Shown: piece after piece, positions 1-64,000 of the stretch
Layout of the letters: every line of letters starts with the position of its first letter
Position numbering within the stretch: the stretch's first letter is position 1
NCBI RefSeq assembly: GCF_014837165.1
Contig: NZ_JACSPM010000002.1
Span: forward strand, 1-64,000
DNA length: 64,000 nt
Source: Microbacterium gallinarum
GTDB taxonomy: Bacteria; Actinomycetota; Actinomycetes; Actinomycetales; Microbacteriaceae
Direction of reading: 5' to 3'
Program-made: the position numbers and the translations under genes
Notes under the pieces: generated by a model
The model's database searches: none
The model's input: only the letters and a program-made list of their open reading frames with translations
Told to the model about the DNA's origin: nothing

Positions 1-36
1 GAAGCACTTCACACCGCCGCAGAAATCGCGGCATGA
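1..36 (+). CDS. 3' end of an unidentified gene
   Basis: The first frame reads eleven codons (EALHTAAEIAA) and then TGA at 34-36. The next possible start, ATG at 33, overlaps that stop as ATGA, the usual geometry of translationally coupled genes. Too little protein is visible to assign a family. It matters mainly because it suggests that the small genes after it belong to an operon entering from the left of the window. Confidence 0.4.
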   Translation, partial: EALHTAAEIAA

Positions 37-352
37 TCAACACACAAGAACCGTCCGGGAAACCGGGTCAGGCTCCGTCGTCCTCGCCGCCCCACGACTG
101 CCCCGATGGCTGCAGAGCAGGGTGGCGGTGCTCAGAGCTGACGAAGTAGCCGAATTGAGCCGCATAGCAGCCGCCTCGGCCACCTGGGGTCATCCCAACA
201 TCCCGGCAGCCGACCTCGCCGCGTTCGCTGAGCTTCGGAACACCGTCACGGCCGCGCGCAACCGGCGTCGTAGTTGGGCGCTCGCCCTTGTGCTGAGCCC
301 GCTTGCCATGTTGGCCACCCTCACCGTCGGCATGCTCAGCCTCTTTCGCTGA
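33..352 (+). pseudogene. Small membrane protein, possibly frameshifted
   Basis: ATG at 33 overlaps the upstream stop as ATGA and opens a 38-codon frame (MINTQEPSGKPGQ...) that stops at 149. A second frame, from GTG at 122 to 352, encodes 76 aa: a charged helical half (ADEVAELSRIAAAS) followed by RNRRR and one C-terminal membrane segment of about 22 residues (WALALVLSPLAMLATLTVGM). The 122 start has only a weak AGCAGG before it. The two frames overlap at 122-149, so they could be one gene broken by a frameshift, or two overlapping genes with the second starting at GTG 122. No family is recognised. The C-terminal half looks genuinely coding because of its strong GC3 and amphipathic composition. 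Confidence 0.45.
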
Positions 353-427
353 AGGCATTCACAGCCGGGGATGCGATCGAACGCTGCCGGGATCCCGTCC
401 GCGCGTTCCCCGTATGAGGCTGCCGAA

Positions 428-449
428 CGAACGGCCCGAAGGCCGTTCG
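428..449. terminator. Stem-loop between convergent genes
   Basis: A perfect 9-bp stem (CGAACGGCC / GGCCGTTCG) with a CGAA tetraloop lies between the plus-strand gene ending at 352 and the minus-strand gene ending at 542. There is no T-run, which is common for actinobacterial terminators. It could serve both strands. Confidence 0.55.
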
Positions 450-541
450 CGCCGTCCCGCTTACGCGCGTTGCCCGATTGGGGATCATGCCGTCCGTGCC
501 GGCTGCTTGGACGATGGGCAGCACCGCCCGTCGCGCCGCAA

Positions 542-721
542 TCAGGCGTCGACGCCGAAGGCGCGCAGCAGACCGGCGCGAGGGATCATCCGGCGCGGGC
601 CGAGTTGAACCGTGGGGATGGTTCCGCTCTCGATCCCGAGCTTGATTGTTCGGTAGTCGACGCCGACGAGCTTCGCGGCATCCTTCATCGTCAGGGCAAG
701 CGAATTCGGCGATGAGTTCAC
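542..721 (-). CDS. Excisionase-like small helix-turn-helix protein
   Basis: This 59-aa protein has the layout of Xis/MerR-like winged-helix DNA-binding proteins: a helix MKDAAKLVGVDYRTIKLGIE, a short turn, then SGTIPTVQLGPRRMIPRAGLLRAFGV, where the wing strand and RR basic pair usually sit. In this family such proteins assist integrase in excision or act as small repressors. GTG at 721 is chosen because AAGGAG lies 6 nt before it; an internal ATG at 688 would give 48 aa and has no comparable ribosome site. It is divergent from the DNA-binding gene at 834 and shares its repeat-rich control region. In mobile elements the integrase usually follows xis; here the downstream 540 bp holds none, so the element is degraded, or the protein is a stand-alone regulator. 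Confidence 0.75.
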   Translation of the reverse strand: MNSSPNSLALTMKDAAKLVGVDYRTIKLGIESGTIPTVQLGPRRMIPRAGLLRAFGVDA

Positions 722-745
722 GACTTTCTCCTTCGATGGATGGTA

Positions 746-804
746 GATGTCATCACTTGCTCACGCACTGTACACCCGTGAGTGCTCGATGTCATCACTT
801 GCTC
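746..804. promoter_or_regulatory. Twin 17-bp operator repeats around a divergent promoter
   Basis: The 17-bp sequence GATGTCATCACTTGCTC occurs exactly at 746-762 and 788-804, spaced 42 bp, about four helical turns. Between and across the copies lies a minus-strand promoter: ATGACA (795-790), a 17-nt spacer and TACAGT (772-767), well placed to drive the excisionase-like gene at 721. One repeat covers its -35 and the other its start site. The same interval is the upstream region of the gene at 834. This is the layout expected of a cooperatively bound repressor site; the protein that binds is not shown by sequence, although either neighbour is a candidate. Confidence 0.7.
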
Positions 805-833
805 GCGCTTCCCGAAACTGGGAAACTCGCAGC

Positions 834-1448
834 ATGCCTGAACTCTCGATCGAACTGGTCGACGACGAGATCCTCGACGCCGGCGACGGCATTCACATCC
901 CACGCTCGTGGGTCGCCGTGGTTACCGGCATTCCTGACGTTCCGGGTGCCGTGCGTGCGCACGTCGTGTACGACCCGACGCTGCGGCGGGCAGCGGCTGA
1001 GTCGATTCGAGTGGATCGGAGCGGCCAGGGCGATGAGGTGACCACCACGCTACTGCGCGACCTCCGAGTGCAGGCCATCGTCAAGTGGGCTGCAGCTCGC
1101 GTTGTCCGCGTCGACGGTGGTCTGTCCGAGCCCGAGACCTACGGACAGTACCTGACCCGACTGCGGGCGGACGCGTCGCGCTCCGAGGAGCAGAACCTGC
1201 GCGAGGCGGTCAGGCTGTACCGGCTGGCCTCGGTAATCAACGACGGTCCGCTCAAGCTCGTCTCGGAAGAGCTCGGCGTCAGCGTCAGCACCGCGACGCG
1301 CATGATGAATCGCGCCCGCGTTGCGGGTCTTGTCGACGAAGCCACCGGTCGCGAGGTGCTTGTTCAGGCTCGCGAGCAGCAGCTCCGCGAGCAGTTCAGC
1401 GGACCTGTCGTCCGCCCAGGTTCATCGGGGCCCTCGATCGGTCGCTGA
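834..1448 (+). CDS. Putative DNA-binding protein with C-terminal helix-turn-helix
   Basis: A 204-aa protein starting MPELSIELVDDEI. An in-frame upstream extension to 747 would run through both operator repeats and is rejected as the start. Residues 1-80 look like a small beta-rich domain; residues 120-170 hold a helix-turn-helix (LASVINDGPLKLVSEELGVSVSTATRMMNRARVAGL) typical of regulators or replication-type proteins that bind repeats, and a charged C-terminal tail (VLVQAREQQLREQF) follows. The family was not recognised. Comparable proteins occur next to integrase and excisionase genes in actinobacterial mobile elements, which fits the neighbour at 542-721. It probably regulates the shared promoter region; that is inference from position. 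Confidence 0.7.
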   Translation: MPELSIELVDDEILDAGDGIHIPRSWVAVVTGIPDVPGAVRAHVVYDPTLRRAAAESIRVDRSGQGDEVTTTLLRDLRVQAIVKWAAARVVRVDGGLSEPETYGQYLTRLRADASRSEEQNLREAVRLYRLASVINDGPLKLVSEELGVSVSTATRMMNRARVAGLVDEATGREVLVQAREQQLREQFSGPVVRPGSSGPSIGR

Positions 1449-1473
1449 CACCATGGGGATACGTTGAGCCGCA

Positions 1474-1741
1474 TTTGAGCACTTTGCAAAGCAAGACGAG
1501 CGCCTGCGAGCAGACCGCCCAAAATCAGGTGCTTCAGGTTGTGGCCAATACCGGTTTGGCCGCATCCAGTTCTGGAATGAGCCTGGAGCTCGCTTTAGGA
1601 CTGGCAACTCTTGCCCGCATTTTGGCCGCATTCCATTCGCCGTTGGCTGTTTTCGGACGTCGGTTGATGTCGTCGCGGCTCGGAAAATCCGCGTGGTTCC
1701 GCGGAAGTTGTCGTTCAATGGCGCTATGCAAAATGCTCAAA
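1474..1741. mobile_element. Possible MITE-like element with 19-bp inverted ends
   Basis: The ends TTTGAGCACTTTGCAAAGC (1474-1492) and, inverted, 1723-1741 match at 17 of 19 positions and bound about 268 bp. The interior is visibly lower in GC than the flanks and carries repeats of TTGGCCGCAT. No open frame in it looks like a protein. Size, inverted ends and lack of coding capacity fit a miniature inverted-repeat element mobilised by a transposase elsewhere. A clear target-site duplication is not visible, so it could also be a degraded remnant of the accessory patch. Confidence 0.45.
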
Positions 1742-1790
1742 ACGTGTTCGAGTCCCTCCAGGGGTCTGGCTGGCCCCTCACAGAAGGAAA

Positions 1791-1822
1791 GCGGGCCGGG
1801 GGTAGTTGCTCCCCCGGCCCGC
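1791..1822 (-). terminator. Strong terminator after the DUF4352-type gene
   Basis: A perfect 12-bp stem (GCGGGCCGGGGG / CCCCCGGCCCGC) with an 8-nt loop begins 16 nt after the stop codon of the minus-strand gene ending at 1838. On the minus strand it is followed by TTTCCTT. The stem is symmetrical and may also stop plus-strand transcription. Confidence 0.85.
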
Positions 1823-1837
1823 CACCACCGCCGTGCC

Positions 1838-2737
1838 CTACTTGATCGCGACGAACACCGTGTCGGCGAACATGCCCGGGCGCACGGCCAGAACGCCGTC
1901 CGCGGGCGTCGGGACCTGCAGTGCCTCGTTGCCGGTCGCCGAGGCGCCGTTGTAGAGGGTGCTCATCGAGTCCATCTCGTCGGGGCCCATGAGCATCTTG
2001 TCCAGCGGGTCGACGGTCACGCCGGCAGCGGTGACGTACTCGAGGCCGACCATCACGGGCATCCCACCCTCTGCGTCTTCGCCGGTGTAGGTCACGGTGT
2101 AGTTGATGAGGATGTACTCGGTTCCCGCGTCGGGTGCCTCGTTGAACTGGTTCTCCGCGAGGATCTGGTCGGTCGCGCCGGTCGTCACCGAGTTGATGAC
2201 GACCGTCCAGTCCTCGCCCTCCACGGCCGAACCCAGCGGAGCGGGGTTCTCGCGAGTGCCTGCCGCGGGTGCGTCATCCTCGGCGGCCGCAGCATCCTCC
2301 TCGACGACAGCTGAGTCGTCATTGGTGCTGATGTTGACCTCGGACTGGAACGCGTTGTTGAACGAGGTTGCGACGACGGCGAAGAACACGATGAAGCCGA
2401 CGATCGTGCCGACGACCGAGACGATGATCGCCGTGAGCCCCTGCCACTTCGCCTTGTCCTTGAGGAACAGCGAGATGATTCCGAGGATGAAGCCGACCGG
2501 CAGCAGGACCCAGCCGACGATGAGCGCACCAGGAATGCAGGCGAAGATGAAACCGACCACAGACACTGCGAGGGCGACGATGCCGAGCACGTTGCGCGCA
2601 GGCTTCGGCTTCGCGGGCCCGCCCGCGGGCGGCACGAACGCCGGCTGCTGAGGCTGGTATCCCTGGGGCTGCGGCTGGTAGGCCTGCGGCTGCTGGGTCT
2701 GCGTGGGGTAGGACGTGGGCTGCTGCGCGTCGGTCAT
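1838..2737 (-). CDS. Membrane-anchored protein with DUF4190-like and DUF4352-like regions
   Basis: This 299-aa protein has a disordered Pro/Gln/Tyr-rich N-terminus with repeats (YQPQPQGYQPQQP, residues 1-45), then two or three membrane segments around residues 60-140 (IVALAVSVVGFIFACIPGA; VLLPVGFILGIISLF; IIVSVVGTIVGFIVFFAVV). An acidic linker (DDSAVVEEDAAAAEDD) leads to an exported beta domain of the DUF4352 immunoglobulin-like type (NPAPLGSAVEGEDWTVVI ... YILINYTVTY). ATG at 2737 is chosen because AAAGAGA precedes it; the 90-codon upstream extension is not coding-like. The topology suggests a cell-surface protein with an extracellular binding domain, function unknown. Confidence 0.85.
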   Translation of the reverse strand: MTDAQQPTSYPTQTQQPQAYQPQPQGYQPQQPAFVPPAGGPAKPKPARNVLGIVALAVSVVGFIFACIPGALIVGWVLLPVGFILGIISLFLKDKAKWQGLTAIIVSVVGTIVGFIVFFAVVATSFNNAFQSEVNISTNDDSAVVEEDAAAAEDDAPAAGTRENPAPLGSAVEGEDWTVVINSVTTGATDQILAENQFNEAPDAGTEYILINYTVTYTGEDAEGGMPVMVGLEYVTAAGVTVDPLDKMLMGPDEMDSMSTLYNGASATGNEALQVPTPADGVLAVRPGMFADTVFVAIK

Positions 2738-3066
2738 AGTTCTCTTTCGGTGTGGGACGGCTCTGGGGGCCGCGTGACAAACCGAGCGACTGCGCGCGGA
2801 CGCTGAACATCCATGAGTTGGCAGACCCCCCGGTCGGGCGCACGACGACGAAGGCGATGAGCTCTTCGCCCAGACATCCCCCGCCATTGGTGCGCGCCAG
2901 TTCGAACCTATGGTTGCGCTGGCGCTCGACACGGTCGCTTGAGCGGAGGCTGACCGATTCCTGAGCAAGCGCTGTCCGAACGATGCTTCTTCGGGTCCAC
3001 TCGGCACGGCGATAGAGTCGTCGCGCGGATCTCAGACGTCACGCGTCGCACATTGGATCGGGCTCG
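2738..3066. promoter_or_regulatory. Divergent intergenic region with promoter for the first P-loop kinase
   Basis: This 329-bp gap separates two divergent genes and contains no credible coding frame. A plus-strand promoter candidate is TTCGGG (2990-2995), a 17-nt spacer and TAGAGT (3013-3018), giving a leader of about 42 nt before the start at 3067. I see no operator or conserved RNA structure in the rest. Confidence 0.45.
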
Positions 3067-3546
3067 ATGGCAACTCTTCACCTCATGGTCGGGCTCCCCG
3101 GCAGCGGCAAGACCACCCTCGCCCGCGAGCTCGAGACGGAGCTCCCCGCACTGCGCCTGTCCGTCGACGAATGGCACATCGAGCTCTTCGGCAACGACGT
3201 CCGTGACGACAGCGATGAGGCGGAGTGGGCTCTCCACAACGCTCGGCATTCCACCATCGAGGCGCTGCTGTGGCACATCGCCGCGCGATCGCTCGGACTG
3301 GGCGTGGACGTGATCCTCGACTTTGGCTTCTGGACCAGGGCCGAACGCGACGACTTCAGAGCACGAGCGGCGGCGCTCGGCGCCGGGTTCAGGATTCACT
3401 TCACGGATGCCTCGAGCGAGGCGCTCCTCGAACGGATCCGCGCCAGGAACGCCGACCTCACCGCAGGCACCTTCCACATTCCCGAGGCCACCCTGAACGA
3501 GTGGATGCTCATGTTCGAACCGCCCACGCCCGGCGAGCTGGGCTAG
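3067..3546 (+). CDS. P-loop ATP-binding protein, zeta-toxin/kinase-like (copy 1)
   Basis: This 159-aa protein begins with a Walker A motif at residues 8-16 (GLPGSGKTT), then LSVDEW where the second acidic strand lies, VILDFGFWTRAERDDF, and a C-terminal lid region (LLERIRARN). It belongs to the AAA_33/zeta-type P-loop kinase group, which phosphorylates small molecules or sugar nucleotides; its substrate cannot be read from sequence. No antitoxin gene accompanies it, so a toxin role is not supported. A close paralog lies at 5004-5501, with near-identical blocks such as FHIPEA and ARNADL, so a local duplication is likely. Confidence 0.88.
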   Translation: MATLHLMVGLPGSGKTTLARELETELPALRLSVDEWHIELFGNDVRDDSDEAEWALHNARHSTIEALLWHIAARSLGLGVDVILDFGFWTRAERDDFRARAAALGAGFRIHFTDASSEALLERIRARNADLTAGTFHIPEATLNEWMLMFEPPTPGELG

Positions 3547-3556
3547 CGACCGAGTC

Positions 3557-4282
3557 TCACCCCACCGAGGCCACAGCCGCCCGGATCGCCGCCAGCGTGA
3601 CATCCGGGTGCGAGATCATCGACACATGCGACGCATCGACCTCGGTCACGGTCGACCCGGCCCGCGCCGCCATGCGGCGCTTCGTCTCGATCGGGATCAC
3701 CTTGTCCTCGGTGCCGAGCACGGCCCAGCTGGGGATCGTCTTCCACGCGGCAGGACCCGACGGTGTGACATTCGCGACGATGGATGCCGGCCGCTGCGTC
3801 GCCGCGATGAGCCAGCGATCCTGCTCCGGCAGGTCCTGCGCGAACGAGTTGTGGACGACGTCGGGCTTGAGCCAGGCATCCGCTGCTCCCTCCGGCGCAC
3901 CGGGGTAGCCCGCAAGATCCAGCACTGTCGTGGGATCGGCGACGGCGAGCGCCGAGCCGGAGCCGTCGAGGATGCCGAGGACTGTCTCGCCCTCGTCGGG
4001 GATGAACGCGTCGACGTAGACGAGCGCGCGCACGTCGCCCGACAGGCCGGCGTTGGTGATGACCGCTCCCCCGTACGAGTGGCCGACGAGCACCACCGGA
4101 CCCGACGTGCGCTGCGCGAGGAAGGATGCGACATACGCCGAGTCGCTCGTGAGTCCGCGCAGCTCGTTCGGCGGCGCGAGCACGGTGTAGCCCTCCGACT
4201 GGAGGGTGGGGATCACGGCGTTCCAGCTCGATGAGTCGGCCCAGGCGCCGTGGACGAGGACGATCGTGGGGGTTTCAGGCAT
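3557..4282 (-). CDS. Alpha/beta hydrolase, plant-esterase-like
   Basis: This 241-aa protein has the AB_hydrolase_6 fold: LVHGAWADSSSW near the N-terminus forms the oxyanion region, GHSYGG about residue 85 is the nucleophile elbow, and VDASHVSMISHP near the C-terminus supplies the histidine. The acid is probably in VLGTEDKVI. The sequence resembles methyl-ester hydrolases of the salicylate/hydroxynitrile type and many actinobacterial hydrolases of unknown substrate. ATG at 4282 is preferred over TTG at 4294 because GGAAG lies 5 nt upstream. It lies convergent to kinase copy 1, with a 10-nt gap. Confidence 0.88.
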   Translation of the reverse strand: MPETPTIVLVHGAWADSSSWNAVIPTLQSEGYTVLAPPNELRGLTSDSAYVASFLAQRTSGPVVLVGHSYGGAVITNAGLSGDVRALVYVDAFIPDEGETVLGILDGSGSALAVADPTTVLDLAGYPGAPEGAADAWLKPDVVHNSFAQDLPEQDRWLIAATQRPASIVANVTPSGPAAWKTIPSWAVLGTEDKVIPIETKRRMAARAGSTVTEVDASHVSMISHPDVTLAAIRAAVASVG

Positions 4283-4484
4283 TGCGGCTTCCAATCACAT
4301 GGCGCCGCCGCGGCGGGCGACGCTACCGGCGATGAGGGATGCGCCCAGGGGCCCGACGCCCCAGCACGATAGGACTCACACCGCCGCTCCGCTAGAGCAC
4401 ATCGTGCAGCAATTCGCCGAACGAATCCCACGTGAGAGCGGGTTCCGCGGTGGAGCGCTTTCCTACCGCAGGCGCAGCGTGTTC

Positions 4485-4847
4485 TCACCGCCAGCGCAGC
4501 GCTCCGATGATGCGCGCGAGCGCCCAACCGACGGCCGACACGAGCGGCGCGCTCACGATGATGATGGCCACCGGGTTGGGCAGGAACCTGGGCCCGTTCG
4601 GCCCGCTCACCCACGCTCCGATGGGCAGTACGTAACCACCGCCTCCGCCGCCCGTGCCCTCACCCTGGCCCTCCGGCATCTCGCCCCGCTGCGGCCACTT
4701 TCCCGACCCGCCGCCACCGCCGAAGCCGAAGACGACGAGCGCCGCCGGCACGACCTCGCGGCCGTCGATCGTGACGCTTTCGCCGAACGCCATCTTCGCG
4801 CCCCACGAGGGCACGGATGCCGCCAGGCTCTCGATCGGCTTCTCCAT
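4485..4847 (-). CDS. GerW/YtfJ-like sporulation-family protein
   Basis: This 120-aa protein reads MEKPIESLAASVPSWGAKMAFGESVTIDGREVVP, then a glycine-rich stretch (VVFGFGGGGGSGKW and GGGGGGYVLPIGAWV) and one C-terminal membrane segment (VAIIIVSAPLVSAVGWALARII). The FGESVTIDG...P block and the Gly-rich core before PIGA are the signature of the GerW (YtfJ) family, first seen in Bacillus spores but common in non-sporing actinobacteria. ATG at 4847 is supported by GGAGGGAG 7 nt before it. It is divergent from kinase copy 2. Its role in a non-sporing actinobacterium is unknown. Confidence 0.8.
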   Translation of the reverse strand: MEKPIESLAASVPSWGAKMAFGESVTIDGREVVPAALVVFGFGGGGGSGKWPQRGEMPEGQGEGTGGGGGGYVLPIGAWVSGPNGPRFLPNPVAIIIVSAPLVSAVGWALARIIGALRWR

Positions 4848-5003
4848 CAGGTGACTCCCTCCGGACGTCGCTGAGCGGCGCACTGCCATCCAAGATAGGG
4901 ATCGAACCCCGCCCCCGCCATGGCCCGGCCCCCACGAGACCGAAGGCCGGGCACGCACTCTACCGCTCCCCCGCGCACCCCCGTTCTTGCTTGGATAGGC
5001 GCC

Positions 5004-5501
5004 ATGGCAACGCTTCACCTCATGGTCGGCCTACCCGGCAGCGGCAAGACCACGCTCGCCCGCACCGTCGAGCGTCAGCATTCCGCGCTGCGCCTGACGG
5101 TCGATGAGTGGCACGTCGAGCTGTTCGGCAACGACGTTCATGACGACAGCACCGAGACGGACTGGGCGGTGCACGACGCCCGGCACACGGCGATCGAGGC
5201 GCTTCTCTGGCAGACCGCGGCGCGCGTTCTGGCACTCGGTGTGGACGTCGTGCTCGACTTCGGCTTCTGGACCAGGCAGGAGCGGAACGACTTCCGCGAA
5301 CGGGCGCGCGATCTCGGGGCGGAAGTCAGTATCCACTATGCGGATGCCTCGGCCGCGCAGCTCCTCGAACGCATCACAGCGAGGAACGCAGACCTGCCTG
5401 CCGGCACATTCCACATTCCGGAGGCCAGCCTCAGAGAATGGATGCTGGTCTTCGAGCCGCCGACCGCCGACGAACACGAGCGGGGCTCATCGACGGTGTA
5501 G
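5004..5501 (+). CDS. P-loop ATP-binding protein, zeta-toxin/kinase-like (copy 2)
   Basis: This 165-aa protein has the same architecture as the protein at 3067: GLPGSGKTT at residues 8-16, LTVDEWHVELFGNDV, VVLDFGFWTRQERNDF and NADLPAGTFHIPEASL. It differs in the middle and has a short polar C-terminal extension (DEHERGSSTV). ATG at 5004 aligns exactly with the start of copy 1; an in-frame extension to 4920 is Pro/Arg-rich and unlike protein. The two copies lie about 1.9 kb apart in the same orientation and flank the esterase and GerW-like genes, both on the opposite strand. Confidence 0.88.
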   Translation: MATLHLMVGLPGSGKTTLARTVERQHSALRLTVDEWHVELFGNDVHDDSTETDWAVHDARHTAIEALLWQTAARVLALGVDVVLDFGFWTRQERNDFRERARDLGAEVSIHYADASAAQLLERITARNADLPAGTFHIPEASLREWMLVFEPPTADEHERGSSTV

Positions 5502-5628
5502 CGGGTCTGCGGCACCTGCCATGCAACGTGTCGTGACGCGTGTGATCCGGGCGGCATTCAGGGTTCCGTCTCGCCGTCAGCGCGCGACCCTTCAAGACCT
5601 TGACGAAAGGCTGGGGTGAGGGCGTGAC

Positions 5629-7662
5629 CTAAGCGGCTCGCCAGCGGAGGCGGGTGTCGGTCGCCGAGGTCTTGCACATCATCTTCACTCCCGTCACCGT
5701 GTAGGCGATCCAGCCCGCGTACTGCTTGGCGCAGAATGCTCCCGGCGTCACGGCGTTCGGGTAGCGCGGCGGCGCAGGCGCAGGAGGCGGAGCGACGGCG
5801 GCCGCGGCGACGGATGCCGTCGCCCTCGAGGTGTGCGCGACGGTGACGTATCCGCTCAGAGACCCGGTCACCCGCACCGTGATCTTCTTGCCCTGATGCG
5901 CGGCGGTCAGCTTGAGGGACGTGCCCCCGCCGAGCGCCGAGCCGTTGGCGTACCACTGGTAGGCAAGCGCCGCACCCGGCGTCCACGAACCTGCGTTCGC
6001 GGTGAGGGTGTAGCCCACCTTCGCCGTTCCGGAGATCGTCGGAATGGATGACGTCAGGCAGCCGGTGTTGGACGCCGCCGCGCTGCTGACGACGGACGCG
6101 GAGCCAAGGATCACGTTCTTGGTCGCACCGAGCTGGCTGATCGATTCACGAACCGACGTCGGCACACAGCCTGGCGATGTGATGTAGAGGGGCGCGGCGA
6201 GACGACCGGCCATGGCGGCACCGGCGAGAGCATCCGGGAAGTTGCCACCCGTGGCGAGGAAGAGGGTGTCGGTGCTGCCGTACCCGAAGAACGAGTCATT
6301 GATGGCCGCAGCGGTCGCGTAGCGGTCCGCGCCGCCGTAGCGAGCGACGGAATAGCCGGCGCTGGCCAGCTGACTCTGGATCCCGCTCGACACTGCAGAA
6401 GAGGAGCCGACCAGCGCGACGTTCTGCACACCGAGGCGCGCCAGCTCGGCGAGCGTGCTCGACGGCACTGACGACTTCGTGCCGTCGACGAGGATCACCG
6501 GTGCCTTCAAAGCCCCGGCTGCGCCGGTCGCGGCAAGGGCGTCCGGGAAGCCACGACCGGTGGCGATGAACGCGGTGTCAGCGGCGTCGAACGTCGCCCC
6601 GACGATCTTGAGACCCGTCAGATACCGATCGGCATCGCCGAGGCGCGTCGTAGGCGCGATGGTGGACAGGCTGTTCAGCACCCCCGCAGACACGGCTCCG
6701 GTGCCGCCGACGACGTAGATGTCAGTGGGATTCAGCCGCTGGATCTCGGCTTTCACGGCAGCGGGCAGCGTCGCGGAAGGGGTCAAGAGCAGCGGCCCAC
6801 CGACCAGCGCGGCGGCTGCCGCAGCCGACAGCGCATCGGGGAAGTTGAGTCCCGTCGCGACGAACACCGCGGGCACGCCGGGCTGATACCGGCTGGCCAC
6901 GCTGAGGGCAGTGGCGTAGCGGTCGGCACCGGCGAGACGCGTCTCACCCTCCGCGAAGGGGTCGATCACGGTCGTCGGCGTCGGGGTGGGCGCCTCCGCA
7001 GCCATGACGGTAGGGAGGGTGACCTCGGTCGCTCCGCACGCTCCGGAGAGGAGCGTCTGCAGCTGGGCGAGCTCGGCGGCATCGACCGCCAGCGCCCACC
7101 GATACTTCATCAGCGACCAGGAGATCGCATACTCGCAGTGGTACGCCGCGTTGGACGGCATCCACTCCGCCGGGTCGTGGTCGGCCTTCGACTGGTTCGC
7201 CGTCGACGATGCGGCGTTCAGCGCATAAGGGACGCCAAGGTCATTCGCGAAGTCACGTCGTTGCGCGTCGGTCCACGCCGACGCACCCGACCGCCATGCC
7301 TCGGCCAGCGCAACGAGGTGGTCGATCTCGATCTCGGCGGGAGTGGTCGCCGTGGCGCCGTCGAGCGCCGACACCCACGTGCCACCCGTCAACGAGCAGC
7401 CGCTTCCGACGGTGACCGGGCTCGTCGACTCCTCGATGAGCACTTCGTAGCGGGTGTTGCACCCGTCGCCGTCGGCATCGATCCAGTGCTCGAACCGATC
7501 ACGGTTGTACTGCGGGACCGTGGTCTCGGCCGCGGTCGTCAGCATCGCGGGAAGCTCCGCCGCCGTCACCGCCGACGCGCCGGCCGGCGACACGAACACC
7601 AGCCCCGAAGCCACCATCGCGGCACCCATGACGATCGCGACGCGCGCGCGAATACTTCTCAC
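5629..7662 (-). CDS. Secreted HNH nuclease with cell-wall-binding repeats
   Basis: This 677-aa precursor begins with a signal peptide (RSIRARVAIVMGAAMVASGLVFVSPAGASA). Residues 40-210 form an HNH domain of the DUF1524 type (DGDGCNTRYEVL, EIDHLVALAEAW, LNAASSTANQSKADHDP, WMPSN...YHCEYAISW). About residues 235-500 are cell-wall-binding repeats of the CW_binding_2 type (RLAGADRYATALSVA, VFVATGLNFPDALSA, repeated three times). An Ig-like Ser/Gly-rich domain (TISGTAKVGYTLTANAGSW...YQWYANG) and a Cys-containing tail follow. GTG at 7662 is preferred because GGGGGGAA lies just before it; TTG at 7689 has no such site. It probably degrades extracellular DNA while attached to the wall. Confidence 0.85.
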   Translation of the reverse strand: MRSIRARVAIVMGAAMVASGLVFVSPAGASAVTAAELPAMLTTAAETTVPQYNRDRFEHWIDADGDGCNTRYEVLIEESTSPVTVGSGCSLTGGTWVSALDGATATTPAEIEIDHLVALAEAWRSGASAWTDAQRRDFANDLGVPYALNAASSTANQSKADHDPAEWMPSNAAYHCEYAISWSLMKYRWALAVDAAELAQLQTLLSGACGATEVTLPTVMAAEAPTPTPTTVIDPFAEGETRLAGADRYATALSVASRYQPGVPAVFVATGLNFPDALSAAAAAALVGGPLLLTPSATLPAAVKAEIQRLNPTDIYVVGGTGAVSAGVLNSLSTIAPTTRLGDADRYLTGLKIVGATFDAADTAFIATGRGFPDALAATGAAGALKAPVILVDGTKSSVPSSTLAELARLGVQNVALVGSSSAVSSGIQSQLASAGYSVARYGGADRYATAAAINDSFFGYGSTDTLFLATGGNFPDALAGAAMAGRLAAPLYITSPGCVPTSVRESISQLGATKNVILGSASVVSSAAASNTGCLTSSIPTISGTAKVGYTLTANAGSWTPGAALAYQWYANGSALGGGTSLKLTAAHQGKKITVRVTGSLSGYVTVAHTSRATASVAAAAVAPPPAPAPPRYPNAVTPGAFCAKQYAGWIAYTVTGVKMMCKTSATDTRLRWRAA

Positions 7663-7794
7663 TGCTTTTCCCCCCGAGGACTTGGCCAACCCGATCGACT
7701 CTAGGGTTGACGCCGCGGGGGTTGCGGCTGCGAACCCTCAGGGTTGCCCTAGGACTTCGCGTATCGCACGGACAGTACGCCGACTCGACGGGGA

Positions 7795-7810
7795 ATACCC
7801 TAGGGGGGTA
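7795..7810. promoter_or_regulatory. CsoR-type copper operator
   Basis: ATACCCTAGGGGGGTA is a G/C-tract palindrome of the kind bound by copper-sensing CsoR repressors (consensus like TACCCCNNGGGGTA). It lies 46 bp before the start of the copper ATPase gene and nothing else explains it. No csoR gene is in the window. Copper induction of the ATPase is inferred from the site and the target. Confidence 0.7.
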
Positions 7811-7855
7811 CCCTCGTTGTCGACTCCAGACGTTGACAGCACGGAGGAGAGCCTC

Positions 7856-10006
7856 ATGGACGAGCACCAGAACCGCCCGCATCACCCGGCACCGGGTGAG
7901 CACAACCCCCACCACCGCACCGCCTCGGCCGTTGAGGCGGCGGGCGCGGCATCCCACTCCCCCTCCGGTCACAGCGAGCACGCTCACCACCACGCCGGCC
8001 ACCAAGACCACACCGGCCACGCCGGCCACGCCGGCCACGGCGACCACGTCGCCCGCTTCCGCACGCTCTTCTGGTGGAATCTGCTGCTCGCCATCCCCGT
8101 CGTCGGGTTCTCGGCGATGTTCGCGATGATCCTCGGCTACTCGCTGCCCGACGCCGCCTGGGTGCCGTGGGTCTCCCCCGTGCTCGGCACCGTCATGTAC
8201 GTCTGGGGCGGCGCACCGTTCCTCACCGGCGCCGTCGGCGAACTGCGCGCCCGCAAGCCCGGCATGATGCTGCTGATCGGGCTAGCGATCACGGTCGCGT
8301 TCGTCGCGTCGTGGGGAGCGAGTCTCGCGATGCTGCACCACGAGCTCGACTTCTGGTGGGAGCTCGCCCTGCTCATCGTGATCATGCTCCTCGGGCACTG
8401 GATCGAGATGCGCTCGCTCGCGCAGACCACCAACGCGCTCGACTCCCTCGCGGCGCTGCTGCCCGACGAGGCCGAGAAGGTCGTCGGCGACTCGACGGTC
8501 ACGGTCGCTCCGGCCGACCTCGAGCTCGGCGACGTCGTCGTCGTGCGCCCCGGCGGCCGCGTGCCCGCCGACGGCACCGTCGTGCAGGGTACGGCCAGCA
8601 TGGACGAGTCGATGATCACCGGCGAGTCCCGCCCGGTCCGCCGCGGCGACGGCGATCCGGTCGTCGCGGGAACGGTCGCCACCGACTCCGGCCTTCGCGT
8701 GCGCATCACCGCGGTCGGTGAAGACACCGCGCTCGCCGGCATCCGTCGCCTCGTCACCGAGGCGCAGAACTCGTCGTCGCGTGCGCAGCGTCTCGCCGAC
8801 CGCGCGGCGGGCTGGCTGTTCTGGTTCGCGCTCGGCGCGGCGGCGATCACCGCGGTCGTGTGGTCGCTGCTCGGCTACCCCGACGAGGCCGTCATCCGCA
8901 CGATCACCGTGCTCGTGATCGCGTGCCCCCACGCGCTGGGCCTCGCGATCCCGCTCGTCGTGTCGATCGCGACCGAGCGCGCCGCCCGCAGCGGCGTGCT
9001 GATCAAGGACCGCCTTGCGCTCGAGAGCATGCGCACGGTCGACTCGGTGCTCTTCGACAAGACCGGCACCCTCACCAAGGGCGCCCCCGCGGTGACGGCG
9101 ATCGAGCCCGCCGACGGTCGCGACGCCGACCGCGTGCTGGCGCTGGCCGCCGCGGCGGAGGCTGATTCGGAGCATCCGCTCGCCCGCGCCATCGTGACCG
9201 CCGCACGCGATCGCGACCTCACGACTTGGCGCGCGACCGGCTTCACATCGGCGCCCGCGGTCGGCGTCTCGGCCCATGTCGACGGCCACCGCGTGCAGGT
9301 CGGCGGCCCGCACCTGCTCGACGAGACTGGCACCACCGAGCTCGCCGTCGCCGACGCGTGGCGGGGCGAGGGTGCGATCATCCTGCACGTGCTCGTCGAC
9401 GGCGAGGTGGCCGGTGCGCTGCGGCTCGCCGACGAGATCCGGCCCGAGTCGCGCCAGGCGGTGAGCGCGCTGCAGGACCGCGGAGTGCAGGTCGTCATGA
9501 TCACCGGCGACGCCGAAGCCGTGGCCGCCTCTGTCGCCGCCGAGCTGGGCATCGACCGCTACTTCGCCGGCGTGCGCCCCGAGGACAAGGCGTCGAAGGT
9601 CGCGCAGCTGCAGCACGAAGGACGCAAGGTCGCGATGGTCGGCGACGGCGTCAACGACGCCCCCGCGCTGGCGCAGGCCGACGTCGGCATCGCGATCGGC
9701 GCCGGCACCGACGTCGCCATCGCCTCGGCCGGCGTGATCCTCGCCAGCGACGACCCCCGCTCGGTGCTCTCGGTGATCGAGCTGTCGCGCGCGAGCTACC
9801 GCAAGATGAAGCAGAACCTGTGGTGGGCCGCCGGCTACAACCTCATCTCGGTCCCCCTCGCCGCGGGCATCCTCGCGCCCATCGGCTTCGTGCTGCCGAT
9901 GTCGGTCGGCGCCATCCTGATGTCGCTGTCGACCATCGTCGTCGCCCTCAACGCCCAGCTGCTGCGCCGGCTCGACCTCCGGCCCGACACCCTGCTGCAG
10001 CGCTGA
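7856..10006 (+). CDS. CopB-type heavy-metal P1B ATPase
   Basis: This 716-aa membrane pump uses ATP to expel a transition metal, probably copper. The cytosolic N-terminus (about residues 1-60) is His-rich with HH, HAHHH and repeated GHAGHAG, instead of a CXXC heavy-metal domain. The translocation motif is CPH (residue 357), typical of the P1B-3/CopB group, rather than the CPC of CopA. The phosphorylation aspartate is in DKTGTLTKG (D401), with SEHPLA and MVGDGVNDAP later. Eight membrane segments are predictable. ATG at 7856 follows GGAGGAGA. A CsoR-like operator lies 46 bp upstream. Which Cu oxidation state is moved cannot be told here. Confidence 0.92.
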   Translation: MDEHQNRPHHPAPGEHNPHHRTASAVEAAGAASHSPSGHSEHAHHHAGHQDHTGHAGHAGHGDHVARFRTLFWWNLLLAIPVVGFSAMFAMILGYSLPDAAWVPWVSPVLGTVMYVWGGAPFLTGAVGELRARKPGMMLLIGLAITVAFVASWGASLAMLHHELDFWWELALLIVIMLLGHWIEMRSLAQTTNALDSLAALLPDEAEKVVGDSTVTVAPADLELGDVVVVRPGGRVPADGTVVQGTASMDESMITGESRPVRRGDGDPVVAGTVATDSGLRVRITAVGEDTALAGIRRLVTEAQNSSSRAQRLADRAAGWLFWFALGAAAITAVVWSLLGYPDEAVIRTITVLVIACPHALGLAIPLVVSIATERAARSGVLIKDRLALESMRTVDSVLFDKTGTLTKGAPAVTAIEPADGRDADRVLALAAAAEADSEHPLARAIVTAARDRDLTTWRATGFTSAPAVGVSAHVDGHRVQVGGPHLLDETGTTELAVADAWRGEGAIILHVLVDGEVAGALRLADEIRPESRQAVSALQDRGVQVVMITGDAEAVAASVAAELGIDRYFAGVRPEDKASKVAQLQHEGRKVAMVGDGVNDAPALAQADVGIAIGAGTDVAIASAGVILASDDPRSVLSVIELSRASYRKMKQNLWWAAGYNLISVPLAAGILAPIGFVLPMSVGAILMSLSTIVVALNAQLLRRLDLRPDTLLQR

Positions 10007-10040
10007 CGGGCGGCCCGCGGCCCCGCGCTATCGTCGGACC

Positions 10041-11234
10041 GTGCCCTCCCCCACCGATCTCGGCGGCGCCGCCGTCGACCTCACCGCCACGCTGGTCGCA
10101 ATCGACAGCGTGAGTCCCAGCCTCGTTCCCTCGGCCGAGGGCGAAGGGCGCGTCGCGTCTGTCCTCGCCGAGCGGCTCGGGGCTGCGGGCTATGCGGTCG
10201 AGCTGATCGCGGCTGCGGCCGACCCGCGCCGTGTCAGCGTGCTGGCGCAGCGCACCGGCGCGCGTCCTGGCCGCACCGTGGTGCTCAACGGCCATCTCGA
10301 CACGGTGGGAGTGGACGGGATGCCGCAGCCCTTCGAACCGCGGATCATCGATGGCCGTCTCACCGGCCGCGGCGCGAGCGACATGAAGGGCGGCGTCGCC
10401 GGGCTCGTCGTCGCCGCCGAGCGACTGGCCGCGCTCGACGCTCCCGGCACGGTGATCGTCGCGCTCGTCGCCGACGAGGAGAACGCCAGCGTCGGTGCCG
10501 AAGCCGTACTCGCGCATCTCGCCGAGCGCGATGTGCACATGGACATCTGCCTCATCGGCGAGCCCACCTGGCTCGACTTCGCCGCCGCGCACCGCGGCTA
10601 CGCGGTCGTCGAGGTCGCGTTCCACGGCAGGGCCGCGCACTCGTCGCAGCCCGACGAAGGCGTCGATGCCGCCCGCGCGACCGGCGAGCTGCTCACCTCG
10701 ATCGCCGCGGCCGATGCCGACCTGCGGCGGCGGGCGCAGCATCCGCTCCTCCCCTCCGGCTCTCTCATGGCGACCGTCGTGCGAGCGGGGTCGGCGCCGT
10801 TCACCGTCGCGGCGACCGCGGAGGTCACGGTCGAGCGGCGCACCCTGCCCGGCGAAGCCGCCGCCGACGCGCTGCACGACGTGCGCGCGCTCGTCGACGC
10901 GATCACATCGCGCTCACCCGGACTCACCGCGGACGTCCGGCTCACCCACGCGCGGGAGGCATGGGAAGCGGATGCCGCAGGCAGCGCCGCCGCGTTCAGC
11001 ACGCTGCTCGCCGAAGCGCTCGAGAGCGCCGGATCGCGGCATCCCGAGTCCATCGGCGCGCCGTACTGGATGGAGTCGGCGCTCTGGCAGGCGGCGGGCG
11101 TGCCGACCGTGGTGTGCGGACCGGCGGGCGGCGGACTGCACGCGATCGACGAGTGGGTCGAGGTCGCGCAGGTCGAGCGCTACGCCGTCGCCGTGACCGA
11201 GGCCGTCGGACGATTCCTGGAGGTGCCCGCATGA
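10041..11234 (+). CDS. M20 family metallodeacylase (ArgE/DapE-like)
   Basis: This 397-aa zinc amidohydrolase has metal-ligand motifs NGHLDTV, GRGASDMKGG, ADEENAS and IGEPTW, plus a C-terminal HAIDEW. The M20 lid domain occupies about residues 180-290. The family removes acyl groups from amino acids (acetylornithine, succinyl-diaminopimelate, N-acyl peptides). GTG at 10041 is preceded 6 nt by TATCGT (10029-10034), so the mRNA is probably leaderless. It ends by overlapping ATGA with the decarboxylase gene, so both are one operon; deacylation followed by amino acid decarboxylation, for example acetylornithine to ornithine to putrescine, is a plausible inference. Confidence 0.9.
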   Translation: MPSPTDLGGAAVDLTATLVAIDSVSPSLVPSAEGEGRVASVLAERLGAAGYAVELIAAAADPRRVSVLAQRTGARPGRTVVLNGHLDTVGVDGMPQPFEPRIIDGRLTGRGASDMKGGVAGLVVAAERLAALDAPGTVIVALVADEENASVGAEAVLAHLAERDVHMDICLIGEPTWLDFAAAHRGYAVVEVAFHGRAAHSSQPDEGVDAARATGELLTSIAAADADLRRRAQHPLLPSGSLMATVVRAGSAPFTVAATAEVTVERRTLPGEAAADALHDVRALVDAITSRSPGLTADVRLTHAREAWEADAAGSAAAFSTLLAEALESAGSRHPESIGAPYWMESALWQAAGVPTVVCGPAGGGLHAIDEWVEVAQVERYAVAVTEAVGRFLEVPA

Positions 11235-12718
11235 GCGCGACCGATCCCCGCGACCCTCGCGGCTACGCCGCCGACGCCCCGCTGCTCGAGGCGTGGCTGC
11301 GGTTCACGGGCGATGTGCGCGACGGCCGGTCGATGCCGTTCAGCATCCCGGGGCACAAGCACCGCCGCGACCTCGTGGGTGACGTGATCGCCGGCGACGT
11401 GCCGATGCTCGCCGGGCTCGACACGATGAAGCAGGATCACGCGCTGCTCGCGACCGCCGAGACCCGCGCGGCCGAGGCGTGGGGCGTGGACTGGTGCCGC
11501 TTCTCGGTGGGCGGCTCGACCCACGCGAACCAGGCCTCGGTGCTCGCGCTCGGTCAGCCGGGGCAGAGCGTGATCGTCTCGCGCACCCTGCACCGCTCGG
11601 TGCTGCTGGGCCTCGTGCTCGCGGGGCTGCGTCCGGTGTGGGTGCACCCTTCGATTGACGCGGCGACCGGCCTGCCCGGCGCTGTGCCGGTCGAGGCGGT
11701 CGAGGCCGCGCTGGCCGCAAATCCCGACGCGTGCGGCGTGCTCGTCGGCGACCCGTCGTACGTCGGCACGATGTCTGACATCGCGGGCCTCGCCGACGTG
11801 GCGCACGCGGCCGGCGTGCCGCTCGTCGTCGACGCTGCGTGGGCCGCGTACTTCGGCTTCTCGCCCAGCGTGCCCGACCACGCCCTCGCCCGCGGCGCCG
11901 ACGCGCTCATCACGAGCGCGCACAAGACCCTCCCCGCGTGGAGCCAGTCCGCGCTGCTGCTCGCTCGCACCAGCCGCGCGGGCGGACTGCTCGACCCCGA
12001 CCGGCTGGAGCGCGGGTTCGAGGCATCCGCCACCACCAGCGCCGCAGGCGCGATCCTCGCGAGCGCCGACGCCTCGCGCGCCCTGCTGCAGCGGGACGGC
12101 GCTGAGCTCGTCGGCCGGCTCGTGCAGCTCGTGGACGTGGCGCGTTCGGCGCTGTCGGCGATCGAGGGCGCCGAGGTGCTCGTCGACCGCCCCGCGTCGC
12201 ACCCGGAGGGACCGCTCGCCGTCGATCCCGCCAAGCTCGTCGTGCTGCTCGCCGGCACGGGCGCGCACGGGCACGCGATCGAAGCCGACCTGCTCGCCCA
12301 CGGCATGACGCTCGAGATGGCCGACCGCGATGTACTCGTGCCGATCATCACGCTCGCCGACGACGAATCGACCGTCGCCCGACTGATCGAGGCGCTGACG
12401 GCTGCGATCGAGCGGCACCGCGGCCAACCACGGCGCCTCACCGCATCGGCCGCATGGAGCGTGCGTGCCGAGACGGCGATCCCGCCCCGCGATGCGTTCT
12501 TCGCGCCACACGAGACAGCGCGAGCGGATGCCGCGGCCGGCCGCGTCTGCGCCGAGCTGATCGCCCCCTATCCCCCGGGCGTTCCGGTGCTGGCGCCGGG
12601 CGAGATCGTCACGGTCGAGGCGCTCGACGCACTGCGCGCCACGCGGGCCGACGGCGGTCGCATCGCGTACGCCGCCGACGCGACCCTCGCGACCGTGCAA
12701 GTTGTGGCGGAGCGGTAG
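11231..12718 (+). CDS. Orn/Lys/Arg-type PLP decarboxylase
   Basis: This 495-aa protein belongs to the fold-type I Orn/Lys/Arg decarboxylase major domain. The opening PFSIPGHKHR is the usual N-terminal signature; GGSTHANQASVLAL binds the cofactor phosphate region; DAAWAAYFGF holds the cofactor-binding aspartate; and SAHKTLPAWSQ contains the Schiff-base lysine. A C-terminal domain follows (about residues 400-490). ATG at 11231 overlaps the upstream stop as ATGA. The substrate is not determined by motifs; members act on lysine, ornithine or arginine and make polyamine precursors. Confidence 0.9.
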   Translation: MSATDPRDPRGYAADAPLLEAWLRFTGDVRDGRSMPFSIPGHKHRRDLVGDVIAGDVPMLAGLDTMKQDHALLATAETRAAEAWGVDWCRFSVGGSTHANQASVLALGQPGQSVIVSRTLHRSVLLGLVLAGLRPVWVHPSIDAATGLPGAVPVEAVEAALAANPDACGVLVGDPSYVGTMSDIAGLADVAHAAGVPLVVDAAWAAYFGFSPSVPDHALARGADALITSAHKTLPAWSQSALLLARTSRAGGLLDPDRLERGFEASATTSAAGAILASADASRALLQRDGAELVGRLVQLVDVARSALSAIEGAEVLVDRPASHPEGPLAVDPAKLVVLLAGTGAHGHAIEADLLAHGMTLEMADRDVLVPIITLADDESTVARLIEALTAAIERHRGQPRRLTASAAWSVRAETAIPPRDAFFAPHETARADAAAGRVCAELIAPYPPGVPVLAPGEIVTVEALDALRATRADGGRIAYAADATLATVQVVAER

Positions 12719-12768
12719 ACCCCCACGATGGAGGCGAACGCGTCACCTGCGGTCGTAGCATCGATCGC

Positions 12769-12939
12769 ATGACCGAAACCGCCTTCAAGCCCGGCGAAAC
12801 CGTCGTCACGCCGCGCGAGCCGGGCACCATCATCGATGTGCGCGCCACCCCGTCCGGAAGGTGGGTCTACGGGGTCGAACACGACAGCGGCGAGGTCGGC
12901 TACTTCACCGGCCGGGCGCTCCAACGCGTTCAGCACTGA
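12769..12939 (+). CDS. Small conserved actinobacterial protein
   Basis: This 56-aa protein (MTETAFKPGETVVTPREPGTIIDVR...VYGVEHDSGEVGYFTGRALQRVQH) has alternating beta-strand character like the small SH3/KOW-type folds, with basic and acidic residues mixed. Start at 12769 follows TAGCAT (12756-12761) by 7 nt without a Shine-Dalgarno site, so a leaderless mRNA is likely. No specific function is recognised. It is convergent with the minus-strand gene ending at 12992. Confidence 0.7.
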   Translation: MTETAFKPGETVVTPREPGTIIDVRATPSGRWVYGVEHDSGEVGYFTGRALQRVQH

Positions 12940-12954
12940 CCCGCCGGCCCTCGG

Positions 12955-12974
12955 CGGCGCCGGGTGCGGCGCCG
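12955..12974. terminator. Stem-loop between convergent genes
   Basis: CGGCGCC (12955-12961) pairs with GGCGCCG (12968-12974) over a 6-nt loop, between the stop at 12939 and the convergent stop at 12992. No U-tract follows. It is a weak candidate for a bidirectional terminator. Confidence 0.35.
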
Positions 12975-12991
12975 GACGTCGAGCGCTCGCG

Positions 12992-13420
12992 CTACCCCGG
13001 CTGGACGATCGCCCGCACGCGGTTGTTGCGCGGGTTGTGCTCGAGTTCGACCAGACCGAGCGCCTCGAGCAGCGGCGGCAGGTACATGGCGAACCGCCCG
13101 CGGTAGCCTTTGCGCTGGCCGTACCAGCCGCCGACCGGGTTGTCGGGCGACCGCCCCCACGCCTCGACGGTGCCGGCCGCGGGCTCCTTCTGCTCGTCGG
13201 CGGCGCCGAGCGGCATCCAGTCGCCGTGCGCGATCAGCATCTCGTGCAGGTCGTCGACCGCGCGCGACAGGTAGGTGAGCTTCGTCGAGCCGACCTGGCA
13301 GATCAGCAGGGGCGGATCGGCGTCGTCATCACGGTGGATCGTATACTCCGACGTCAGCGGCGGCGTCTTCAGCCGCCACGGATCGTCGGGCATCCCGCTT
13401 CCGGACCAGTCGTCGTTCAT
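12992..13420 (-). CDS. Conserved hypothetical protein, small alpha/beta
   Basis: This 142-aa protein reads MNDDWSGSGMPDDPWRLKTPPLTSEYTIHRD and continues with HEMLIAHGDWMPLGAADEQKEPAAGTVEAWG and GYRGRFAMYLPPLLEALGLVELEHNPRNNRVRAI. Tryptophans and the ARGxRFAMYLPP-like block are conserved in many actinobacteria in my memory, but I cannot name its function. GGAGG lies just before ATG at 13420. It is probably cotranscribed with rskA, which ends 13 bp upstream. Confidence 0.8.
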   Translation of the reverse strand: MNDDWSGSGMPDDPWRLKTPPLTSEYTIHRDDDADPPLLICQVGSTKLTYLSRAVDDLHEMLIAHGDWMPLGAADEQKEPAAGTVEAWGRSPDNPVGGWYGQRKGYRGRFAMYLPPLLEALGLVELEHNPRNNRVRAIVQPG

Positions 13421-13432
13421 GGGTTCCTCCGC

Positions 13433-14254
13433 TCAGGTGAGCTGGCCGCGCACGATCGAATCGCCCGAGTGGGCGGGGTCTCCGTCGATCGGCTCGACGG
13501 AGATGTCGACGATGCTGTACTCGTCGAGGTCGACGCCGTCGGGGATGACGAAGCTCCCCGAGTCGCCGTCGAGCACGCCGAGGCTGATGAGCGCGGCGGC
13601 GTCGTTGCGGATGAGCCAGACCTCGCGGTAGCCGTCGTCTGACGCATCCGCGGCGAGATTCACGGTCAGTGTGCGAGACCCGTCACGCCCCGCCTCGACG
13701 TCGGCGGTGCCGCTGGCGCCGGGGTGAGCCGGGAACGGCTCGAGTTCTGCCCCGGCGACGACGGTCGGGCGCAGCGACGAGTTCACGAGCCATGCGCCCG
13801 CGCCGACCGCGGAGATCAGCACCAGCGACGCGGCGAGCACCCAGGCCACCGCGGCACGGCGGCGGCGGGGCGGCGATGCGGACGCGGAGGCCGGAGCGGG
13901 AGCCGGGGCGGGAGCCGGAGCGGAATCGGGAGCCTGAACGGAAGCCGAAGCGGGAGCCGAAGCAGCCTCCGTTGCGGCGATGTCTCCGGCGAGCGCTGGC
14001 TCCGGCGCCGACGCGGTTGCCGCGGCATCCGTCAGGCCGATCTCTTCCGCGATCCGTGCCCACACGCGAGCCGGCGGCGCCTCGAGCACCTGCCCGTCGG
14101 CGACCGTGGCGCGGGCGATGATCGCCGTTCGGCGGAGCTCGGCGAGTTCGGCGGCGCACGCGGCGCAGCCGGTGAGGTGCTCGGTGTCGGCATCGCTGGC
14201 GACAGGCTCGCCGAGGGCGAGCAGCGTGAGCTGATCAGGATCGAGGTGCGACAC
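13433..14254 (-). CDS. rskA: Anti-sigma factor RskA (ZAS type)
   Basis: This 273-aa membrane protein holds SigK inactive until a signal triggers proteolysis. The cytoplasmic N-terminus has the zinc-binding anti-sigma motif HLTGCAACAAEL (about residues 25-36). A long low-complexity Ala/Pro/Ser linker (EAASAPASASVQAPDS...PAPAPAPAP) precedes RRRRAAVAWVLAASLVLISAVGAGAWL, the single membrane segment; the exported region (residues about 160-273) is the RskA domain. GTG at 14254 has GGAGGTCTCCC before it. It overlaps the sigma gene by 20 nt, so the pair is coupled. Confidence 0.88.
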   Translation of the reverse strand: MSHLDPDQLTLLALGEPVASDADTEHLTGCAACAAELAELRRTAIIARATVADGQVLEAPPARVWARIAEEIGLTDAAATASAPEPALAGDIAATEAASAPASASVQAPDSAPAPAPAPAPASASASPPRRRRAAVAWVLAASLVLISAVGAGAWLVNSSLRPTVVAGAELEPFPAHPGASGTADVEAGRDGSRTLTVNLAADASDDGYREVWLIRNDAAALISLGVLDGDSGSFVIPDGVDLDEYSIVDISVEPIDGDPAHSGDSIVRGQLT

Positions 14255-14816
14255 GGGAGACCTCCAATCTGTCGCGCATTCGCAGGAGACTTCGTCTCAG
14301 GTGGCTCTTCACGGTACCCAGTGGCATGTCGAGCTTGCGGGAGATCTGCTCGTGGGTCAGGTCGTCATAGAAGGCGAGCCGCACGACCTGGCGGGCATCC
14401 GGCTCGAGGCGGTCGATCTCGTTGGCGAGCAGAACGGCGTCCGCCACATCCGGGGGTTCGCGCACCAGGTCTTCGGGGCGTGTGTTGCGCGTGAGCTCCT
14501 CGTGAAGCGCACGGATCTTCGCCCGCGACTCGTGCATGTCGGCGATCCGCCGCCGTGTGATGGCGATCAGCCAGGTCGACAGCTTGCCCTTCGCGGGTGA
14601 GAACGACGCGCGCGAGGTCCACGCCGACACGAAGACGCGCTGAGTGACGTCCTCGGCGTCGGTGCGATCGCCCAGAGATCGCAAGGCGAGCGTGAAGACG
14701 ACGGGCGACCAACGGCGATAGATCTCGGCGAGGGCGGCCTCGTCGCCCGCGATGAAGCGCCCATTGAGGGCTGCCTCTGCCGCCTGGTCCTGATCCATGT
14801 CATTCCGCTTCGTCAC
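14235..14816 (-). CDS. sigK: ECF sigma factor SigK
   Basis: This 193-aa sigma-70 family factor contains regions 2 (NGRFIAGDEAALAEIYRRWSPVVFTLALRSLGDRTDAEDVTQ) and 4 (ALEPDARQVVRLAFYDDLTHEQISRKLDMPLGTVKSHLRRSLLRMRD). Pairing with a ZAS anti-sigma and adjacent fasciclin protein matches the SigK/RskA/MPT70-83 arrangement of mycobacteria. GTG at 14816 is taken; an internal ATG at 14798 (MDQDQ) is an alternative. A possible -10 TAGCGT lies at 14846-14841. It is divergent from the fasciclin gene, its likely target. Confidence 0.85.
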   Translation of the reverse strand: MTKRNDMDQDQAAEAALNGRFIAGDEAALAEIYRRWSPVVFTLALRSLGDRTDAEDVTQRVFVSAWTSRASFSPAKGKLSTWLIAITRRRIADMHESRAKIRALHEELTRNTRPEDLVREPPDVADAVLLANEIDRLEPDARQVVRLAFYDDLTHEQISRKLDMPLGTVKSHLRRSLLRMRDRLEVSRVAPRS

Positions 14817-14915
14817 CGGTGTTCGGTGGCCCGCAGCATCACGCTACCCCTGGACCTGCCGCCTGGGCGGTGTGGCGCAGGGCGATCTCACTCGGCCTCC
14901 GAAAGTTCATTCCGC

Positions 14916-14945
14916 GGATGCACACGATTCGGATGCACCCGATTC
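14916..14945. repeat. Tandem 15-bp repeat before the fasciclin gene
   Basis: GGATGCACACGATTC and GGATGCACCCGATTC lie head to tail (14/15 identical), in the 236-bp divergent region between sigK and the fasciclin gene. A shorter echo, GGATTCGG, follows. Possible regulator site or simple tandem expansion; the rest of this region shows no gene. No good match to the mycobacterial SigK promoter (CCATCC/CCGAAT) was found. Confidence 0.5.
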
Positions 14946-15052
14946 GTTCGCGACGGATTCGGCGGCGGCTGCATCCGAAACGAGCGGCCGAGGGGAACAA
15001 CCCGTAGCGCCATCTTCCGATGCCGCGTCGTCATCATCGAAGGAGCTGAACG

Positions 15053-15646
15053 ATGAACAAGCACATCCGCACCCTCGTCGCGGTCGCGGCCGCAGCCGCC
15101 CTCACCTTCGCCGCAGTCCCCGCACACGCCACCGGCGGGTCGGCTCCGCGAGGATCGATCGTCGACGTCGCGGTCGCCGCATCGGGCGGCGGAACGCCCG
15201 ACAAGAACCCGTGGGACTACGACCTGCTCGTGCAGGCCGTCCTGGCGACCGGACTCGACGCCGCCCTCGCCGACCGCTCGACCTCCTACACGGTGTTCGC
15301 GCCGAACGACCGCGCATTCCTGCGTCTGGTGCGTGACCTCACGGGGTCGTGGCCGGCGTCGGAGAGCGAGGCGCTGACGACCATCACCACCGCATTCACG
15401 ACCGACGAGATCGCGAACATCCTGCTGTATCACGCGGTGTCAGGCAAGAAGCTCAGCGCCGTCAAGGTGCTCACGTCGAAGTCGCTGACGATGGCCAACG
15501 GCGGCCTCGTCAAGCCTCGAGGCATCGCCCTTCGTGACGAGACGCCCGCATTGGCCGACCCGCGGCTGGTGCTGTGGAAGATCAACATCCCCGCATCGAA
15601 CGGGGTCATCCACACCATCGATCGGGTGCTCGTCCCCGCGTCCTGA
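15053..15646 (+). CDS. Secreted fasciclin (FAS1) domain protein
   Basis: This 197-aa precursor has a signal peptide (MNKHIRTLVAVAAAAALTFAAVPAHA) and one FAS1 domain with the H1 and H2 boxes recognisable as SYTVFAPNDRAF and GVIHTIDRVLVP, plus YHAVSGKKLSA between them. FAS1 proteins are surface or secreted adhesion proteins; MPT70/MPT83 of mycobacteria are the SigK-dependent examples. GGAGC lies 8 nt before ATG at 15053. Its place beside sigK/rskA suggests it is a SigK target, which promoter motifs do not yet prove. Confidence 0.87.
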   Translation: MNKHIRTLVAVAAAAALTFAAVPAHATGGSAPRGSIVDVAVAASGGGTPDKNPWDYDLLVQAVLATGLDAALADRSTSYTVFAPNDRAFLRLVRDLTGSWPASESEALTTITTAFTTDEIANILLYHAVSGKKLSAVKVLTSKSLTMANGGLVKPRGIALRDETPALADPRLVLWKINIPASNGVIHTIDRVLVPAS

Positions 15647-15663
15647 CCCCAACCAGGACGCGC

Positions 15664-15697
15664 GTCCGGTCCCGCTCGTTCTCCGGCGGGGCCGGAC
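15664..15697. terminator. Terminator after the fasciclin gene
   Basis: GTCCGGTCCCGC (15664-15675) pairs with GCGGGGCCGGAC (15686-15697) over 12 bp including one G-U, with a 10-nt loop, 18 nt after the stop codon at 15646. A short CTTT follows. Likely bidirectional, since the zinc-ribbon gene converges from 15773. Confidence 0.7.
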
Positions 15698-15750
15698 GCT
15701 TTCGTGTGGGGGCAGACGCTTTCGTGTGGCCCCGGCGCCTTCGTGCGTGG
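15695..15750. repeat. Three imperfect 20-bp tandem repeats
   Basis: GACGCTTTCGTGTGG occurs at 15695-15709 and 15715-15729, and a degraded form, GGCGCCTTCGTGCGTGG, at 15734-15750, period about 20. They lie in the convergent gap downstream of the fasciclin terminator. No function is visible. Confidence 0.55.
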
Positions 15751-15772
15751 CCCGACGGTATGCGTGCGGCGG

Positions 15773-16159
15773 TCAGACTTCCGTGCCGCACATGCCGCAG
15801 ACGCCGGTGGGCGGCACCTCCACGAAGCAGTTCGGGCACAGCGCGCGGGGGCGCTCTTCGGCCGGGGTGCTGCGGCGCGGAGCCGCGCGGCGCGCGGGCT
15901 TCGCGGCCGTCGAGCGCGCGGCGGCGGCCGGAGCCCGCTGGATCACGGGCAGGTGCGTCTGGCAGTAGAACCGCACGAACCCGCCGTGCTGCTTGGGGTG
16001 GCGGTGCTTCACGGCCCACAGCTCGGTGCGGGGCAACGGCTCGGACGAGCCGCCGCAGACCGAGCAGCGCGTGGGCTCGCCGGGCGAGACCTCGGCCACG
16101 AGCGTCGGGGTTTCGAATGCGAGGTCGTCTCGCCAGTCGGAGGACGCGACGACCTTCAT
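15773..16159 (-). CDS. Small zinc-ribbon protein
   Basis: This 128-aa protein has two pairs of Cys-X2-Cys motifs: CSVCGG (about residue 32) and CPNC...GVCGMCG at the C-terminus. They are separated by an Ala/Arg-rich linker (APAAAARSTAAKPARRAAPRR). The N-terminal half contains W...KHRHPKQHGGFVRFYCQTHLPV, which may supply further ligands. The function is not recognised. AAGGGAA before ATG at 16159 supports the start. Confidence 0.75.
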   Translation of the reverse strand: MKVVASSDWRDDLAFETPTLVAEVSPGEPTRCSVCGGSSEPLPRTELWAVKHRHPKQHGGFVRFYCQTHLPVIQRAPAAAARSTAAKPARRAAPRRSTPAEERPRALCPNCFVEVPPTGVCGMCGTEV

Positions 16160-16279
16160 GACATTCCCTTCGACGGGCTCCGGATCGATGACACGACGTC
16201 ACCGCTCGAACGGAGCGACCTATCGAGGGTACCCGCCGCGGCTGAGCACGGGATGCACGAGCGGATGCCGCGGCCGCCC

Positions 16280-19200
16280 TCATCGGAAGTCCCGGGACTG
16301 GTGGTGGACGCCTACGCGCAGGTCTTCGAACCCGTCGGCGAGGAGGTTCGTGACGCCCTCGACCGAGCGCTCCAGCATCCCTCTCACGATCAACGCCGGC
16401 GAGTCGCGCACCACCCGGCGGTAGCGGTTCCAGACCCCCACCGAGCAGATGATGTTCACGAGGCCGTGCTCGTCTTCGAGATTGATGAAGGTGACACCGG
16501 ATGCCGTGGCCGGCCGCTGCCGGTGGGTCACGAGTCCGGCGACCTCGACGCGACGGCCGGTCTCGTGGTCGCGCAGCTCGCGCGAGGTGAGCACCCCCCG
16601 CGCATCGAGCCCGGAGCGGTAGTGGGTCATCGGGTGGTCGTCGGTCGAGACGCCCGTGGCCCACAGATCGGCGGCGAGCCGCTCGTAGCTGGTGGGGTCG
16701 GCGAACAGCGGCGGCTGCACCGCGACGAGTGAGTCGGGCAGGAACTCGGGACGATCGAGCGCCGCCGAGCCGGCGAGCCAGATCGCCGCGCGGCGGGTGA
16801 GGCCGAGCCCGTCGAACGCGCCCGCCGTCGCGAGCGCCTCGAGCTGGGCGGCGGTGAGGCTGGTGCGGCGCACGAGGTCGCGCAGGTCGCGGAACGGCCC
16901 TTCGGCGTCGCGGGCGGCGACGATGCGCTCGGCGACCTTCGCGCCGATGCCCTTGACCCCCGCCAGGCCGAGCCGCACCGCGAAGCGTCCGTCGCGCCGG
17001 TGGGCGGCCGACTCGTCGGGTGCGTGGATGTCGAAGAGCCCGACCGGCGGCTGGATGCGCTGCGCGCACGAGTCGAGGCCCGTGGGGGCGAGGGTGGCGG
17101 GGTCCGGAGAGGGAGTCGCGAAACGAGGAGATTCCGCGAAGCGAGGACCGGAAGCATCCGGAGCATCGTCGCTTCGCGAGGCATCCTCGATCAGCGACCC
17201 CGACGGCGACACCCCCGCGACGGGTTCGAGCAGGGCCTCCACCCCGGACAGATGGAGGTCGGGGCGACGCACCTCCACGCCGTGGCGGCGCGCGTCGTTC
17301 ACGAGCGATGCGGGCGAGTAGAACCCCATCGGCTGCGCGCGCAGCAGCCCGGCGAGGAACGCCGCCGGATAGTGCAGCTTGATCCACGAACTCGCGTAGA
17401 CGAGCAGCCCGAACGACAGTGAGTGCGACTCGGCGAACCCGAAGTTCGCGAACGCCTGGATCTTGGCGTAGATCGCGTCGGCCTCCTCGCCGACCAGCCC
17501 GTTCTCGGCCATGCCGGCGTAGAGCTTCTCTTTCAGCGACTCGATCCGCTCGACGCCGCGCTTGGAGCCCATCGCGCGCCGCAGCAGGTCGGCGTCTTCA
17601 CCGCTCAGGCCGCCGACGGCCATGCCCATCTGCATGAGCTGCTCCTGGAACACCGGGATGCCGAGCGTGCGCTCGAGCACCGGCTTCAGCTTGGGATGGG
17701 CGTACGTCACTTTCTCCATCCCGAGCTTGCGCTTGACGAACGGGTGCACCGCGCCACCCTGGATCGGCCCCGGCCGGATCAGCGCGATCTCGATCACGAG
17801 GTCGTAGAACCGGCGCGGCTGCAGGCGCGGCAGGAGTCCCATCTGCGCCCGCGACTCGACCTGGAACACCCCGATCGAGTCGGCGCGGCACAGCATGTCG
17901 TAGACCGCCTTCTCCTCCTTCGGCAGCGTCGCGAGCTCCCAGTCCTCCCCCGTCGAGGCGCGGATCATGTCGAAGCAGTACTGCAGGGCGGCGAGCATGC
18001 CGAGCCCGAGCAGGTCGAACTTCACCAGCCCCATCCACGCGGCGTCGTCTTTGTCCCACTGGATGACGGTGCGGTTCTCCATGCGGGCGTGCTCGATCGG
18101 CACCACCTCGCCGACGGGACGGTCGGTGAGCACCATGCCGCCGGAATGGATGCCCAGATGCCGCGGCGCCTTGAGCAACTCGCCCGCGAACTCGAGCACG
18201 CGATTCGGGATGTCGTGACCCGGCCCCGTCTCAAGGTGCGCACCCCATCCCTCGACCTGCTTGGACCAGGCATCCTGCTGGCCGGGTGAATGCCCGAGCG
18301 CCTTCGCCATGTCGCGCACCGCGTTCTTGGGCCGGTACTGGATCACGTTCGCGACCTGCGCGGCCCGCTCGCGCCCGTACTGCCCGTAGACCCACTGGAT
18401 GATCTCCTCCCGGCGGTCGGAGTCGAAGTCGACGTCGATGTCGGGCTCTTCGTCGCGCAGGCTCGACAGGAAGCGCTCGAACGGCAGGTCGTAGGCGATC
18501 GCGTCGACGGCGGTGATGTCGAGCAGGTAGCAGATAGCGCTGTTGGCGGCGGAGCCGCGGCCTTGACACAGGATGCCGCGCCGCCGCGCCTCCTGCACGA
18601 TGCCGTGGACGATCAGGAAGTAGCCGGGGAAGTCCTTCAACTCGATGACCCCGAGCTCTTTCTCGATGCGCGCCCGGTCCTTCTCGCTCAGGTCAGGATA
18701 CTTGCGGGGCACCGCCTCCCACACCAGGTGCCGCAGCCACGACATCGGGGTGTGCCCGTCGGGGACCTCCTGCTTGGGAAGCGCGGGCTTGGCGCGACGC
18801 AGCGGGAAGGCGAGCTCGTCGGCGAGCGTCACCGTGCGGGCGACGGCGTCGGGATGCCGCACGAACCGCTCCACCATCTCCGCGCCCGAGCGCAGATGCG
18901 CGCCGGCGTGAGAGGGCAGCCAGCCGTCGAGCTCGTCGAGCCCGCGGTTGGCGCGCACTGCGGCGACCGCGGCGGCGAGCAGCTGGCGCTGGGGCACCGC
19001 GTAGTGCACGTTGTTCGTCGCGAGCAGCGGAAGTCCGCGCTCGCGCGCGAGCCCGGCGAGGATGTCGTTGTCGCGCGTGTCGAGCGGGTTGCCGTGGTCG
19101 ATCAGCTCGACGTGCACGGCGTCGCGCCCGAAGAGACGCACGAGCAGATCGAGCTCGCGGCTCGCGGCATCCGCTCCTCCCTCGGCGAGCGCGCGACGCA

Positions 19201-19792
19201 CCGCACCCTTGCGGCAACCGGTGAGCACGGCCCACTCGCCGCCCGCCTGCGCGGCGAGCTCGTCGAGGTCGTAGCTCGGTCTACCTTTTTCCATCCCCTG
19301 AAGCTGCGCGTGGGTGATGGCGCCCGCGAGCCGGTGATAGCCCTCCTCGCCCCGCGCGAGTATAAGCAGATGCGATCCGACGGGATCGGGCTCACCGTTC
19401 TGGGGCTTGGGCAGCTCGAGCGACAGTTCGGCGCCGAACACCGTCTTCAGCTGCAGCGACTCGGCCGCCTCGGCGAAGCGCACGATGCCGTAGAACCCGT
19501 CGTGGTCGGTGATCGCTAGGGCATGCAGACCCAGGCGCTCGGCCTCCTCGGCGAGCTCTTCGGGAGACGACGCCCCATCGAGGAACGAGAACGACGAGTG
19601 CGCGTGCAGCTCGGCGTACGGGATGGCCTCGGCCGGACGCTCGATGCCGGGGGCGACGTAGGGTCCGCGCTTGTGCGACCACGCCGGGCTGTCGCCGCCG
19701 TCGGCACCCGCCGGGCGTCCGGTGGGGCGCCGACGGTCGCTGAGCACGCGCTCGATCTCGGACCACGGGACGGAAGGGTTGTTGAAGCCCAT
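16280..19792 (-). CDS. dnaE2: Error-prone DNA polymerase DnaE2
   Basis: This 1170-aa C-family polymerase carries the PHP domain at the N-terminus (AELHAHSSFSFLDGASSPEELA, ITDHDGFYGI), the palm with PDIDVDFDSDRR about residue 450, a helix-hairpin-helix region (GLAGVKGIGAKVAERI) and an OB-fold C-terminus. DnaE2 extends past lesions in the ImuA'-ImuB-DnaE2 mutasome during SOS. The protein is longer than the usual 1050-1100 residues, partly because of a Ser/Asp/Pro-rich insertion in its C-terminal third (nucleotides about 17040-17230) that carries a DNA palindrome. It lies 69 bp downstream of imuB in the same operon; ATG at 19792 has only a weak ribosome site. Confidence 0.94.
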   Translation of the reverse strand: MGFNNPSVPWSEIERVLSDRRRPTGRPAGADGGDSPAWSHKRGPYVAPGIERPAEAIPYAELHAHSSFSFLDGASSPEELAEEAERLGLHALAITDHDGFYGIVRFAEAAESLQLKTVFGAELSLELPKPQNGEPDPVGSHLLILARGEEGYHRLAGAITHAQLQGMEKGRPSYDLDELAAQAGGEWAVLTGCRKGAVRRALAEGGADAASRELDLLVRLFGRDAVHVELIDHGNPLDTRDNDILAGLARERGLPLLATNNVHYAVPQRQLLAAAVAAVRANRGLDELDGWLPSHAGAHLRSGAEMVERFVRHPDAVARTVTLADELAFPLRRAKPALPKQEVPDGHTPMSWLRHLVWEAVPRKYPDLSEKDRARIEKELGVIELKDFPGYFLIVHGIVQEARRRGILCQGRGSAANSAICYLLDITAVDAIAYDLPFERFLSSLRDEEPDIDVDFDSDRREEIIQWVYGQYGRERAAQVANVIQYRPKNAVRDMAKALGHSPGQQDAWSKQVEGWGAHLETGPGHDIPNRVLEFAGELLKAPRHLGIHSGGMVLTDRPVGEVVPIEHARMENRTVIQWDKDDAAWMGLVKFDLLGLGMLAALQYCFDMIRASTGEDWELATLPKEEKAVYDMLCRADSIGVFQVESRAQMGLLPRLQPRRFYDLVIEIALIRPGPIQGGAVHPFVKRKLGMEKVTYAHPKLKPVLERTLGIPVFQEQLMQMGMAVGGLSGEDADLLRRAMGSKRGVERIESLKEKLYAGMAENGLVGEEADAIYAKIQAFANFGFAESHSLSFGLLVYASSWIKLHYPAAFLAGLLRAQPMGFYSPASLVNDARRHGVEVRRPDLHLSGVEALLEPVAGVSPSGSLIEDASRSDDAPDASGPRFAESPRFATPSPDPATLAPTGLDSCAQRIQPPVGLFDIHAPDESAAHRRDGRFAVRLGLAGVKGIGAKVAERIVAARDAEGPFRDLRDLVRRTSLTAAQLEALATAGAFDGLGLTRRAAIWLAGSAALDRPEFLPDSLVAVQPPLFADPTSYERLAADLWATGVSTDDHPMTHYRSGLDARGVLTSRELRDHETGRRVEVAGLVTHRQRPATASGVTFINLEDEHGLVNIICSVGVWNRYRRVVRDSPALIVRGMLERSVEGVTNLLADGFEDLRVGVHHQSRDFR
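17135..17178. repeat. Palindromic unit inserted in frame in dnaE2
   Basis: CGCGAAGCGA (17135-17144) and TCGCTTCGCG (17169-17178) form a perfect 10-bp inverted repeat inside the dnaE2 reading frame, encoding a linker that appears absent from typical DnaE2 proteins. A similar half-site, CGCGAAACGA, occurs at 17117-17126. It resembles an extragenic palindromic repeat captured by a coding sequence. Confidence 0.6.
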
Positions 19793-19861
19793 CAGGGATC
19801 ACCGGCCGTCGTCGTCAGGGTAGGGCGTTTCGATGACCGGCGCGCGCTCCACGGTCGGGGC

Positions 19862-21517
19862 TCAGTCATAGGAGGCCTCCGCGGTCCAGACGTCGCCCTC
19901 GCACACCAGCAGCCAGGCCGCGCCGTCGGCGTCGACCACCTGGAACCGGTGCGCCCGCCGGGCGCGCATCGGATCCCACGTGCGCTCGACGACCGGCCAC
20001 GGCCCCGCCCACGCCTCGATCACCCGGCGGCGTCCGCTCTCGACCAGCACCGCCGGCACAGCCGACACGGCGCCCCGCTCGTCGACGTCGATCGTCTCGC
20101 CGCCGAGCGCGCGCACGTCGACCGGCACCGGCTCGGCGAACACCGTCGTGGGCAGCGGGTCGGGAAGACTGCCCGGCCACGGCCGGGCGCGCTGCGCCGC
20201 GATGCCGTCCTTGCCGGTGGCATGCCGGTCACCCCAGGGCACGAGCACCTGCCGCTCGACCAGCCATCGACCGCCGCCGATCTCGGGCGTGAGCACGCCC
20301 CGGTGCCCGAGCATCGCCTGCACGCGCGACAGGGCGTGGTGCACGCGCTCCTCGGGCCCGCCCCCGAAGATCGCGGGGGCGTGATGGGATGCCGCATCCA
20401 CCGCCTCGGGCGAGATGCGCACCAGCGCGACGCCGCTGCGCAGGAGTCCGCCCTCGGTCCCGCCTTCGCCGGGCTTGCCGACGTCTTCGGCCAGCTGCCA
20501 CCGCACGCGATCGACCACCGCCGCGGCGTCGAACGACCCCGGATGCAGCCAGACCCGATCACTGCGCTCGCCCCGATCGCCGACGAGCTCGACCCGCAGC
20601 TCGGTACACACGAGGTCGATCGCGCCGAGACCGGCGATGAAGTCGTCGGCGGTGACGCGCATGCCGAACGCGACCTGGTCGGCGATCTCGAGCGGCGGCT
20701 CGAACGCGATCTCACGGTGGAGCTCGGGCGGCGGCGTGCGGGGTTCGACGGGGCGCGAGTCGAGACCGCCCGACAGAGAGTGAAGACGGATGCCGCGTTC
20801 CCCGAACCGCTCGCGCACGCGATCGGGGGGCATCGCCGCGAACTCACCGAGCGTCTGCACTCCGAGGCGAGCCAGCAGCCCGACCAGGTCGGCCGACGCC
20901 GCGGCCGACGACGCGGGTGGACCGGCCCCGAGCGAGGAGGCGTCGAGCACCGCCACCGACAAAGGCGCCAGGAACCCGGCGGCACCGCCTGCCGGCACGG
21001 AGAAGATCGGCTCGGCCGCGCTCGCCCCCGCCTGCGCGGCCTGCTCGGCCGTGAACGGGCCATCGGCGATACCCGCACGGACGTCGCCGAGCCCGAGCCC
21101 GTGCATCTCGTCGACCAGCACGCGCGCCGCCTCGATCTCGCCGCCGTAGTAGCGCGCCGGTCCACGAGCACGCAGCGCGCACAGTCCGGGACGCACCAGC
21201 TGCACACCCGGAGCGCGCTCCTCGATGCGCGAGACAAGCGGCGCGAAGGCCCTGTGGTCGCGCGTCGGATCGGCCGGCACGACGGTGAGCCCCGGGCACC
21301 GCGCCTGCGCGTCGCGCCGGCGCTGCCCGCGGCGCACCCCCTCGGCGCGCGCCGACGCCGAGCAGGCCACGACGAGGTTGCGCTCCACCACTGCGACCGC
21401 GCGCCGGGGATCGAGGGGCACGCCGCCGGCGAGGCCGCCGCCGTCGCGGGTCAGCGCGGTGACGGGCCAGTCGGGGAACCACAGCACGAGGCTGCGCACG
21501 GGAGACGACACCGCCAT
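19862..21517 (-). CDS. imuB: Inactive Y-family polymerase ImuB
   Basis: This 551-aa Y-family homolog recruits DnaE2 to the beta clamp. It begins MAVSSPVRSLVLWFPDWPVTAL, where active Y-family enzymes have acidic metal ligands (DMDxFF); these are replaced, as in other ImuB proteins. The IVERNLVVACSASARAEGVRRGQ and little-finger regions are present. The C-terminal tail, with GDRHATGKD and ADGAAWLLVCEGDVW, is typical of the group. ATG at 21517 lies 1 nt after the imuA' stop (TGACATG), indicating tight coupling. A 41-codon upstream extension overlapping imuA' is rejected. Confidence 0.9.
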   Translation of the reverse strand: MAVSSPVRSLVLWFPDWPVTALTRDGGGLAGGVPLDPRRAVAVVERNLVVACSASARAEGVRRGQRRRDAQARCPGLTVVPADPTRDHRAFAPLVSRIEERAPGVQLVRPGLCALRARGPARYYGGEIEAARVLVDEMHGLGLGDVRAGIADGPFTAEQAAQAGASAAEPIFSVPAGGAAGFLAPLSVAVLDASSLGAGPPASSAAASADLVGLLARLGVQTLGEFAAMPPDRVRERFGERGIRLHSLSGGLDSRPVEPRTPPPELHREIAFEPPLEIADQVAFGMRVTADDFIAGLGAIDLVCTELRVELVGDRGERSDRVWLHPGSFDAAAVVDRVRWQLAEDVGKPGEGGTEGGLLRSGVALVRISPEAVDAASHHAPAIFGGGPEERVHHALSRVQAMLGHRGVLTPEIGGGRWLVERQVLVPWGDRHATGKDGIAAQRARPWPGSLPDPLPTTVFAEPVPVDVRALGGETIDVDERGAVSAVPAVLVESGRRRVIEAWAGPWPVVERTWDPMRARRAHRFQVVDADGAAWLLVCEGDVWTAEASYD

Positions 21518-21518
21518 G

Positions 21519-22292
21519 TCAGCCCACCGCCCTCGCTTCGAGGGGGACGAACCGCTCATCGGACCGCAGCTCGTCGCCCGACCGCAGCGGCTCGACACCG
21601 CGCATCGTCTCGGGTGCGACGGACACCTGGCCCGAGGCATCCGGAAGCATCACCCTCGCCCGGCGCGATCGCGGCCACCGCCTGCTCGACGACGTGACGG
21701 TCAGCTCGCGCGTGGCGAGGTAGCCGTGGCCACGACCCAGCCCCGTCCATGCGGGGTCGGCGATCTCGAGCACGGCCTCGGCCTGCGGCCACGGCCCCTG
21801 CACGAGCAGCACGGCACCTCGATCGCGCAGGCGGGCGGCCAGGCGCGCGATCTCGCCGTCGGCGGCCCGGCCGGCCGGACGCACCGCCACGACGGGGAGG
21901 ACCTCGGCGATGGTCGCCGTGACGGTGAGCCACCGGGCGCCGGGATCGGGGATGAGCACGAGGCGCGAGAGATCGACCCCGAGCCCCTCGGCGGCCTCGG
22001 CACCGAGCCGCGGCATGCCCACCGCCGCACACCACGACCCCGATTGCGACGGCTGCGACAGCAGCGCGAGCAGCAGCGAGGTGGACCGTGGAAGCGAGTA
22101 CGCCGACCCCGGCCGCAGACCCCCGCCGGGAAGCAGCGAGGCGAGTGCGGGATGGACCGGCAGCACCGGAGCGTCGAGCTTGCGCCCCTGCACCCGCTCG
22201 AGCTGAGCGCGGAGTCGTGCCACCTCGCTCTGCGGCCCCGTTGGGGCCTGCTCTTGCGCGTGCACCGCCGTGAGTTGCACGGTCGCCCTCAT
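21519..22292 (-). CDS. imuA': ImuA'-type RecA-like mutasome protein
   Basis: This 257-aa protein resembles the RecA/SulA-related ImuA' partner of ImuB: hydrophobic core LLPGGGLRPGSAYSLPRSTSLLLALLS lies at the P-loop position but without a classic GKT, followed by WCAAVGMPRLGAEAAEGLGVDLSRLVLIPDPG. ImuA' is needed for DnaE2-dependent mutagenesis. ATG at 22292 is chosen over GTG at 22298: TAGTCT (22304-22299) lies exactly 6 nt upstream, as in the window's other leaderless genes. It heads the imuA'-imuB-dnaE2 operon. Confidence 0.85.
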   Translation of the reverse strand: MRATVQLTAVHAQEQAPTGPQSEVARLRAQLERVQGRKLDAPVLPVHPALASLLPGGGLRPGSAYSLPRSTSLLLALLSQPSQSGSWCAAVGMPRLGAEAAEGLGVDLSRLVLIPDPGARWLTVTATIAEVLPVVAVRPAGRAADGEIARLAARLRDRGAVLLVQGPWPQAEAVLEIADPAWTGLGRGHGYLATRELTVTSSSRRWPRSRRARVMLPDASGQVSVAPETMRGVEPLRSGDELRSDERFVPLEARAVG

Positions 22293-22302
22293 TCCCACAG
22301 AC

Positions 22303-22318
22303 TAGAACAGATGTTCTA
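22303..22318. promoter_or_regulatory. LexA (SOS) box
   Basis: TAGAACAGATGTTCTA is a perfect match to the GAAC-N4-GTTC SOS consensus of actinobacteria and bacilli. It overlaps the -10 hexamer (TAGTCT, minus strand) of the imuA' promoter, so LexA binding would block transcription until DNA damage. Confidence 0.88.
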
Positions 22319-22429
22319 TGTTCTCAATCTCAGGAATCGAAGATAACTCTAACCGCCGACATCTGCCAATCACTCAGGCAGGCACGGCACACAGCCGGTG
22401 CGCCAGCTCACCGGGCCGCCGGGATGCGG

Positions 22430-22927
22430 TCACGCAGCGAGCGCGAGGTACGGCTCCCACCGCGGATCAGTGCGCTCCGTGCCGCGGACCGTCCACTGCC
22501 CGCCCCGCGGCGGGTGGGGTGTGAAGCGCAGCTCCCAGTGCATCTCCTGCGGCGTGCGATCGCCTTTGAGGTTGTTGCAGCGCAGGCAGCACGCGACGAG
22601 GTTCTCCCAGGAGTCGCCTCCCCCGCGCGACCGCGGCAGCACGTGGTCGATCGTCGACGCCGATGCTCCGCAGTAGGCGCACCGGTGCGAATCGCGGCGC
22701 AGCACTCCCCGCCGCGTCACCGGCACCCGCCGCCCGCCGGGCACCCGGACATATCTCGTCAGGATGATCACCGCCGGACGGTCGTACGCTCGTCGGGTCC
22801 CCCACACCGGATCCCCATCGGTGTGCTCGATGACAGTGGCCTTCTCGTTCATCACGAGCACGAGGGCCCGTTTGAACGACACCACGGCGAGCGGCTCATA
22901 GCCCGCGTTCAGCACCAGAGTGCGCAT
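22430..22927 (-). CDS. HNH endonuclease-family protein
   Basis: This 165-aa protein starts MRTLVLNAGYEPLAVVSFKRALVLV and carries a classic HNH core: CAYCGASASTIDHVLPRSRGG and ACCLRCNNLKGDRTP, with two CX2C pairs binding structural zinc. It is the widespread actinobacterial HNH protein of unknown target found in nearly every genome of the group; no restriction partner is adjacent. GAGAGGATG lies before ATG at 22927. Its upstream neighbour on the same strand is the 36-codon gene with a terminator. Confidence 0.88.
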   Translation of the reverse strand: MRTLVLNAGYEPLAVVSFKRALVLVMNEKATVIEHTDGDPVWGTRRAYDRPAVIILTRYVRVPGGRRVPVTRRGVLRRDSHRCAYCGASASTIDHVLPRSRGGGDSWENLVACCLRCNNLKGDRTPQEMHWELRFTPHPPRGGQWTVRGTERTDPRWEPYLALAA

Positions 22928-23004
22928 TGATCATCCTCTCGAATGGCCGGGACGGCTTCTCGGTATTCGACTTTCCGGTGACGATCGAGGGGCGCAGGGG
23001 CATG

Positions 23005-23033
23005 AAAAAAGGCGCTGTCTTATAGACAGCGCC
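23005..23033 (-). terminator. Intrinsic terminator overlapping the small gene
   Basis: A perfect 9-bp stem (GGCGCTGTC / GACAGCGCC) with a 5-nt loop is followed on the minus strand by six T. It is the best intrinsic terminator in the window. A second hairpin, GCCACGG / CCGTGGC, stands immediately upstream (about 23037-23056). Read-through would enter the HNH gene at 22927. Confidence 0.93.
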
Positions 23034-23130
23034 ATGGCGCCACGGTCTGGCCGTGGCATCCGCTCGTGCAATGCCGAAGGACGAGGCGTCCGAGCGCATC
23101 CGTGGTTCGAATGCGTGGTGTGATGCCCAT
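23020..23130 (-). CDS. Small 36-codon protein ending inside its own terminator
   Basis: ATG at 23130 follows GGAGGGAG by 4 nt, a very strong ribosome site, and opens 36 codons (MGITPRIRTTDALGRL...APWRCL) ending TAA. It contains four Cys (RHC, GCHG, WRC) and no membrane segment. The stop codon falls in the loop of the terminator at 23005-23033, so the ribosome reaches the stem as it stops. The M23 gene upstream has its own terminator, so this should be a separate transcript. No family is recognised. It could be a functional microprotein, or a leader peptide whose translation affects read-through into the HNH gene. Confidence 0.6.
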   Translation of the reverse strand: MGITPRIRTTDALGRLVLRHCTSGCHGQTVAPWRCL

Positions 23131-23235
23131 CGGCTCCCTCCGCTTCTCTCAGCGTCGGGTTTCAGGCTAACGCACGCACGCACGACGGGGGCCGAGTCGC
23201 GGGATGAACGCCGCGTGGCGTGTCGGCGAACGGAC

Positions 23236-23267
23236 GATCCCCCCGGCGCCGTGACGCCGGGGGGATC
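23236..23267 (-). terminator. Terminator after the M23 peptidase gene
   Basis: GATCCCCCCGGCG (23236-23248) pairs perfectly over 13 bp with 23255-23267 across a 6-nt loop, about 23 nt after the stop at 23290. No T-run. It separates the peptidase transcript from the small gene at 23020-23130. Confidence 0.8.
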
Positions 23268-23289
23268 GGTGAGTCCGCGTGCGAGCCGG

Positions 23290-24186
23290 TCAGCCGGCGT
23301 TCTGCTGCAGCCAGGCGTACGGGTCGACGTTCGAGCCGTTGATGTAGGTCTCGAAGTGCAGGTGGTTCGCGGTCGAGCGGCCCGTGCTGCCGACGAGGCC
23401 GATGACCTGGCCGGCCTGGACGGTCTGACCGGGGACGACCTGGCGGCTGCCGTAGATCATGTGCCCGTAGAGCGTGCCGACGCGCTGCCCGTTGATGACG
23501 TGATCGATCGTGACCGCGACGCCGTAGCCGCCATAGCTCTCCTGCGAGACCTTCACGACACCGGCGGCGGCAGCGAAGATCGGAGTGCCTGCGGGAGCGA
23601 GCATGTCGACGCCCATGTGCGCGCCGCCACGGGTGCCGAAGCCCTGGCCGAGGGTGTAGTTCGCGAGCGGCCAGCGGACGGCGCCCGATCCGGCGGCGAC
23701 CATGCTGAGGTCGACCTGGACCCGGGCCTGCGACGCCGCGACCTTGGCGGCCTGGCGGGCGCGCTCGGCGGCGGCCTCTTCGGCTTTCTTCTTGGCGATC
23801 TCCTCGGCGGTGGTGGCCGAGTAGCTGTCGCGGCTGATCTGGGTGGATGTCGCATCCGACGCGATGACGAGCGACTGGGCGTCGTCGATCGCGAGCTGCT
23901 GGATCGTCTTGGCCTCTTCCACGGGAAGGGCGGCGCCGAAGGCCGGGAGCGCGACGGTGGCGATGAGTCCACCGACCATGCTCAGGATCACCAGGCTCTT
24001 CAGCGGCTTGGCCACACGGTTCGGGCCCTTGGGCGCCGACGCGGGTCGGGCCGCGGCAGCGGTCGGGGCGACCTTCGCGACGGCCTGAGGGCGACGGCCG
24101 ACCGGTCGGCGCGCGCGCGTGCGACGGGTCAGACTCGTCGCGTCGTTCTCGGGCTCGTTCGCGAGCGAATCGTTCTGTTCAGCCAA
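23290..24186 (-). CDS. Secreted M23 peptidoglycan metallopeptidase
   Basis: This 298-aa protein has a basic N-terminus (TRRTRARRPVGRRP), one membrane/signal segment (PLKSLVILSMVGGLIATVALPAFGAAL, about residues 60-85), an Ala/Lys/Glu-rich coiled stalk (EEIAKKKAEEAAAERARQAAKVAASQ) and a LytM/M23 domain: HMGVDMLAPAGTPIFAAAAG and NHLHFETYING hold zinc ligands (HxxxD and HxH). It probably cleaves peptide cross-links outside the membrane during growth or division. TTG at 24186 is used because GGAGGAC lies 5-7 nt before it. A structured leader about 144 nt long precedes it. Confidence 0.92.
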   Translation of the reverse strand: MAEQNDSLANEPENDATSLTRRTRARRPVGRRPQAVAKVAPTAAAARPASAPKGPNRVAKPLKSLVILSMVGGLIATVALPAFGAALPVEEAKTIQQLAIDDAQSLVIASDATSTQISRDSYSATTAEEIAKKKAEEAAAERARQAAKVAASQARVQVDLSMVAAGSGAVRWPLANYTLGQGFGTRGGAHMGVDMLAPAGTPIFAAAAGVVKVSQESYGGYGVAVTIDHVINGQRVGTLYGHMIYGSRQVVPGQTVQAGQVIGLVGSTGRSTANHLHFETYINGSNVDPYAWLQQNAG

Positions 24187-24364
24187 ACTGTCCTCCGGCG
24201 CCTCCGCGCCGGTGGCGCTGGCTCGTCGGCATTCGATGTCGGGGCACGATATGCGGGCTACACCGCGTGGACGACGAGCCAGAGAGGCAATCTACGCGGG
24301 ATCCGTCGGCGGGCTTCTCGCCTAGTGGACCGTTCGAGGCTACCCGAAGGTAACGAATCTGTCA
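24187..24364 (-). promoter_or_regulatory. Promoter and structured leader of the M23 gene
   Basis: TGACAG (24364-24359), a 16-nt spacer and TAGCCT (24342-24337) form a plausible promoter, giving a leader of about 144 nt. In that leader GGCTCGTCG and CGACGAGCC (24272-24280 with 24220-24228) make a perfect long-range 9-bp stem, and a second stem, CCGGCGC / GCGCCGG (24212-24195), ends at the ribosome site so that two Gs of GGAGG are base-paired. Such architecture is expected of a translational riboswitch. The motifs of the c-di-AMP (ydaO) riboswitch, which often precedes actinobacterial wall hydrolases, were not found. Confidence 0.5.
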
Positions 24365-24478
24365 CGCTCAGCGCCTGGCAGTTCGCTGACCGGTCCGTCA
24401 GCAACCGCCGGGATGCGGCATCCGCTCTCCGTCTTCCCGCGGAATTACGGGGACCCGTCCCGCAGAAACTCCGGGAAC

Positions 24479-25180
24479 TCAGCGGCGGTCGTCGACGAGG
24501 AAGATGTGCGACGCGACCTCGACCGGGAGCTCGAGGCCCTCGTCGCTGCCGTGCATCTGCACGAGCACGTAGCCCTCGCTGTACTGGTAGTCGCCGGTGG
24601 CACCCGGGAGCACGCCGGCGGCCTTCAGCTGCTGGAGCAGCTCGGGGTCGACCTGGGCGGGCTCGGCGAGGCGCCGGACCGTGCCCGAGATGGGCGCGCC
24701 CGCATCGTTGAGGCGGCGCACGAGACCCACCACGCCCTGCTCGAACCCGGTCGCGGGCACGTCGCCGAGCTGGTCGAGGCCGGGGATCGGGTTGCCGTAC
24801 GGCGACTCGGTGGGGTGACCCAGCAGCTCGACGAGGCGACGCTCGACCTGCTCGCTCATGACGTGCTCCCACCGGCACGCCTCTTCGTGGACGTAGGCCC
24901 AGTCGAGGCCGATGACGTCGGAGAGGAGGCGCTCGGCGAGGCGATGCTTGCGCATGACGTCAACGGCCTTCTGCCGGCCGGCGTCGGTGAGCTCGAGGCT
25001 GCGGTCTTCGGAGACCACGACGAGACCGTCGCGCTCCATGCGACCGACCGTCTGCGACACCGTGGGCCCGGAGTGGCCGAGCCGCTCGGAGATGCGGGCC
25101 CGCAGGGGAACGATGTTCTCCTCCTCGAGTTCGAGGATCGTGCGCAGGTACATCTCGGTGGTGTCGATGAGATCTGTCAT
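24479..25180 (-). CDS. ideR: Iron-dependent regulator, IdeR/DtxR family
   Basis: This 233-aa metalloregulator represses iron-uptake genes when Fe(II) binds. It has an N-terminal winged helix, a metal-binding dimer domain and a C-terminal SH3-like domain. All DtxR metal ligands are at canonical positions: M10, C102, E105, H106 and H79, E83, H98. ATG at 25180 (MTDLIDTTEMYLRTI) is chosen because it puts those residues in register. Longer reading frames to 25243 are not supported. It is divergent from serC, with 138 bp between. A DtxR box was not searched elsewhere. Confidence 0.93.
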   Translation of the reverse strand: MTDLIDTTEMYLRTILELEEENIVPLRARISERLGHSGPTVSQTVGRMERDGLVVVSEDRSLELTDAGRQKAVDVMRKHRLAERLLSDVIGLDWAYVHEEACRWEHVMSEQVERRLVELLGHPTESPYGNPIPGLDQLGDVPATGFEQGVVGLVRRLNDAGAPISGTVRRLAEPAQVDPELLQQLKAAGVLPGATGDYQYSEGYVLVQMHGSDEGLELPVEVASHIFLVDDRR

Positions 25181-25306
25181 GTCGCGAGGGTCCTCGAGTC
25201 GGAAGAAGACGGGTAAGGCCACCCTATCTTGGCGGCCGGACACCGGGGCGCTCGGCGGGGGCCGTCACGGCCTGTCATGCGGCCACGGCCGGGAAGGCCG
25301 CCGACC

Positions 25307-26431
<1,125 letters not shown>

Positions 26432-26439
26432 GGACTGCG

Positions 26440-27072
26440 TCAGGCGAGCGGTGAGGGCACGGGGTCGAGCACCGAGGCCACGATCGCCTCGATCGCGAAC
26501 TCCGACGCACGGCCCAGGTCGAGCGCTGTCGGGTCGAGCAGCCACTGCACCTGGAGGCCGTCCATGACGGCGAGGATGGCCGTCGACGCATAGGCGACGG
26601 TCTCGGGTTCGCGGATGCCGCGTTCGGCGCACACCAGGGCGAACGCCGCCGCGACTTCGCCCCGCAGGGTCTGGTACCGCTTCTGGAAGAACTCGCGGCC
26701 CGGGTGACCGTCGGTGACGGACTCGGCCGACAGCACGGCGTAGGCCTGCACGATGCCGGGTCGCTCGGCGTTCGCGAACGCGGTGCGCACGAGGTGGCGG
26801 AACAGGTCCATCCCGTCGGGGATGTGCTGCTCCTCGAGGTCGGCGACGTCGGTCTCGTCACGGTGCTGCAGCACCTGGAGGAGCAGGGCGTCCTTCGAGC
26901 CGAAGTGATGGAGGATGCCGGCGTGGGTCATGCCGACCTGGTCGGCGATCTCCTGAAGAGTGCCGCCGGTGAAGCCCTTCGCCCCGAAGATCTCGGTCGC
27001 GGCGTCGAGGATGTCGCGCCGGCGCGCAAGGGTCTCGGGTCGCGAACGCGGCTGTCTGCGCTGCTCGGTCAC
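26440..27072 (-). CDS. TetR-family repressor of the oligosaccharide operon
   Basis: This 210-aa regulator has the TetR winged helix (RRRDILDAATEIFGAKGFTGGTLQEIADQVGMTHAGILHHFGSKDALLLQVLQ, residues about 18-68) and a helical ligand domain. It is divergent from the ABC operon at 27249, and an inverted repeat at 27157-27174 overlaps the operon's promoter. The likely inducer is an oligosaccharide or derived metabolite, by analogy with other TetR proteins next to transport operons. GTG at 27072 has no strong ribosome site. Confidence 0.85.
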   Translation of the reverse strand: MTEQRRQPRSRPETLARRRDILDAATEIFGAKGFTGGTLQEIADQVGMTHAGILHHFGSKDALLLQVLQHRDETDVADLEEQHIPDGMDLFRHLVRTAFANAERPGIVQAYAVLSAESVTDGHPGREFFQKRYQTLRGEVAAAFALVCAERGIREPETVAYASTAILAVMDGLQVQWLLDPTALDLGRASEFAIEAIVASVLDPVPSPLA

Positions 27073-27145
27073 TGGCTCCCGCCCCTCGTCATCCGGCGGA
27101 TCAAGAGTCTACGCACGAGGCGTGGGAGCTCGGTTGCCGACACGG

Positions 27146-27175
27146 TTGCAATAGTTACTTACTTGATTGTAAGTT
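27146..27175. promoter_or_regulatory. Promoter and TetR operator of the ABC/GH3 operon
   Basis: ACTTAC-TTGATT-GTAAGT (27157-27174) is a perfect 6-bp inverted repeat with a 6-nt centre in an otherwise low-GC patch. It overlaps TTGCAA (27146-27151) and TAAGTT (27170-27175), spaced 18, a plausible promoter for the operon at 27249. The TetR gene diverges from the same region. Confidence 0.72.
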
Positions 27176-27248
27176 AGTCGCGCAATCACCCCCGCGACGT
27201 CGCGGTCTCCTCGTGAGCACGCCGACGTCATCTCACGAAGGAGAAGCA

Positions 27249-28904
27249 ATGAGGCTTAAGTCCTCCCTCGTCGCCGTCGGCATGGCAGCAGCGCTCGTGC
27301 TGACCGGCTGCGCGGCCGGCAGCACGGACTCCGGCGACAACGAACCCGGTGCGGCGCTCACGATCGCCAAGCCCGACGGCGCCATCACCACCGAGTCGAA
27401 CAACCCGTATCTGGGCGACTCGTCCGCCTCGAAGTACGGCTACGGCAAGGTCATCTTCGAGTCGCTCGCGCTCGTCAACCCGACCGGCGACCTCGGCACG
27501 ACGCCCTGGCTCGCCGAATCGGTCGAGTGGAACGAGGACTACACGCAGCTGACCGCGGTGGCCCGCGAAGGAGTGACCTGGAGCGACGGCGAGGAGTTCA
27601 CCGCCGACGACATCGCGTTCTCCTTCAACCAGGTGCTCGAGGGCAAGCTCAACGACACCAACGCCCTCGACCTCAAGAGCGTCAGTGTGGACGGCAGCAC
27701 CGTCACCATCGACTTCAACAGCTCGAAGTTCACCCAGCAGGGCCGCGTCCTCCACTTCCAGATCGTGCCCGAGCACATCTGGAAGGACATCGAAGACCCG
27801 AACACCGACCCCGTCACCGGCGAGGGCCAGGCGGTCGGCACCGGCCCGTACGTGCTCGACTCGTGGACGACCGAGTCGGTCACCCTCGCCGCGAACCCCG
27901 ACTACTGGGGCGGCGAGCTGGCGGTGCCCGAGCTGCACTACGTCTCGTACGGCGACAATGCGGCGCTCACCACCGCGCTGGCGACCGGTGAGGCCGACTG
28001 GGCGCAGGCCTTCATCCCCCAGATCCAGGACAGCTACCTGTCGGCCGACCCCGACAACAAGTTCCTGGTCTCCCCCACCGCGGGTGCGGGCACGCTGTTC
28101 ATGAACCTGCAGACGAAGCCGTTCAACGACCCGGCGCTGCGCCAGGCGCTCGCCTGGACGATCGACCGTCAGGCGTACGTCGACATCGCCCGTGAGGGGG
28201 CGAGCGAGGCGGTCTGGAGCGTCACCGGTCTCGGCGCACTGCTCGAGGACGAGGTCATTCCCGAGTACCAGGGCCAGAACTACTCGGTCGACGTCGACAA
28301 GGCGCGCGAGATCCTCACCGACGCCGGCTACACGTGGGACGGCGAGACGCTCATCGACCCGGACGGCGAAGCGGTCACCTTCTCGATCTCGGTCCCCGCG
28401 GGCTGGAGCGACTGGAACACCGAGCAGGCGCTCATCGCCGAGGAGCTCAAGGAGGGCCTCGGCATCGAGGTCAAGGTCGACCAGCCCGATTGGGGCGGAT
28501 GGGATGCTGCGCGCCAGGAGGGCACTTTCCAGGCGATCATCCACTGGCTCGAGGACACCGGCAACGCCTACGGCCTCTACACGTCGACCATGGACCCGAA
28601 GTGGATCGTCGACGGCAAGGCGGCCTTCAACTTCGGCCGCTTCGACGACCCGACGGTCACCGAGGCGCTCAACACGTACGCCAACGCCGCGTCGGACGCC
28701 GACCGTGAGGCCGCTCTCGCGGTGATGCAGACGGCGTTCGTCGAGAACGTGCCGGCCATCCCGCTCGGCGCACACCCGCTCCTGGGCGAGTTCAACACGC
28801 GCAACTACGTCGGCTGGCCGTCGGAGGACGACCAGTACGCCTCGGCCGACCCGACGCAGCCCGCGATCGTGCAGATCCTGACGCAGCTGCAGCCCGCCGG
28901 CTGA
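27249..28904 (+). CDS. Family 5 solute-binding lipoprotein
   Basis: This 551-aa protein starts with a lipoprotein signal (MRLKSSLVAVGMAAALVLTGC; lipidated Cys at the LTGC box). The rest is the Opp/Dpp-type family 5 binding fold: TTPWLAESVEWNEDYTQLT, VTWSDGEEFTADDIAFSF, GTGPYVLDSW, ADWAQAF. Actinobacterial members of this class bind either peptides or oligosaccharides; a GH3 beta-glucosidase at the end of the operon favours beta-glucoside oligomers. GGAGAAG lies before ATG at 27249. Confidence 0.9.
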   Translation: MRLKSSLVAVGMAAALVLTGCAAGSTDSGDNEPGAALTIAKPDGAITTESNNPYLGDSSASKYGYGKVIFESLALVNPTGDLGTTPWLAESVEWNEDYTQLTAVAREGVTWSDGEEFTADDIAFSFNQVLEGKLNDTNALDLKSVSVDGSTVTIDFNSSKFTQQGRVLHFQIVPEHIWKDIEDPNTDPVTGEGQAVGTGPYVLDSWTTESVTLAANPDYWGGELAVPELHYVSYGDNAALTTALATGEADWAQAFIPQIQDSYLSADPDNKFLVSPTAGAGTLFMNLQTKPFNDPALRQALAWTIDRQAYVDIAREGASEAVWSVTGLGALLEDEVIPEYQGQNYSVDVDKAREILTDAGYTWDGETLIDPDGEAVTFSISVPAGWSDWNTEQALIAEELKEGLGIEVKVDQPDWGGWDAARQEGTFQAIIHWLEDTGNAYGLYTSTMDPKWIVDGKAAFNFGRFDDPTVTEALNTYANAASDADREAALAVMQTAFVENVPAIPLGAHPLLGEFNTRNYVGWPSEDDQYASADPTQPAIVQILTQLQPAG

Positions 28905-28906
28905 TC

Positions 28907-28947
28907 CTCAGGGCGGACGGATGCTGCGGCATCCGTCCCGCCCTGAG
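28907..28947 (+). terminator. Long stem-loop after the binding-protein gene
   Basis: A 17-bp stem with one bulge, CTCAGGGCGG plus ACGGATG pairing with CATCCGT and CCGCCCTGAG around a 6-nt loop, begins 3 nt after the stop codon. In binding-protein operons such hairpins partly terminate transcription or protect the upstream mRNA, making the binding protein more abundant than the permease. The stem lacks a U-tract. Confidence 0.75.
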
Positions 28948-29019
28948 ACAGCACTGCTGCTGCGGCATCCGTCCGCCCTGAAAGGGCACTGCTGCCCCGC
29001 GGCATCCGTCCGCCCCTCC
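28924..29019 (+). repeat. Three tandem repeats of about 36 bp
   Basis: The unit beginning GCGGCATCCGTCC..GCCCTGA.. followed by GCACTGCTGC occurs at about 28924, 28961 and 28997, the third incomplete. The repeats form the spacer between the binding protein and the first ATPase gene and overlap the stem-loop at 28907-28947. No coding or CRISPR character. Confidence 0.7.
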
Positions 29020-29050
29020 ACGCCTGCCTTCACGAAAGCGAACCAGCCCC

Positions 29051-29875
29051 ATGAGAGATTCGCTGCTCTCCGTCGACGACTTCTCGGTCGTCTACGACGT
29101 CGATCCCCCCGTGCGCGCGGTCAAGAACGTCACCCTCGAGCTCGAGCGCGGGGAGATCCTCGGACTCGCCGGCGAGAGCGGGTGCGGCAAGACCACACTC
29201 GCCTACGGCATCCAGCGCCTGCTCAAGCCGCCGGCCGTCATCACGAGCGGCTCCGTCGTCTTCCACGACGCGTCCGGCGAAGACGTCGACATCAACGGCC
29301 TCGAGCCCGAGCAGATGCGCCGCTTCCGGTGGGACAAGGTCTCGATGGTCTTCCAGGGGGCGATGAACTCGCTGAACCCCGTCGCCACCATCGGCGCGCA
29401 GCTCGAGGACGTCTTCGAGGTCCACCGCCCCGACCTGTCGCGCGGCGAGCGCCGCGCCGCCGTCGTCGAGCTGCTCGAGATCGTCAAGGTCGGCGCGCAG
29501 CGCTATCGCTCGTACCCGCACGAGCTGTCGGGCGGCATGCGCCAGCGCGTCATGATCGCCATGGCGCTCGCGCTGCGGCCGCAGCTCATGGTGATGGACG
29601 AGCCCACGACCGCCCTCGACGTGCTCGTCCAACGCGAGATCCTGCGGCAGATCTCGCATCTGCGCCACGAGTTCGGGTTCTCGGTGATCTTCATCACCCA
29701 CGACCTTCCGCTGCTCCTCGAGATCAGCGACCGCATCGCAATCATGCGCGACGGCGAGATCATCGAGCTCGACACCGCCGAGCGCATCTGGACCGACCCG
29801 CAGGACGACTACACGCGCACGCTGCTCGCCTCGTTCCCGCGCCTCACCGGAGAGAGGGGGGTGGTCCTGCGATGA
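29051..29875 (+). CDS. ABC transporter ATPase, OppD-like
   Basis: This 274-aa ATPase contains Walker A GESGCGKTT (residues 40-48), a Q-loop FQGAMNSLNPV, signature LSGGMRQRV and Walker B MVMDEPTTALD with an FITHD switch. The family 5 transporter's C-terminal extension is present but short (DDYTRTLLASFPRL). It is the first of the two ATPases that energise the permeases at 30678 and 31760. Its start overlaps no neighbour; the gap contains repeats. Confidence 0.9.
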   Translation: MRDSLLSVDDFSVVYDVDPPVRAVKNVTLELERGEILGLAGESGCGKTTLAYGIQRLLKPPAVITSGSVVFHDASGEDVDINGLEPEQMRRFRWDKVSMVFQGAMNSLNPVATIGAQLEDVFEVHRPDLSRGERRAAVVELLEIVKVGAQRYRSYPHELSGGMRQRVMIAMALALRPQLMVMDEPTTALDVLVQREILRQISHLRHEFGFSVIFITHDLPLLLEISDRIAIMRDGEIIELDTAERIWTDPQDDYTRTLLASFPRLTGERGVVLR

Positions 29876-30681
29876 CCGTCCTCGAGTTCGATTCCGTCAC
29901 CAAGGTGTACTCGGTGCGCGGCGCCGGTCAGATGAAGGCGCTCGACGACGTGAGCTTCACGCTGAGCTCGGGCCAGACCATCGGCCTCGTCGGCCAGTCC
30001 GGCAGCGGCAAGTCCACGATCGCGAAGATCCTCACGCAGCTCGAGACACCCACGAGCGGCGAAGTGCGGCTCGACGGTCAGCCGATCCCCCGCCGCGGCA
30101 AGGGGCTGCGCGCCTACCGGCAGCAGCTGCGCATGGTGTTCCAGGACCCGTTCGCATCGCTCAACCCGTACCACTCGATCCGCTACGCCATCCAGCGTCC
30201 GCTCCAGCTCGACGAGGTCGTGCCCACCGACCAGCTCGACGACGAGGTGCGGCGGCTGCTCGGCCGCGTGCGCCTCGACGCCGACGCGGTCATCGACCGC
30301 CGGCCCCACGAGCTGTCGGGAGGTCAGCGCCAGCGCGTCGCGATCGCCCGGGCGCTGGCATCCCGTCCCCGGCTGCTCGTCGCCGACGAGCCCGTCTCGA
30401 TGCTCGACGTGTCGATCCGCCTCGGCGTGCTCAACCTGCTGGCCGATCTGCAGCGTGAGGAGGGTCTGGGCGTGCTGTACATCACGCACGACCTCGCCAC
30501 CGCGCGGCACTTCAGCGACGAGATCCTCGTGCTCAACCAGGGCAGGGTCGTCGAGCGCGGCCCCGCCGACGACGTGATCCTGCGCCCCCAGAACCCGTAC
30601 ACCCAAGAGCTGCGCGCGGCATCCCCCGATCCCGACTCCTACTTCGCGCACGCAACCGGCATCCTCGGAGGTCACAAGTGA
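29872..30681 (+). CDS. ABC transporter ATPase, OppF-like
   Basis: This 269-aa ATPase has Walker A GQSGSGKST, Q-loop FQDPFASLNPY, signature LSGGQRQRV, Walker B LVADEPVSMLDV and YITHD. A C-terminal NPYTQELRAA region is typical of OppF proteins. ATG at 29872 overlaps the stop of the previous gene as ATGA, and its own stop overlaps GTG of the permease gene, so the three are coupled. Confidence 0.9.
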   Translation: MTVLEFDSVTKVYSVRGAGQMKALDDVSFTLSSGQTIGLVGQSGSGKSTIAKILTQLETPTSGEVRLDGQPIPRRGKGLRAYRQQLRMVFQDPFASLNPYHSIRYAIQRPLQLDEVVPTDQLDDEVRRLLGRVRLDADAVIDRRPHELSGGQRQRVAIARALASRPRLLVADEPVSMLDVSIRLGVLNLLADLQREEGLGVLYITHDLATARHFSDEILVLNQGRVVERGPADDVILRPQNPYTQELRAASPDPDSYFAHATGILGGHK

Positions 30682-31757
30682 GCGCCGTCGCTCCCCAGCT
30701 CCCGACGCCGGGCTTCGACGCGATCGAAGCCGGCACCACGGCGACCGGCGCGGTCAAGGCTCGCGCCCGCATCCCGTGGCGGTTCCTCGGCAACCGCGCG
30801 CTGTTCTATCTGTTCACGCTGTGGGCGGCCATCACGATCAACTTCTTCCTGCCGCGCCTGATGAAGGGCGACGCGGTGGACGCGTATCTCGCCCGCAACC
30901 GGAACGTCTCGCCCGAAGCCGCCGAGGCGCTGCGCTCGCTGCTCGGTCTCGACACCGACACGTCGCTCTGGCAGCAGTACGTCGACTACTGGGGTCTGCT
31001 GCTGCGCGGCGACCTCGGCATCTCGCTGCTGCACGGCATGCGCCCGGTGACCGAGGTGGTCGGCCAGTCGCTCATCTGGACCGTCGGCCTCGTCGGCTTC
31101 GCCACCCTCATCGCCTTCGCGATCGGCACCATCGGCGGCGCGATCGTCGGCTGGCGCCGCGGCAGCCGGCTCGACTCGCTCATCCCGATCACGACGTTCC
31201 TGAGCACGATCCCCTACTTCTGGCTCGGACTCGTCGCGATCTCGGTGTTCTCGGTGACGCTCGGCTGGTTCCCCATCGGCAAGGCCTACGGCGTCGGCGT
31301 CACGCCGGAATGGTCGTGGGAGTTCATCGGCGACGTGGTGCATCACGGCTTCCTCCCGGCGGCGACGATCATCATCGCCTCGATCGGCGGATGGATGCTC
31401 GGCATGCGCAATATGATGCTGACGGTCCTCGACGAGGACTACGTCATGGTCGCGCAGGCCAAGGGCATGCCGAACGACCGAGTGCTCTGGCGCTACGCCG
31501 CGCGCAATGCGGTGCTGCCGCAGATCCAGAGCTTCGCGCTCGCGCTCGGGTTCATCGTCGGCGGCACCATCGTGATGGAGGTGGTGTTCAGCTACCCCGG
31601 CGTCGGGAAGCTGCTGCTCGACGCCACGAACGCCAAGGACTACGCCCTCATGCAGGGAGTGTTCCTCGTGCTGACGATCTCGGTGCTGCTGGCCAACCTC
31701 CTGGCCGACGTCGCCTACGCATTCCTCGACCCGCGCACGCGCCAGACGGAGGCCTGA
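30678..31757 (+). CDS. ABC transporter permease, DppB-like
   Basis: This 359-aa permease has about six membrane segments. An Arg-rich N-terminus precedes FLGNRALFYLFTLWAAITINFFLPRLM; the DppB-like signature ARNRNVSPEAAEALRSLLGLD follows. The EAA loop reads AKGMPNDRVLWRYAARNAVLPQ. GTG at 30678 overlaps the upstream TGA as GTGA. It pairs with the permease at 31760. Confidence 0.9.
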   Translation: MSAVAPQLPTPGFDAIEAGTTATGAVKARARIPWRFLGNRALFYLFTLWAAITINFFLPRLMKGDAVDAYLARNRNVSPEAAEALRSLLGLDTDTSLWQQYVDYWGLLLRGDLGISLLHGMRPVTEVVGQSLIWTVGLVGFATLIAFAIGTIGGAIVGWRRGSRLDSLIPITTFLSTIPYFWLGLVAISVFSVTLGWFPIGKAYGVGVTPEWSWEFIGDVVHHGFLPAATIIIASIGGWMLGMRNMMLTVLDEDYVMVAQAKGMPNDRVLWRYAARNAVLPQIQSFALALGFIVGGTIVMEVVFSYPGVGKLLLDATNAKDYALMQGVFLVLTISVLLANLLADVAYAFLDPRTRQTEA

Positions 31758-31759
31758 GC

Positions 31760-32827
31760 ATGGACACGACCATCGTCGACGAGAGCACCGCACGGCGCCC
31801 GGCGCACACGCCCGCGACCGCCACCGTGCGCACGCCCTCCCCCGGAAACGGCGCCACCGCGCGCAGGAAGCCGACCTTCTGGTCGAAGCTGGGGTCGGCC
31901 TTCGCGATGTTCCGCAACCGGAAGTCGGTCACCGGCCTCGCGATCCTCGGGTTCTTCGTACTCGTCGCGATCTTCGCCGACGTGCTCGCCCCGTACTCGC
32001 CGACCAAGGTGGACAACACGGCGCGCTTCCAGCCACCGTCGGCCGCGCACTGGCTGGGCACGACCCACATCGGCGAGGACGTGCTGAGCCAGGTCATCCA
32101 CGGCACGCGCGGCGTCATCGTCGTGGGCTTCCTCGCCGCGATCATCGCCACCGTCATCGCGATCGTGATCGGCGTGATGTCGGGCTACCTGCGGGGATGG
32201 CGCAGCGAGGGCCTGTCGGCGCTGACCAACGTGTTCCTCGTCATCCCCGGCATCCCGCTCATCATCATCGTCGCGACCATCGTCGAAGACCCGCCCCTGA
32301 TCCTGATCGCGACCGTTCTGGGTCTCATCGGCTGGGCGTGGGGCGCCCGCGTGCTCCGCGCGCAGACGATGTCGCTGCGCAGCCGCGACTTCGTGCAGGC
32401 TGCCCGCGCCAACGGCGAGCCGCTGCGCCGCATCATCACCGTCGAGATGCTGCCGAACCTCATGGCGCTCATCGCCGCGAGCTTCGTGGGCACGGTGACC
32501 GCCGCGATCATCGGCCTCACCACGCTGTCGTACATCGGCATCATCCCGGTGACGACGTACAACTGGGGCACGATCCTCAACTGGGCGAGCGCTCAGGGCG
32601 CGTTCCGCCAGGGCCAGTGGTGGTGGTTCCTGCCTCCGGGCCTGTGCATCGCCGCCATCGGCGTCGCGCTCTCGCTCATCAACTTCGGCATCGACGAGTA
32701 CGTCAACCCGCGTCTCCGGTCGGCCGGCGAGCGCGCCCGCGCCCTCAAGAAGAAGGGCATGAACGTCAACGACACCGTCACGGCCGTCCGCACCGCGCCC
32801 GAGACATCCCGACAGGAGAATCAGTGA
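31760..32827 (+). CDS. ABC transporter permease, DppC-like
   Basis: This 355-aa permease has an extended basic/polar N-terminus (ARRPAHTPATATVRTPSPG) and segments such as SVTGLAILGFFVLVAIFADVLAPYSP, typical of DppC. The EAA loop is AARANGEPLRRIITVEMLPN. ATG at 31760 lies 2 nt after the DppB stop. Its stop at 32825-32827 overlaps GTG of the GH3 gene as GTGA, making six coupled or near-coupled genes. Confidence 0.9.
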   Translation: MDTTIVDESTARRPAHTPATATVRTPSPGNGATARRKPTFWSKLGSAFAMFRNRKSVTGLAILGFFVLVAIFADVLAPYSPTKVDNTARFQPPSAAHWLGTTHIGEDVLSQVIHGTRGVIVVGFLAAIIATVIAIVIGVMSGYLRGWRSEGLSALTNVFLVIPGIPLIIIVATIVEDPPLILIATVLGLIGWAWGARVLRAQTMSLRSRDFVQAARANGEPLRRIITVEMLPNLMALIAASFVGTVTAAIIGLTTLSYIGIIPVTTYNWGTILNWASAQGAFRQGQWWWFLPPGLCIAAIGVALSLINFGIDEYVNPRLRSAGERARALKKKGMNVNDTVTAVRTAPETSRQENQ

Positions 32828-35124
32828 CCTACGACGCCCCCTACCTCGACCCCGAGCTCCCGGTCGAGGAGCGGATCGCCGACCTGCTGGGCCGCATGAC
32901 CCTCGAGGAGAAGGTCGGGCAGATGCTGCAGCTCGACGCCCGCGAGGACCTCGACGACCAGATCCTGCGGATGCACGCCGGCTCGATCCTGCACGCCTCG
33001 CCCGCCCGGGTGCTGCGTGCGCGGGACCTGACGCTCCAGACGCGCCTGCGGATCCCGCTGCTCGTCGGCGAGGACTGCATCCACGGCCACGCGTTCTGGG
33101 AGGGCGGCACCGTCTTCCCGACGCAGCTGGGCATGGCGGCGACGTGGGATGCCGCGCTCGTCGAGCAGGTCGCACGTGCGACCGCCGCCGAGGTGGCGGC
33201 CACCGGCATCCACTGGACCTTCTCTCCCGTGCTGTGCATCGCGCGCGACCTCCGCTGGGGCCGCATCGACGAGACGTTCGGCGAGGACCCGTACCTGATC
33301 GGCGAGCTCGCCTCGGCGATGGTGCGCGGTTACCAGGGCGGCGGGCTCGGCGACCCGGACGCGATCCTCGCGACGGCCAAGCACTTCGCCGGCTACTCCG
33401 AGACCCAGGGCGGCCGCGACGCGAGCGAGGCCGACATCTCGCGGCGCAAGCTGCGGTCGTGGTTCCTCCCGCCGTTCGAGAGAGTGGCGAAGGAGGGATG
33501 CCGCACCTTCATGCTCGGCTATCAGACGACCGACGGCGTGCCGATCACCGTCAACGACTGGCTGCTCAACGACGTGCTGCGCGGCGAGTGGGGCTACACG
33601 GGCACCCTCATCACCGATTGGGACAACGTCGGACGCATGGTGTGGGAGCAGAAGGTGCAGCCCGACTACGCGCACGCCGCCGCCGCGGCGGTCAAGGCCG
33701 GCAACGACATGGTCATGACCACGCCGGGCTTCTTCCACGGTGCACTGCTGGCGATCGAGCGCGGCCTGATGGCCGAGCGCGACCTCGATCGTGCGGTGTC
33801 GCGCATCCTGCGCCTGAAGTTCGAGTTCGGACTGTTCGAGAACCCGCGGCTTCCCGACGCCGAGCGCATCGAGACCGTGATCGGCCGTCCCGAGCACGTC
33901 GCCCTCAACCTCGAGACCGCGCGGCGCTCGCTCGTGCTGCTGCAGAACGACGGCACGCTCCCGTTGGGCGACGATGGCACGCCTCGCCGCATCGCGGTGG
34001 TCGGGCCGCTCGCCGACGACGCGCAGACGCAGCTCGGCGACTGGGCAGGATCGTCGGGCCAGGTCGACTGGTTGCCCGACGGCCAGCCGCGCGAGCTCAT
34101 CACGACGGTGCTCGACGGGCTGCGAGCGCATGCGCCGTCGACCTGGGACATCGCGCACGCGCGCGGCGCCGACATCCTCACCCTCGAGGAGGATCCGGAA
34201 GGCGCCTTCTTCCCCGACGGCCAGCCGCGCCCGCAGATCGTGGTGCCCGTCGCCCCCGACGCCGCGCTCATCGCCGAGGCCGTCGCCGCTGCCGCTGACG
34301 CGGACTACGTGGTCGCCGTCGTGGGCGACCGGGTCGAGCTCGTGGGCGAAGGGCGGTCCACGGCGACCCTTGAGCTGCTCGGCGGCCAGAATGCGCTCCT
34401 CGAGGCGCTGGCGGCGACCGGCACGCCCCTGATCGTGGTGCTGCTCGCGTCGAAGCCGCTCGTGCTTCCGCAGTCGGTGACGGATGCCGCGGCCCTGGTG
34501 TGGACCGCCAATCCGGGCATGCAGGGCGGTCGGGCGATCGCCGAGCTGCTGCTGGGTCTCATCGAGCCCTCCGGCCGCCTGCCGATCTCGTTCGCCCGCC
34601 ACGTCGGCCAGCAGCCGACGTACTACAACCAGGTGCGCGGACAGCACGGATCGCGGTACGCCGACCTGACGCAGGCTCCTGCGCACGCGTTCGGCGACGG
34701 CCTGTCGTACACGCGCGTCGAGTACTCCGACCTGCGGATCGCGGAGCCGGTGCTGGGTGAGGCCGACACGGTGCGCGCGACGGTGACGGTGCGCAACACC
34801 GGGTCGCGGCCCGCGCGCGAGGTCGTGCAGGCCTACGTTCGGGACAGCGTGACGTCGGTCAGCTGGGCCGACAAGGAGCTCAAGGGGTTCACCGTCGTCG
34901 ACGTCGAGCAGGGCGCGCAGGCGACGGTCGAGCTCGCGATCGCGGTCGCCGACTGCACGATCGTCGACGCCCAGGGCAACCGGGTCGTCGAGGCCGGGGA
35001 GTTCGAGCTGCTGGTGGGCCCGTCGTCACGCGACGAGACGCTGCTCAGCGCAAGCTTCACGGTCTCGGCCGGCGACGCCGAGAGCGCAGTCGAGCTGCTG
35101 ACCGCGGCGGCGCTCACCCCTTGA
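32824..35124 (+). CDS. GH3 beta-glucosidase
   Basis: This 766-aa glycosidase hydrolyses beta-linked glucosides or oligosaccharides, probably after import. It has the TIM barrel with KHFAGYSETQGGRD, the nucleophile region LITDWDNVGRM (D265) and an alpha/beta sandwich (VAVVGDRVELVGEGRST), then a fibronectin-type III domain at the C-terminus (TVRATVTVRNTGSRPAREVV). There is no signal peptide, so it acts in the cytoplasm. GTG at 32824 overlaps the upstream stop. Its position at the end of the TetR-controlled ABC operon supports a cello-, laminari- or similar beta-glucan oligomer as the substrate. Confidence 0.92.
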   Translation: MTYDAPYLDPELPVEERIADLLGRMTLEEKVGQMLQLDAREDLDDQILRMHAGSILHASPARVLRARDLTLQTRLRIPLLVGEDCIHGHAFWEGGTVFPTQLGMAATWDAALVEQVARATAAEVAATGIHWTFSPVLCIARDLRWGRIDETFGEDPYLIGELASAMVRGYQGGGLGDPDAILATAKHFAGYSETQGGRDASEADISRRKLRSWFLPPFERVAKEGCRTFMLGYQTTDGVPITVNDWLLNDVLRGEWGYTGTLITDWDNVGRMVWEQKVQPDYAHAAAAAVKAGNDMVMTTPGFFHGALLAIERGLMAERDLDRAVSRILRLKFEFGLFENPRLPDAERIETVIGRPEHVALNLETARRSLVLLQNDGTLPLGDDGTPRRIAVVGPLADDAQTQLGDWAGSSGQVDWLPDGQPRELITTVLDGLRAHAPSTWDIAHARGADILTLEEDPEGAFFPDGQPRPQIVVPVAPDAALIAEAVAAAADADYVVAVVGDRVELVGEGRSTATLELLGGQNALLEALAATGTPLIVVLLASKPLVLPQSVTDAAALVWTANPGMQGGRAIAELLLGLIEPSGRLPISFARHVGQQPTYYNQVRGQHGSRYADLTQAPAHAFGDGLSYTRVEYSDLRIAEPVLGEADTVRATVTVRNTGSRPAREVVQAYVRDSVTSVSWADKELKGFTVVDVEQGAQATVELAIAVADCTIVDAQGNRVVEAGEFELLVGPSSRDETLLSASFTVSAGDAESAVELLTAAALTP

Positions 35125-35149
35125 CCCGCGGGGGCGGCGGCGCGCCGAG

Positions 35150-36031
35150 TCACTCCTTCGCGTCGTCGTCCTCGTCGGACTCGTCTTCGTCGGACTCGTC
35201 TTCGTCGTCCGAGTCGTCCTCGTCCGTGTCGTCGTCCTCGTCCGAGTCGTCTTCGTCGTCCTCGTCTTCGTCGTCCGAGTCGTCGTCCGCATCCTCGTCG
35301 AGCTCGTCGATGTCGACGCCGTCGAGGTCGCCGGCGTGCAGGATCGGCGAGCCGTCGTCGTCGAAGTCGGCCGCATCGAGGTCGTCGACGTCGTCGAGGT
35401 CGTCGGCGTCGTCCGCATCCTGGGCCGACTCGTCGGCCGCGTGCGGTGCCTCCGCGAGCGCGACCTGGGCCGCCTGGTACTCGGCGAGACGCACGGCCCA
35501 CGGCACCCAGTCCGGAGCGAGGAGCGCACCGTCACCGGGAAGCAGCTCGACCTCGAGCACCGTCGGCTCGGCGTCCTCGACCCGCGCGAGGCTCACCGTC
35601 CACAACCACCCGGGGTATCCCGCGAGCCGGTTGTGGAAGCGCAGCGACACGACGCCGTCGGGCTCCACGCGGTAGTCCGCGGCGTCGCCGATGGTCGTGG
35701 CCGGCGTGATCTCGCGCAGGGCGGCGAGCGCCAGGTCGTGCGCCTCGAGCAGGGCCGGGTCGGGATCCGGGATGACGACCTCGGTCGCCTCGGCGTCGAC
35801 CGCCTCAGCCGCCTCGGTCTCGACCACATCGGCCTCAGGCTCCTCGGCCTCGGGCTCAGCGGCGACCTCGGGCTCAGCAGCGACCTCGGCCGCGGCATCC
35901 GTCACCGCATCCGTCTCGGGCGAGGCCTCGGTCGCGACGTTCCCGTCGGTCTGGGGTGCGTCCGAGGGCGCGTCGCCGACCGGCGACGCGTCGACGTCGG
36001 GCGTCGGGTCGGACTCAGGCGTCGAGTTCAT
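35150..36031 (-). CDS. DUF3027 protein with long acidic tail
   Basis: This 293-aa protein begins with an acidic disordered region (SPVGDAPSDAPQTDG..., repeated PEVAAEPEAEEPEAD), then a compact DUF3027 domain (HDLALAALREITPATTIGDAADYRVEPDGVVSLRFHNRLAGYPGWLWTVSLARV) and ends with an extreme Asp/Glu/Ser tail of about 40 residues (DSDDEDEDDEDDSDEDDDTDEDD). The DNA under the tail is a repeat of CGTCGTC-like triplets. DUF3027 is common in actinobacteria and unassigned. The start at 36031 overlaps the CspA-like gene's stop by 17 nt, so they are coupled. Confidence 0.85.
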   Translation of the reverse strand: MNSTPESDPTPDVDASPVGDAPSDAPQTDGNVATEASPETDAVTDAAAEVAAEPEVAAEPEAEEPEADVVETEAAEAVDAEATEVVIPDPDPALLEAHDLALAALREITPATTIGDAADYRVEPDGVVSLRFHNRLAGYPGWLWTVSLARVEDAEPTVLEVELLPGDGALLAPDWVPWAVRLAEYQAAQVALAEAPHAADESAQDADDADDLDDVDDLDAADFDDDGSPILHAGDLDGVDIDELDEDADDDSDDEDEDDEDDSDEDDDTDEDDSDDEDESDEDESDEDDDAKE

Positions 36032-36398
36032 CCGCCACCTTGCGCAGCACGGCCGCCACCTTCTTGGCCTGCGCGCCACTGGGGTAACGCCCCCGGCGCA
36101 GGTCGTCGGCGGTGCCGTCGAGCAGCTTGACGAGGTCTTCGATGATGATCGCCATGTCGTCGGCGGGCTTGCGCGCGCGCTTAGCGAGGCTGACCGGAGC
36201 CTCGAGCACGCGCACCGACAGAGCCTGGAGTCCGCGCTTGCCGTCGGCGACGCCGAACTCGAGGCGCGTGCCGGCCTTGGGCGCCGGGGTGCCCGTGGGA
36301 AGGGCGGTGGCGTGTAGGAAGACGTCCTGGCCGTCATCGGTGGCGATGAAGCCGAACCCCTTCTCCTCGTCGTAGAACCTGACCTTGCCGGTGGGCAT
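36015..36398 (-). CDS. CspA-like cold-shock-domain protein with C-terminal extension
   Basis: This 127-aa protein starts with a complete cold-shock domain (MPTGKVRFYDEEKGFGFIATDDGQDVFLHATALP, ribonucleoprotein motifs KGFGF and DVFLH). It continues for about 60 residues beyond the usual 67, with a basic, helical region (LAKRARKPADDMAIIIEDLVKLLDG...AKKVAAVLRKVADELDA). It binds single-stranded nucleic acid. In actinobacteria this variant is typically followed by a DUF3027 gene, as here. Confidence 0.9.
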   Translation of the reverse strand: MPTGKVRFYDEEKGFGFIATDDGQDVFLHATALPTGTPAPKAGTRLEFGVADGKRGLQALSVRVLEAPVSLAKRARKPADDMAIIIEDLVKLLDGTADDLRRGRYPSGAQAKKVAAVLRKVADELDA

Positions 36399-36533
36399 CG
36401 AAACCTCGCTGTGTACGGCGCCGGATGGACGGCGGGCATGACGGAATAGAGATACGCAGATCCCTGCCCCCCAGCCTACGGCACCACCGTCGCCTCGTCC
36501 GCGTCGCGGGGCACAGCCACTAGGCTGAAGCGG

Positions 36534-36800
36534 ATGAGTACGAACACGCCCGGTGAAGACGTCCCCGTCCGCCGGATCGACCGCATTCTGGCGTTCATGT
36601 CGCTGGGCCTCCTCGTGCTCTCGATCGTCAGCTTCTTCGCGATCATGATCGCCTCGTCGTCGGGCGCCGACATGAGCACGGGCATCTGGCCCGCCGTCGG
36701 TCTGCTGGTCTACGTCGCTCCGATCATCGCCTTCGCCATGATCCTCGCGGTCCTCATCATGAGCTTCGTGCGGAGGGCTCGGGCCAACCGAGGCGGCTGA
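36534..36800 (+). CDS. Small two-pass membrane protein
   Basis: This 88-aa protein has a polar N-terminus followed by two membrane segments (ILAFMSLGLLVLSIVSFFAIMIA and WPAVGLLVYVAPIIAFAMILAVLIMSFV) and a basic C-terminus (RRARANRGG). TAGGCT (36521-36526) lies 7 nt before ATG, a leaderless arrangement. The helicase-associated gene begins immediately after its stop. Common among actinobacteria, no known function. Confidence 0.8.
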   Translation: MSTNTPGEDVPVRRIDRILAFMSLGLLVLSIVSFFAIMIASSSGADMSTGIWPAVGLLVYVAPIIAFAMILAVLIMSFVRRARANRGG

Positions 36801-38513
36801 GTGGTCTCCGACGAGCGGGCGCTGGCGACCTGGTTGGCGGGTCGTCCTGACGATGCGCTCGCCGAGACGCTCGCCGCGCGCGGCGTGCCCGCGTCGGCCG
36901 CCTGGCACGACTTCTTCGACGCCGCCGAGGCGCTGCTGGATGCCGCATCCGTCGATCGCGCTCTCGTGCGGCTCCCCCGCTCGGCCCTCGCCGATCTCGC
37001 CGCTCCATCGGCGACCGACGCGCGGCTCGCGCAGCTCGCCCTCGTGAACGACGCCGGCGTTCCCTACGCGTCCGTCTCGGAGCGCGTCGCCGACCTCCGG
37101 TCGCGCCAGCCCGCCGCGTTCACCGCGGCTCCGGTCTCCCCGGCACCGGCTCCCGCCGACGAGCGGCACACCGCGGCCGCCGCCGAGCGGGCGTTCACGA
37201 CGGCCGGCTCGCTGGCAGATGTGCTGCTGGCCTGTCTGCATGCTCCGTTCGCCCGCACGGGCGCGGGCTCGGTGAGCGCGGCGGAGCGCAAGCGACTGCT
37301 CGACACCGGCGCGCTCCGCGAGACCGACGACCTCGAGGATCTCCTCGCGGCGGCCGCGATGGCCGGCCTCGCCCTCGCGCAGGAGCGCCAATGGGAGGTC
37401 ACGACCGAGGGCGAGCGCTGGCTCGAGACGACGACCGCAGCGCGCTGGACCACGATCGCGAACGGATTCCGCGCGTCGCTTCCCGGCGGCGTGCGCACGC
37501 CCGACGGCGGTTTCACCCCGCCCGAGACGTGGGCGGCCGCGTATCCGCTCGACCCGGACTGGCCGGCGCGCGCGGCGCGCCTGCACCGCGTGGGCGAGAA
37601 CTGGGGCCTTCTCGGCAAGGACGGCACCGAGTTCGAGTGGACGACGTCGCTGCGCCGCGGCGAAGACGCCGATGCCTCCGCGCTCGTGGAGCAGCTGCCC
37701 GCGGAGATCGACCGGGTGTACCTGCAGGCCGACCTGACCGCCATCGCCCCGGGTCCTCTCGCGCCGTCGCTCGATCTGCGACTGCGCGGGATCGCCGTGC
37801 GGGAGTCCCGCGCCCAGGCCTCGACGTACCGGTTCACAGCGACGTCGCTGGGCGCCGGCATGACCGAGGGCGAGACGGCCGGGTCGATCCGCGCCTTCCT
37901 GACGGAGCTGTCGCTCACCGGCATCCCGCAGCCGCTCGAGTATCTGATCGAGAGCACCGCCGCCCGCCACGGCCTCGTGCGGGTGCGCGCCGACGAGGCG
38001 TCGGCGCGGACGCGCATCGAGAGTACGGATGCCGCGCTGCGCGAGACGATCGCCATCGACCAGGCGCTGCGGCCCCTCGGCCTGCTGACCGAAGGCGACG
38101 CGCTCGTCTCACGCGTGACGCGTGACGCCGTGTACTGGTCGCTCGCCGATGCGCGCTATCCCGTGGTCGCGCTCGACCAGGACGGCGCGCCCGAGCCCGT
38201 GCACCGTCGGGCCGCCGGCGTCCGCGAGTCCGCCGCATCGACGCCCGTCGAGACGTACGCCCGGCTGCTGGCCGCGCTGCGCAGCGGTCACGGCACGGAG
38301 GGCGAAGAGGGCTGGCTGGGCCGCGAGCTCGAGCAGGCGGTGCGCGCGCGCTCCGAGATCGTGGTGGTCGTGCGGATGCCCGACGGTGCGGAGCGCACGC
38401 TGACGCTCGAGGCGTCGGGACTCGGCGGCGGCCGCCTGCGCGGACGCGACAGGGCCGCCGACATCGAGCGCACGCTGCCCGTGTCGAGCATCGTGAGCGT
38501 GCGGCCCGTCTGA
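36801..38513 (+). CDS. Helicase-associated protein preceding XPB
   Basis: This 570-aa protein lacks Walker motifs and is the actinobacterial 'helicase-associated' protein regularly paired with XPB. It has Ala-rich helical repeats at the N-terminus and a winged-helix or XPB_DRD-like C-terminal part (AVYWSLADARYPVVALDQDG, VETYARLLAALRSGHGTEGEEGW). GTG at 36801 directly abuts the upstream stop, so it is cotranscribed with the small membrane protein. Probable partner of XPB in DNA repair; direct evidence is lacking. Confidence 0.82.
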   Translation: MVSDERALATWLAGRPDDALAETLAARGVPASAAWHDFFDAAEALLDAASVDRALVRLPRSALADLAAPSATDARLAQLALVNDAGVPYASVSERVADLRSRQPAAFTAAPVSPAPAPADERHTAAAAERAFTTAGSLADVLLACLHAPFARTGAGSVSAAERKRLLDTGALRETDDLEDLLAAAAMAGLALAQERQWEVTTEGERWLETTTAARWTTIANGFRASLPGGVRTPDGGFTPPETWAAAYPLDPDWPARAARLHRVGENWGLLGKDGTEFEWTTSLRRGEDADASALVEQLPAEIDRVYLQADLTAIAPGPLAPSLDLRLRGIAVRESRAQASTYRFTATSLGAGMTEGETAGSIRAFLTELSLTGIPQPLEYLIESTAARHGLVRVRADEASARTRIESTDAALRETIAIDQALRPLGLLTEGDALVSRVTRDAVYWSLADARYPVVALDQDGAPEPVHRRAAGVRESAASTPVETYARLLAALRSGHGTEGEEGWLGRELEQAVRARSEIVVVVRMPDGAERTLTLEASGLGGGRLRGRDRAADIERTLPVSSIVSVRPV

Positions 38514-38594
38514 TCCGCGTCTCTCCGCGCGTCGCGTCACGCGGTCGCGCCCACGACCGCCGGGTCGTCGCCGCCCCCGGTAGACTGGCTCGTT

Positions 38595-40253
38595 ATGGCT
38601 GACGGCCCACTCATCGTCCAGAGCGACCGCACGGTGCTGCTCGAAGTCGCCCATCCCGATGCGGAGAGCGCGCGGCACGAGCTCGCCATCTTCGCCGAAC
38701 TCGAACGCGCCCCCGAGCACATCCACACCTACCGCATCACGCGGCTCGGCCTGTGGAACGCCCGCGCCGCCGGGCACGATGCGGCGGACATGCTCGCGAC
38801 GCTCGAGCGGTGGTCGCGCTTCCCGGTGCCGCCGTCGGTGTCGATCGACATCGCCGAGACGGTCGGCCGGTACGGCCGTCTCGTCATCGAGCGCGCGCCG
38901 GTCGCGGAAGACGGCTCGGGCGGCGAGCTGATCCTCCGGTCGACGGATGCCGCGGTCCTGACCGAGGTGTCGAAGAACAAGCGCATCCAGCCCCTGCTCA
39001 TCGGCCGGCCCTCCCCCGACTCGTTCGTGATCGACGCGTGGGCACGCGGGCACATCAAGCAGGAACTGCTGAAGATCGGCTGGCCGGCCGAAGACCTCGC
39101 CGGGTACACGCCGGGGACGCCGCATCCGATCGACCTCGCAGAGGACGGCTGGAACCTGCGTCCCTACCAGCGCCAGGCGGTCGACATCTTCACCGACGGC
39201 GGGTCGGGCGTGGTCGTCCTCCCCTGCGGCGCCGGCAAGACGCTCGTCGGCGCCGGTGCGATGGCCGCGACTAAGACGACCACGCTGATCCTCGTGACCA
39301 ACACCGTCAGCGCGCGCCAGTGGCGCGACGAGCTGCTCAAGCGCACCTCGCTGACGCCCGAGGAGATCGGCGAGTACTCCGGGCAGTCCAAGGAGATCAA
39401 GCCGGTCACGATCGCGACGTACCAGATCCTCACCGCGAAGCGGAAGGGACAGTACGCCCACCTCGCGCTGCTGGATGCCCTCGATTGGGGCCTCATCGTC
39501 TACGACGAGGTGCACCTGCTGCCGGCGCCGGTGTTCAAGCTCACCGCCGACCTGCAGGCGCGCCGGCGACTCGGCCTCACGGCCACCCTCGTGCGCGAGG
39601 ACGGCCGCGAGGGCGACGTCTTCAGCCTCATCGGCCCGAAGCGGTTCGACGCGCCGTGGAAGGAGATCGAGGCCCAGGGCTTCATCTCGCCGGCCGTCTG
39701 CTACGAGGTGCGCGTCGACCTTCCGGCCGGCGACCGCCTCGAGTACGCCGCGGCCGCCGACGACGAGCGCTACCGCCTCGCTGCGACCGCGCCCGCCAAG
39801 ATCGGCGTCGTGCGGCGGCTCGTCGATCGGCACGCGGGCGAGCGTATCCTCGTGATCGGGCAGTACCTCGACCAGATCGATCTGCTCGCCGAGTCGCTCG
39901 GCGCCCCGAAGATCACGGGCGCGACGCCGGTCGACGAGCGCGAGCAGCTCTATCAGGCGTTCCGCGTCGGCGAGATCTCTCTGCTCGTCGTGTCGAAGGT
40001 GGCGAACTTCTCGATCGATCTGCCCGAGGCATCCGTCGCCATCCAGGTGTCGGGATCGTTCGGCTCGCGCCAGGAGGAGGCTCAGCGCCTCGGACGCCTT
40101 CTGCGACCCAAGGAGTCGGGCAACACCGCCAGCTTCTACACGCTCATCGCACGCGACACCGTCGACCAGGACTTCGCGCAGAACCGGCAGCGGTTCCTCG
40201 CCGAGCAGGGCTACGCATACACGATCCTCGATGCGGACGGCATCGCGGCCTGA
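38595..40253 (+). CDS. XPB-like DEAD/DEAH-box DNA repair helicase
   Basis: This 552-aa superfamily 2 helicase has a damage-recognition-like N-terminal domain and motif I LPCGAGKTLVGAG, motif II VYDEVHLLPAP (DEVH), motif III GLTATLVREDGREGD and motif VI QEEAQRLGRLLRPK. Bacterial and mycobacterial XPB proteins unwind DNA 3'-5' and have been tied to repair. ATG at 38595 follows TAGACT (38581-38586) by 8 nt, suggesting a leaderless mRNA. It is next to its usual partner gene. Confidence 0.93.
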   Translation: MADGPLIVQSDRTVLLEVAHPDAESARHELAIFAELERAPEHIHTYRITRLGLWNARAAGHDAADMLATLERWSRFPVPPSVSIDIAETVGRYGRLVIERAPVAEDGSGGELILRSTDAAVLTEVSKNKRIQPLLIGRPSPDSFVIDAWARGHIKQELLKIGWPAEDLAGYTPGTPHPIDLAEDGWNLRPYQRQAVDIFTDGGSGVVVLPCGAGKTLVGAGAMAATKTTTLILVTNTVSARQWRDELLKRTSLTPEEIGEYSGQSKEIKPVTIATYQILTAKRKGQYAHLALLDALDWGLIVYDEVHLLPAPVFKLTADLQARRRLGLTATLVREDGREGDVFSLIGPKRFDAPWKEIEAQGFISPAVCYEVRVDLPAGDRLEYAAAADDERYRLAATAPAKIGVVRRLVDRHAGERILVIGQYLDQIDLLAESLGAPKITGATPVDEREQLYQAFRVGEISLLVVSKVANFSIDLPEASVAIQVSGSFGSRQEEAQRLGRLLRPKESGNTASFYTLIARDTVDQDFAQNRQRFLAEQGYAYTILDADGIAA

Positions 40254-40342
40254 CCTCAGCCGTCACGTCTGACCGCGGGCGTCAGCTCACCGTCTCGAGG
40301 ATGCAGGCGGCGAGCGCACTGAAGAAGACGACCGGGGCTGCG

Positions 40343-40828
40343 TCACACAGAACGCCGGCCGGCGAGGTAGGCCGCGATGCGATCCAATGCTCCCGGCCAG
40401 GCGACGGTCTCGAAGAAGTCGCGCGTCGGGGTGTCGGGGAATCCGGTCTGCTCGACGGTGACCAGCGTGCCTGCGTCGGTCGGCGCGAGTCTCAGCACGA
40501 TGAGCGTCTCAGGTGAGGCGGTGACCCGCCCCTCCACCGTCGACTCCCCGGTGTAGCGCGTGACCACGCGGTGCGGGCGATCGATCTCGACGAACGTGAA
40601 GATGTCGTGGACGAGCACGGCCGGATTCGGGTGGAACGTCGCCTCCCACACGCCGCCGACCCGCAGGTCGACGGCCGTGCGCACCTCACCTTCGTCGGGA
40701 CCGAGCTGCGTCAGCCACAGGCGCTGCGCTTCCGGCTCGGTATAGGCAGCGAACACCTCCTCCGGCGTCGCGGGCATCTCTCGCGTCACCCGAAGGCTGA
40801 TCGCTTGGTCGTGAACCGTGTGCGACAT
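40343..40828 (-). CDS. SRPBCC (AHSA1-like) domain protein
   Basis: This 161-aa protein is a START-like helix-grip fold: AISLRVTREMPATPEEVFAAYTEPEAQRLWLTQ at the start, GGVWEATFHPN, HDIFTFVEIDRPHRVV and ETVAWPGALDRIAAYL at the end are AHSA1 landmarks. The family binds hydrophobic ligands or acts with detoxification enzymes. GAGAGGAGC precedes ATG at 40828. It lies 57 bp downstream of the hydrolase gene and probably in the same operon. Confidence 0.88.
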   Translation of the reverse strand: MSHTVHDQAISLRVTREMPATPEEVFAAYTEPEAQRLWLTQLGPDEGEVRTAVDLRVGGVWEATFHPNPAVLVHDIFTFVEIDRPHRVVTRYTGESTVEGRVTASPETLIVLRLAPTDAGTLVTVEQTGFPDTPTRDFFETVAWPGALDRIAAYLAGRRSV

Positions 40829-40885
40829 GGTCGCTCCTCTCGATATCGGCCGCGTCAGTCGCGTCCCCGGCGGCCACGCCGGGAC

Positions 40886-41758
40886 TCATCCGAGCAGGAA
40901 GCCGCCGATGCGGCGCGCCACTTCATCGGGGTTGTCGTCGACCAGGAAGTGGCCGCCGCCCGGCACGAACTCGACCGTCGTGTGGGGCGCATCCTCAGGT
41001 CTGACGGTGAGCGCGTCCTTCGGCAGCAGGGCGTCATCCGCACCGAACAGCACCAATGTCGGAGTGCGCAGCACCCGGCCGATGTATCGTCCGCGGAGGG
41101 CGTTCATGAACCCGGGCAGGATGAGCCCTCGGTACAGCTGCGATGCTGCGCGGGCACGGCGCGGGTCACGCAGCGCCTCCACGTACGCGGCGACGTCGGC
41201 GTCGTTCATGGGGCGCACCTCGAAGCCGCCCAGCAGCCAGTGCGCGAGCCGCTGCCGGCCGCGGGAGAGCAGCATCGGGCCGAGACCCGGTGTGGCGATG
41301 ACCCACTGGAACCAGAGGTGCGGCATCGCCTTCATGAGCCCCGCCGCGAGTGCGCGGCTCATGTGGAAGTAGGGAGCCGGGACCGCGATCGCGACGTAGC
41401 GGCGAATCCGGTCCGGATGCGCGAGGCACAGATCGAAGCCGACGAGAGCGCCCCAGTCATGGGCGACCAGATCGACCTGCCCGAGGCCGAGTTCGTCGAG
41501 GAGCGCGATGAGATCGCGCATCACCGTCGGCGAGTCGTACCCGGACGCGGGGGCGTCCGTCCGACCTGCGCCGCGAAGGTCGGGAGCGATGAGGTGCAAG
41601 CGGTCGGAGAGCGATGCCATGACCGGCGCCCACTCTCGAGAGCTCTGCGGGAACCCGTGGAGCATCAGCACCGGCGCTCCGGCACCGGCTTCGGTCACGT
41701 GAACGCGCAGTCCGTTCGCGGTGACCGTTCGCGAGCGGATGCCGGTGGTCTCGGCCAT
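40886..41758 (-). CDS. Alpha/beta hydrolase, epoxide hydrolase-like
   Basis: This 290-aa enzyme has HGFPQSSREWAPVM (oxyanion HGFP), VAHDWGALVGFDLCL with a catalytic aspartate rather than serine as nucleophile, and GADDALLPKDAL and GGHFLVDDNP for the acid and histidine. Asp nucleophile points to epoxide hydrolase or haloalkane dehalogenase chemistry. Start ATG at 41758 is preferred to 41764 because TACATT (41770-41765) lies 6 nt upstream. It shares a large palindromic operator with the divergent TetR gene. Confidence 0.88.
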   Translation of the reverse strand: MAETTGIRSRTVTANGLRVHVTEAGAGAPVLMLHGFPQSSREWAPVMASLSDRLHLIAPDLRGAGRTDAPASGYDSPTVMRDLIALLDELGLGQVDLVAHDWGALVGFDLCLAHPDRIRRYVAIAVPAPYFHMSRALAAGLMKAMPHLWFQWVIATPGLGPMLLSRGRQRLAHWLLGGFEVRPMNDADVAAYVEALRDPRRARAASQLYRGLILPGFMNALRGRYIGRVLRTPTLVLFGADDALLPKDALTVRPEDAPHTTVEFVPGGGHFLVDDNPDEVARRIGGFLLG

Positions 41759-41768
41759 GCGCACAATG

Positions 41769-41807
41769 TACTACGTTCATAGTGCCGTTGTCACTATGTA
41801 TGTAGTA
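41769..41807. promoter_or_regulatory. Long palindromic operator between hydrolase and TetR genes
   Basis: TACTAC-N3-CATAGTG-N7-CACTATG-N3-GTAGTA is a perfect interrupted palindrome spanning 39 bp, AT-rich against GC-rich surroundings. The hydrolase -10 TACATT (41770-41765) overlaps its left edge, and the TetR -10 TAGGCT (41818-41823) is just right of it. The divergently encoded TetR protein most probably binds here and controls both genes. Confidence 0.85.
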
Positions 41808-41830
41808 ACCCATCCCCTAGGCTTCTCCCG

Positions 41831-42382
41831 ATGACCACCACCCGCGAACGCAGCCTCGACGCGGCCGTCCACCTCGTCGGCACTCAGGGGATCCGCGCCC
41901 TGACCCACGCCCGTGTCGACGCGCAGGCGGGCCTACCCCGCGGGTCGACGTCGAATCACTTCCGCACCCGCGACGCCCTCCGCGCGGGCGTGACCACGTG
42001 GATCGCGGAGCAGGAACGAGGCGACCTGGCAGCCGTCCTGACCCGAACCTTCGACGACCTCGAGGGATTCGTCGACGTGTTCAGCTCGGCGATCGAGCTT
42101 CTCACCGGGCCCCATGCCGTGCGCACCCGCGCGCGCTACGCTCTGTTCCTCGAGGCCGCCTCCGATCCGGAGCTGTTCGCGCCCCTCCGAGCACAGCGGG
42201 AAGCCATGGCCGCATGGTCACGGAACCTGCTGGTGACGCTGGGGGCGAAGCATCCCGACACCGCTCTTCACGCGTTCATGGCCTTCGGTGACGGCATTAT
42301 CCTCCACCGGCTCACCGTCGATCCCGACGCGCCGGTGCGCCCCAGCGTCGACGCCGCCCTGCGCGGCTGTCTCGTCGCCTGA
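41831..42382 (+). CDS. TetR-family regulator of the hydrolase gene
   Basis: This 183-aa repressor contains the TetR helix-turn-helix (RERSLDAAVHLVGTQGIRALTHARVDAQAGLPRGSTSNHFRTRDALRAGV) and a helical ligand domain (FLEAASDPELFAPLRAQREAMAAW). It is divergent from the epoxide hydrolase-like gene, and a 39-bp palindrome separates them. TAGGCT precedes ATG by 7 nt, making the mRNA leaderless. The inducer is unknown, plausibly an epoxide or halogenated compound. Confidence 0.88.
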   Translation: MTTTRERSLDAAVHLVGTQGIRALTHARVDAQAGLPRGSTSNHFRTRDALRAGVTTWIAEQERGDLAAVLTRTFDDLEGFVDVFSSAIELLTGPHAVRTRARYALFLEAASDPELFAPLRAQREAMAAWSRNLLVTLGAKHPDTALHAFMAFGDGIILHRLTVDPDAPVRPSVDAALRGCLVA

Positions 42383-42442
42383 GTCCGCAGGCCGGACGCG
42401 GGGGGGCACGGGCAGGGAAGCTCCGCCGACGCGACCAGCCCC

Positions 42443-43162
42443 TCAGAGCGCGGCGTACCGCAGAAAGAGGAACCCGTCGTCGTCGGTCACGACACCCTCC
42501 AGTGCGAACCGGCGGTCGGACTCGGCCGCGCCCTGAGCGATGCGCCCCGCATCTCCTCCGACGAACCGGGGGGCGAGCGTGAGACAGACCTCGTCGACGA
42601 GGTCGGCGTCGAGCAGCGCGCCGAACAGGTGCGGTCCGCCTTCGCAGAGCACCTGCGCCCATCCGCGACGGCGGAAGTCGTCGAGCATCGCCGCCAGATC
42701 GACGGCCAGCGCCCCGCATGGCACCACGTCGGCCACCGCGTCGAAGGCGTCTCCGCGGGCGTCGGCCGCGGCATCCGTCGTCACGATCACCGGCCGCCGC
42801 ACGGCCTCGGCGAACACCGCATCGCCTGGTTCGAGCCGCAGGCCGCCGCTGACCACGGCGAGCGCCGGCTGGTCGTCGATACCCCGGGCGCGGCGCCAGT
42901 CGACATCCCGGTCGTCGACGCGGATGCCGCCGTACCCCTCAGCGCGGACCGTCCCCGCCCCGACGACCACGACGTCGGCCATCGTGCGCAGCACCTGCAT
43001 CAGGGCACGGTCTGTGGGTCCACCGAGCGCTCCGCTCGTTCCGTCGAGGGTGACCGCGCCGTCGGCGCTCGAGACGAAGTTCATGCGCACGCGGACGTCA
43101 TCGCGATCGGGCAGCGCGTACGCCTCGAGCAATTCGTCTCTTGTGGGCCTCGAGGCGGGCAT
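42443..43162 (-). CDS. RibD C-terminal-like pyrimidine reductase
   Basis: This 239-aa reductase has the RibD_C fold: RVRMNFVSSADGAVTLDGTSGALGG, VVVVGAGTVRAEGYGG, and QVLCEGGPHLFGALLDADLVDEVCLTLAP. In riboflavin synthesis RibD_C reduces a 5-amino-6-ribosylamino-pyrimidine with NADPH. It is not fused to a deaminase and no other riboflavin genes are present, so it may act in another pterin/deazaflavin reduction. ATG at 43162 shares a base with the folP-like stop (TGATG). Confidence 0.86.
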   Translation of the reverse strand: MPASRPTRDELLEAYALPDRDDVRVRMNFVSSADGAVTLDGTSGALGGPTDRALMQVLRTMADVVVVGAGTVRAEGYGGIRVDDRDVDWRRARGIDDQPALAVVSGGLRLEPGDAVFAEAVRRPVIVTTDAAADARGDAFDAVADVVPCGALAVDLAAMLDDFRRRGWAQVLCEGGPHLFGALLDADLVDEVCLTLAPRFVGGDAGRIAQGAAESDRRFALEGVVTDDDGFLFLRYAAL

Positions 43163-44076
43163 CAGACGTTCCCCTCCGGGCGCGTGTTGTGCAGCTGGTA
43201 CGCCGGCTCCCGCCAGCCGAGGATCGCCTCGACCATGCGCAGCGCGTCGACCGTCTCGCGCACGTTGTGGACGCGCACGATACGGGCGCCGTGCAGCGCG
43301 CAGTACACCGCCGCGGCGAGCGATCCGGGCAGCCGCTCCCCGCGCTCCCGCCCGAGCGCCTCTCCGACGAAGTCCTTGTTGGACAGCGCGACCAGCATCG
43401 GCGAGCCGAGAGCCGCAAGCTTGCCCAGCCGACGCGTCAGCTCGAGGGTCTGGCGGGTGCTCTTGTTGAGGTCGTGCCCGGGGTCGAGCACGATGCGCTC
43501 CGCCGGAACCCCGTGATCGAGCGCGAGGTCGCGGCGGGCGGTCAGGAACCGTGCGACGTCGCCGATCACGTCGGCATAGTGCGGGAGCGGATGCTGCGTC
43601 CGCGGCGCCGCGAGGCTGTGGGCGATCACCAGTCCGGCACCGCCCTGCGCGACCACCGTGGCCATGGCAGGGTCGTGCAGGCCCGTCGTGTCGTTGATGA
43701 CGGCCGCGCCCGCCTCGATGGCCGCGCGCGCTACCTCGGGCTGGAAGGTGTCGACGCTCACGCGTGTGAGCGGCGCGAGCTCGCGCACGACCGGCACGAC
43801 GCGCGCGATCTCCTCCTCGACGGGCACCGACGGTCCGGGCGCGAACTTCACGCCCCCGACGTCGACCAGCTCGGCGCCCGCCTCGACGGCTGCGACCCCG
43901 GCCGCGACGGCCGCGTCGAGTGCGAACGTCGCGCCACGGTCGTAGAACGAATCGGGCGTGCGATTGACGATCGCCATGACGGCGAGGTGCCGGGTGAGGT
44001 CGAGAGGCCCACCGGGCAGATCGAGCACCTGCACCGGGGTGTCGAGCGCGAGGCTCGTGGCGGCCGCGAGGGTCAT
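43162..44076 (-). CDS. Dihydropteroate synthase homolog, FolP2-like
   Basis: This 304-aa TIM-barrel protein reads MAIVNRTPDSFYDRGATFALDAA, where classic FolP has NVTPDSFSDGG. The NRTPDSFYD form matches mycobacterial FolP2, which I recall lacks dihydropteroate synthase activity. Other loops are retained (INDTTGLHDPAM, VLDPGHDLNKSTRQ, RVHNVRETVDALRM). No folK/folB neighbour is present. It overlaps the upstream reductase gene by ATGA and the downstream reductase by one base. Confidence 0.87.
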   Translation of the reverse strand: MTLAAATSLALDTPVQVLDLPGGPLDLTRHLAVMAIVNRTPDSFYDRGATFALDAAVAAGVAAVEAGAELVDVGGVKFAPGPSVPVEEEIARVVPVVRELAPLTRVSVDTFQPEVARAAIEAGAAVINDTTGLHDPAMATVVAQGGAGLVIAHSLAAPRTQHPLPHYADVIGDVARFLTARRDLALDHGVPAERIVLDPGHDLNKSTRQTLELTRRLGKLAALGSPMLVALSNKDFVGEALGRERGERLPGSLAAAVYCALHGARIVRVHNVRETVDALRMVEAILGWREPAYQLHNTRPEGNV

Positions 44077-45293
44077 GGAATCAGGCTGTCCAGCGGCACG
44101 TCGGGATCGCGCAGGAGGTCGAGGTCGATCCGTTCGCCCGACCGGATGAGCGCCTGCACCTTCTTGTTCACCTTCCAGACGTTCACGTTCATGCCGGCGA
44201 CCACGCGCCCGCCGTCGACCCAGAAGGCGATGAACTCGCGTGCGCCGACGTCGCCGCGCACGACGACCTCGGCCTCCGCCATGAGCGGCGCGTAGCCCGA
44301 CAGCTCCATGCCCAGGTCGTACTGGTCGGTGTAGAAGTACGGGATGTCGTCGAAGGATGCCGGTTTCCCCAGCATCGACCGCGCGGCCACCTTGCCCGCG
44401 TTCAGCGCATTCGCCCAGTGCTCGCTGCGCAGGTGCCGCTGCAGCACCGGGTGGAACGCGTTGGCGACGTCACCTGCCGCGTAGACATCGGGTGCGCTCG
44501 TGCGCAACGCGGCGTCGGTCAGGATCCCGTTCAGGATGTCGAGGCCCGCTTCCTCGGCGAGCGCGGTGTTCGGGGTCGCCCCGACGCCGACGAGCACGAG
44601 GTCGGCAGGGAGCGTGTCGCCGTCGACGACGACGCCTTCGGCACGCTCGTCTCCGACGATGCGCTCGACGCCCACCGAGGTGCGCAGGTCGACGCCGTGC
44701 TCGAGATGCAATGCGCGGAAGACCTCGCCCATCTCAGTGCCGAGCGCCAGCGCGAGCGGCACCGCGTCGCGCTCGACGATCGCCACCTCGTTGCCGAAGC
44801 CCCGGGCCGTGGCGGCGACCTCCATGCCGATCCAGCCCGCCCCGATCACGACGAGACGTGTGCCCCCCTCGCGCAGCCGGGCGGCGAGTGCGTCGGAATC
44901 GTCGATCCGGCGCAGCGTCACGACCCCGGGGAGGTCATGACCCGGGAGCGGGAGCATGCGCGGCGTCGCACCCGTCGCGAGCAGCACGGCGTCGTAGCGC
45001 TCCAGTGTGCCGTCGTCGAGCTCCACCCGATGAGCCGACGGATCCAGTGCCGTCACCGAGACGCCCGCGCGCACGCGGATGCCGTGCTCGTCGTACCACT
45101 CGGATGGGTGGAGGAAGACGGCATCCGTCCCCTCATTGCCGGCGAGATAGCCCTTCGACAGCGGTGGTCGCTGGTACGGCGGGCGCGGCTCCGCTGCCAC
45201 GATCGTGATGTCACCCTCGAAGCCCTCGTCGCGCAGTGCCTCGGCGGCCGTGCCGCCGGCGAGCCCGCCTCCGACGATCAGCATGTGGTCCAT
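44073..45293 (-). CDS. FAD-dependent ferredoxin/rubredoxin reductase-like protein
   Basis: This 406-aa flavoprotein has an FAD-binding GGGLAGGTAAEALR at residue 8, PPYQRPPLSKGYL, the NAD(P)H-binding GAGWIGMEVAATARGFG and a flavin-closing DVYAAGDVANAF. A reductase C-terminal domain follows. Homologs pass electrons from NAD(P)H to small iron-sulphur proteins. AGAGGAG precedes ATG at 45293; the gene ends overlapping folP-like ATGA and lies 27 bp after folE. Confidence 0.88.
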   Translation of the reverse strand: MDHMLIVGGGLAGGTAAEALRDEGFEGDITIVAAEPRPPYQRPPLSKGYLAGNEGTDAVFLHPSEWYDEHGIRVRAGVSVTALDPSAHRVELDDGTLERYDAVLLATGATPRMLPLPGHDLPGVVTLRRIDDSDALAARLREGGTRLVVIGAGWIGMEVAATARGFGNEVAIVERDAVPLALALGTEMGEVFRALHLEHGVDLRTSVGVERIVGDERAEGVVVDGDTLPADLVLVGVGATPNTALAEEAGLDILNGILTDAALRTSAPDVYAAGDVANAFHPVLQRHLRSEHWANALNAGKVAARSMLGKPASFDDIPYFYTDQYDLGMELSGYAPLMAEAEVVVRGDVGAREFIAFWVDGGRVVAGMNVNVWKVNKKVQALIRSGERIDLDLLRDPDVPLDSLIP

Positions 45294-45320
45294 GACGACT
45301 CCTCTCGTCGATGCCCGGCC

Positions 45321-45923
45321 TCAGACGTCGCCCGCGCCCAGGAGATGTCGCTGCAGCCGCCGGTCGTGCGCGAAGCTGCCGCGGAATGCGGTCGTCGAGG
45401 TCGTCGCACCCGCGCTGCGGACGCCCCGCACCGACATGCACAGGTGCTCGGCCTCGATGACGACCCCCACGCCGTCGGGATCGAGCGCTGCGTCGAGCGT
45501 CCGCGCGATCTGCGCCGTGAGCGCCTCCTGCACCTGGAGCCCGCGGGCGTGATGGTCGACGACCCGCGCCAGCTTCGAGAGGCCGACGAGGCGCTCCCCC
45601 GGCAGGTAGCCGACGGTCGCGGTGCCGCGGAACGGCAGGAGGTGGTGACGACAGAGCGAGACGAACGGGATGCCGCGCACCACGACCGGCTCGTCGTAGC
45701 CGTCTTCGTTGGGGAACGTCGTCATCTCGAAGGGCTCGGGGGTGAGCAGCTCGAGGAAGGCGTCGGCGACGCGACGCGGCGTCTCGGCCAGGTCTCCGTG
45801 GTCGGGGTCGTGACCGAGCGCGGCGAGCAGGTCGGCGACGGCCGCCATCGCCGCATCCCGGTCGATCGGAGCCTCGACGGGAAGGGCGTGCAGCGCAGTC
45901 GCAGCGACGGTGGTCGACATCAT
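45321..45923 (-). CDS. folE: GTP cyclohydrolase I
   Basis: This 200-aa enzyme converts GTP to dihydroneopterin triphosphate, the first step of folate/pterin synthesis. Zinc and active-site motifs VSLCRHHLLPFRGTATVGYLPG and EAEHLCMSVRGV are intact. ATG at 45923 follows AGGAG by 5 nt; a GTG at 45929 overlaps that site and is rejected. It heads the operon folE, FAD reductase, FolP2-like, pyrimidine reductase, with a near-consensus promoter upstream. Confidence 0.92.
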   Translation of the reverse strand: MMSTTVAATALHALPVEAPIDRDAAMAAVADLLAALGHDPDHGDLAETPRRVADAFLELLTPEPFEMTTFPNEDGYDEPVVVRGIPFVSLCRHHLLPFRGTATVGYLPGERLVGLSKLARVVDHHARGLQVQEALTAQIARTLDAALDPDGVGVVIEAEHLCMSVRGVRSAGATTSTTAFRGSFAHDRRLQRHLLGAGDV

Positions 45924-45964
45924 CCCCACTCCTTCACGAGCAGCGTGTGGTGCGTCTACGGCCG

Positions 45965-45993
45965 AACATAGGCCGCTCTCATTCTTTTGTCAA
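45965..45993 (-). promoter_or_regulatory. folE promoter
   Basis: TTGACA (45993-45988), a 17-nt spacer and TATGTT (45970-45965) form the most consensus-like promoter in the window; the start lies about 42 nt upstream of folE's ATG. Its -35 overlaps the control region of the divergent regulator gene at 46025, including a direct repeat ATTCT-N10-ATTCT on the plus strand. Confidence 0.85.
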
Positions 45994-46024
45994 GGATTCT
46001 GATTTTAGAGAGTAGACTCGCGCC

Positions 46025-46681
46025 GTGAGCGCCCTGAATCCGAATCGCGCCGAGGCGGTCGCCGTGCTGGCCGACCCGCAGCGTCGCGAGCTCTACCGCC
46101 TGGCGAGGGAGCACGAGATCAGCCGTGACGACGCCGCTGCGGCGCTCGGCATGCCGCGCAGCACGGCGGCCATGCATCTCGAACGGCTCGCGGACGCGGG
46201 CTTGCTCGCGGTCACCCACGTCCGCCGGTCCGGGCGGAGCGGACCGGGCGCCGGGCGGCCCGCAAAGCTGTATCGTGCCGCGTCGGCGGAGGTGGCCGCG
46301 AGCATCCCGGAGCGGCACTACGAGCTCGTCGGCGACCTGCTCGCCACCGCCGCCCAGACGGCCGACGAGCAGGGGATCGCCGTGCGCGACGCACTGGCCG
46401 CCGAGGCCTTCGCCGCCGGAGCCGCCATCGGGGACGCGCACGAGAACCTCGAGGAGGCGCTGGTCGCCTGCGGCTATGCGCCGGCCGGCGCCGACTCCGG
46501 AGACCTCGTCCTCGAGAACTGCCCGTTCCATGCGCTGGCCACGCGGCACACGGCGCTCATCTGCGGCGCGAATCTCGAGTTCCTGCGCGGCGCGGCAACC
46601 GCGACGGGCGACGCGCGCACGCCCGTCCTCGCCCCCGCGGCCGGCCGCTGCTGCGTCGAGATCCGCACGGGGGACCGATGA
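46025..46681 (+). CDS. HTH regulator with cysteine-rich C-terminus (SufR-like)
   Basis: This 218-aa protein begins with an ArsR/DeoR-like winged helix (LADPQRRELYRLAREHEISRDDAAAALGMPRSTAAMHLERLADAGLL). Its C-terminal sensor half has cysteines spaced C-X16-C-X13-C and later CC: ACGYAPAG, ENCPFHALATRHTALICG, GRCCVEIR. SufR-type regulators hold a [4Fe-4S] cluster on three to four Cys in a similar position, so redox or iron-sulphur sensing is plausible. TAGACT precedes GTG by 6 nt (leaderless). It is divergent from folE and likely controls it. Confidence 0.82.
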   Translation: MSALNPNRAEAVAVLADPQRRELYRLAREHEISRDDAAAALGMPRSTAAMHLERLADAGLLAVTHVRRSGRSGPGAGRPAKLYRAASAEVAASIPERHYELVGDLLATAAQTADEQGIAVRDALAAEAFAAGAAIGDAHENLEEALVACGYAPAGADSGDLVLENCPFHALATRHTALICGANLEFLRGAATATGDARTPVLAPAAGRCCVEIRTGDR

Positions 46682-46745
46682 GCAATTCGCGCCCACGTCG
46701 CCGATTTCCCGCCACGGCGCCGGTTCCGCCGACATAATGAGGGGC

Positions 46746-47438
46746 ATGACAGCACCTCGCATCCTCGTCGTGGACGACGAGCCGAACATCCGCGACCTGC
46801 TCATCACGAGCCTCCGCTTCGCGGGGTTCCAGGTGAGGGCCGTGTCCAACGGGGCTCAGACGATCTCGGCTGTCCTCGAAGAGGAGCCCGACCTCATCAT
46901 CCTCGATGTGATGCTCCCCGACATGAACGGCTTCAGCGTCACCAAGCGACTGCGCGGCGCCGGTTACACCGCGCCCATCCTGTTCCTCACCGCCAAGGAC
47001 GAGACCGAAGACAAGATCACCGGGCTCAACGCCGGCGGCGACGACTACGTCACCAAGCCCTTCAGCCTCGACGAGATCGTCGCCCGCATCCAGGCCATCC
47101 TGCGCCGCACGATGCAGGCCGATGAGGAGTCCGTCATCCGCGCCGGCGAGCTCACGATGGACCAGGACACCCACGACGTGCAGGTCGGCGACGCCAGCAT
47201 CGATCTCAGCCCGACCGAGTTCAAGCTGCTGCGCTACCTGATGCTCAATCCCAACCGCGTGCTGTCGAAGGCGCAGATCCTCGACCACGTGTGGGAGTAC
47301 GACTTCAACGGCGATGCGGGCATCGTCGAGAGCTACATCTCCTACCTTCGCCGCAAGATCGACCCGCACTCGTCCGAACCGCTCATCCAGACCAAGCGCG
47401 GCTTCGGCTACATGCTCAAGGCGGGCAAGACCGCGTAA
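46746..47438 (+). CDS. OmpR-family response regulator
   Basis: This 230-aa regulator has a receiver domain with DD at 10-11, phosphoacceptor D54 in IILDVMLPD, and K in VTKPF; a winged-helix C-terminal domain (DLSPTEFKLLRYLMLNPNRVLSKAQILDHVW ... QTKRGFGYML) follows. It resembles mycobacterial TrcR/PrrA/MprA-like regulators. ATG at 46746 is preferred over 46737: CATAAT, 7 nt before it, is a plausible leaderless -10. It is 24 nt upstream of its sensor kinase, so they form one operon. Confidence 0.9.
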   Translation: MTAPRILVVDDEPNIRDLLITSLRFAGFQVRAVSNGAQTISAVLEEEPDLIILDVMLPDMNGFSVTKRLRGAGYTAPILFLTAKDETEDKITGLNAGGDDYVTKPFSLDEIVARIQAILRRTMQADEESVIRAGELTMDQDTHDVQVGDASIDLSPTEFKLLRYLMLNPNRVLSKAQILDHVWEYDFNGDAGIVESYISYLRRKIDPHSSEPLIQTKRGFGYMLKAGKTA

Positions 47439-47462
47439 CGGCGGCACAACGAGGGGGCCACC

Positions 47463-49211
47463 CTGGCGCAGAAGACAGACGCGATCACCCGGTGGTGGCG
47501 CGGCACCAGCCTGCGCGCGAAGGTCACCGGAGTGACCGTCGCCGTGCTCGCGATGGGCCTCGTGGCCACCGGCGCGGGCGCCACGCTGTTCCTGCGCAAC
47601 GCTCTGATCGCCAACCTCAACAGCACGGTCGAGCAGGTCGCCGCGACCGAGATCGGCGCCGGACTGTTCGACATCGTGATCATCAACGGGGTGGTGACAG
47701 CCGCCGAGAAGGAGGACGTCCCTCGCAGCGACTACCATGTCGCCCTGTACCAGCCCGACGGCGAGTTCATCATCTCCGCCGGCGGGAACGACCCGCAGCC
47801 CGACTTCCCGGTCAGCTACCCGCTCGAGAAGGCGGTCACCGCCGGGGTGTCGGCTTTCGAGTTGACGGATGCCGAGACCGGCGCCCGCTTCCGGGCGAGC
47901 GTCGCGCCGCTCGAGGTCTCCGGCGGCGTGCTCCTCCCCCAGCTCGTCGCCATGCCCATCGCCCCCGTGAACCAGGTGGTCGCGACCTTCCTCGGCATCT
48001 ACACGATCCTGGCGATCATCACGCTGCTCATCGGGGCCGTCGCCACGCGATGGCTGGTCACCCTCACGTTCCGCAGCCTCGGTCAGGTCGAGACCACGGC
48101 CGACGCGATCGCGGGCGGCGAGTTCAGTCTGCGCATGACCGACATCGAGCCGACGTCGACCGAGGTGGGCCGGCTCAAGACGGCCATCAACGCGATGCTC
48201 GACCGAGTCGACGCCGCGCTCTCGGAGCGCGACTCGACGGTCAGGCAGATGCGCCGGTTCGTCGGCGACGCCAGCCACGAGCTGCGCACCCCGCTCGTGA
48301 CGGTGCGCGGCTACGCGGAGCTGTACCGCATGGGAGCGATCCGCGGTGATGAGGACATCGCCCAGTCGATGGAGCGGATCGAGAAGGAGGCGATCCGGAT
48401 GGGCGTGCTGGTCGAGGACCTCCTCGCCCTCGCGCGCCTCGATGAGCGTCGCGACGTCGTGATCACTCCGGTCGATCTGCGTCCCGTCGCCCGCGATGCG
48501 GCGCTCGACCTGCGCGCCGCCGCTCCGCAGCGACCGGTGACCGTGATCGACACGACCACCGACAGTCATCTTGCGCCGGCTGTCCCCGCCCCGGCCGACG
48601 ACGGCCCGGACTCACCTGAGAAGCGGCGCGCGCCCGTCACGGCCCTCACCCGGGCCGGTGCGACGCTCTCGCTGCTGCGCCGCAAACCGCGCCCGATCGC
48701 CGCGACGAACGCGACCGCATCACGCGAGATGCCGCCGCTCACCCCGGTCGACGACCCCGCGCCCACGCCCGGCGCCGTCCTGCCCGTCGTGCTCGGCGAC
48801 GAGAACCGCATCCGGCAGGTGGTCACGAATCTGCTCGGCAACGCCCGTCGGTTCACCGCCGAGGACTCGCCCATCGAGCTGCGGATCGGAGCGGACGGCC
48901 TCACGCGCATGGGGTGGATCGAGATCGTCGACCACGGCGAGGGCGTGCCCGACCAGATCAAGGACAAGATCTTCCAGAGGTTCTGGCGGGCCGACACGTC
49001 GCGCACGCGCGAGACCGGCGGCTCCGGGCTCGGCCTGTCGATCGTCGCCTCGATCGTCGAGGCGCTGCACGGCTCGGTGGGCGTCACCGACACCCCCGGC
49101 GGAGGTGCGACGTTCCGCGTCTCGTTCCCCTTGGCGGAGGAGCGGGATGCCGCGGAGCACCTGCACATCGAGACACAGCCGCTCGAGCGACTCGAGCTCG
49201 ACGAGGCCTGA
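47463..49211 (+). CDS. Sensor histidine kinase, probable CTG start
   Basis: This 582-aa membrane kinase has two membrane segments flanking an extracytoplasmic domain (residues about 45-160), a HAMP region, the His box GDASHELRTPLV (H272), and a catalytic domain with NLLGNARRF, DHGEGVP and GGSGLGLSIV. An Ala/Pro-rich linker of about 80 residues separates dimerisation and ATP domains. From the regulator stop there is no ATG, GTG or TTG in frame until GTG at 47532, which would begin inside the first membrane segment. CTG at 47463 follows GAGGGGG by 5 nt and restores RWWRGTSLRAK before that segment. Confidence 0.85.
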   Translation: MAQKTDAITRWWRGTSLRAKVTGVTVAVLAMGLVATGAGATLFLRNALIANLNSTVEQVAATEIGAGLFDIVIINGVVTAAEKEDVPRSDYHVALYQPDGEFIISAGGNDPQPDFPVSYPLEKAVTAGVSAFELTDAETGARFRASVAPLEVSGGVLLPQLVAMPIAPVNQVVATFLGIYTILAIITLLIGAVATRWLVTLTFRSLGQVETTADAIAGGEFSLRMTDIEPTSTEVGRLKTAINAMLDRVDAALSERDSTVRQMRRFVGDASHELRTPLVTVRGYAELYRMGAIRGDEDIAQSMERIEKEAIRMGVLVEDLLALARLDERRDVVITPVDLRPVARDAALDLRAAAPQRPVTVIDTTTDSHLAPAVPAPADDGPDSPEKRRAPVTALTRAGATLSLLRRKPRPIAATNATASREMPPLTPVDDPAPTPGAVLPVVLGDENRIRQVVTNLLGNARRFTAEDSPIELRIGADGLTRMGWIEIVDHGEGVPDQIKDKIFQRFWRADTSRTRETGGSGLGLSIVASIVEALHGSVGVTDTPGGGATFRVSFPLAEERDAAEHLHIETQPLERLELDEA

Positions 49212-49351
49212 CCGGAACTCCTCCCCAGCGGCCCTTCGGCGAGCAGTGTTCCCCAGACGCCGGCGGCTGCGGCCGGCCGAGCGCTGATGCTTCTAGCGTG
49301 GCCGGACACACCAGGGCGCGGCATCCGGTCGCCCCGACGAAGGGAGCACCC

Positions 49352-49639
49352 ATGGCCGTCTTCTCCGTCGACAGCGACGCCGTCCTCGCCACCACCGCAT
49401 CCGTCCGCGGCACGATCGAGCGGCTGCAGGCCGAGTCGAACGCGATGATGACCCAGCTCACGCAGCTGCAGTCCTCGTGGACGGGCTCGGCCTCGCTCGC
49501 CTTCCACACCGTCGCCGATCAGTGGCGCGCGACGCAGCGACAGGTCGAGGAATCGCTGTCGGGCATCAGCATGGCGCTGGCCGCCGCCGGCCGCCAGTAC
49601 GCCGAGGCCGAGCAGGCCACGACGAGCCTGTTCCGCTGA
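49352..49639 (+). CDS. WXG100 (ESAT-6-like) secreted protein
   Basis: This 95-aa protein has the all-helical hairpin of the WXG100 family, with SSWTGSAS at the turn (WTG here) about residue 43. Such proteins are type VII (Esx) substrates. A partner gene, EccC or toxin CDS is not adjacent; it stands alone between the kinase and GroEL. ATG at 49352 starts MAVFSVDSDAVLATTASVRG. The gene ends 14 nt before a terminator. Confidence 0.87.
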   Translation: MAVFSVDSDAVLATTASVRGTIERLQAESNAMMTQLTQLQSSWTGSASLAFHTVADQWRATQRQVEESLSGISMALAAAGRQYAEAEQATTSLFR

Positions 49640-49652
49640 GCCGCGAGACGAC

Positions 49653-49682
49653 GAAGGGCCCCTCCCGGAGGAGGGGCCCTTC
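49653..49682. terminator. Bidirectional terminator between WXG100 and groEL
   Basis: GAAGGGCCCCTCC (49653-49665) pairs perfectly over 13 bp with GGAGGGGCCCTTC (49670-49682) around CGGA. It stands between convergent stop codons at 49639 and 49705 and has mirrored A/T flanks, so it should serve both. Confidence 0.9.
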
Positions 49683-49704
49683 GCTGTGGACCGGGTCTAC
49701 TGGA

Positions 49705-51351
<1,647 letters not shown>

Positions 51352-51358
51352 TTATGGA

Positions 51359-51385
51359 TTAGCACTCAGCGATCCGGAGTGCTAA
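51359..51385. promoter_or_regulatory. CIRCE operator (perfect)
   Basis: TTAGCACTC-N9-GAGTGCTAA matches the HrcA binding consensus exactly, 35 bp before the groEL start. Confidence 0.97.
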
Positions 51386-51394
51386 TCCATTCTG

Positions 51395-51415
51395 GCACTC
51401 ACCCCTGGGGAGTGC
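51395..51415. promoter_or_regulatory. Second, degenerate CIRCE operator
   Basis: GCACTC-N9-GAGTGC retains the core of CIRCE but has changed outer bases (TG on the left, AA on the right). It follows the perfect copy by 9 bp; paired CIRCE sites upstream of actinobacterial groEL are known. Confidence 0.85.
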
Positions 51416-51496
51416 AAGCCGCGGCGGAGGGCGCCGCAACACGCAGAAACGGGATGCCGCAGCATCCCGTTCCGTCGGATCTCGCGCTGCGCGCGC

Positions 51497-51694
51497 TCAG
51501 ACCACGCGCACCGACTCCGCCTGCGGCCCCTTCTGACCGGTGCCGACGGTGAACTCGACGGTCTGACCCTCTTCCAGCACGCGGAATCCCGTCATGTCGA
51601 TGTTCGAATAGTGGACGAAGACGTCCTGCCCTTCGGCCGTGATGAAGCCGAAGCCCTTCTCGGCGTTGAACCACTTGACGGTGCCCTGAGTCAT
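51497..51694 (-). CDS. cspA: Cold-shock protein CspA
   Basis: This 65-aa protein is a full cold-shock domain ([50 protein letters not shown]) with RNP motifs KGFGFI and DVFVHY; it binds single-stranded nucleic acid as an RNA chaperone. GGAGATT precedes ATG at 51694. It is monocistronic, on the same strand as groEL. Confidence 0.95.
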
Positions 51695-51841
51695 GCGAAT
51701 CTCCTGTTGCTGGTACGACAGGGTTCATCGTATGCACGCGGCACCGCCGCTCGGAGGCCGCTCGAGGACTTGTTGACACGCGGAGACACAACTGTTTACC
51801 CCCGCGTAACACTGGCCTTCTCTCCGGGCGTCCGCGGTGCC

Positions 51842-52411
51842 TCAGGGGGTCGGGGTGGCGCTCTCACCGGCGGCTGTGCGGTCGAGTCCGATCACCACGG
51901 TGAGCTGGCGGATGTCGGGGTCGGCGGGCTGATAGACCTCGCTCTGCTCGATGCGCGCGCCGCCGATCACGTCGGCGAGTCCGGCGGCAGCGGCCTGGTC
52001 CTCGGGGGCGAGGTAGAACACCGTCGTCTCGGGGAAGTCGTCGGCGCTCGCGTCGCTCGGCAGCACCTGTCCGTCGGGCCAGCCCGCCGCGACCACGACA
52101 TCCTTCATCTGCGTCGCGAGGCCCTTCTCGGGGGTCGCGTTGAGGATCGTCACCTGGTAGCTCGTGTCGAGCACCGGCGTCACCTGCACGGTCGGCTCGA
52201 CCGTCGGCTGAGGCGTGGGGAAGAGCTCGATACGGCCGGCGGCGAGCAGAGTGCCGAAGATGCCCACGATCACGAGGACGATCGTCGCGAGGGCCGCCCA
52301 GAGCAGCACAACCCAGCCGCGCAGCCGCGGATTCTCCGCTCGGTGTGCGCCGACCCGGCCCTTTTCCGGAAGATCGTCGAAGCGATCCCGGGGGTAGGTC
52401 TTTTTCGGCAC
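51842..52411 (-). CDS. Membrane protein with LytR_C domain
   Basis: This 189-aa protein has a basic cytosolic start, a membrane segment (WVVLLWAALATIVLVIVGIFGTLLAAG), a Pro/Thr/Val linker (FPTPQPTVEPTVQVTPV) and a LytR C-terminal domain (DTSYQVTILNATPEKGLATQMKDVVVAAG). In full-length LCP proteins the domain lies behind the phosphotransferase; alone, its role is unknown. TAACAT (52423-52418) precedes GTG at 52411 by 6 nt (leaderless). Confidence 0.88.
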   Translation of the reverse strand: MPKKTYPRDRFDDLPEKGRVGAHRAENPRLRGWVVLLWAALATIVLVIVGIFGTLLAAGRIELFPTPQPTVEPTVQVTPVLDTSYQVTILNATPEKGLATQMKDVVVAAGWPDGQVLPSDASADDFPETTVFYLAPEDQAAAAGLADVIGGARIEQSEVYQPADPDIRQLTVVIGLDRTAAGESATPTP

Positions 52412-52468
52412 TCCACGATGTTACAAGGGTCCGCCCTTCCGCCCGTCCAGGCTGTCCGCCGGGCGGGT

Positions 52469-52720
52469 CTACCCCGAGTCGCCGGCGGCGCGGCCGACCC
52501 GTGCCTGCGCGCGGGCGTCGCGCAGACGGCGCAGACGCTTCACGAGCATCGGGTCATGCGCCTGCGCGTCGGCAGTGTCGATGAGGCGGCCGAGCAGCTG
52601 GTAGTAGCGGGCCGGCGAGAGGCCGAGCTCCGCGCGGATCGCCTCCTCCTTCGCGCCCGCATGCCGCCGCCACTCCGCCTCAAAGCCGAGGATGGCGCGG
52701 TCGCGATCGGAGAGGGGCAC
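52469..52720 (-). CDS. DUF3263 protein
   Basis: This 83-aa protein (LSDRDRAILGFEAEWRRHAGAKEEAIRAELGLSPARYYQLLGRLIDTADAQAHDPMLVKRLRRLRDAR) matches DUF3263, a helix-turn-helix-like family widely conserved in actinobacteria and of unknown function. TAGCGT (52732-52727), which also contains the stop codon of the preceding DUF2332 gene, lies 6 nt before GTG at 52720, so it has its own leaderless promoter. Confidence 0.9.
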   Translation of the reverse strand: MPLSDRDRAILGFEAEWRRHAGAKEEAIRAELGLSPARYYQLLGRLIDTADAQAHDPMLVKRLRRLRDARAQARVGRAAGDSG

Positions 52721-52729
52721 GATCTCACG

Positions 52730-53719
52730 CTAACCGCCGGCTGCTGCTTCGCTGCCGCGCCACTCCACGGAAGCGCCGAGCGGATCGACCGCAGCCAGCG
52801 GAACGCCGTCGCGCCCGAGCACGAACCCGCCCCACGACTCCGCCGACACCGGCGTGCGCCACGCGTCGTGCAGGCCGGGAGGGTCGATCGAGATCCACAC
52901 GGCGTCCAGTTCGCCCAGCGCGGCCAGCAGCCGCTCCCTCCCCGCGCGCGGGATGTGCGGCAGCACGCCGGGCGTCGTGATCACAAGCGTCGCGCCGCGC
53001 GGCGCCCGCGCCGCCGCATCCCGCAGCACCCCGGGGTCGGAGGCGTCGCCCGCGATCATGGCCGGCGGGTCGGCGGCGACGATGTCGAGTGCCGCCTGGA
53101 TGCGCTCGACCCGTCCGCTCTCCCCCGGCCACACGAGCGAGGTCAGGAACGCGCGGTCGCCGGAGTCGGCGGCGTCGAGCGGGGAGAGATCGACCCCGGC
53201 GCGCCACACCACGTCGGGGAGCCGCAGCGGGGGGTCGCCGCTCACATCGCACTCGAGCACGACGCGCGACGGCCCGGCCGCGGGGTCGAGCGACGGTCCG
53301 CCCCGGTAGCGGTAGGAGTAGCGGTCCGGGTAGAGGCACATCCCGGCGCTCGCCCCCAGCTCGAGCAGGGCGAGAGGGCCGTCGATCGTGCTCAGAGCGG
53401 GCAGGAGCGCTGCACAGCGCTGCGGCTCATTGGTCTGAAGGCGGCGACGGGATGCCTCGGCCACGACCGCGTCGGCATGCTCGCCGAGCCACGCCGCCCA
53501 CGCCCGGTAGCCGGCTTCGGGGGCGCCCAGCATGCGTGTCACCGCGAAGACGAGCGGCGGCTGGCGACGGGTCGGCGCGATCCTGCCGAGGATGGCCGCG
53601 GTCTCGGGATCGGAGGCCACACCGGCCGCCCACTCGGCGTAGAGCGTGGAGCGCCCCGGGGCCTCGACGCGGGCGAAGCGGTCGTAGCGCTCGGCGACGG
53701 CGGCGGCATCCGATTCCAC
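52730..53719 (-). CDS. DUF2332 protein
   Basis: This 329-aa protein belongs to DUF2332: YDRFARVEAPGRSTLYAEWAAGVASDPE, ALLELGASAGMCLYPDRYSY and DLSPLDAADS are the conserved stretches. LELGASAG resembles a nucleotide or SAM-binding glycine loop, so methyltransferase-like function has been suggested for the family. GTG at 53719 is used; the 26-codon upstream extension reads back over the divergent gene's promoter and is rejected. Confidence 0.87.
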   Translation of the reverse strand: MESDAAAVAERYDRFARVEAPGRSTLYAEWAAGVASDPETAAILGRIAPTRRQPPLVFAVTRMLGAPEAGYRAWAAWLGEHADAVVAEASRRRLQTNEPQRCAALLPALSTIDGPLALLELGASAGMCLYPDRYSYRYRGGPSLDPAAGPSRVVLECDVSGDPPLRLPDVVWRAGVDLSPLDAADSGDRAFLTSLVWPGESGRVERIQAALDIVAADPPAMIAGDASDPGVLRDAAARAPRGATLVITTPGVLPHIPRAGRERLLAALGELDAVWISIDPPGLHDAWRTPVSAESWGGFVLGRDGVPLAAVDPLGASVEWRGSEAAAGG

Positions 53720-53817
53720 TCCCCCATTCTCACCGCCCGCTGCAGGAAGCGCGGAGCCGTCGCGCCGAGACTGGGGTTGAATGGAGGGGTTCCACACGTA
53801 CGAAGCCCGGAGGAGTC

Positions 53818-54228
53818 ATGACCTACACCGTCGACAAGAGCGACGACCAGTGGCGCGAGGAGCTCACTCCGCAGCAGTACGCCGTGCTCCGCGAGGCGGG
53901 CACCGAGCGGGCGTGGACCGGAGAGCTGCTCGACGAGAGCCGCGCCGGCCTGTACACGTGCGCAGCCTGCGGCGCCGAGCTGTTCCGGAGCGGCACCAAG
54001 TTCGACTCGCACTGCGGCTGGCCGAGCTTCTACGAGTCCATCCGTCCCGAGGCGGTCGAGCTCATCGAGGACACCAGCCACGGCATGGTGCGCACCGAGG
54101 TGCGCTGCGCGGCGTGCGGATCGCACCTGGGGCATGTCTTCCCCGACGGGTTCGGCACCCCGACCGGCGACCGGTACTGCATGAACTCGATCTCGCTCGC
54201 GTTCGCGCCGGAGGGATCCTCCGAGTGA
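53818..54228 (+). CDS. msrB: Peptide-methionine (R)-S-oxide reductase MsrB
   Basis: This 136-aa enzyme reduces methionine-R-sulphoxide in proteins. It has zinc-binding CAACGAELF and CAACGSHLGHVF pairs, GWPSF and catalytic RYCMNSISL. GGAGGAGTC precedes ATG at 53818. Its stop overlaps the GTG of the next gene as GTGA. Confidence 0.95.
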   Translation: MTYTVDKSDDQWREELTPQQYAVLREAGTERAWTGELLDESRAGLYTCAACGAELFRSGTKFDSHCGWPSFYESIRPEAVELIEDTSHGMVRTEVRCAACGSHLGHVFPDGFGTPTGDRYCMNSISLAFAPEGSSE

Positions 54229-54788
54229 GCATGCCATCGGGCTCCGCGCTCGAGGCGGTGCGTGCTCGGCGGTCCTGGTCGAAGGTCACCGACGAGGCAC
54301 CGACGCACGCCGAACTCCTCACGCTCGTCACGGCGGCGGGTCGGGTCGCCGACCACTCGTCGCTGCGCCCCTGGCGATTGATCGAGCTGCGCGGATCCGA
54401 CCGCGAGCGGCTCGGGCGTGCGATCGCCAAGGTGCAGGGCGACAAGAGCCCGTCCACGAAGCCGCTGCGCGCACCGCTGCTCATCGCGGTCGTCGCCAGC
54501 TACAAGAAGAGCGACAAGGTGCCGCGCTGGGAGCAGGAGGCCGTGGCCTCAGGTGTCGCCCACGTGCTGAGCCTGCTGCTCGACGAAGCCGGGTGGGGCG
54601 TGATCTGGCGCACCGGCGGGTACACGCGCGCGAAGGCGGTGGCCAAGGCGCACGGACTCGACAAGAACGAGCAGCTCCTCGGGTGGCTCTACGTCGGAGG
54701 CAAGCCGCCGCGTGAGCGCCTCGGGCGCCGTAAGGCCGTCGAGGCGCGCAAGCTCGTGTCGCGCATGCCGGCGTCGAAGAAGGACTGA
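54225..54788 (+). CDS. Nitroreductase-like protein
   Basis: This 187-aa protein resembles the FMN nitroreductase fold in a reduced form: LEAVRARRSWSKVTDEAPTHAELLTLVTAAGRVADHSSLRPWRLIEL is the usual N-terminal block, RAPLLIAVVASY and GWGVIWRTGGYTRA follow. GTG at 54225 overlaps the msrB stop; ATG at 54231 is a near alternative. Coupling to MsrB suggests a role in oxidative stress. Confidence 0.85.
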   Translation: MSMPSGSALEAVRARRSWSKVTDEAPTHAELLTLVTAAGRVADHSSLRPWRLIELRGSDRERLGRAIAKVQGDKSPSTKPLRAPLLIAVVASYKKSDKVPRWEQEAVASGVAHVLSLLLDEAGWGVIWRTGGYTRAKAVAKAHGLDKNEQLLGWLYVGGKPPRERLGRRKAVEARKLVSRMPASKKD

Positions 54789-54835
54789 CGCGGCGGGCGC
54801 CTCGCTGATCGAGGTGCGGGTGATCAAGGTCCGGG

Positions 54836-55795
54836 TCAGCGCCGCCGACGGCGCCACGGCATGGCTGCGACCACCACCGAGGCCAGTGCGACGACGACCA
54901 TCGCGAGCTGCTGCATGAGGCCGGGGCTCGCCGGCGCCGGCCACGCCATGTCGAGCACGAACGACGTCACGAGCTGACCGACGACGGCGCCCAGCCCGAG
55001 CAGCAGCACGCCGGTGTACTGCACGATCGCGGCCGACATGAAGATGTAGACCACGCCCAGCGCGCCGCCGATGTAGAGCCATGCGTCCGTCGGCAGAGCC
55101 CGCGGCGGGCCGACGAGCGCGACGTGCACCGCGGCTGCGACCACGAGGATCAGCGTTCCGCCGGTGAAGTTCACGAGGGTGGCCGTGAGCGGCGTTCCGA
55201 CTCGCTGCCGGAGCCGGCCGTTCGTCGCCTGCTGCCACGCGATCGCGATGCCGGCGAGGAACGGGAGCACCAGCATCCACACCGGCACGCCGGCGAGTCC
55301 GTCGCCCACGAGGGCGAGGGCGACGGCTGCGAGTGCGAGCACCCCGCCCAGGAGGCGGGGCACCGTGACCGCGACCACGCCGGCGGGCCCGAACCCGATC
55401 CGGTCGAGGAGCAGTCCGCTCACCGTCTGCCCGGCGACGACGCCGACGGTGAAGAGCGAGACGCCGATGAGCCCGACGGCCAGGCCCTGCGTGGCGACCG
55501 TGAGGGCTCCGGCGGCGCCGCCTGCCAGCATCCACCACGGAATCGTCCGTCCACGCACGCCGGACGCAAGACGGCGGAAGCCCGCGCGGCCCGAAGGCAG
55601 CAGCACGGAGAGGACGACGACGATCACCAGTCCGGAGCCGAACGAGATGGCGGCGGCGACGAACCCGTCGTCGAGGCGGACGCCGAGCTGGCCGTTGACA
55701 CGAGCCTGCACGGCGGTCATCATGCCGATCGCCGCGGCGATCGCGAGCGCGAGCCAGACGGGTATACGCGCTCGCGACGAGGAAGCGGAAGACAT
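54836..55795 (-). CDS. DMT-family transporter (two DUF606/YdcZ halves)
   Basis: This 319-aa protein contains about ten membrane segments in two similar halves (AIAAAIGMMTAVQARVNGQLG and PFLAGIAIAWQQATNGRLRQRVG), the DUF606/YdcZ duplication. Substrate unknown. ATG at 55795 lies 2 nt after the 3' end of tRNA-Thr with no ribosome site; removal of the tRNA by RNase Z would leave an almost leaderless mRNA. Confidence 0.88.
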   Translation of the reverse strand: MSSASSSRARIPVWLALAIAAAIGMMTAVQARVNGQLGVRLDDGFVAAAISFGSGLVIVVVLSVLLPSGRAGFRRLASGVRGRTIPWWMLAGGAAGALTVATQGLAVGLIGVSLFTVGVVAGQTVSGLLLDRIGFGPAGVVAVTVPRLLGGVLALAAVALALVGDGLAGVPVWMLVLPFLAGIAIAWQQATNGRLRQRVGTPLTATLVNFTGGTLILVVAAAVHVALVGPPRALPTDAWLYIGGALGVVYIFMSAAIVQYTGVLLLGLGAVVGQLVTSFVLDMAWPAPASPGLMQQLAMVVVALASVVVAAMPWRRRRR

Positions 55796-55797
55796 CG

Positions 55798-55870
55798 AGC
55801 CGGCTACGGGACTTGAACCCGTAACCCCCTAATTACAAGTTAGGTGCGCTACCAATTGCGCCAAGCCGGC
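55798..55870 (-). tRNA. tRNA-Thr(UGU)
   Basis: A 73-nt cloverleaf on the minus strand: acceptor GCCGGCT / AGCCGGC, D arm GGCGCAATTGGTAGCGC, anticodon stem CCTAA-CTTGTAA-TTAGG with anticodon TGT, and T arm ACGGGTTCAAGTCCCGT. CCA is not encoded. A -10 TAGACT is at 55885-55880. No integrase or duplicated tRNA end was seen nearby. Confidence 0.97.
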
Positions 55871-55915
55871 AGTGCCCTCAGTCTACCGACGGCTCACTGC
55901 GCCCGCCGCGCGTGG

Positions 55916-56872
55916 TTACGGAGTCGGCGTGGGCGTCGGAGTCGGCGTCTCGTCGCCCGCATCGCTCGCGACGGTGAGGACGAACTGCGCGAACTCCTTG
56001 GGGTCGTCCAGGGCGCCGACGTACGGCGTCCCGTTCACGAGCACCATCGGCGTGCCGGTCAGCGCCAGGTCGTCGGTGCCGGGGAGGCCGCCGAGCGCGC
56101 GCTCGGTCGCGGTCTTCGCCCACGACGTGAAGTCCTGCTCCTCGATGCACGCGCGGACGACCTTCGCGCCGTCGGCACCCGACGCGATCGCCATGGCGGC
56201 GAGCTCGCTGTCGGTGTAGCCGTCGGAATCGACCTCGGGCTGCTGCGTGAGAAGCGTGTTGTTGAACGCGAAGAAGTAGTCCGGCGAGTGCGTGGCGACG
56301 CAGGCTGCCGCTCCCGCTGCGCGCAGCGAGTACTTGGTGCCGTTCGACTTCGACGTGAGCATCGCCACCGGGTAGTAGGTGAGCGTCGCGGCGTCTTCGC
56401 TGACCCACTTCGACAGCTGCTGCACGTTGGCCAGCTGGAAGTCGCGCGAGCCGGCCGACAGGTAGTCGACGTACACGCGGATGTCGGCGGCAGGCTGCTC
56501 GGTCGGGGTGGGCGTGGGCGTGGGCGTCGGGGTGGCCGTCGGCGTGGGCGTGGGCGTCGCGGTGCCCTCGATCGTGCCCGCCTTGTTCTGGTCTTCCTCG
56601 GTCGCGAGGCCGGCACCCGTGACGCCGGTGACGACGAAGCCGCCGTTGCTGACGTTCTGCGGGCTGAGCATGGGCTTCGACGCGGCCGACGAGACGGCCC
56701 ACGTGACGACGAGGGCGGCGACGGCGACCACGGCGACCGCGACGGCCGAGATCGTGGCGACGCGGATCAGGCGAGCGCGCGACTGGCGGGCCTGCACCTG
56801 CTGCGCCTTCTCTCGCACGGCGTCACGCCGCTCGCTGGGGGCAGCGGCGTTCGATGACTCGTCGCTCGACAT
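55916..56872 (-). CDS. Thioredoxin-fold (DsbA-like) exported protein lacking CXXC
   Basis: This 318-aa protein has a polar N-terminus, one membrane segment (LIRVATISAVAVAVVAVAALVVTWAVSS), a Thr-Pro repeat linker (ATPTPTPTATPTPTPTPTPT) and a DsbA-type thioredoxin domain (RVYVDYLSAGSRDFQLANVQ...TGTPMVLVNG). The place of the CXXC is taken by SAGS, so it cannot form a redox disulphide there; the cis-Pro TPM remains. A second TP repeat ends the protein. GAGAGGTT precedes ATG at 56872. Likely a folding or binding protein instead of an oxidase. Confidence 0.88.
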   Translation of the reverse strand: MSSDESSNAAAPSERRDAVREKAQQVQARQSRARLIRVATISAVAVAVVAVAALVVTWAVSSAASKPMLSPQNVSNGGFVVTGVTGAGLATEEDQNKAGTIEGTATPTPTPTATPTPTPTPTPTEQPAADIRVYVDYLSAGSRDFQLANVQQLSKWVSEDAATLTYYPVAMLTSKSNGTKYSLRAAGAAACVATHSPDYFFAFNNTLLTQQPEVDSDGYTDSELAAMAIASGADGAKVVRACIEEQDFTSWAKTATERALGGLPGTDDLALTGTPMVLVNGTPYVGALDDPKEFAQFVLTVASDAGDETPTPTPTPTP

Positions 56873-57097
56873 GGAACCTCTCGGGACGGTTGCGGGGGCC
56901 GGGATGGGCGTGACCATCCGGGGGAACGGCCGCTCACGATGCTAGCCAGCCACCCTGTGAAATGCCCAGACGGAGGCTCCACGCGGGCCGTGTCATACTT
57001 GTCGTTGCGCCCGAAGAAGGGCGTGCGGGTAAAAGCCCCCGCTCATTCCTCACTACGGATCGTCCGGCACGTACCTGCCGGTGAAGGAGAAGAGAAC

Positions 57098-58201
<1,104 letters not shown>

Positions 58202-58214
58202 CCGATTTCCGGTC

Positions 58215-58253
58215 GTAACGGCGCGGGTGGGAGAATTCCCCCCGCGCCGTTAC
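58215..58253 (+). terminator. Terminator after msiK
   Basis: GTAACGGCGCGGG (58215-58227) pairs perfectly with 58241-58253 over 13 bp around a 13-nt loop, 14 nt after the stop. Followed by GCATTTCC rather than a U-run. Confidence 0.8.
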
Positions 58254-58273
58254 GCATTTCCAGGAGGGTGATC

Positions 58274-59584
58274 GTGCCGGAGTCGTTGAGCATCACGGCC
58301 AGCAGCGTCGACCCGGGGCTGCTCACGCTGCCGTGGTCGACCACGCTCGCGGACTGGCCGTCGAGCAACATCGTCTACCTGCCGAAGGGCATCTCGCGGC
58401 ACCTCGTCCGCTTCGCCAACCTGTCGGGTCGCGTCGTCGCGATCAAGGAGACGACAGCGCAGATGGCCCGGCGCGAGTACGACATGCTCGGCAACCTGGA
58501 CCGCCTCGACGTGCCGTGCGTGCAGCGCATCGCGGTGATCGCAGGGCGGACGGATGCCGCGGGCAAGCCCCTCCCGGCGGCGCTGGTGACCGCGCACCTG
58601 AAGTTCTCGCTCCCTTACCGCGCGCTGTTCACGCAGGTGCTGCGCCCCGACACCGCGACCCGCCTCGTCGACGCCCTCGCCGCCCTGCTCGTGCGACTGC
58701 ACAACGTCGGCTTCTTCTGGGGCGACGTGTCGCTGTCGAACACGCTCTTCCGCCGCGACGCCGGCGCCTTCGCCGCCTACCTCGTCGACGCCGAGACCGG
58801 CGAGCTGCACGAGACGGGGCTGACGCCCGGGCAGCGGGCGCACGACCTCGACGTCGCCCGCACCAACATCGCCGGCGAGATCATGGATCTCGAGGCGGGC
58901 GGGCGGCTCGAAGGCGGTGTCGACGCGATCGCGATCGCCGACGGCATCGTCTCGTCGTACCACTCGCTCTGGGCGGCGCTGCACGACAAGGAGTCGTTCG
59001 GCGTCGACGAGTCGTGGCGGCTCACCGAGCGGGTGCAGCGCCTCAACGACCTCGGCTTCGACATCGGCGAGATGTCGATCCAGACGACGGCCGACGGCAC
59101 GCGCGTGTCGATCCAGCCGAAGGTCGTCGACGCCGGGCACCACACGCGCCGGCTCATCCGGCTCACCGGCCTCGACGTCGAGGAGAACCAGGCGCGCCGC
59201 CTGCTCAACGACCTCGACGAGTTCCGCGTGCGCATCTCTCGCCTCGGCGACGACGAGGAGATGGTCGCGCACGAGTGGCTCACACGTGTCTTCGAGCCCG
59301 TCGTCAAGGCGATCCCGTGGGACCTGCGCGCGAAGCTCGAGCCCGCCGAGGTGTTCCACCAGGTGCTGGAGCACCGCTGGTACATGTCGCAGGCGCGCGG
59401 CCGCTCGGTCCCCCTCGCCGAGGTGCTCACGAGCTACATCGACGAGGTGCTGCGCCACCGCCGCGACGAGGCGACCCTCATGGGCCCGCCCACCGAGACC
59501 GTGTCGCTCTCGGTCGTCACGTCGAGCATGCCGGTCGTCGACGACGACGAGGACGACGACATCGACTGGCGCGACCTCGTCTGA
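58274..59584 (+). CDS. DUF4032 protein (kinase-like)
   Basis: This 436-aa protein shows kinase-like features of DUF4032: RVVAIKETTAQMARREYDML (Lys and Glu of a lobe), LHNVGFFWGDVSLSNTLF, where HRD is replaced by WGD, and AYLVDAETGELHET. It is similar to lipopolysaccharide kinases; the substrate is unknown. GTG at 58274 is preferred to GTG at 58268, because AGGAGG ends 6 nt before it. The C-terminus is acidic (VVDDDEDDDIDWRDLV). Confidence 0.85.
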   Translation: MPESLSITASSVDPGLLTLPWSTTLADWPSSNIVYLPKGISRHLVRFANLSGRVVAIKETTAQMARREYDMLGNLDRLDVPCVQRIAVIAGRTDAAGKPLPAALVTAHLKFSLPYRALFTQVLRPDTATRLVDALAALLVRLHNVGFFWGDVSLSNTLFRRDAGAFAAYLVDAETGELHETGLTPGQRAHDLDVARTNIAGEIMDLEAGGRLEGGVDAIAIADGIVSSYHSLWAALHDKESFGVDESWRLTERVQRLNDLGFDIGEMSIQTTADGTRVSIQPKVVDAGHHTRRLIRLTGLDVEENQARRLLNDLDEFRVRISRLGDDEEMVAHEWLTRVFEPVVKAIPWDLRAKLEPAEVFHQVLEHRWYMSQARGRSVPLAEVLTSYIDEVLRHRRDEATLMGPPTETVSLSVVTSSMPVVDDDEDDDIDWRDLV

Positions 59585-59637
59585 CCCGGCACCGCGCACA
59601 CACGCCGCACATCAGCGCGGAGGTTGTCGCGGAAGCG

Positions 59638-60279
59638 TCAGTACCCGACGGTGAAGCGCTTGCGCGGGTGCTGCGGGTGCTCGATCTCGTCGACGACGGC
59701 GACGGCCAGGTCGGCGCCCGAGATGAACGACTCGCCGTCGGCGTCGGTGACGATGACGTCGCCGCCCGTGCGGTACGAGCCGGTGCGCTCGCCCGGGTTC
59801 CAGACACCGAACCCGCCCGCCGGGTGCACGTAGAACCAGTCGCGCGACTCGGGCCCGGCCTTGAGGTCCTCCAGGATCCCGATCGCCTCGAGCGCCTCGG
59901 CCTTGTAGTCCTCGGTGAACGACGGCAGGTCGACGACCCGCTGGCCGTCCTCGGTGACGAGGCTGCCGCCCGCGCCGCCGATCACGCCGACGCGCACATC
60001 GTCCGGAAGCAGCGAGACCAGCGCGGCGACGTTGGGGCGCACGAGGCCCTCCATCTCGCCGCGCGCCGCCACGGCCGACACGACCACGTCGACGCCCTCG
60101 AGCTGTGCCAGCAGGTCGGGCACATCGGTCAGCGAGCCCTCGACGTACAGGGCGCCCTCATGCCGCTCACTCGGGATGCGCCGTGCGATCGACAGCACGG
60201 TGTGACCGCGGCTCACCGCCTCGGCGACGATGTGACGGCCGGCGTATCCCGAGCCTCCGATGACGGCGATGCGTGCCAT
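59638..60279 (-). CDS. NAD(P)-binding NmrA-like protein
   Basis: This 213-aa protein has the Rossmann start MARIAVIGGSGYAGRHIV, ending LYVEGSLTDVP and DVVVSAVAA. The atypical SDR/NmrA group lacks the YxxxK active site and acts as a redox sensor or oxidoreductase. Stops 53 bp before the DUF4032 gene end, convergent. Its start has ATG at 60279. Confidence 0.87.
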   Translation of the reverse strand: MARIAVIGGSGYAGRHIVAEAVSRGHTVLSIARRIPSERHEGALYVEGSLTDVPDLLAQLEGVDVVVSAVAARGEMEGLVRPNVAALVSLLPDDVRVGVIGGAGGSLVTEDGQRVVDLPSFTEDYKAEALEAIGILEDLKAGPESRDWFYVHPAGGFGVWNPGERTGSYRTGGDVIVTDADGESFISGADLAVAVVDEIEHPQHPRKRFTVGY

Positions 60280-60382
60280 GTCCTGCCTTTCGACGTGTGG
60301 GTGCCGGCGTCGGCCGGCTCTCGATCACAAGCGGAGCGCGGCCGGCTTCATTCCCATGAATGCGCCGGGCCGCAGCATCCGC

Positions 60383-61375
60383 TCAGTCCTGCTTCTTCTG
60401 CGCGCGCAGCGTCGCGACCTGATAGAGCGAGACGGATGCCGCGATCCCGGCGTTCAGCGACTCGGTGGCGCCCGAGATCGGGATCGACACGATCTGGTCG
60501 CAGGTCTCGGTGACGAGGCGCGACAGCCCCTTGCCCTCGGAGCCCACGACGATCACGACGGGACGGTCGGCCAGCTCGAGGCTCGGCAGCGAGACGTCGC
60601 CGCCGCCGTCGAGTCCGAGGATGAACACGCCCTGCTTCTTGAACTCCTTGAGCATCGACGTGAGGTTGGCCGCGATGGCCACCGGGATGCGGGCCGCCGC
60701 GCCCGCGCTGGTCTTCCACGCGGCCGAGTTCACGCTCGCCGAGCGGCGCTGCGGCACGATCACGCCGTGGCCGCCGAAGGCCGCCGTCGAGCGGATGATC
60801 GCGCCGAGGTTGCGGGGATCGGTGACGCCGTCGAGGGCGACGAACAGCGGCGTCTGGCCGGCGTCGATGACCTCTTCGAGGAGGTCCTGCGGGTGGGCGT
60901 ACTCGTACGGCGGCACCTTGAGCGCGACGCCCTGGTGCACGCCGTCGAAGCCCGCCATGCGATCGAGCTCGGGCCGCATGACCTCGAGCACCGGGATGCC
61001 GCGGTGCGTGGCGATCGACAGCATCTCCTTCACGCGGTCGTCCATCTCGACGCGCTGCGCGATGTAGAACGCCGTCGCGGGGATCTTCGCCCGCAGCGCC
61101 TCGAGCACCGAGTTGCGGCCGGTGACCGTCTCGGTGTCGTCGTCCTTCTTCCCACGGGGCGCGCGGTTCTGGCCCGAGCCGCTGGGCTTTCCCTTGCCGC
61201 CCGCGGCGGTGTAGCGCTCAGCCGCCGCCTTGCGCTTGCCGGCGGGATGCCACGCGCGGTCCTCCGCCTTCGGGGTCGGTCCGCGACCCTCGAGCGAGCG
61301 CTTGTTCTTGCCGCCGGTGCCCTTGGTGGGGCCCTTCTTGCCCTTTGCGGCGCCGGGGCGTCCTGGCTTTGCCAT
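60383..61375 (-). CDS. rlmB: 23S rRNA (guanosine-2'-O-)-methyltransferase RlmB
   Basis: This 330-aa SPOUT methyltransferase modifies G2251 of 23S rRNA. A basic, disordered N-terminal extension of about 100 residues (KGKKGPTKGTGGKNKR...) precedes the substrate-binding domain (SVLEALRAKIPA) and the SpoU core NLGAIIRSTAAFGGHGVI, IVVGSEGKGLS and IPISGATESLNAGIAAS. The knot-forming asparagine of SpoU (ESLN) is intact. It lies 39 bp after cysS, same strand, with an intercistronic stem. Confidence 0.92.
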   Translation of the reverse strand: MAKPGRPGAAKGKKGPTKGTGGKNKRSLEGRGPTPKAEDRAWHPAGKRKAAAERYTAAGGKGKPSGSGQNRAPRGKKDDDTETVTGRNSVLEALRAKIPATAFYIAQRVEMDDRVKEMLSIATHRGIPVLEVMRPELDRMAGFDGVHQGVALKVPPYEYAHPQDLLEEVIDAGQTPLFVALDGVTDPRNLGAIIRSTAAFGGHGVIVPQRRSASVNSAAWKTSAGAAARIPVAIAANLTSMLKEFKKQGVFILGLDGGGDVSLPSLELADRPVVIVVGSEGKGLSRLVTETCDQIVSIPISGATESLNAGIAASVSLYQVATLRAQKKQD

Positions 61376-61390
61376 CAGTCTTCCTTTCCG

Positions 61391-61407
61391 GCCGGGCTCC
61401 GCCCGGC
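61391..61407 (-). other. Intercistronic hairpin between cysS and rlmB
   Basis: GCCGGGC / GCCCGGC forms a 7-bp stem around 3 nt in the 39-bp gap. Possible partial terminator or RNA-processing signal. Confidence 0.5.
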
Positions 61408-61414
61408 AGCCTCG

Positions 61415-62941
61415 CTAGCGCGAGTCAGAGTTGTCGCGGGCCACCATCGCGCCGGAATCAGCTCCGGCGAGACTCCAGTGCGTGCCGTCCGGCCCGTCTT
61501 CGAGGGCGATGCCGGCCGCCGCGATCGCATCGCGGATGCGGTCGGCCGCCGCCCAGTCCTTGGCGGCCCGCGCGTGGGCGCGCTGGGCCAGCATGGTCTG
61601 CACGAGGACATCGAGAGCGGATGCCTCGGCCGAGGCATCCGTCGACGTCCACTGCTCGTCGAGAGGGTCGATCCCGAGGATGCCGGTCATCTTCCTCACC
61701 TGCAGCGCCCACTCCCACGCACCCGCGTCGTCACCCGCGTCGAGAGCGGAGTTGCCGGCGCGGACCGCCTCGTGCACGACCGCGAGCGCCTGCGGGACGC
61801 CGAGGTCGTCGTCCATCGCCGCTGCGAACGCCTCGGGTATCTCGTCGGACCACGGCCCGCCGGCCTCCGGCACGGCGGGCTCGGCGTCGCGGTCGAAGCC
61901 CTCGGGGCGTTCGGCGCTCCACCCGAACGGACTGGGCATGCGCTGCACCCGCTCGAGGAACGTGCGGATGCGATCGACGGCCGCACGGGCCTCGTCGAAG
62001 CCGCGCTGCGAGATGTCGAGGCTGGAGCGGTAGTGGGCGGCCAGCAGGGCGTACCGGATGACCAGCGGGTCGAACTCCTCGAGCGCATCGGCGGCGAGCA
62101 CGAAGTTGAACAGCGACTTCGACATCTTCTGGCCGCTCACCGTCACGAGGCCGTTGTGCACCCAGTACCGGGCGAACGGGTCGCCGGCCGCGGTGGACTG
62201 GGCGAGCTCGTTCTCATGGTGCGGGAAGCGCAGGTCGAGGCCGCCGCCGTGGATGTCGAACTCGGCGCCGAGGTAGCGGCGCGACATCGCCGAGCACTCG
62301 ATGTGCCAGCCGGGCCGGCCGGGCCCCCAGGGCGAGTCCCACGTCGCCGAGGACGGCTCGTCGGCCTTCGCACCCTTCCACAGGGCGAAGTCGCGCGGGT
62401 CGCGCTTGCCGCGCGGATCGGCGTCGGCGGCCGGCTCCATCGCGTCCAGGCTCTGCCGGGTCAGGTCGCCGTACGACGGCCACGACCGCACGTCGAAGTA
62501 CACGTCGCCCGCGGCATCCGTCCCCTCCTTCGCGGAGTACGCGTGACCCGCCTCGATCAGGCGCTCGATCAGCTCCTGCATCTGCGGAATCGACGCGGTC
62601 GCGCGCGGCTCGTAGGTGGGGGGAAGGATGCCGATCGCGGTGTACGCGCGGGTGAACTCGAGCTCCATGCGGTAGGCCAGCGCCCACCACGGCTCGCCGT
62701 CGGAGGCATTCGCGAGCACCTTGTCGTCGATGTCGGTGACGTTGCGCACGAACGTCACGCGACCGTGGCGGTGGGCGAGCCAACGGCGGAGGATGTCGAA
62801 GCTCAGCGCGCCGCGGAGGTGACCGATGTGGGGGCCGGACTGCACCGTCGGGCCGCAGACGTAGATCGTGACATTCGAGGGGTCGAGCGGAACGAAGTCG
62901 CGCAGAGCCTGAGCCTTGCTGTCGTAGAGCTGAACCGTCAC
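61415..62941 (-). CDS. cysS: Cysteinyl-tRNA synthetase
   Basis: This 508-aa class I synthetase charges tRNA-Cys. It has [16 protein letters not shown] (HIGH signature) with the zinc-binding cysteine, the GWHIECSAM and HHENELAQ zinc ligands, and KMSKSL about residue 270; the C-terminal anticodon domain follows. It is longer than typical 465-aa CysS because of a Pro/Glu-rich insert before the end ([19 protein letters not shown]). GTG or TTG alternatives are not needed; ATG at 62941. Confidence 0.95.
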
Positions 62942-62983
62942 CGCATCAGCCTACCGGCCGGGTATCCGCTAGAACTGAGTGTG

Positions 62984-63916
62984 ATGCATGTGCTCGCCGT
63001 CCTCGCCGCCGCAATGCTCTTCGGTACCACGGGCACGTCGCAGGCGCTCGGACCCGAGGGCACCACGCCGCTGTCGATCGGCGTGATGCGCATGGTCATC
63101 GGCGGCACCGGGCTCGCGGTCCTCGCGTTCCTCCTCGCCGCCCGCCACGCGCGCCGCCGGCCGGCCGACGCCGCTCGTCCGCCCCGGCTGAGCCTGCGGC
63201 CGCTGTCGCTCATGGTCCTGACCGGAGCCTGCCTGTCGGTGTACCAGCCGCTGTTCTTCCTCGGCACCGGGCTCAACGGCGTCGCCGTGGGCACCGTCGT
63301 CGCGCTCGGATCCGCACCGATCCTCGCCGGGCTGCTGGAGTGGGCGCTGACGCGACGGATGCCGTCACCGACGTGGATGGGCGCGACAGCCCTCGCGACG
63401 CTCGGCGTGGTGCTGCTCGGCTTCGGCGGCGAGGCCGGAAGCGCCGGCGGCACCGATCCGCTCGGGCTGCTCGGCTCGATCGGCGCGGGGGCCTCGTTCG
63501 CGGTCATCGCCAACGCCCAGCGCCGTCTGCTCGACGACGGCTGGGATCCGTTCACCGTCGTCGGCGCGATGGGCGCCTCGTCAGCCGTGCTGTGCGCGCT
63601 CGCGCTGCCCTTCGTCGACCTCGCCTGGCTCGGCACCACGAATGGCGTCGTCATGGCACTGTGGCTCGGGCTCGGGACGATCTCCATCGCGTACGTGCTG
63701 TTCACGTGGGGGCTCAGCGGACTCACCGCCGCGACCGCCGCGACGCTCACGCTCGGCGAGCCGCTGACCGCGAGCATCCTGGGCATCACCGTGCTCGGCG
63801 AGCGGCTCTCCGTGCTCGCGATCGTCGGGCTCGTGGTGCTCGCGGCAGGCCTCGCACTGCTCGCGTGGGGATCGCGCGCACCCCGCGACCCGAAGCCGTA
63901 CGCCGTCGAGGCCTGA
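62984..63916 (+). CDS. EamA-family DMT transporter
   Basis: This 310-aa protein has ten membrane segments in two EamA halves (MHVLAVLAAAMLFGTTGTSQALGPEGTTPLSIGVMRMVIGG; GGTDPLGLLGSIGAGASFAVIANAQRRLL). The substrate is unknown; relatives export amino acids or drugs. TAGAAC (62970-62975) precedes ATG by 8 nt; GTG at 62981 is an alternative leaderless start. Confidence 0.9.
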   Translation: MHVLAVLAAAMLFGTTGTSQALGPEGTTPLSIGVMRMVIGGTGLAVLAFLLAARHARRRPADAARPPRLSLRPLSLMVLTGACLSVYQPLFFLGTGLNGVAVGTVVALGSAPILAGLLEWALTRRMPSPTWMGATALATLGVVLLGFGGEAGSAGGTDPLGLLGSIGAGASFAVIANAQRRLLDDGWDPFTVVGAMGASSAVLCALALPFVDLAWLGTTNGVVMALWLGLGTISIAYVLFTWGLSGLTAATAATLTLGEPLTASILGITVLGERLSVLAIVGLVVLAAGLALLAWGSRAPRDPKPYAVEA

Positions 63917-63959
63917 CGAAACCTCCCTGCAACGCGTGGGTGGCACACTGGCCTGCGAC

Positions 63960-64000
63960 ATGCACGCCACCATCCGCATCCAGCCCGACGACCTGAGCGG
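63960..64000 (+). CDS. Start of a probable GNAT acetyltransferase (truncated by window end)
   Basis: ATG at 63960 opens MHATIRIQPDDLSG, which resembles the N-terminus of actinobacterial GNAT acetyltransferases that begin IRIDDLSGP. Too short for certainty. It follows the EamA gene by 43 bp, same strand. Confidence 0.45.
   Translation, partial: MHATIRIQPDDLS

Follow-up and report, generated by a model that had tools for sequence, protein, structure and literature searches.

A probable translation-coupled transcription attenuator in the conserved leader of an HNH endonuclease gene of Microbacterium

The leaders of pyrBI/pyrL-type attenuators contain a U-rich, UTP-sensitive pause. At the E. coli pyrE attenuator, the stop codon of rph closely precedes the terminator, and the position of the ribosome sets the level of read-through. 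In E. coli pyrBI, the pyrL leader ORF covers the intrinsic terminator, and termination is prevented by tight coupling across pyrL, the close ribosome suppressing the hairpin without need of an antiterminator (PMC5021804, PMC4824070). A terminator placed a few bp past a stop codon was almost fully repressed by the coupled ribosome in E. coli, and termination was restored when the terminator lay beyond about 27-30 nt or when translation was removed; in amino-acid attenuators the stop codon is found more than 20 bp from the terminator (PMC4824070). In M. tuberculosis, a translating ribosome promotes elongation (PMC10937400). The mycobacterial ilvB1 and whiB7 leaders combine a short actinobacterial uORF with an intrinsic terminator, and they work by stalling and an antiterminator (PMC13236596). 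In the Sinorhizobium DUF1127 uORF attenuator, the ribosome site of the uORF can pair with the uORF's own codons, so that late ribosomes meet a closed site; attenuation there is probably Rho-dependent and is promoted by translation (PMC12218461).

The window analysed here, a stretch of 64,000 nucleotides from Microbacterium gallinarum, contains on its minus strand an unannotated ORF of 36 codons between a gene for an M23 peptidase (Pfam Peptidase_M23, 1.8e-26) and one for an HNH endonuclease (Table 1). Its peptide reads MGITPRIRTTDALGRLVLRHCTSGCHGQTVAPWRCL. We propose that this 5' leader of the HNH gene is probably a translation-coupled transcription attenuator that works like pyrBI/pyrL. Comparison of related loci showed that the promoter, the leader ORF and the helices P0, P1, P3 and P4 are conserved before the HNH gene, with the stop codon held on the terminator. 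Here, unlike in pyrBI/pyrL, the target is an HNH nuclease and not a pyrimidine gene, the stop codon is docked on the hairpin itself, and codons 17-20 form a helix that closes the start codon. No U-rich stretch was found between leader start and terminator in this sequence. Since both the U-rich pause and the pyrimidine gene are absent, we do not file the leader as a member of the pyrBI class, only as one working like it.

An earlier note on this DNA had described a strong ribosome site, an ATG, 36 codons and a TAA placed within a 5-nt loop, whose stem has 9 bp and is succeeded by six Ts; all of this was borne out by the sequence. It had counted four cysteines in the peptide, where there are three. 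It had also credited the M23 gene with a 13-bp terminator of its own, of which the 13-bp hairpin exists and the T-run does not, and had argued that the leader needs its own promoter. The latter was supported: a TANNNT motif preceded the leader start by 37-46 nt in 89 of 89 loci, against 7.8 expected from shuffled sequences.

Table 1. Features of the leader and its surroundings (positions in the window).
Feature	Coordinates	Strand	Evidence
M23 peptidase gene, 13-bp terminator-like hairpin without T-run, arms GATCCCCCCGGCG/CGCCGGGGGGATC	23236..23267	-	sequence, by eye
Leader promoter, -10 element TAGCCT	23164..23169	-	TANNNT here in 89/89 Microbacterium loci and 50/50 further loci
Shine-Dalgarno of leader ORF, GGAGGGAG	23134..23141	-	sequence; purine-rich SD-like stretch in 89/89 loci
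Helix P0, 5' strand GCCGATGGGC, start codon included	23125..23134	-	compensatory changes (columns 40-101, 46-96); RNAalifold
Leader ORF, 36 codons, ATG at 23130, stop TAA 23022-23020	23020..23130	-	sequence
Hairpin P1, CGCATTCG-AACCA-CGGATGCG, codons 6-12	23095..23115	-	95.5% of cells paired; two pairs changed on both sides
Helix P0, 3' strand GTCCTTCGGC, codons 17-20, closes start codon region	23073..23082	-	RNAalifold; compensatory changes
Hairpin P3, GCCACGG...CCGTGGC, just 5' of terminator	23039..23057	-	6/7 pairs changed on both sides; one pair GC/AU/GU/UA
Intrinsic terminator P4, 9-bp stem GGCGCTGTC/GACAGCGCC (23033-23011), stop-bearing loop TATAA (23024-23020, 5 nt), T6 (23010-23005)	23005..23033	-	sequence; 99.8% of cells paired
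Hairpin P5, AGCCG loop, 5' of the ribosome site of HNH; a single mismatch in this genome	22947..22963	-	recurrence in loci
HNH endonuclease gene, putative attenuator target	22430..22927	-	Pfam HNH_5, 6.4e-13; directly downstream in all loci examined

The element was present in 180 of 198 sampled Microbacterium genomes; among named relatives, M. sp. CFH 31415 and M. flavescens are the nearest. Ninety Microbacterium loci were collected, and 50 further Microbacterium loci formed the replication set. The leader frame was open from start to terminator in 88 of 88 loci, as against 44 and 68 for the two other frames. By codon phase, entropy averaged 0.28/0.31/0.78 bits, and single-base codon differences were synonymous in 74% of cases in the leader frame versus 15% in the other forward frames. 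P0 and P1 overlap conserved codons, so that RNA structure could mimic codon periodicity; the periodicity signal was therefore never used alone. We infer that the leader ORF is translated because its stop codon is docked on the terminator (see below) and because indels within the ORF, read by eye, keep the frame (+3, +9, +15 and about -30 nt). The N-terminal part of the peptide is conserved as P-R-I-R-T-[MTV]-[DN]-A-L-G-x-x-V-L-R-H. The positions of the cysteines, which the earlier note had named among the features to look for in relatives, vary.

A stop codon in the frame of the ORF itself overlapped the loop of the terminator in 82 of 89 loci (2 and 4 in the other frames) and, in the replication set, in 46 of 50 (0 and 4). 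Relative to the hairpin, the ORF adopts two frames, found in 61 and 25 of 86 loci. Among the 63 loci of one frame class, 61 kept the stop in the loop, as did 21 of the 26 loci of the other, and the loop sequence varied with the class: TATAA, TGTAG and TGTGA versus TTCATGA, TGTCTAG and TGCATAG. On the HNH gene tree, whose branch support is moderate, about 5-6 frame changes could be placed, and the stop was docked anew in about three lineages of the second frame. Docking on the terminator persisted while the frame and the C-terminus of the peptide changed. Automatic scoring misread the terminator of one locus by pattern search (L063) and chose the wrong ORF in two (L174, L175), which did not materially affect the totals.

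Around 8% of Microbacterium loci do not have a loop stop, and in certain other genera the stop is found shortly ahead of the hairpin or far beyond it; a location within the loop is therefore not in itself essential. Of 47 scored leaders of other Microbacteriaceae, 21 had the stop at the foot of the 5' arm, 7 had it in the loop, 6 in the tail and 13 past the hairpin, and none had it before. These 47 are a selected set insofar as 14 other loci yielded no leader ORF with the expected motif to our script. Stops at the foot occurred in the own frame in these 21 loci and in the other frames in 3 and 4. Outside Microbacteriaceae, the leader frame ran past the hairpin in 17 of 19 automatically scored cases, the two exceptions being wrong ORF choices. 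The stop-in-loop geometry emphasized in the earlier note is real, and it is how Microbacterium follows a broader rule by which the stop lies at the foot of the hairpin, in its loop or past it.

The RNA structure of the leader was also conserved. Over 67 sequences, 94.1% of the cells of the four helices P0, P1, P3 and P4 paired, and 64 cells had changed on both sides versus 9.4 in shuffles, a signal which was lost when the partner was slid. Codons 17-20 largely keep their wobble bases because of the pairing in P0, and this pairing implies that the start codon would close once codon 20 has been transcribed. P1 recurred in other Microbacteriaceae, with ATC/GAT and GTC/GAC varying together as judged by eye. 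Two other candidates were discarded. A different, weak pairing between the start codon and codon 20, proposed by RNAalifold from a gappy alignment, gave way to P0 in view of the cleaned alignment and the compensatory changes, and a second leader hairpin, GGATGCC/GGCAT, was not conserved. One Microbacteriaceae locus (L301) has lost P1 by an apparently in-frame deletion and kept the ORF, part of P0 and the stop in the terminator loop; it constitutes a natural test of the role of P1.

In fold simulations without a ribosome, the terminator belonged to the minimum-energy structure in 87 of 88 loci. Placing a ribosome at any of the codon indices 1 to 28 still allowed it to form in 87-88 of 88 loci; at index 29 it formed in 85, at index 30 in 6 and from index 31 on never. 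No antiterminator was found across ribosome positions up to about codon 28 in these 88 loci, and the simulation predicts that the hairpin is blocked solely when a ribosome occupies the last 7-8 codons. The leader would thus share two traits with pyrBI/pyrL: an ORF that, as judged by comparison from its open frame and docked stop, is translated up to or across the terminator, and a terminator opposed by proximity of the ribosome rather than by an alternative RNA structure. With pyrE it has in common the stop of an upstream ORF near the terminator, although this upstream ORF is a full gene in pyrE and a short leader here. The closing of the ribosome site by codons of the ORF itself is reminiscent of the Sinorhizobium DUF1127 leader, where, however, translation acts in the opposite sense.

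These simulations also bear on a classical stall-type attenuator, in which termination would follow full translation, whereas a ribosome stalled at particular codons by starvation or an antibiotic would expose an antiterminator and switch HNH on. The known actinobacterial uORF attenuators ilvB1 and whiB7 work in this way (PMC13236596), and leaders rich in histidine codons do exist in one other genus. We nevertheless consider this explanation doubtful for the present leader, since no structure outcompetes the terminator with a ribosome at any position as far as about codon 28, the stop sits on the terminator instead of lying more than 20 bp away from it as in amino-acid attenuators (PMC4824070), and Microbacterium leaders contain no run of codons for one amino acid. 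All three characteristics of trp, his and ilv attenuators, i.e. antiterminator, distant stop and codon run, are hence missing.

Synteny and promoter motifs designate the HNH gene as the target. It lies 3' of the leader throughout Microbacteriaceae, and the layout of leader, terminator and HNH recurs in variant form in other families. A TANNNT motif between terminator and HNH occurred in 1 of 89 loci where 20.5 were expected. Because the leader promoter is conserved and a -10 element before HNH is almost never seen, HNH is probably transcribed by terminator read-through, and probably reached only by read-through of P4. Together with the docking of the stop, this supported one of the two readings offered in the earlier note, a leader peptide controlling read-through into HNH.

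In Microbacterium, about 80-100 nt separate the leader stop from the HNH start, and they hold HNH's own ribosome site and P5. A hairpin with an AGCCR loop was detected some 30 nt before the HNH start in 55 of 90 Microbacterium and 47 of 63 other Microbacteriaceae loci (0.4 and 0.3 in shuffled sequences); P5 may possibly be a second control element or a protein site of the HNH mRNA. The hairpin with an AGCC(G/A) loop before HNH recurs also in some other families. This arrangement does not favor a reading in which the terminator is constitutive and the leader ORF, on transcripts that have passed it, serves mainly for translational coupling to HNH or for reinitiation there. Such a function is suggested by one family (f7), where the end of the leader ORF overlaps the HNH start by ATGA or GTGA (L173, L176 and L190; L175 from its sequence). 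It appears unlikely for Microbacterium given the distance and the elements in between, and it leaves the docking of the stop on the hairpin unexplained. As to the gene itself, PADLOC matches for HNH reflected only the shared HNH motif. Two ORFs 3' of HNH (19862-22298, minus strand) presumably resemble ImuA'/ImuB-type mutasome genes.

Returning to the attenuator, we infer the following direction of control. RNA polymerase would initiate at the leader promoter. A ribosome following promptly and closely would cover the 5' arm of the terminator from the last 7-8 codons during synthesis of the U-tract, which would result in read-through into HNH. With a late, slowed or missing ribosome, P0 would close the leader start codon after codon 20, P3 and P4 would fold, and transcription would terminate before HNH. 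The output of HNH would then report whether translation keeps pace with transcription. A stop in the loop may be well suited to this, as a ribosome terminating there would cover both hairpin arms without running past.

Among the near-complete genomes sampled from Microbacteriaceae, 243 of 269 carried the HNH gene; in other families of the order it was present in 97 of 198 genomes and often goes along with a leader ORF and a terminator. Leader peptides in these other families are unrelated to that of Microbacterium, being His-rich, Ala-rich or of other composition. In one of the other genera (g99; L135-L150) the leader ORFs are rich in histidine codons with HHHH runs, and the downstream gene is HNH and not a histidine gene.

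The second reading of the earlier note, a cysteine microprotein, found no support. More generally, the ORF could encode a stand-alone microprotein from a transcription unit of its own, next to which HNH merely happens to lie; the strong ribosome site, the own promoter and the conserved N-terminal peptide might speak for this. We regard this as very unlikely: HNH always lies 3' with almost no -10-like motif after the terminator, the C-terminus is read in two frames according to species, the cysteines lack conservation, and other families have unrelated peptides. That the element is a structured non-coding RNA or a small RNA, with the open frame as by-product, is hardly credible, since the start codon, the in-frame indels and the loop stops that track the ORF frame would not be expected without translation, even if the helices covary and the conserved part of the peptide coincides with P0 and P1.

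More tentatively, as a possibility that falls somewhat short of probable, the leader, with its start codon closed in Microbacterium by its own codons 17-20, may register the pioneer ribosome alone and so sense ribosome-RNA polymerase coupling independently of any amino acid, its ORF being kept docked on or through the terminator across actinobacterial families. If the attenuator reading is right, it would provide a natural coupling sensor in Actinobacteria, where the weight of transcription-translation coupling is still debated, and one that is small, conserved and easily placed in a reporter. Translation capacity would control a near-universal, uncharacterised HNH nuclease of Microbacteriaceae, and a uORF stop on a terminator could serve as a search rule for further switches of this type.

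The leader matched none of the Rfam covariance models, its peptide had no meaningful hit in Pfam or NCBIfam, and phage and plasmid collections contained no similar DNA. No description of this leader was found in a literature search that covered mainly freely available papers. The leader looks like a widespread, unreported translation-sensing switch.

Three minor observations concern single groups or loci. A sub-group of the leaders with a stop at the foot (L198-L228, other Microbacteriaceae) contains GTG CAC TGT CAC (VHCH), which resembles the core of the 5' arm of the terminator. One genome from another family has a c-di-AMP riboswitch (Rfam RF00379, E 3.8e-12; L149:3254-3386, minus strand) close to its HNH locus. 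Finally, a record titled Planococcus sp. APC 4015 (L244) carries a Microbacterium-like HNH gene with 88% identity and is probably a misnamed or contaminated assembly.
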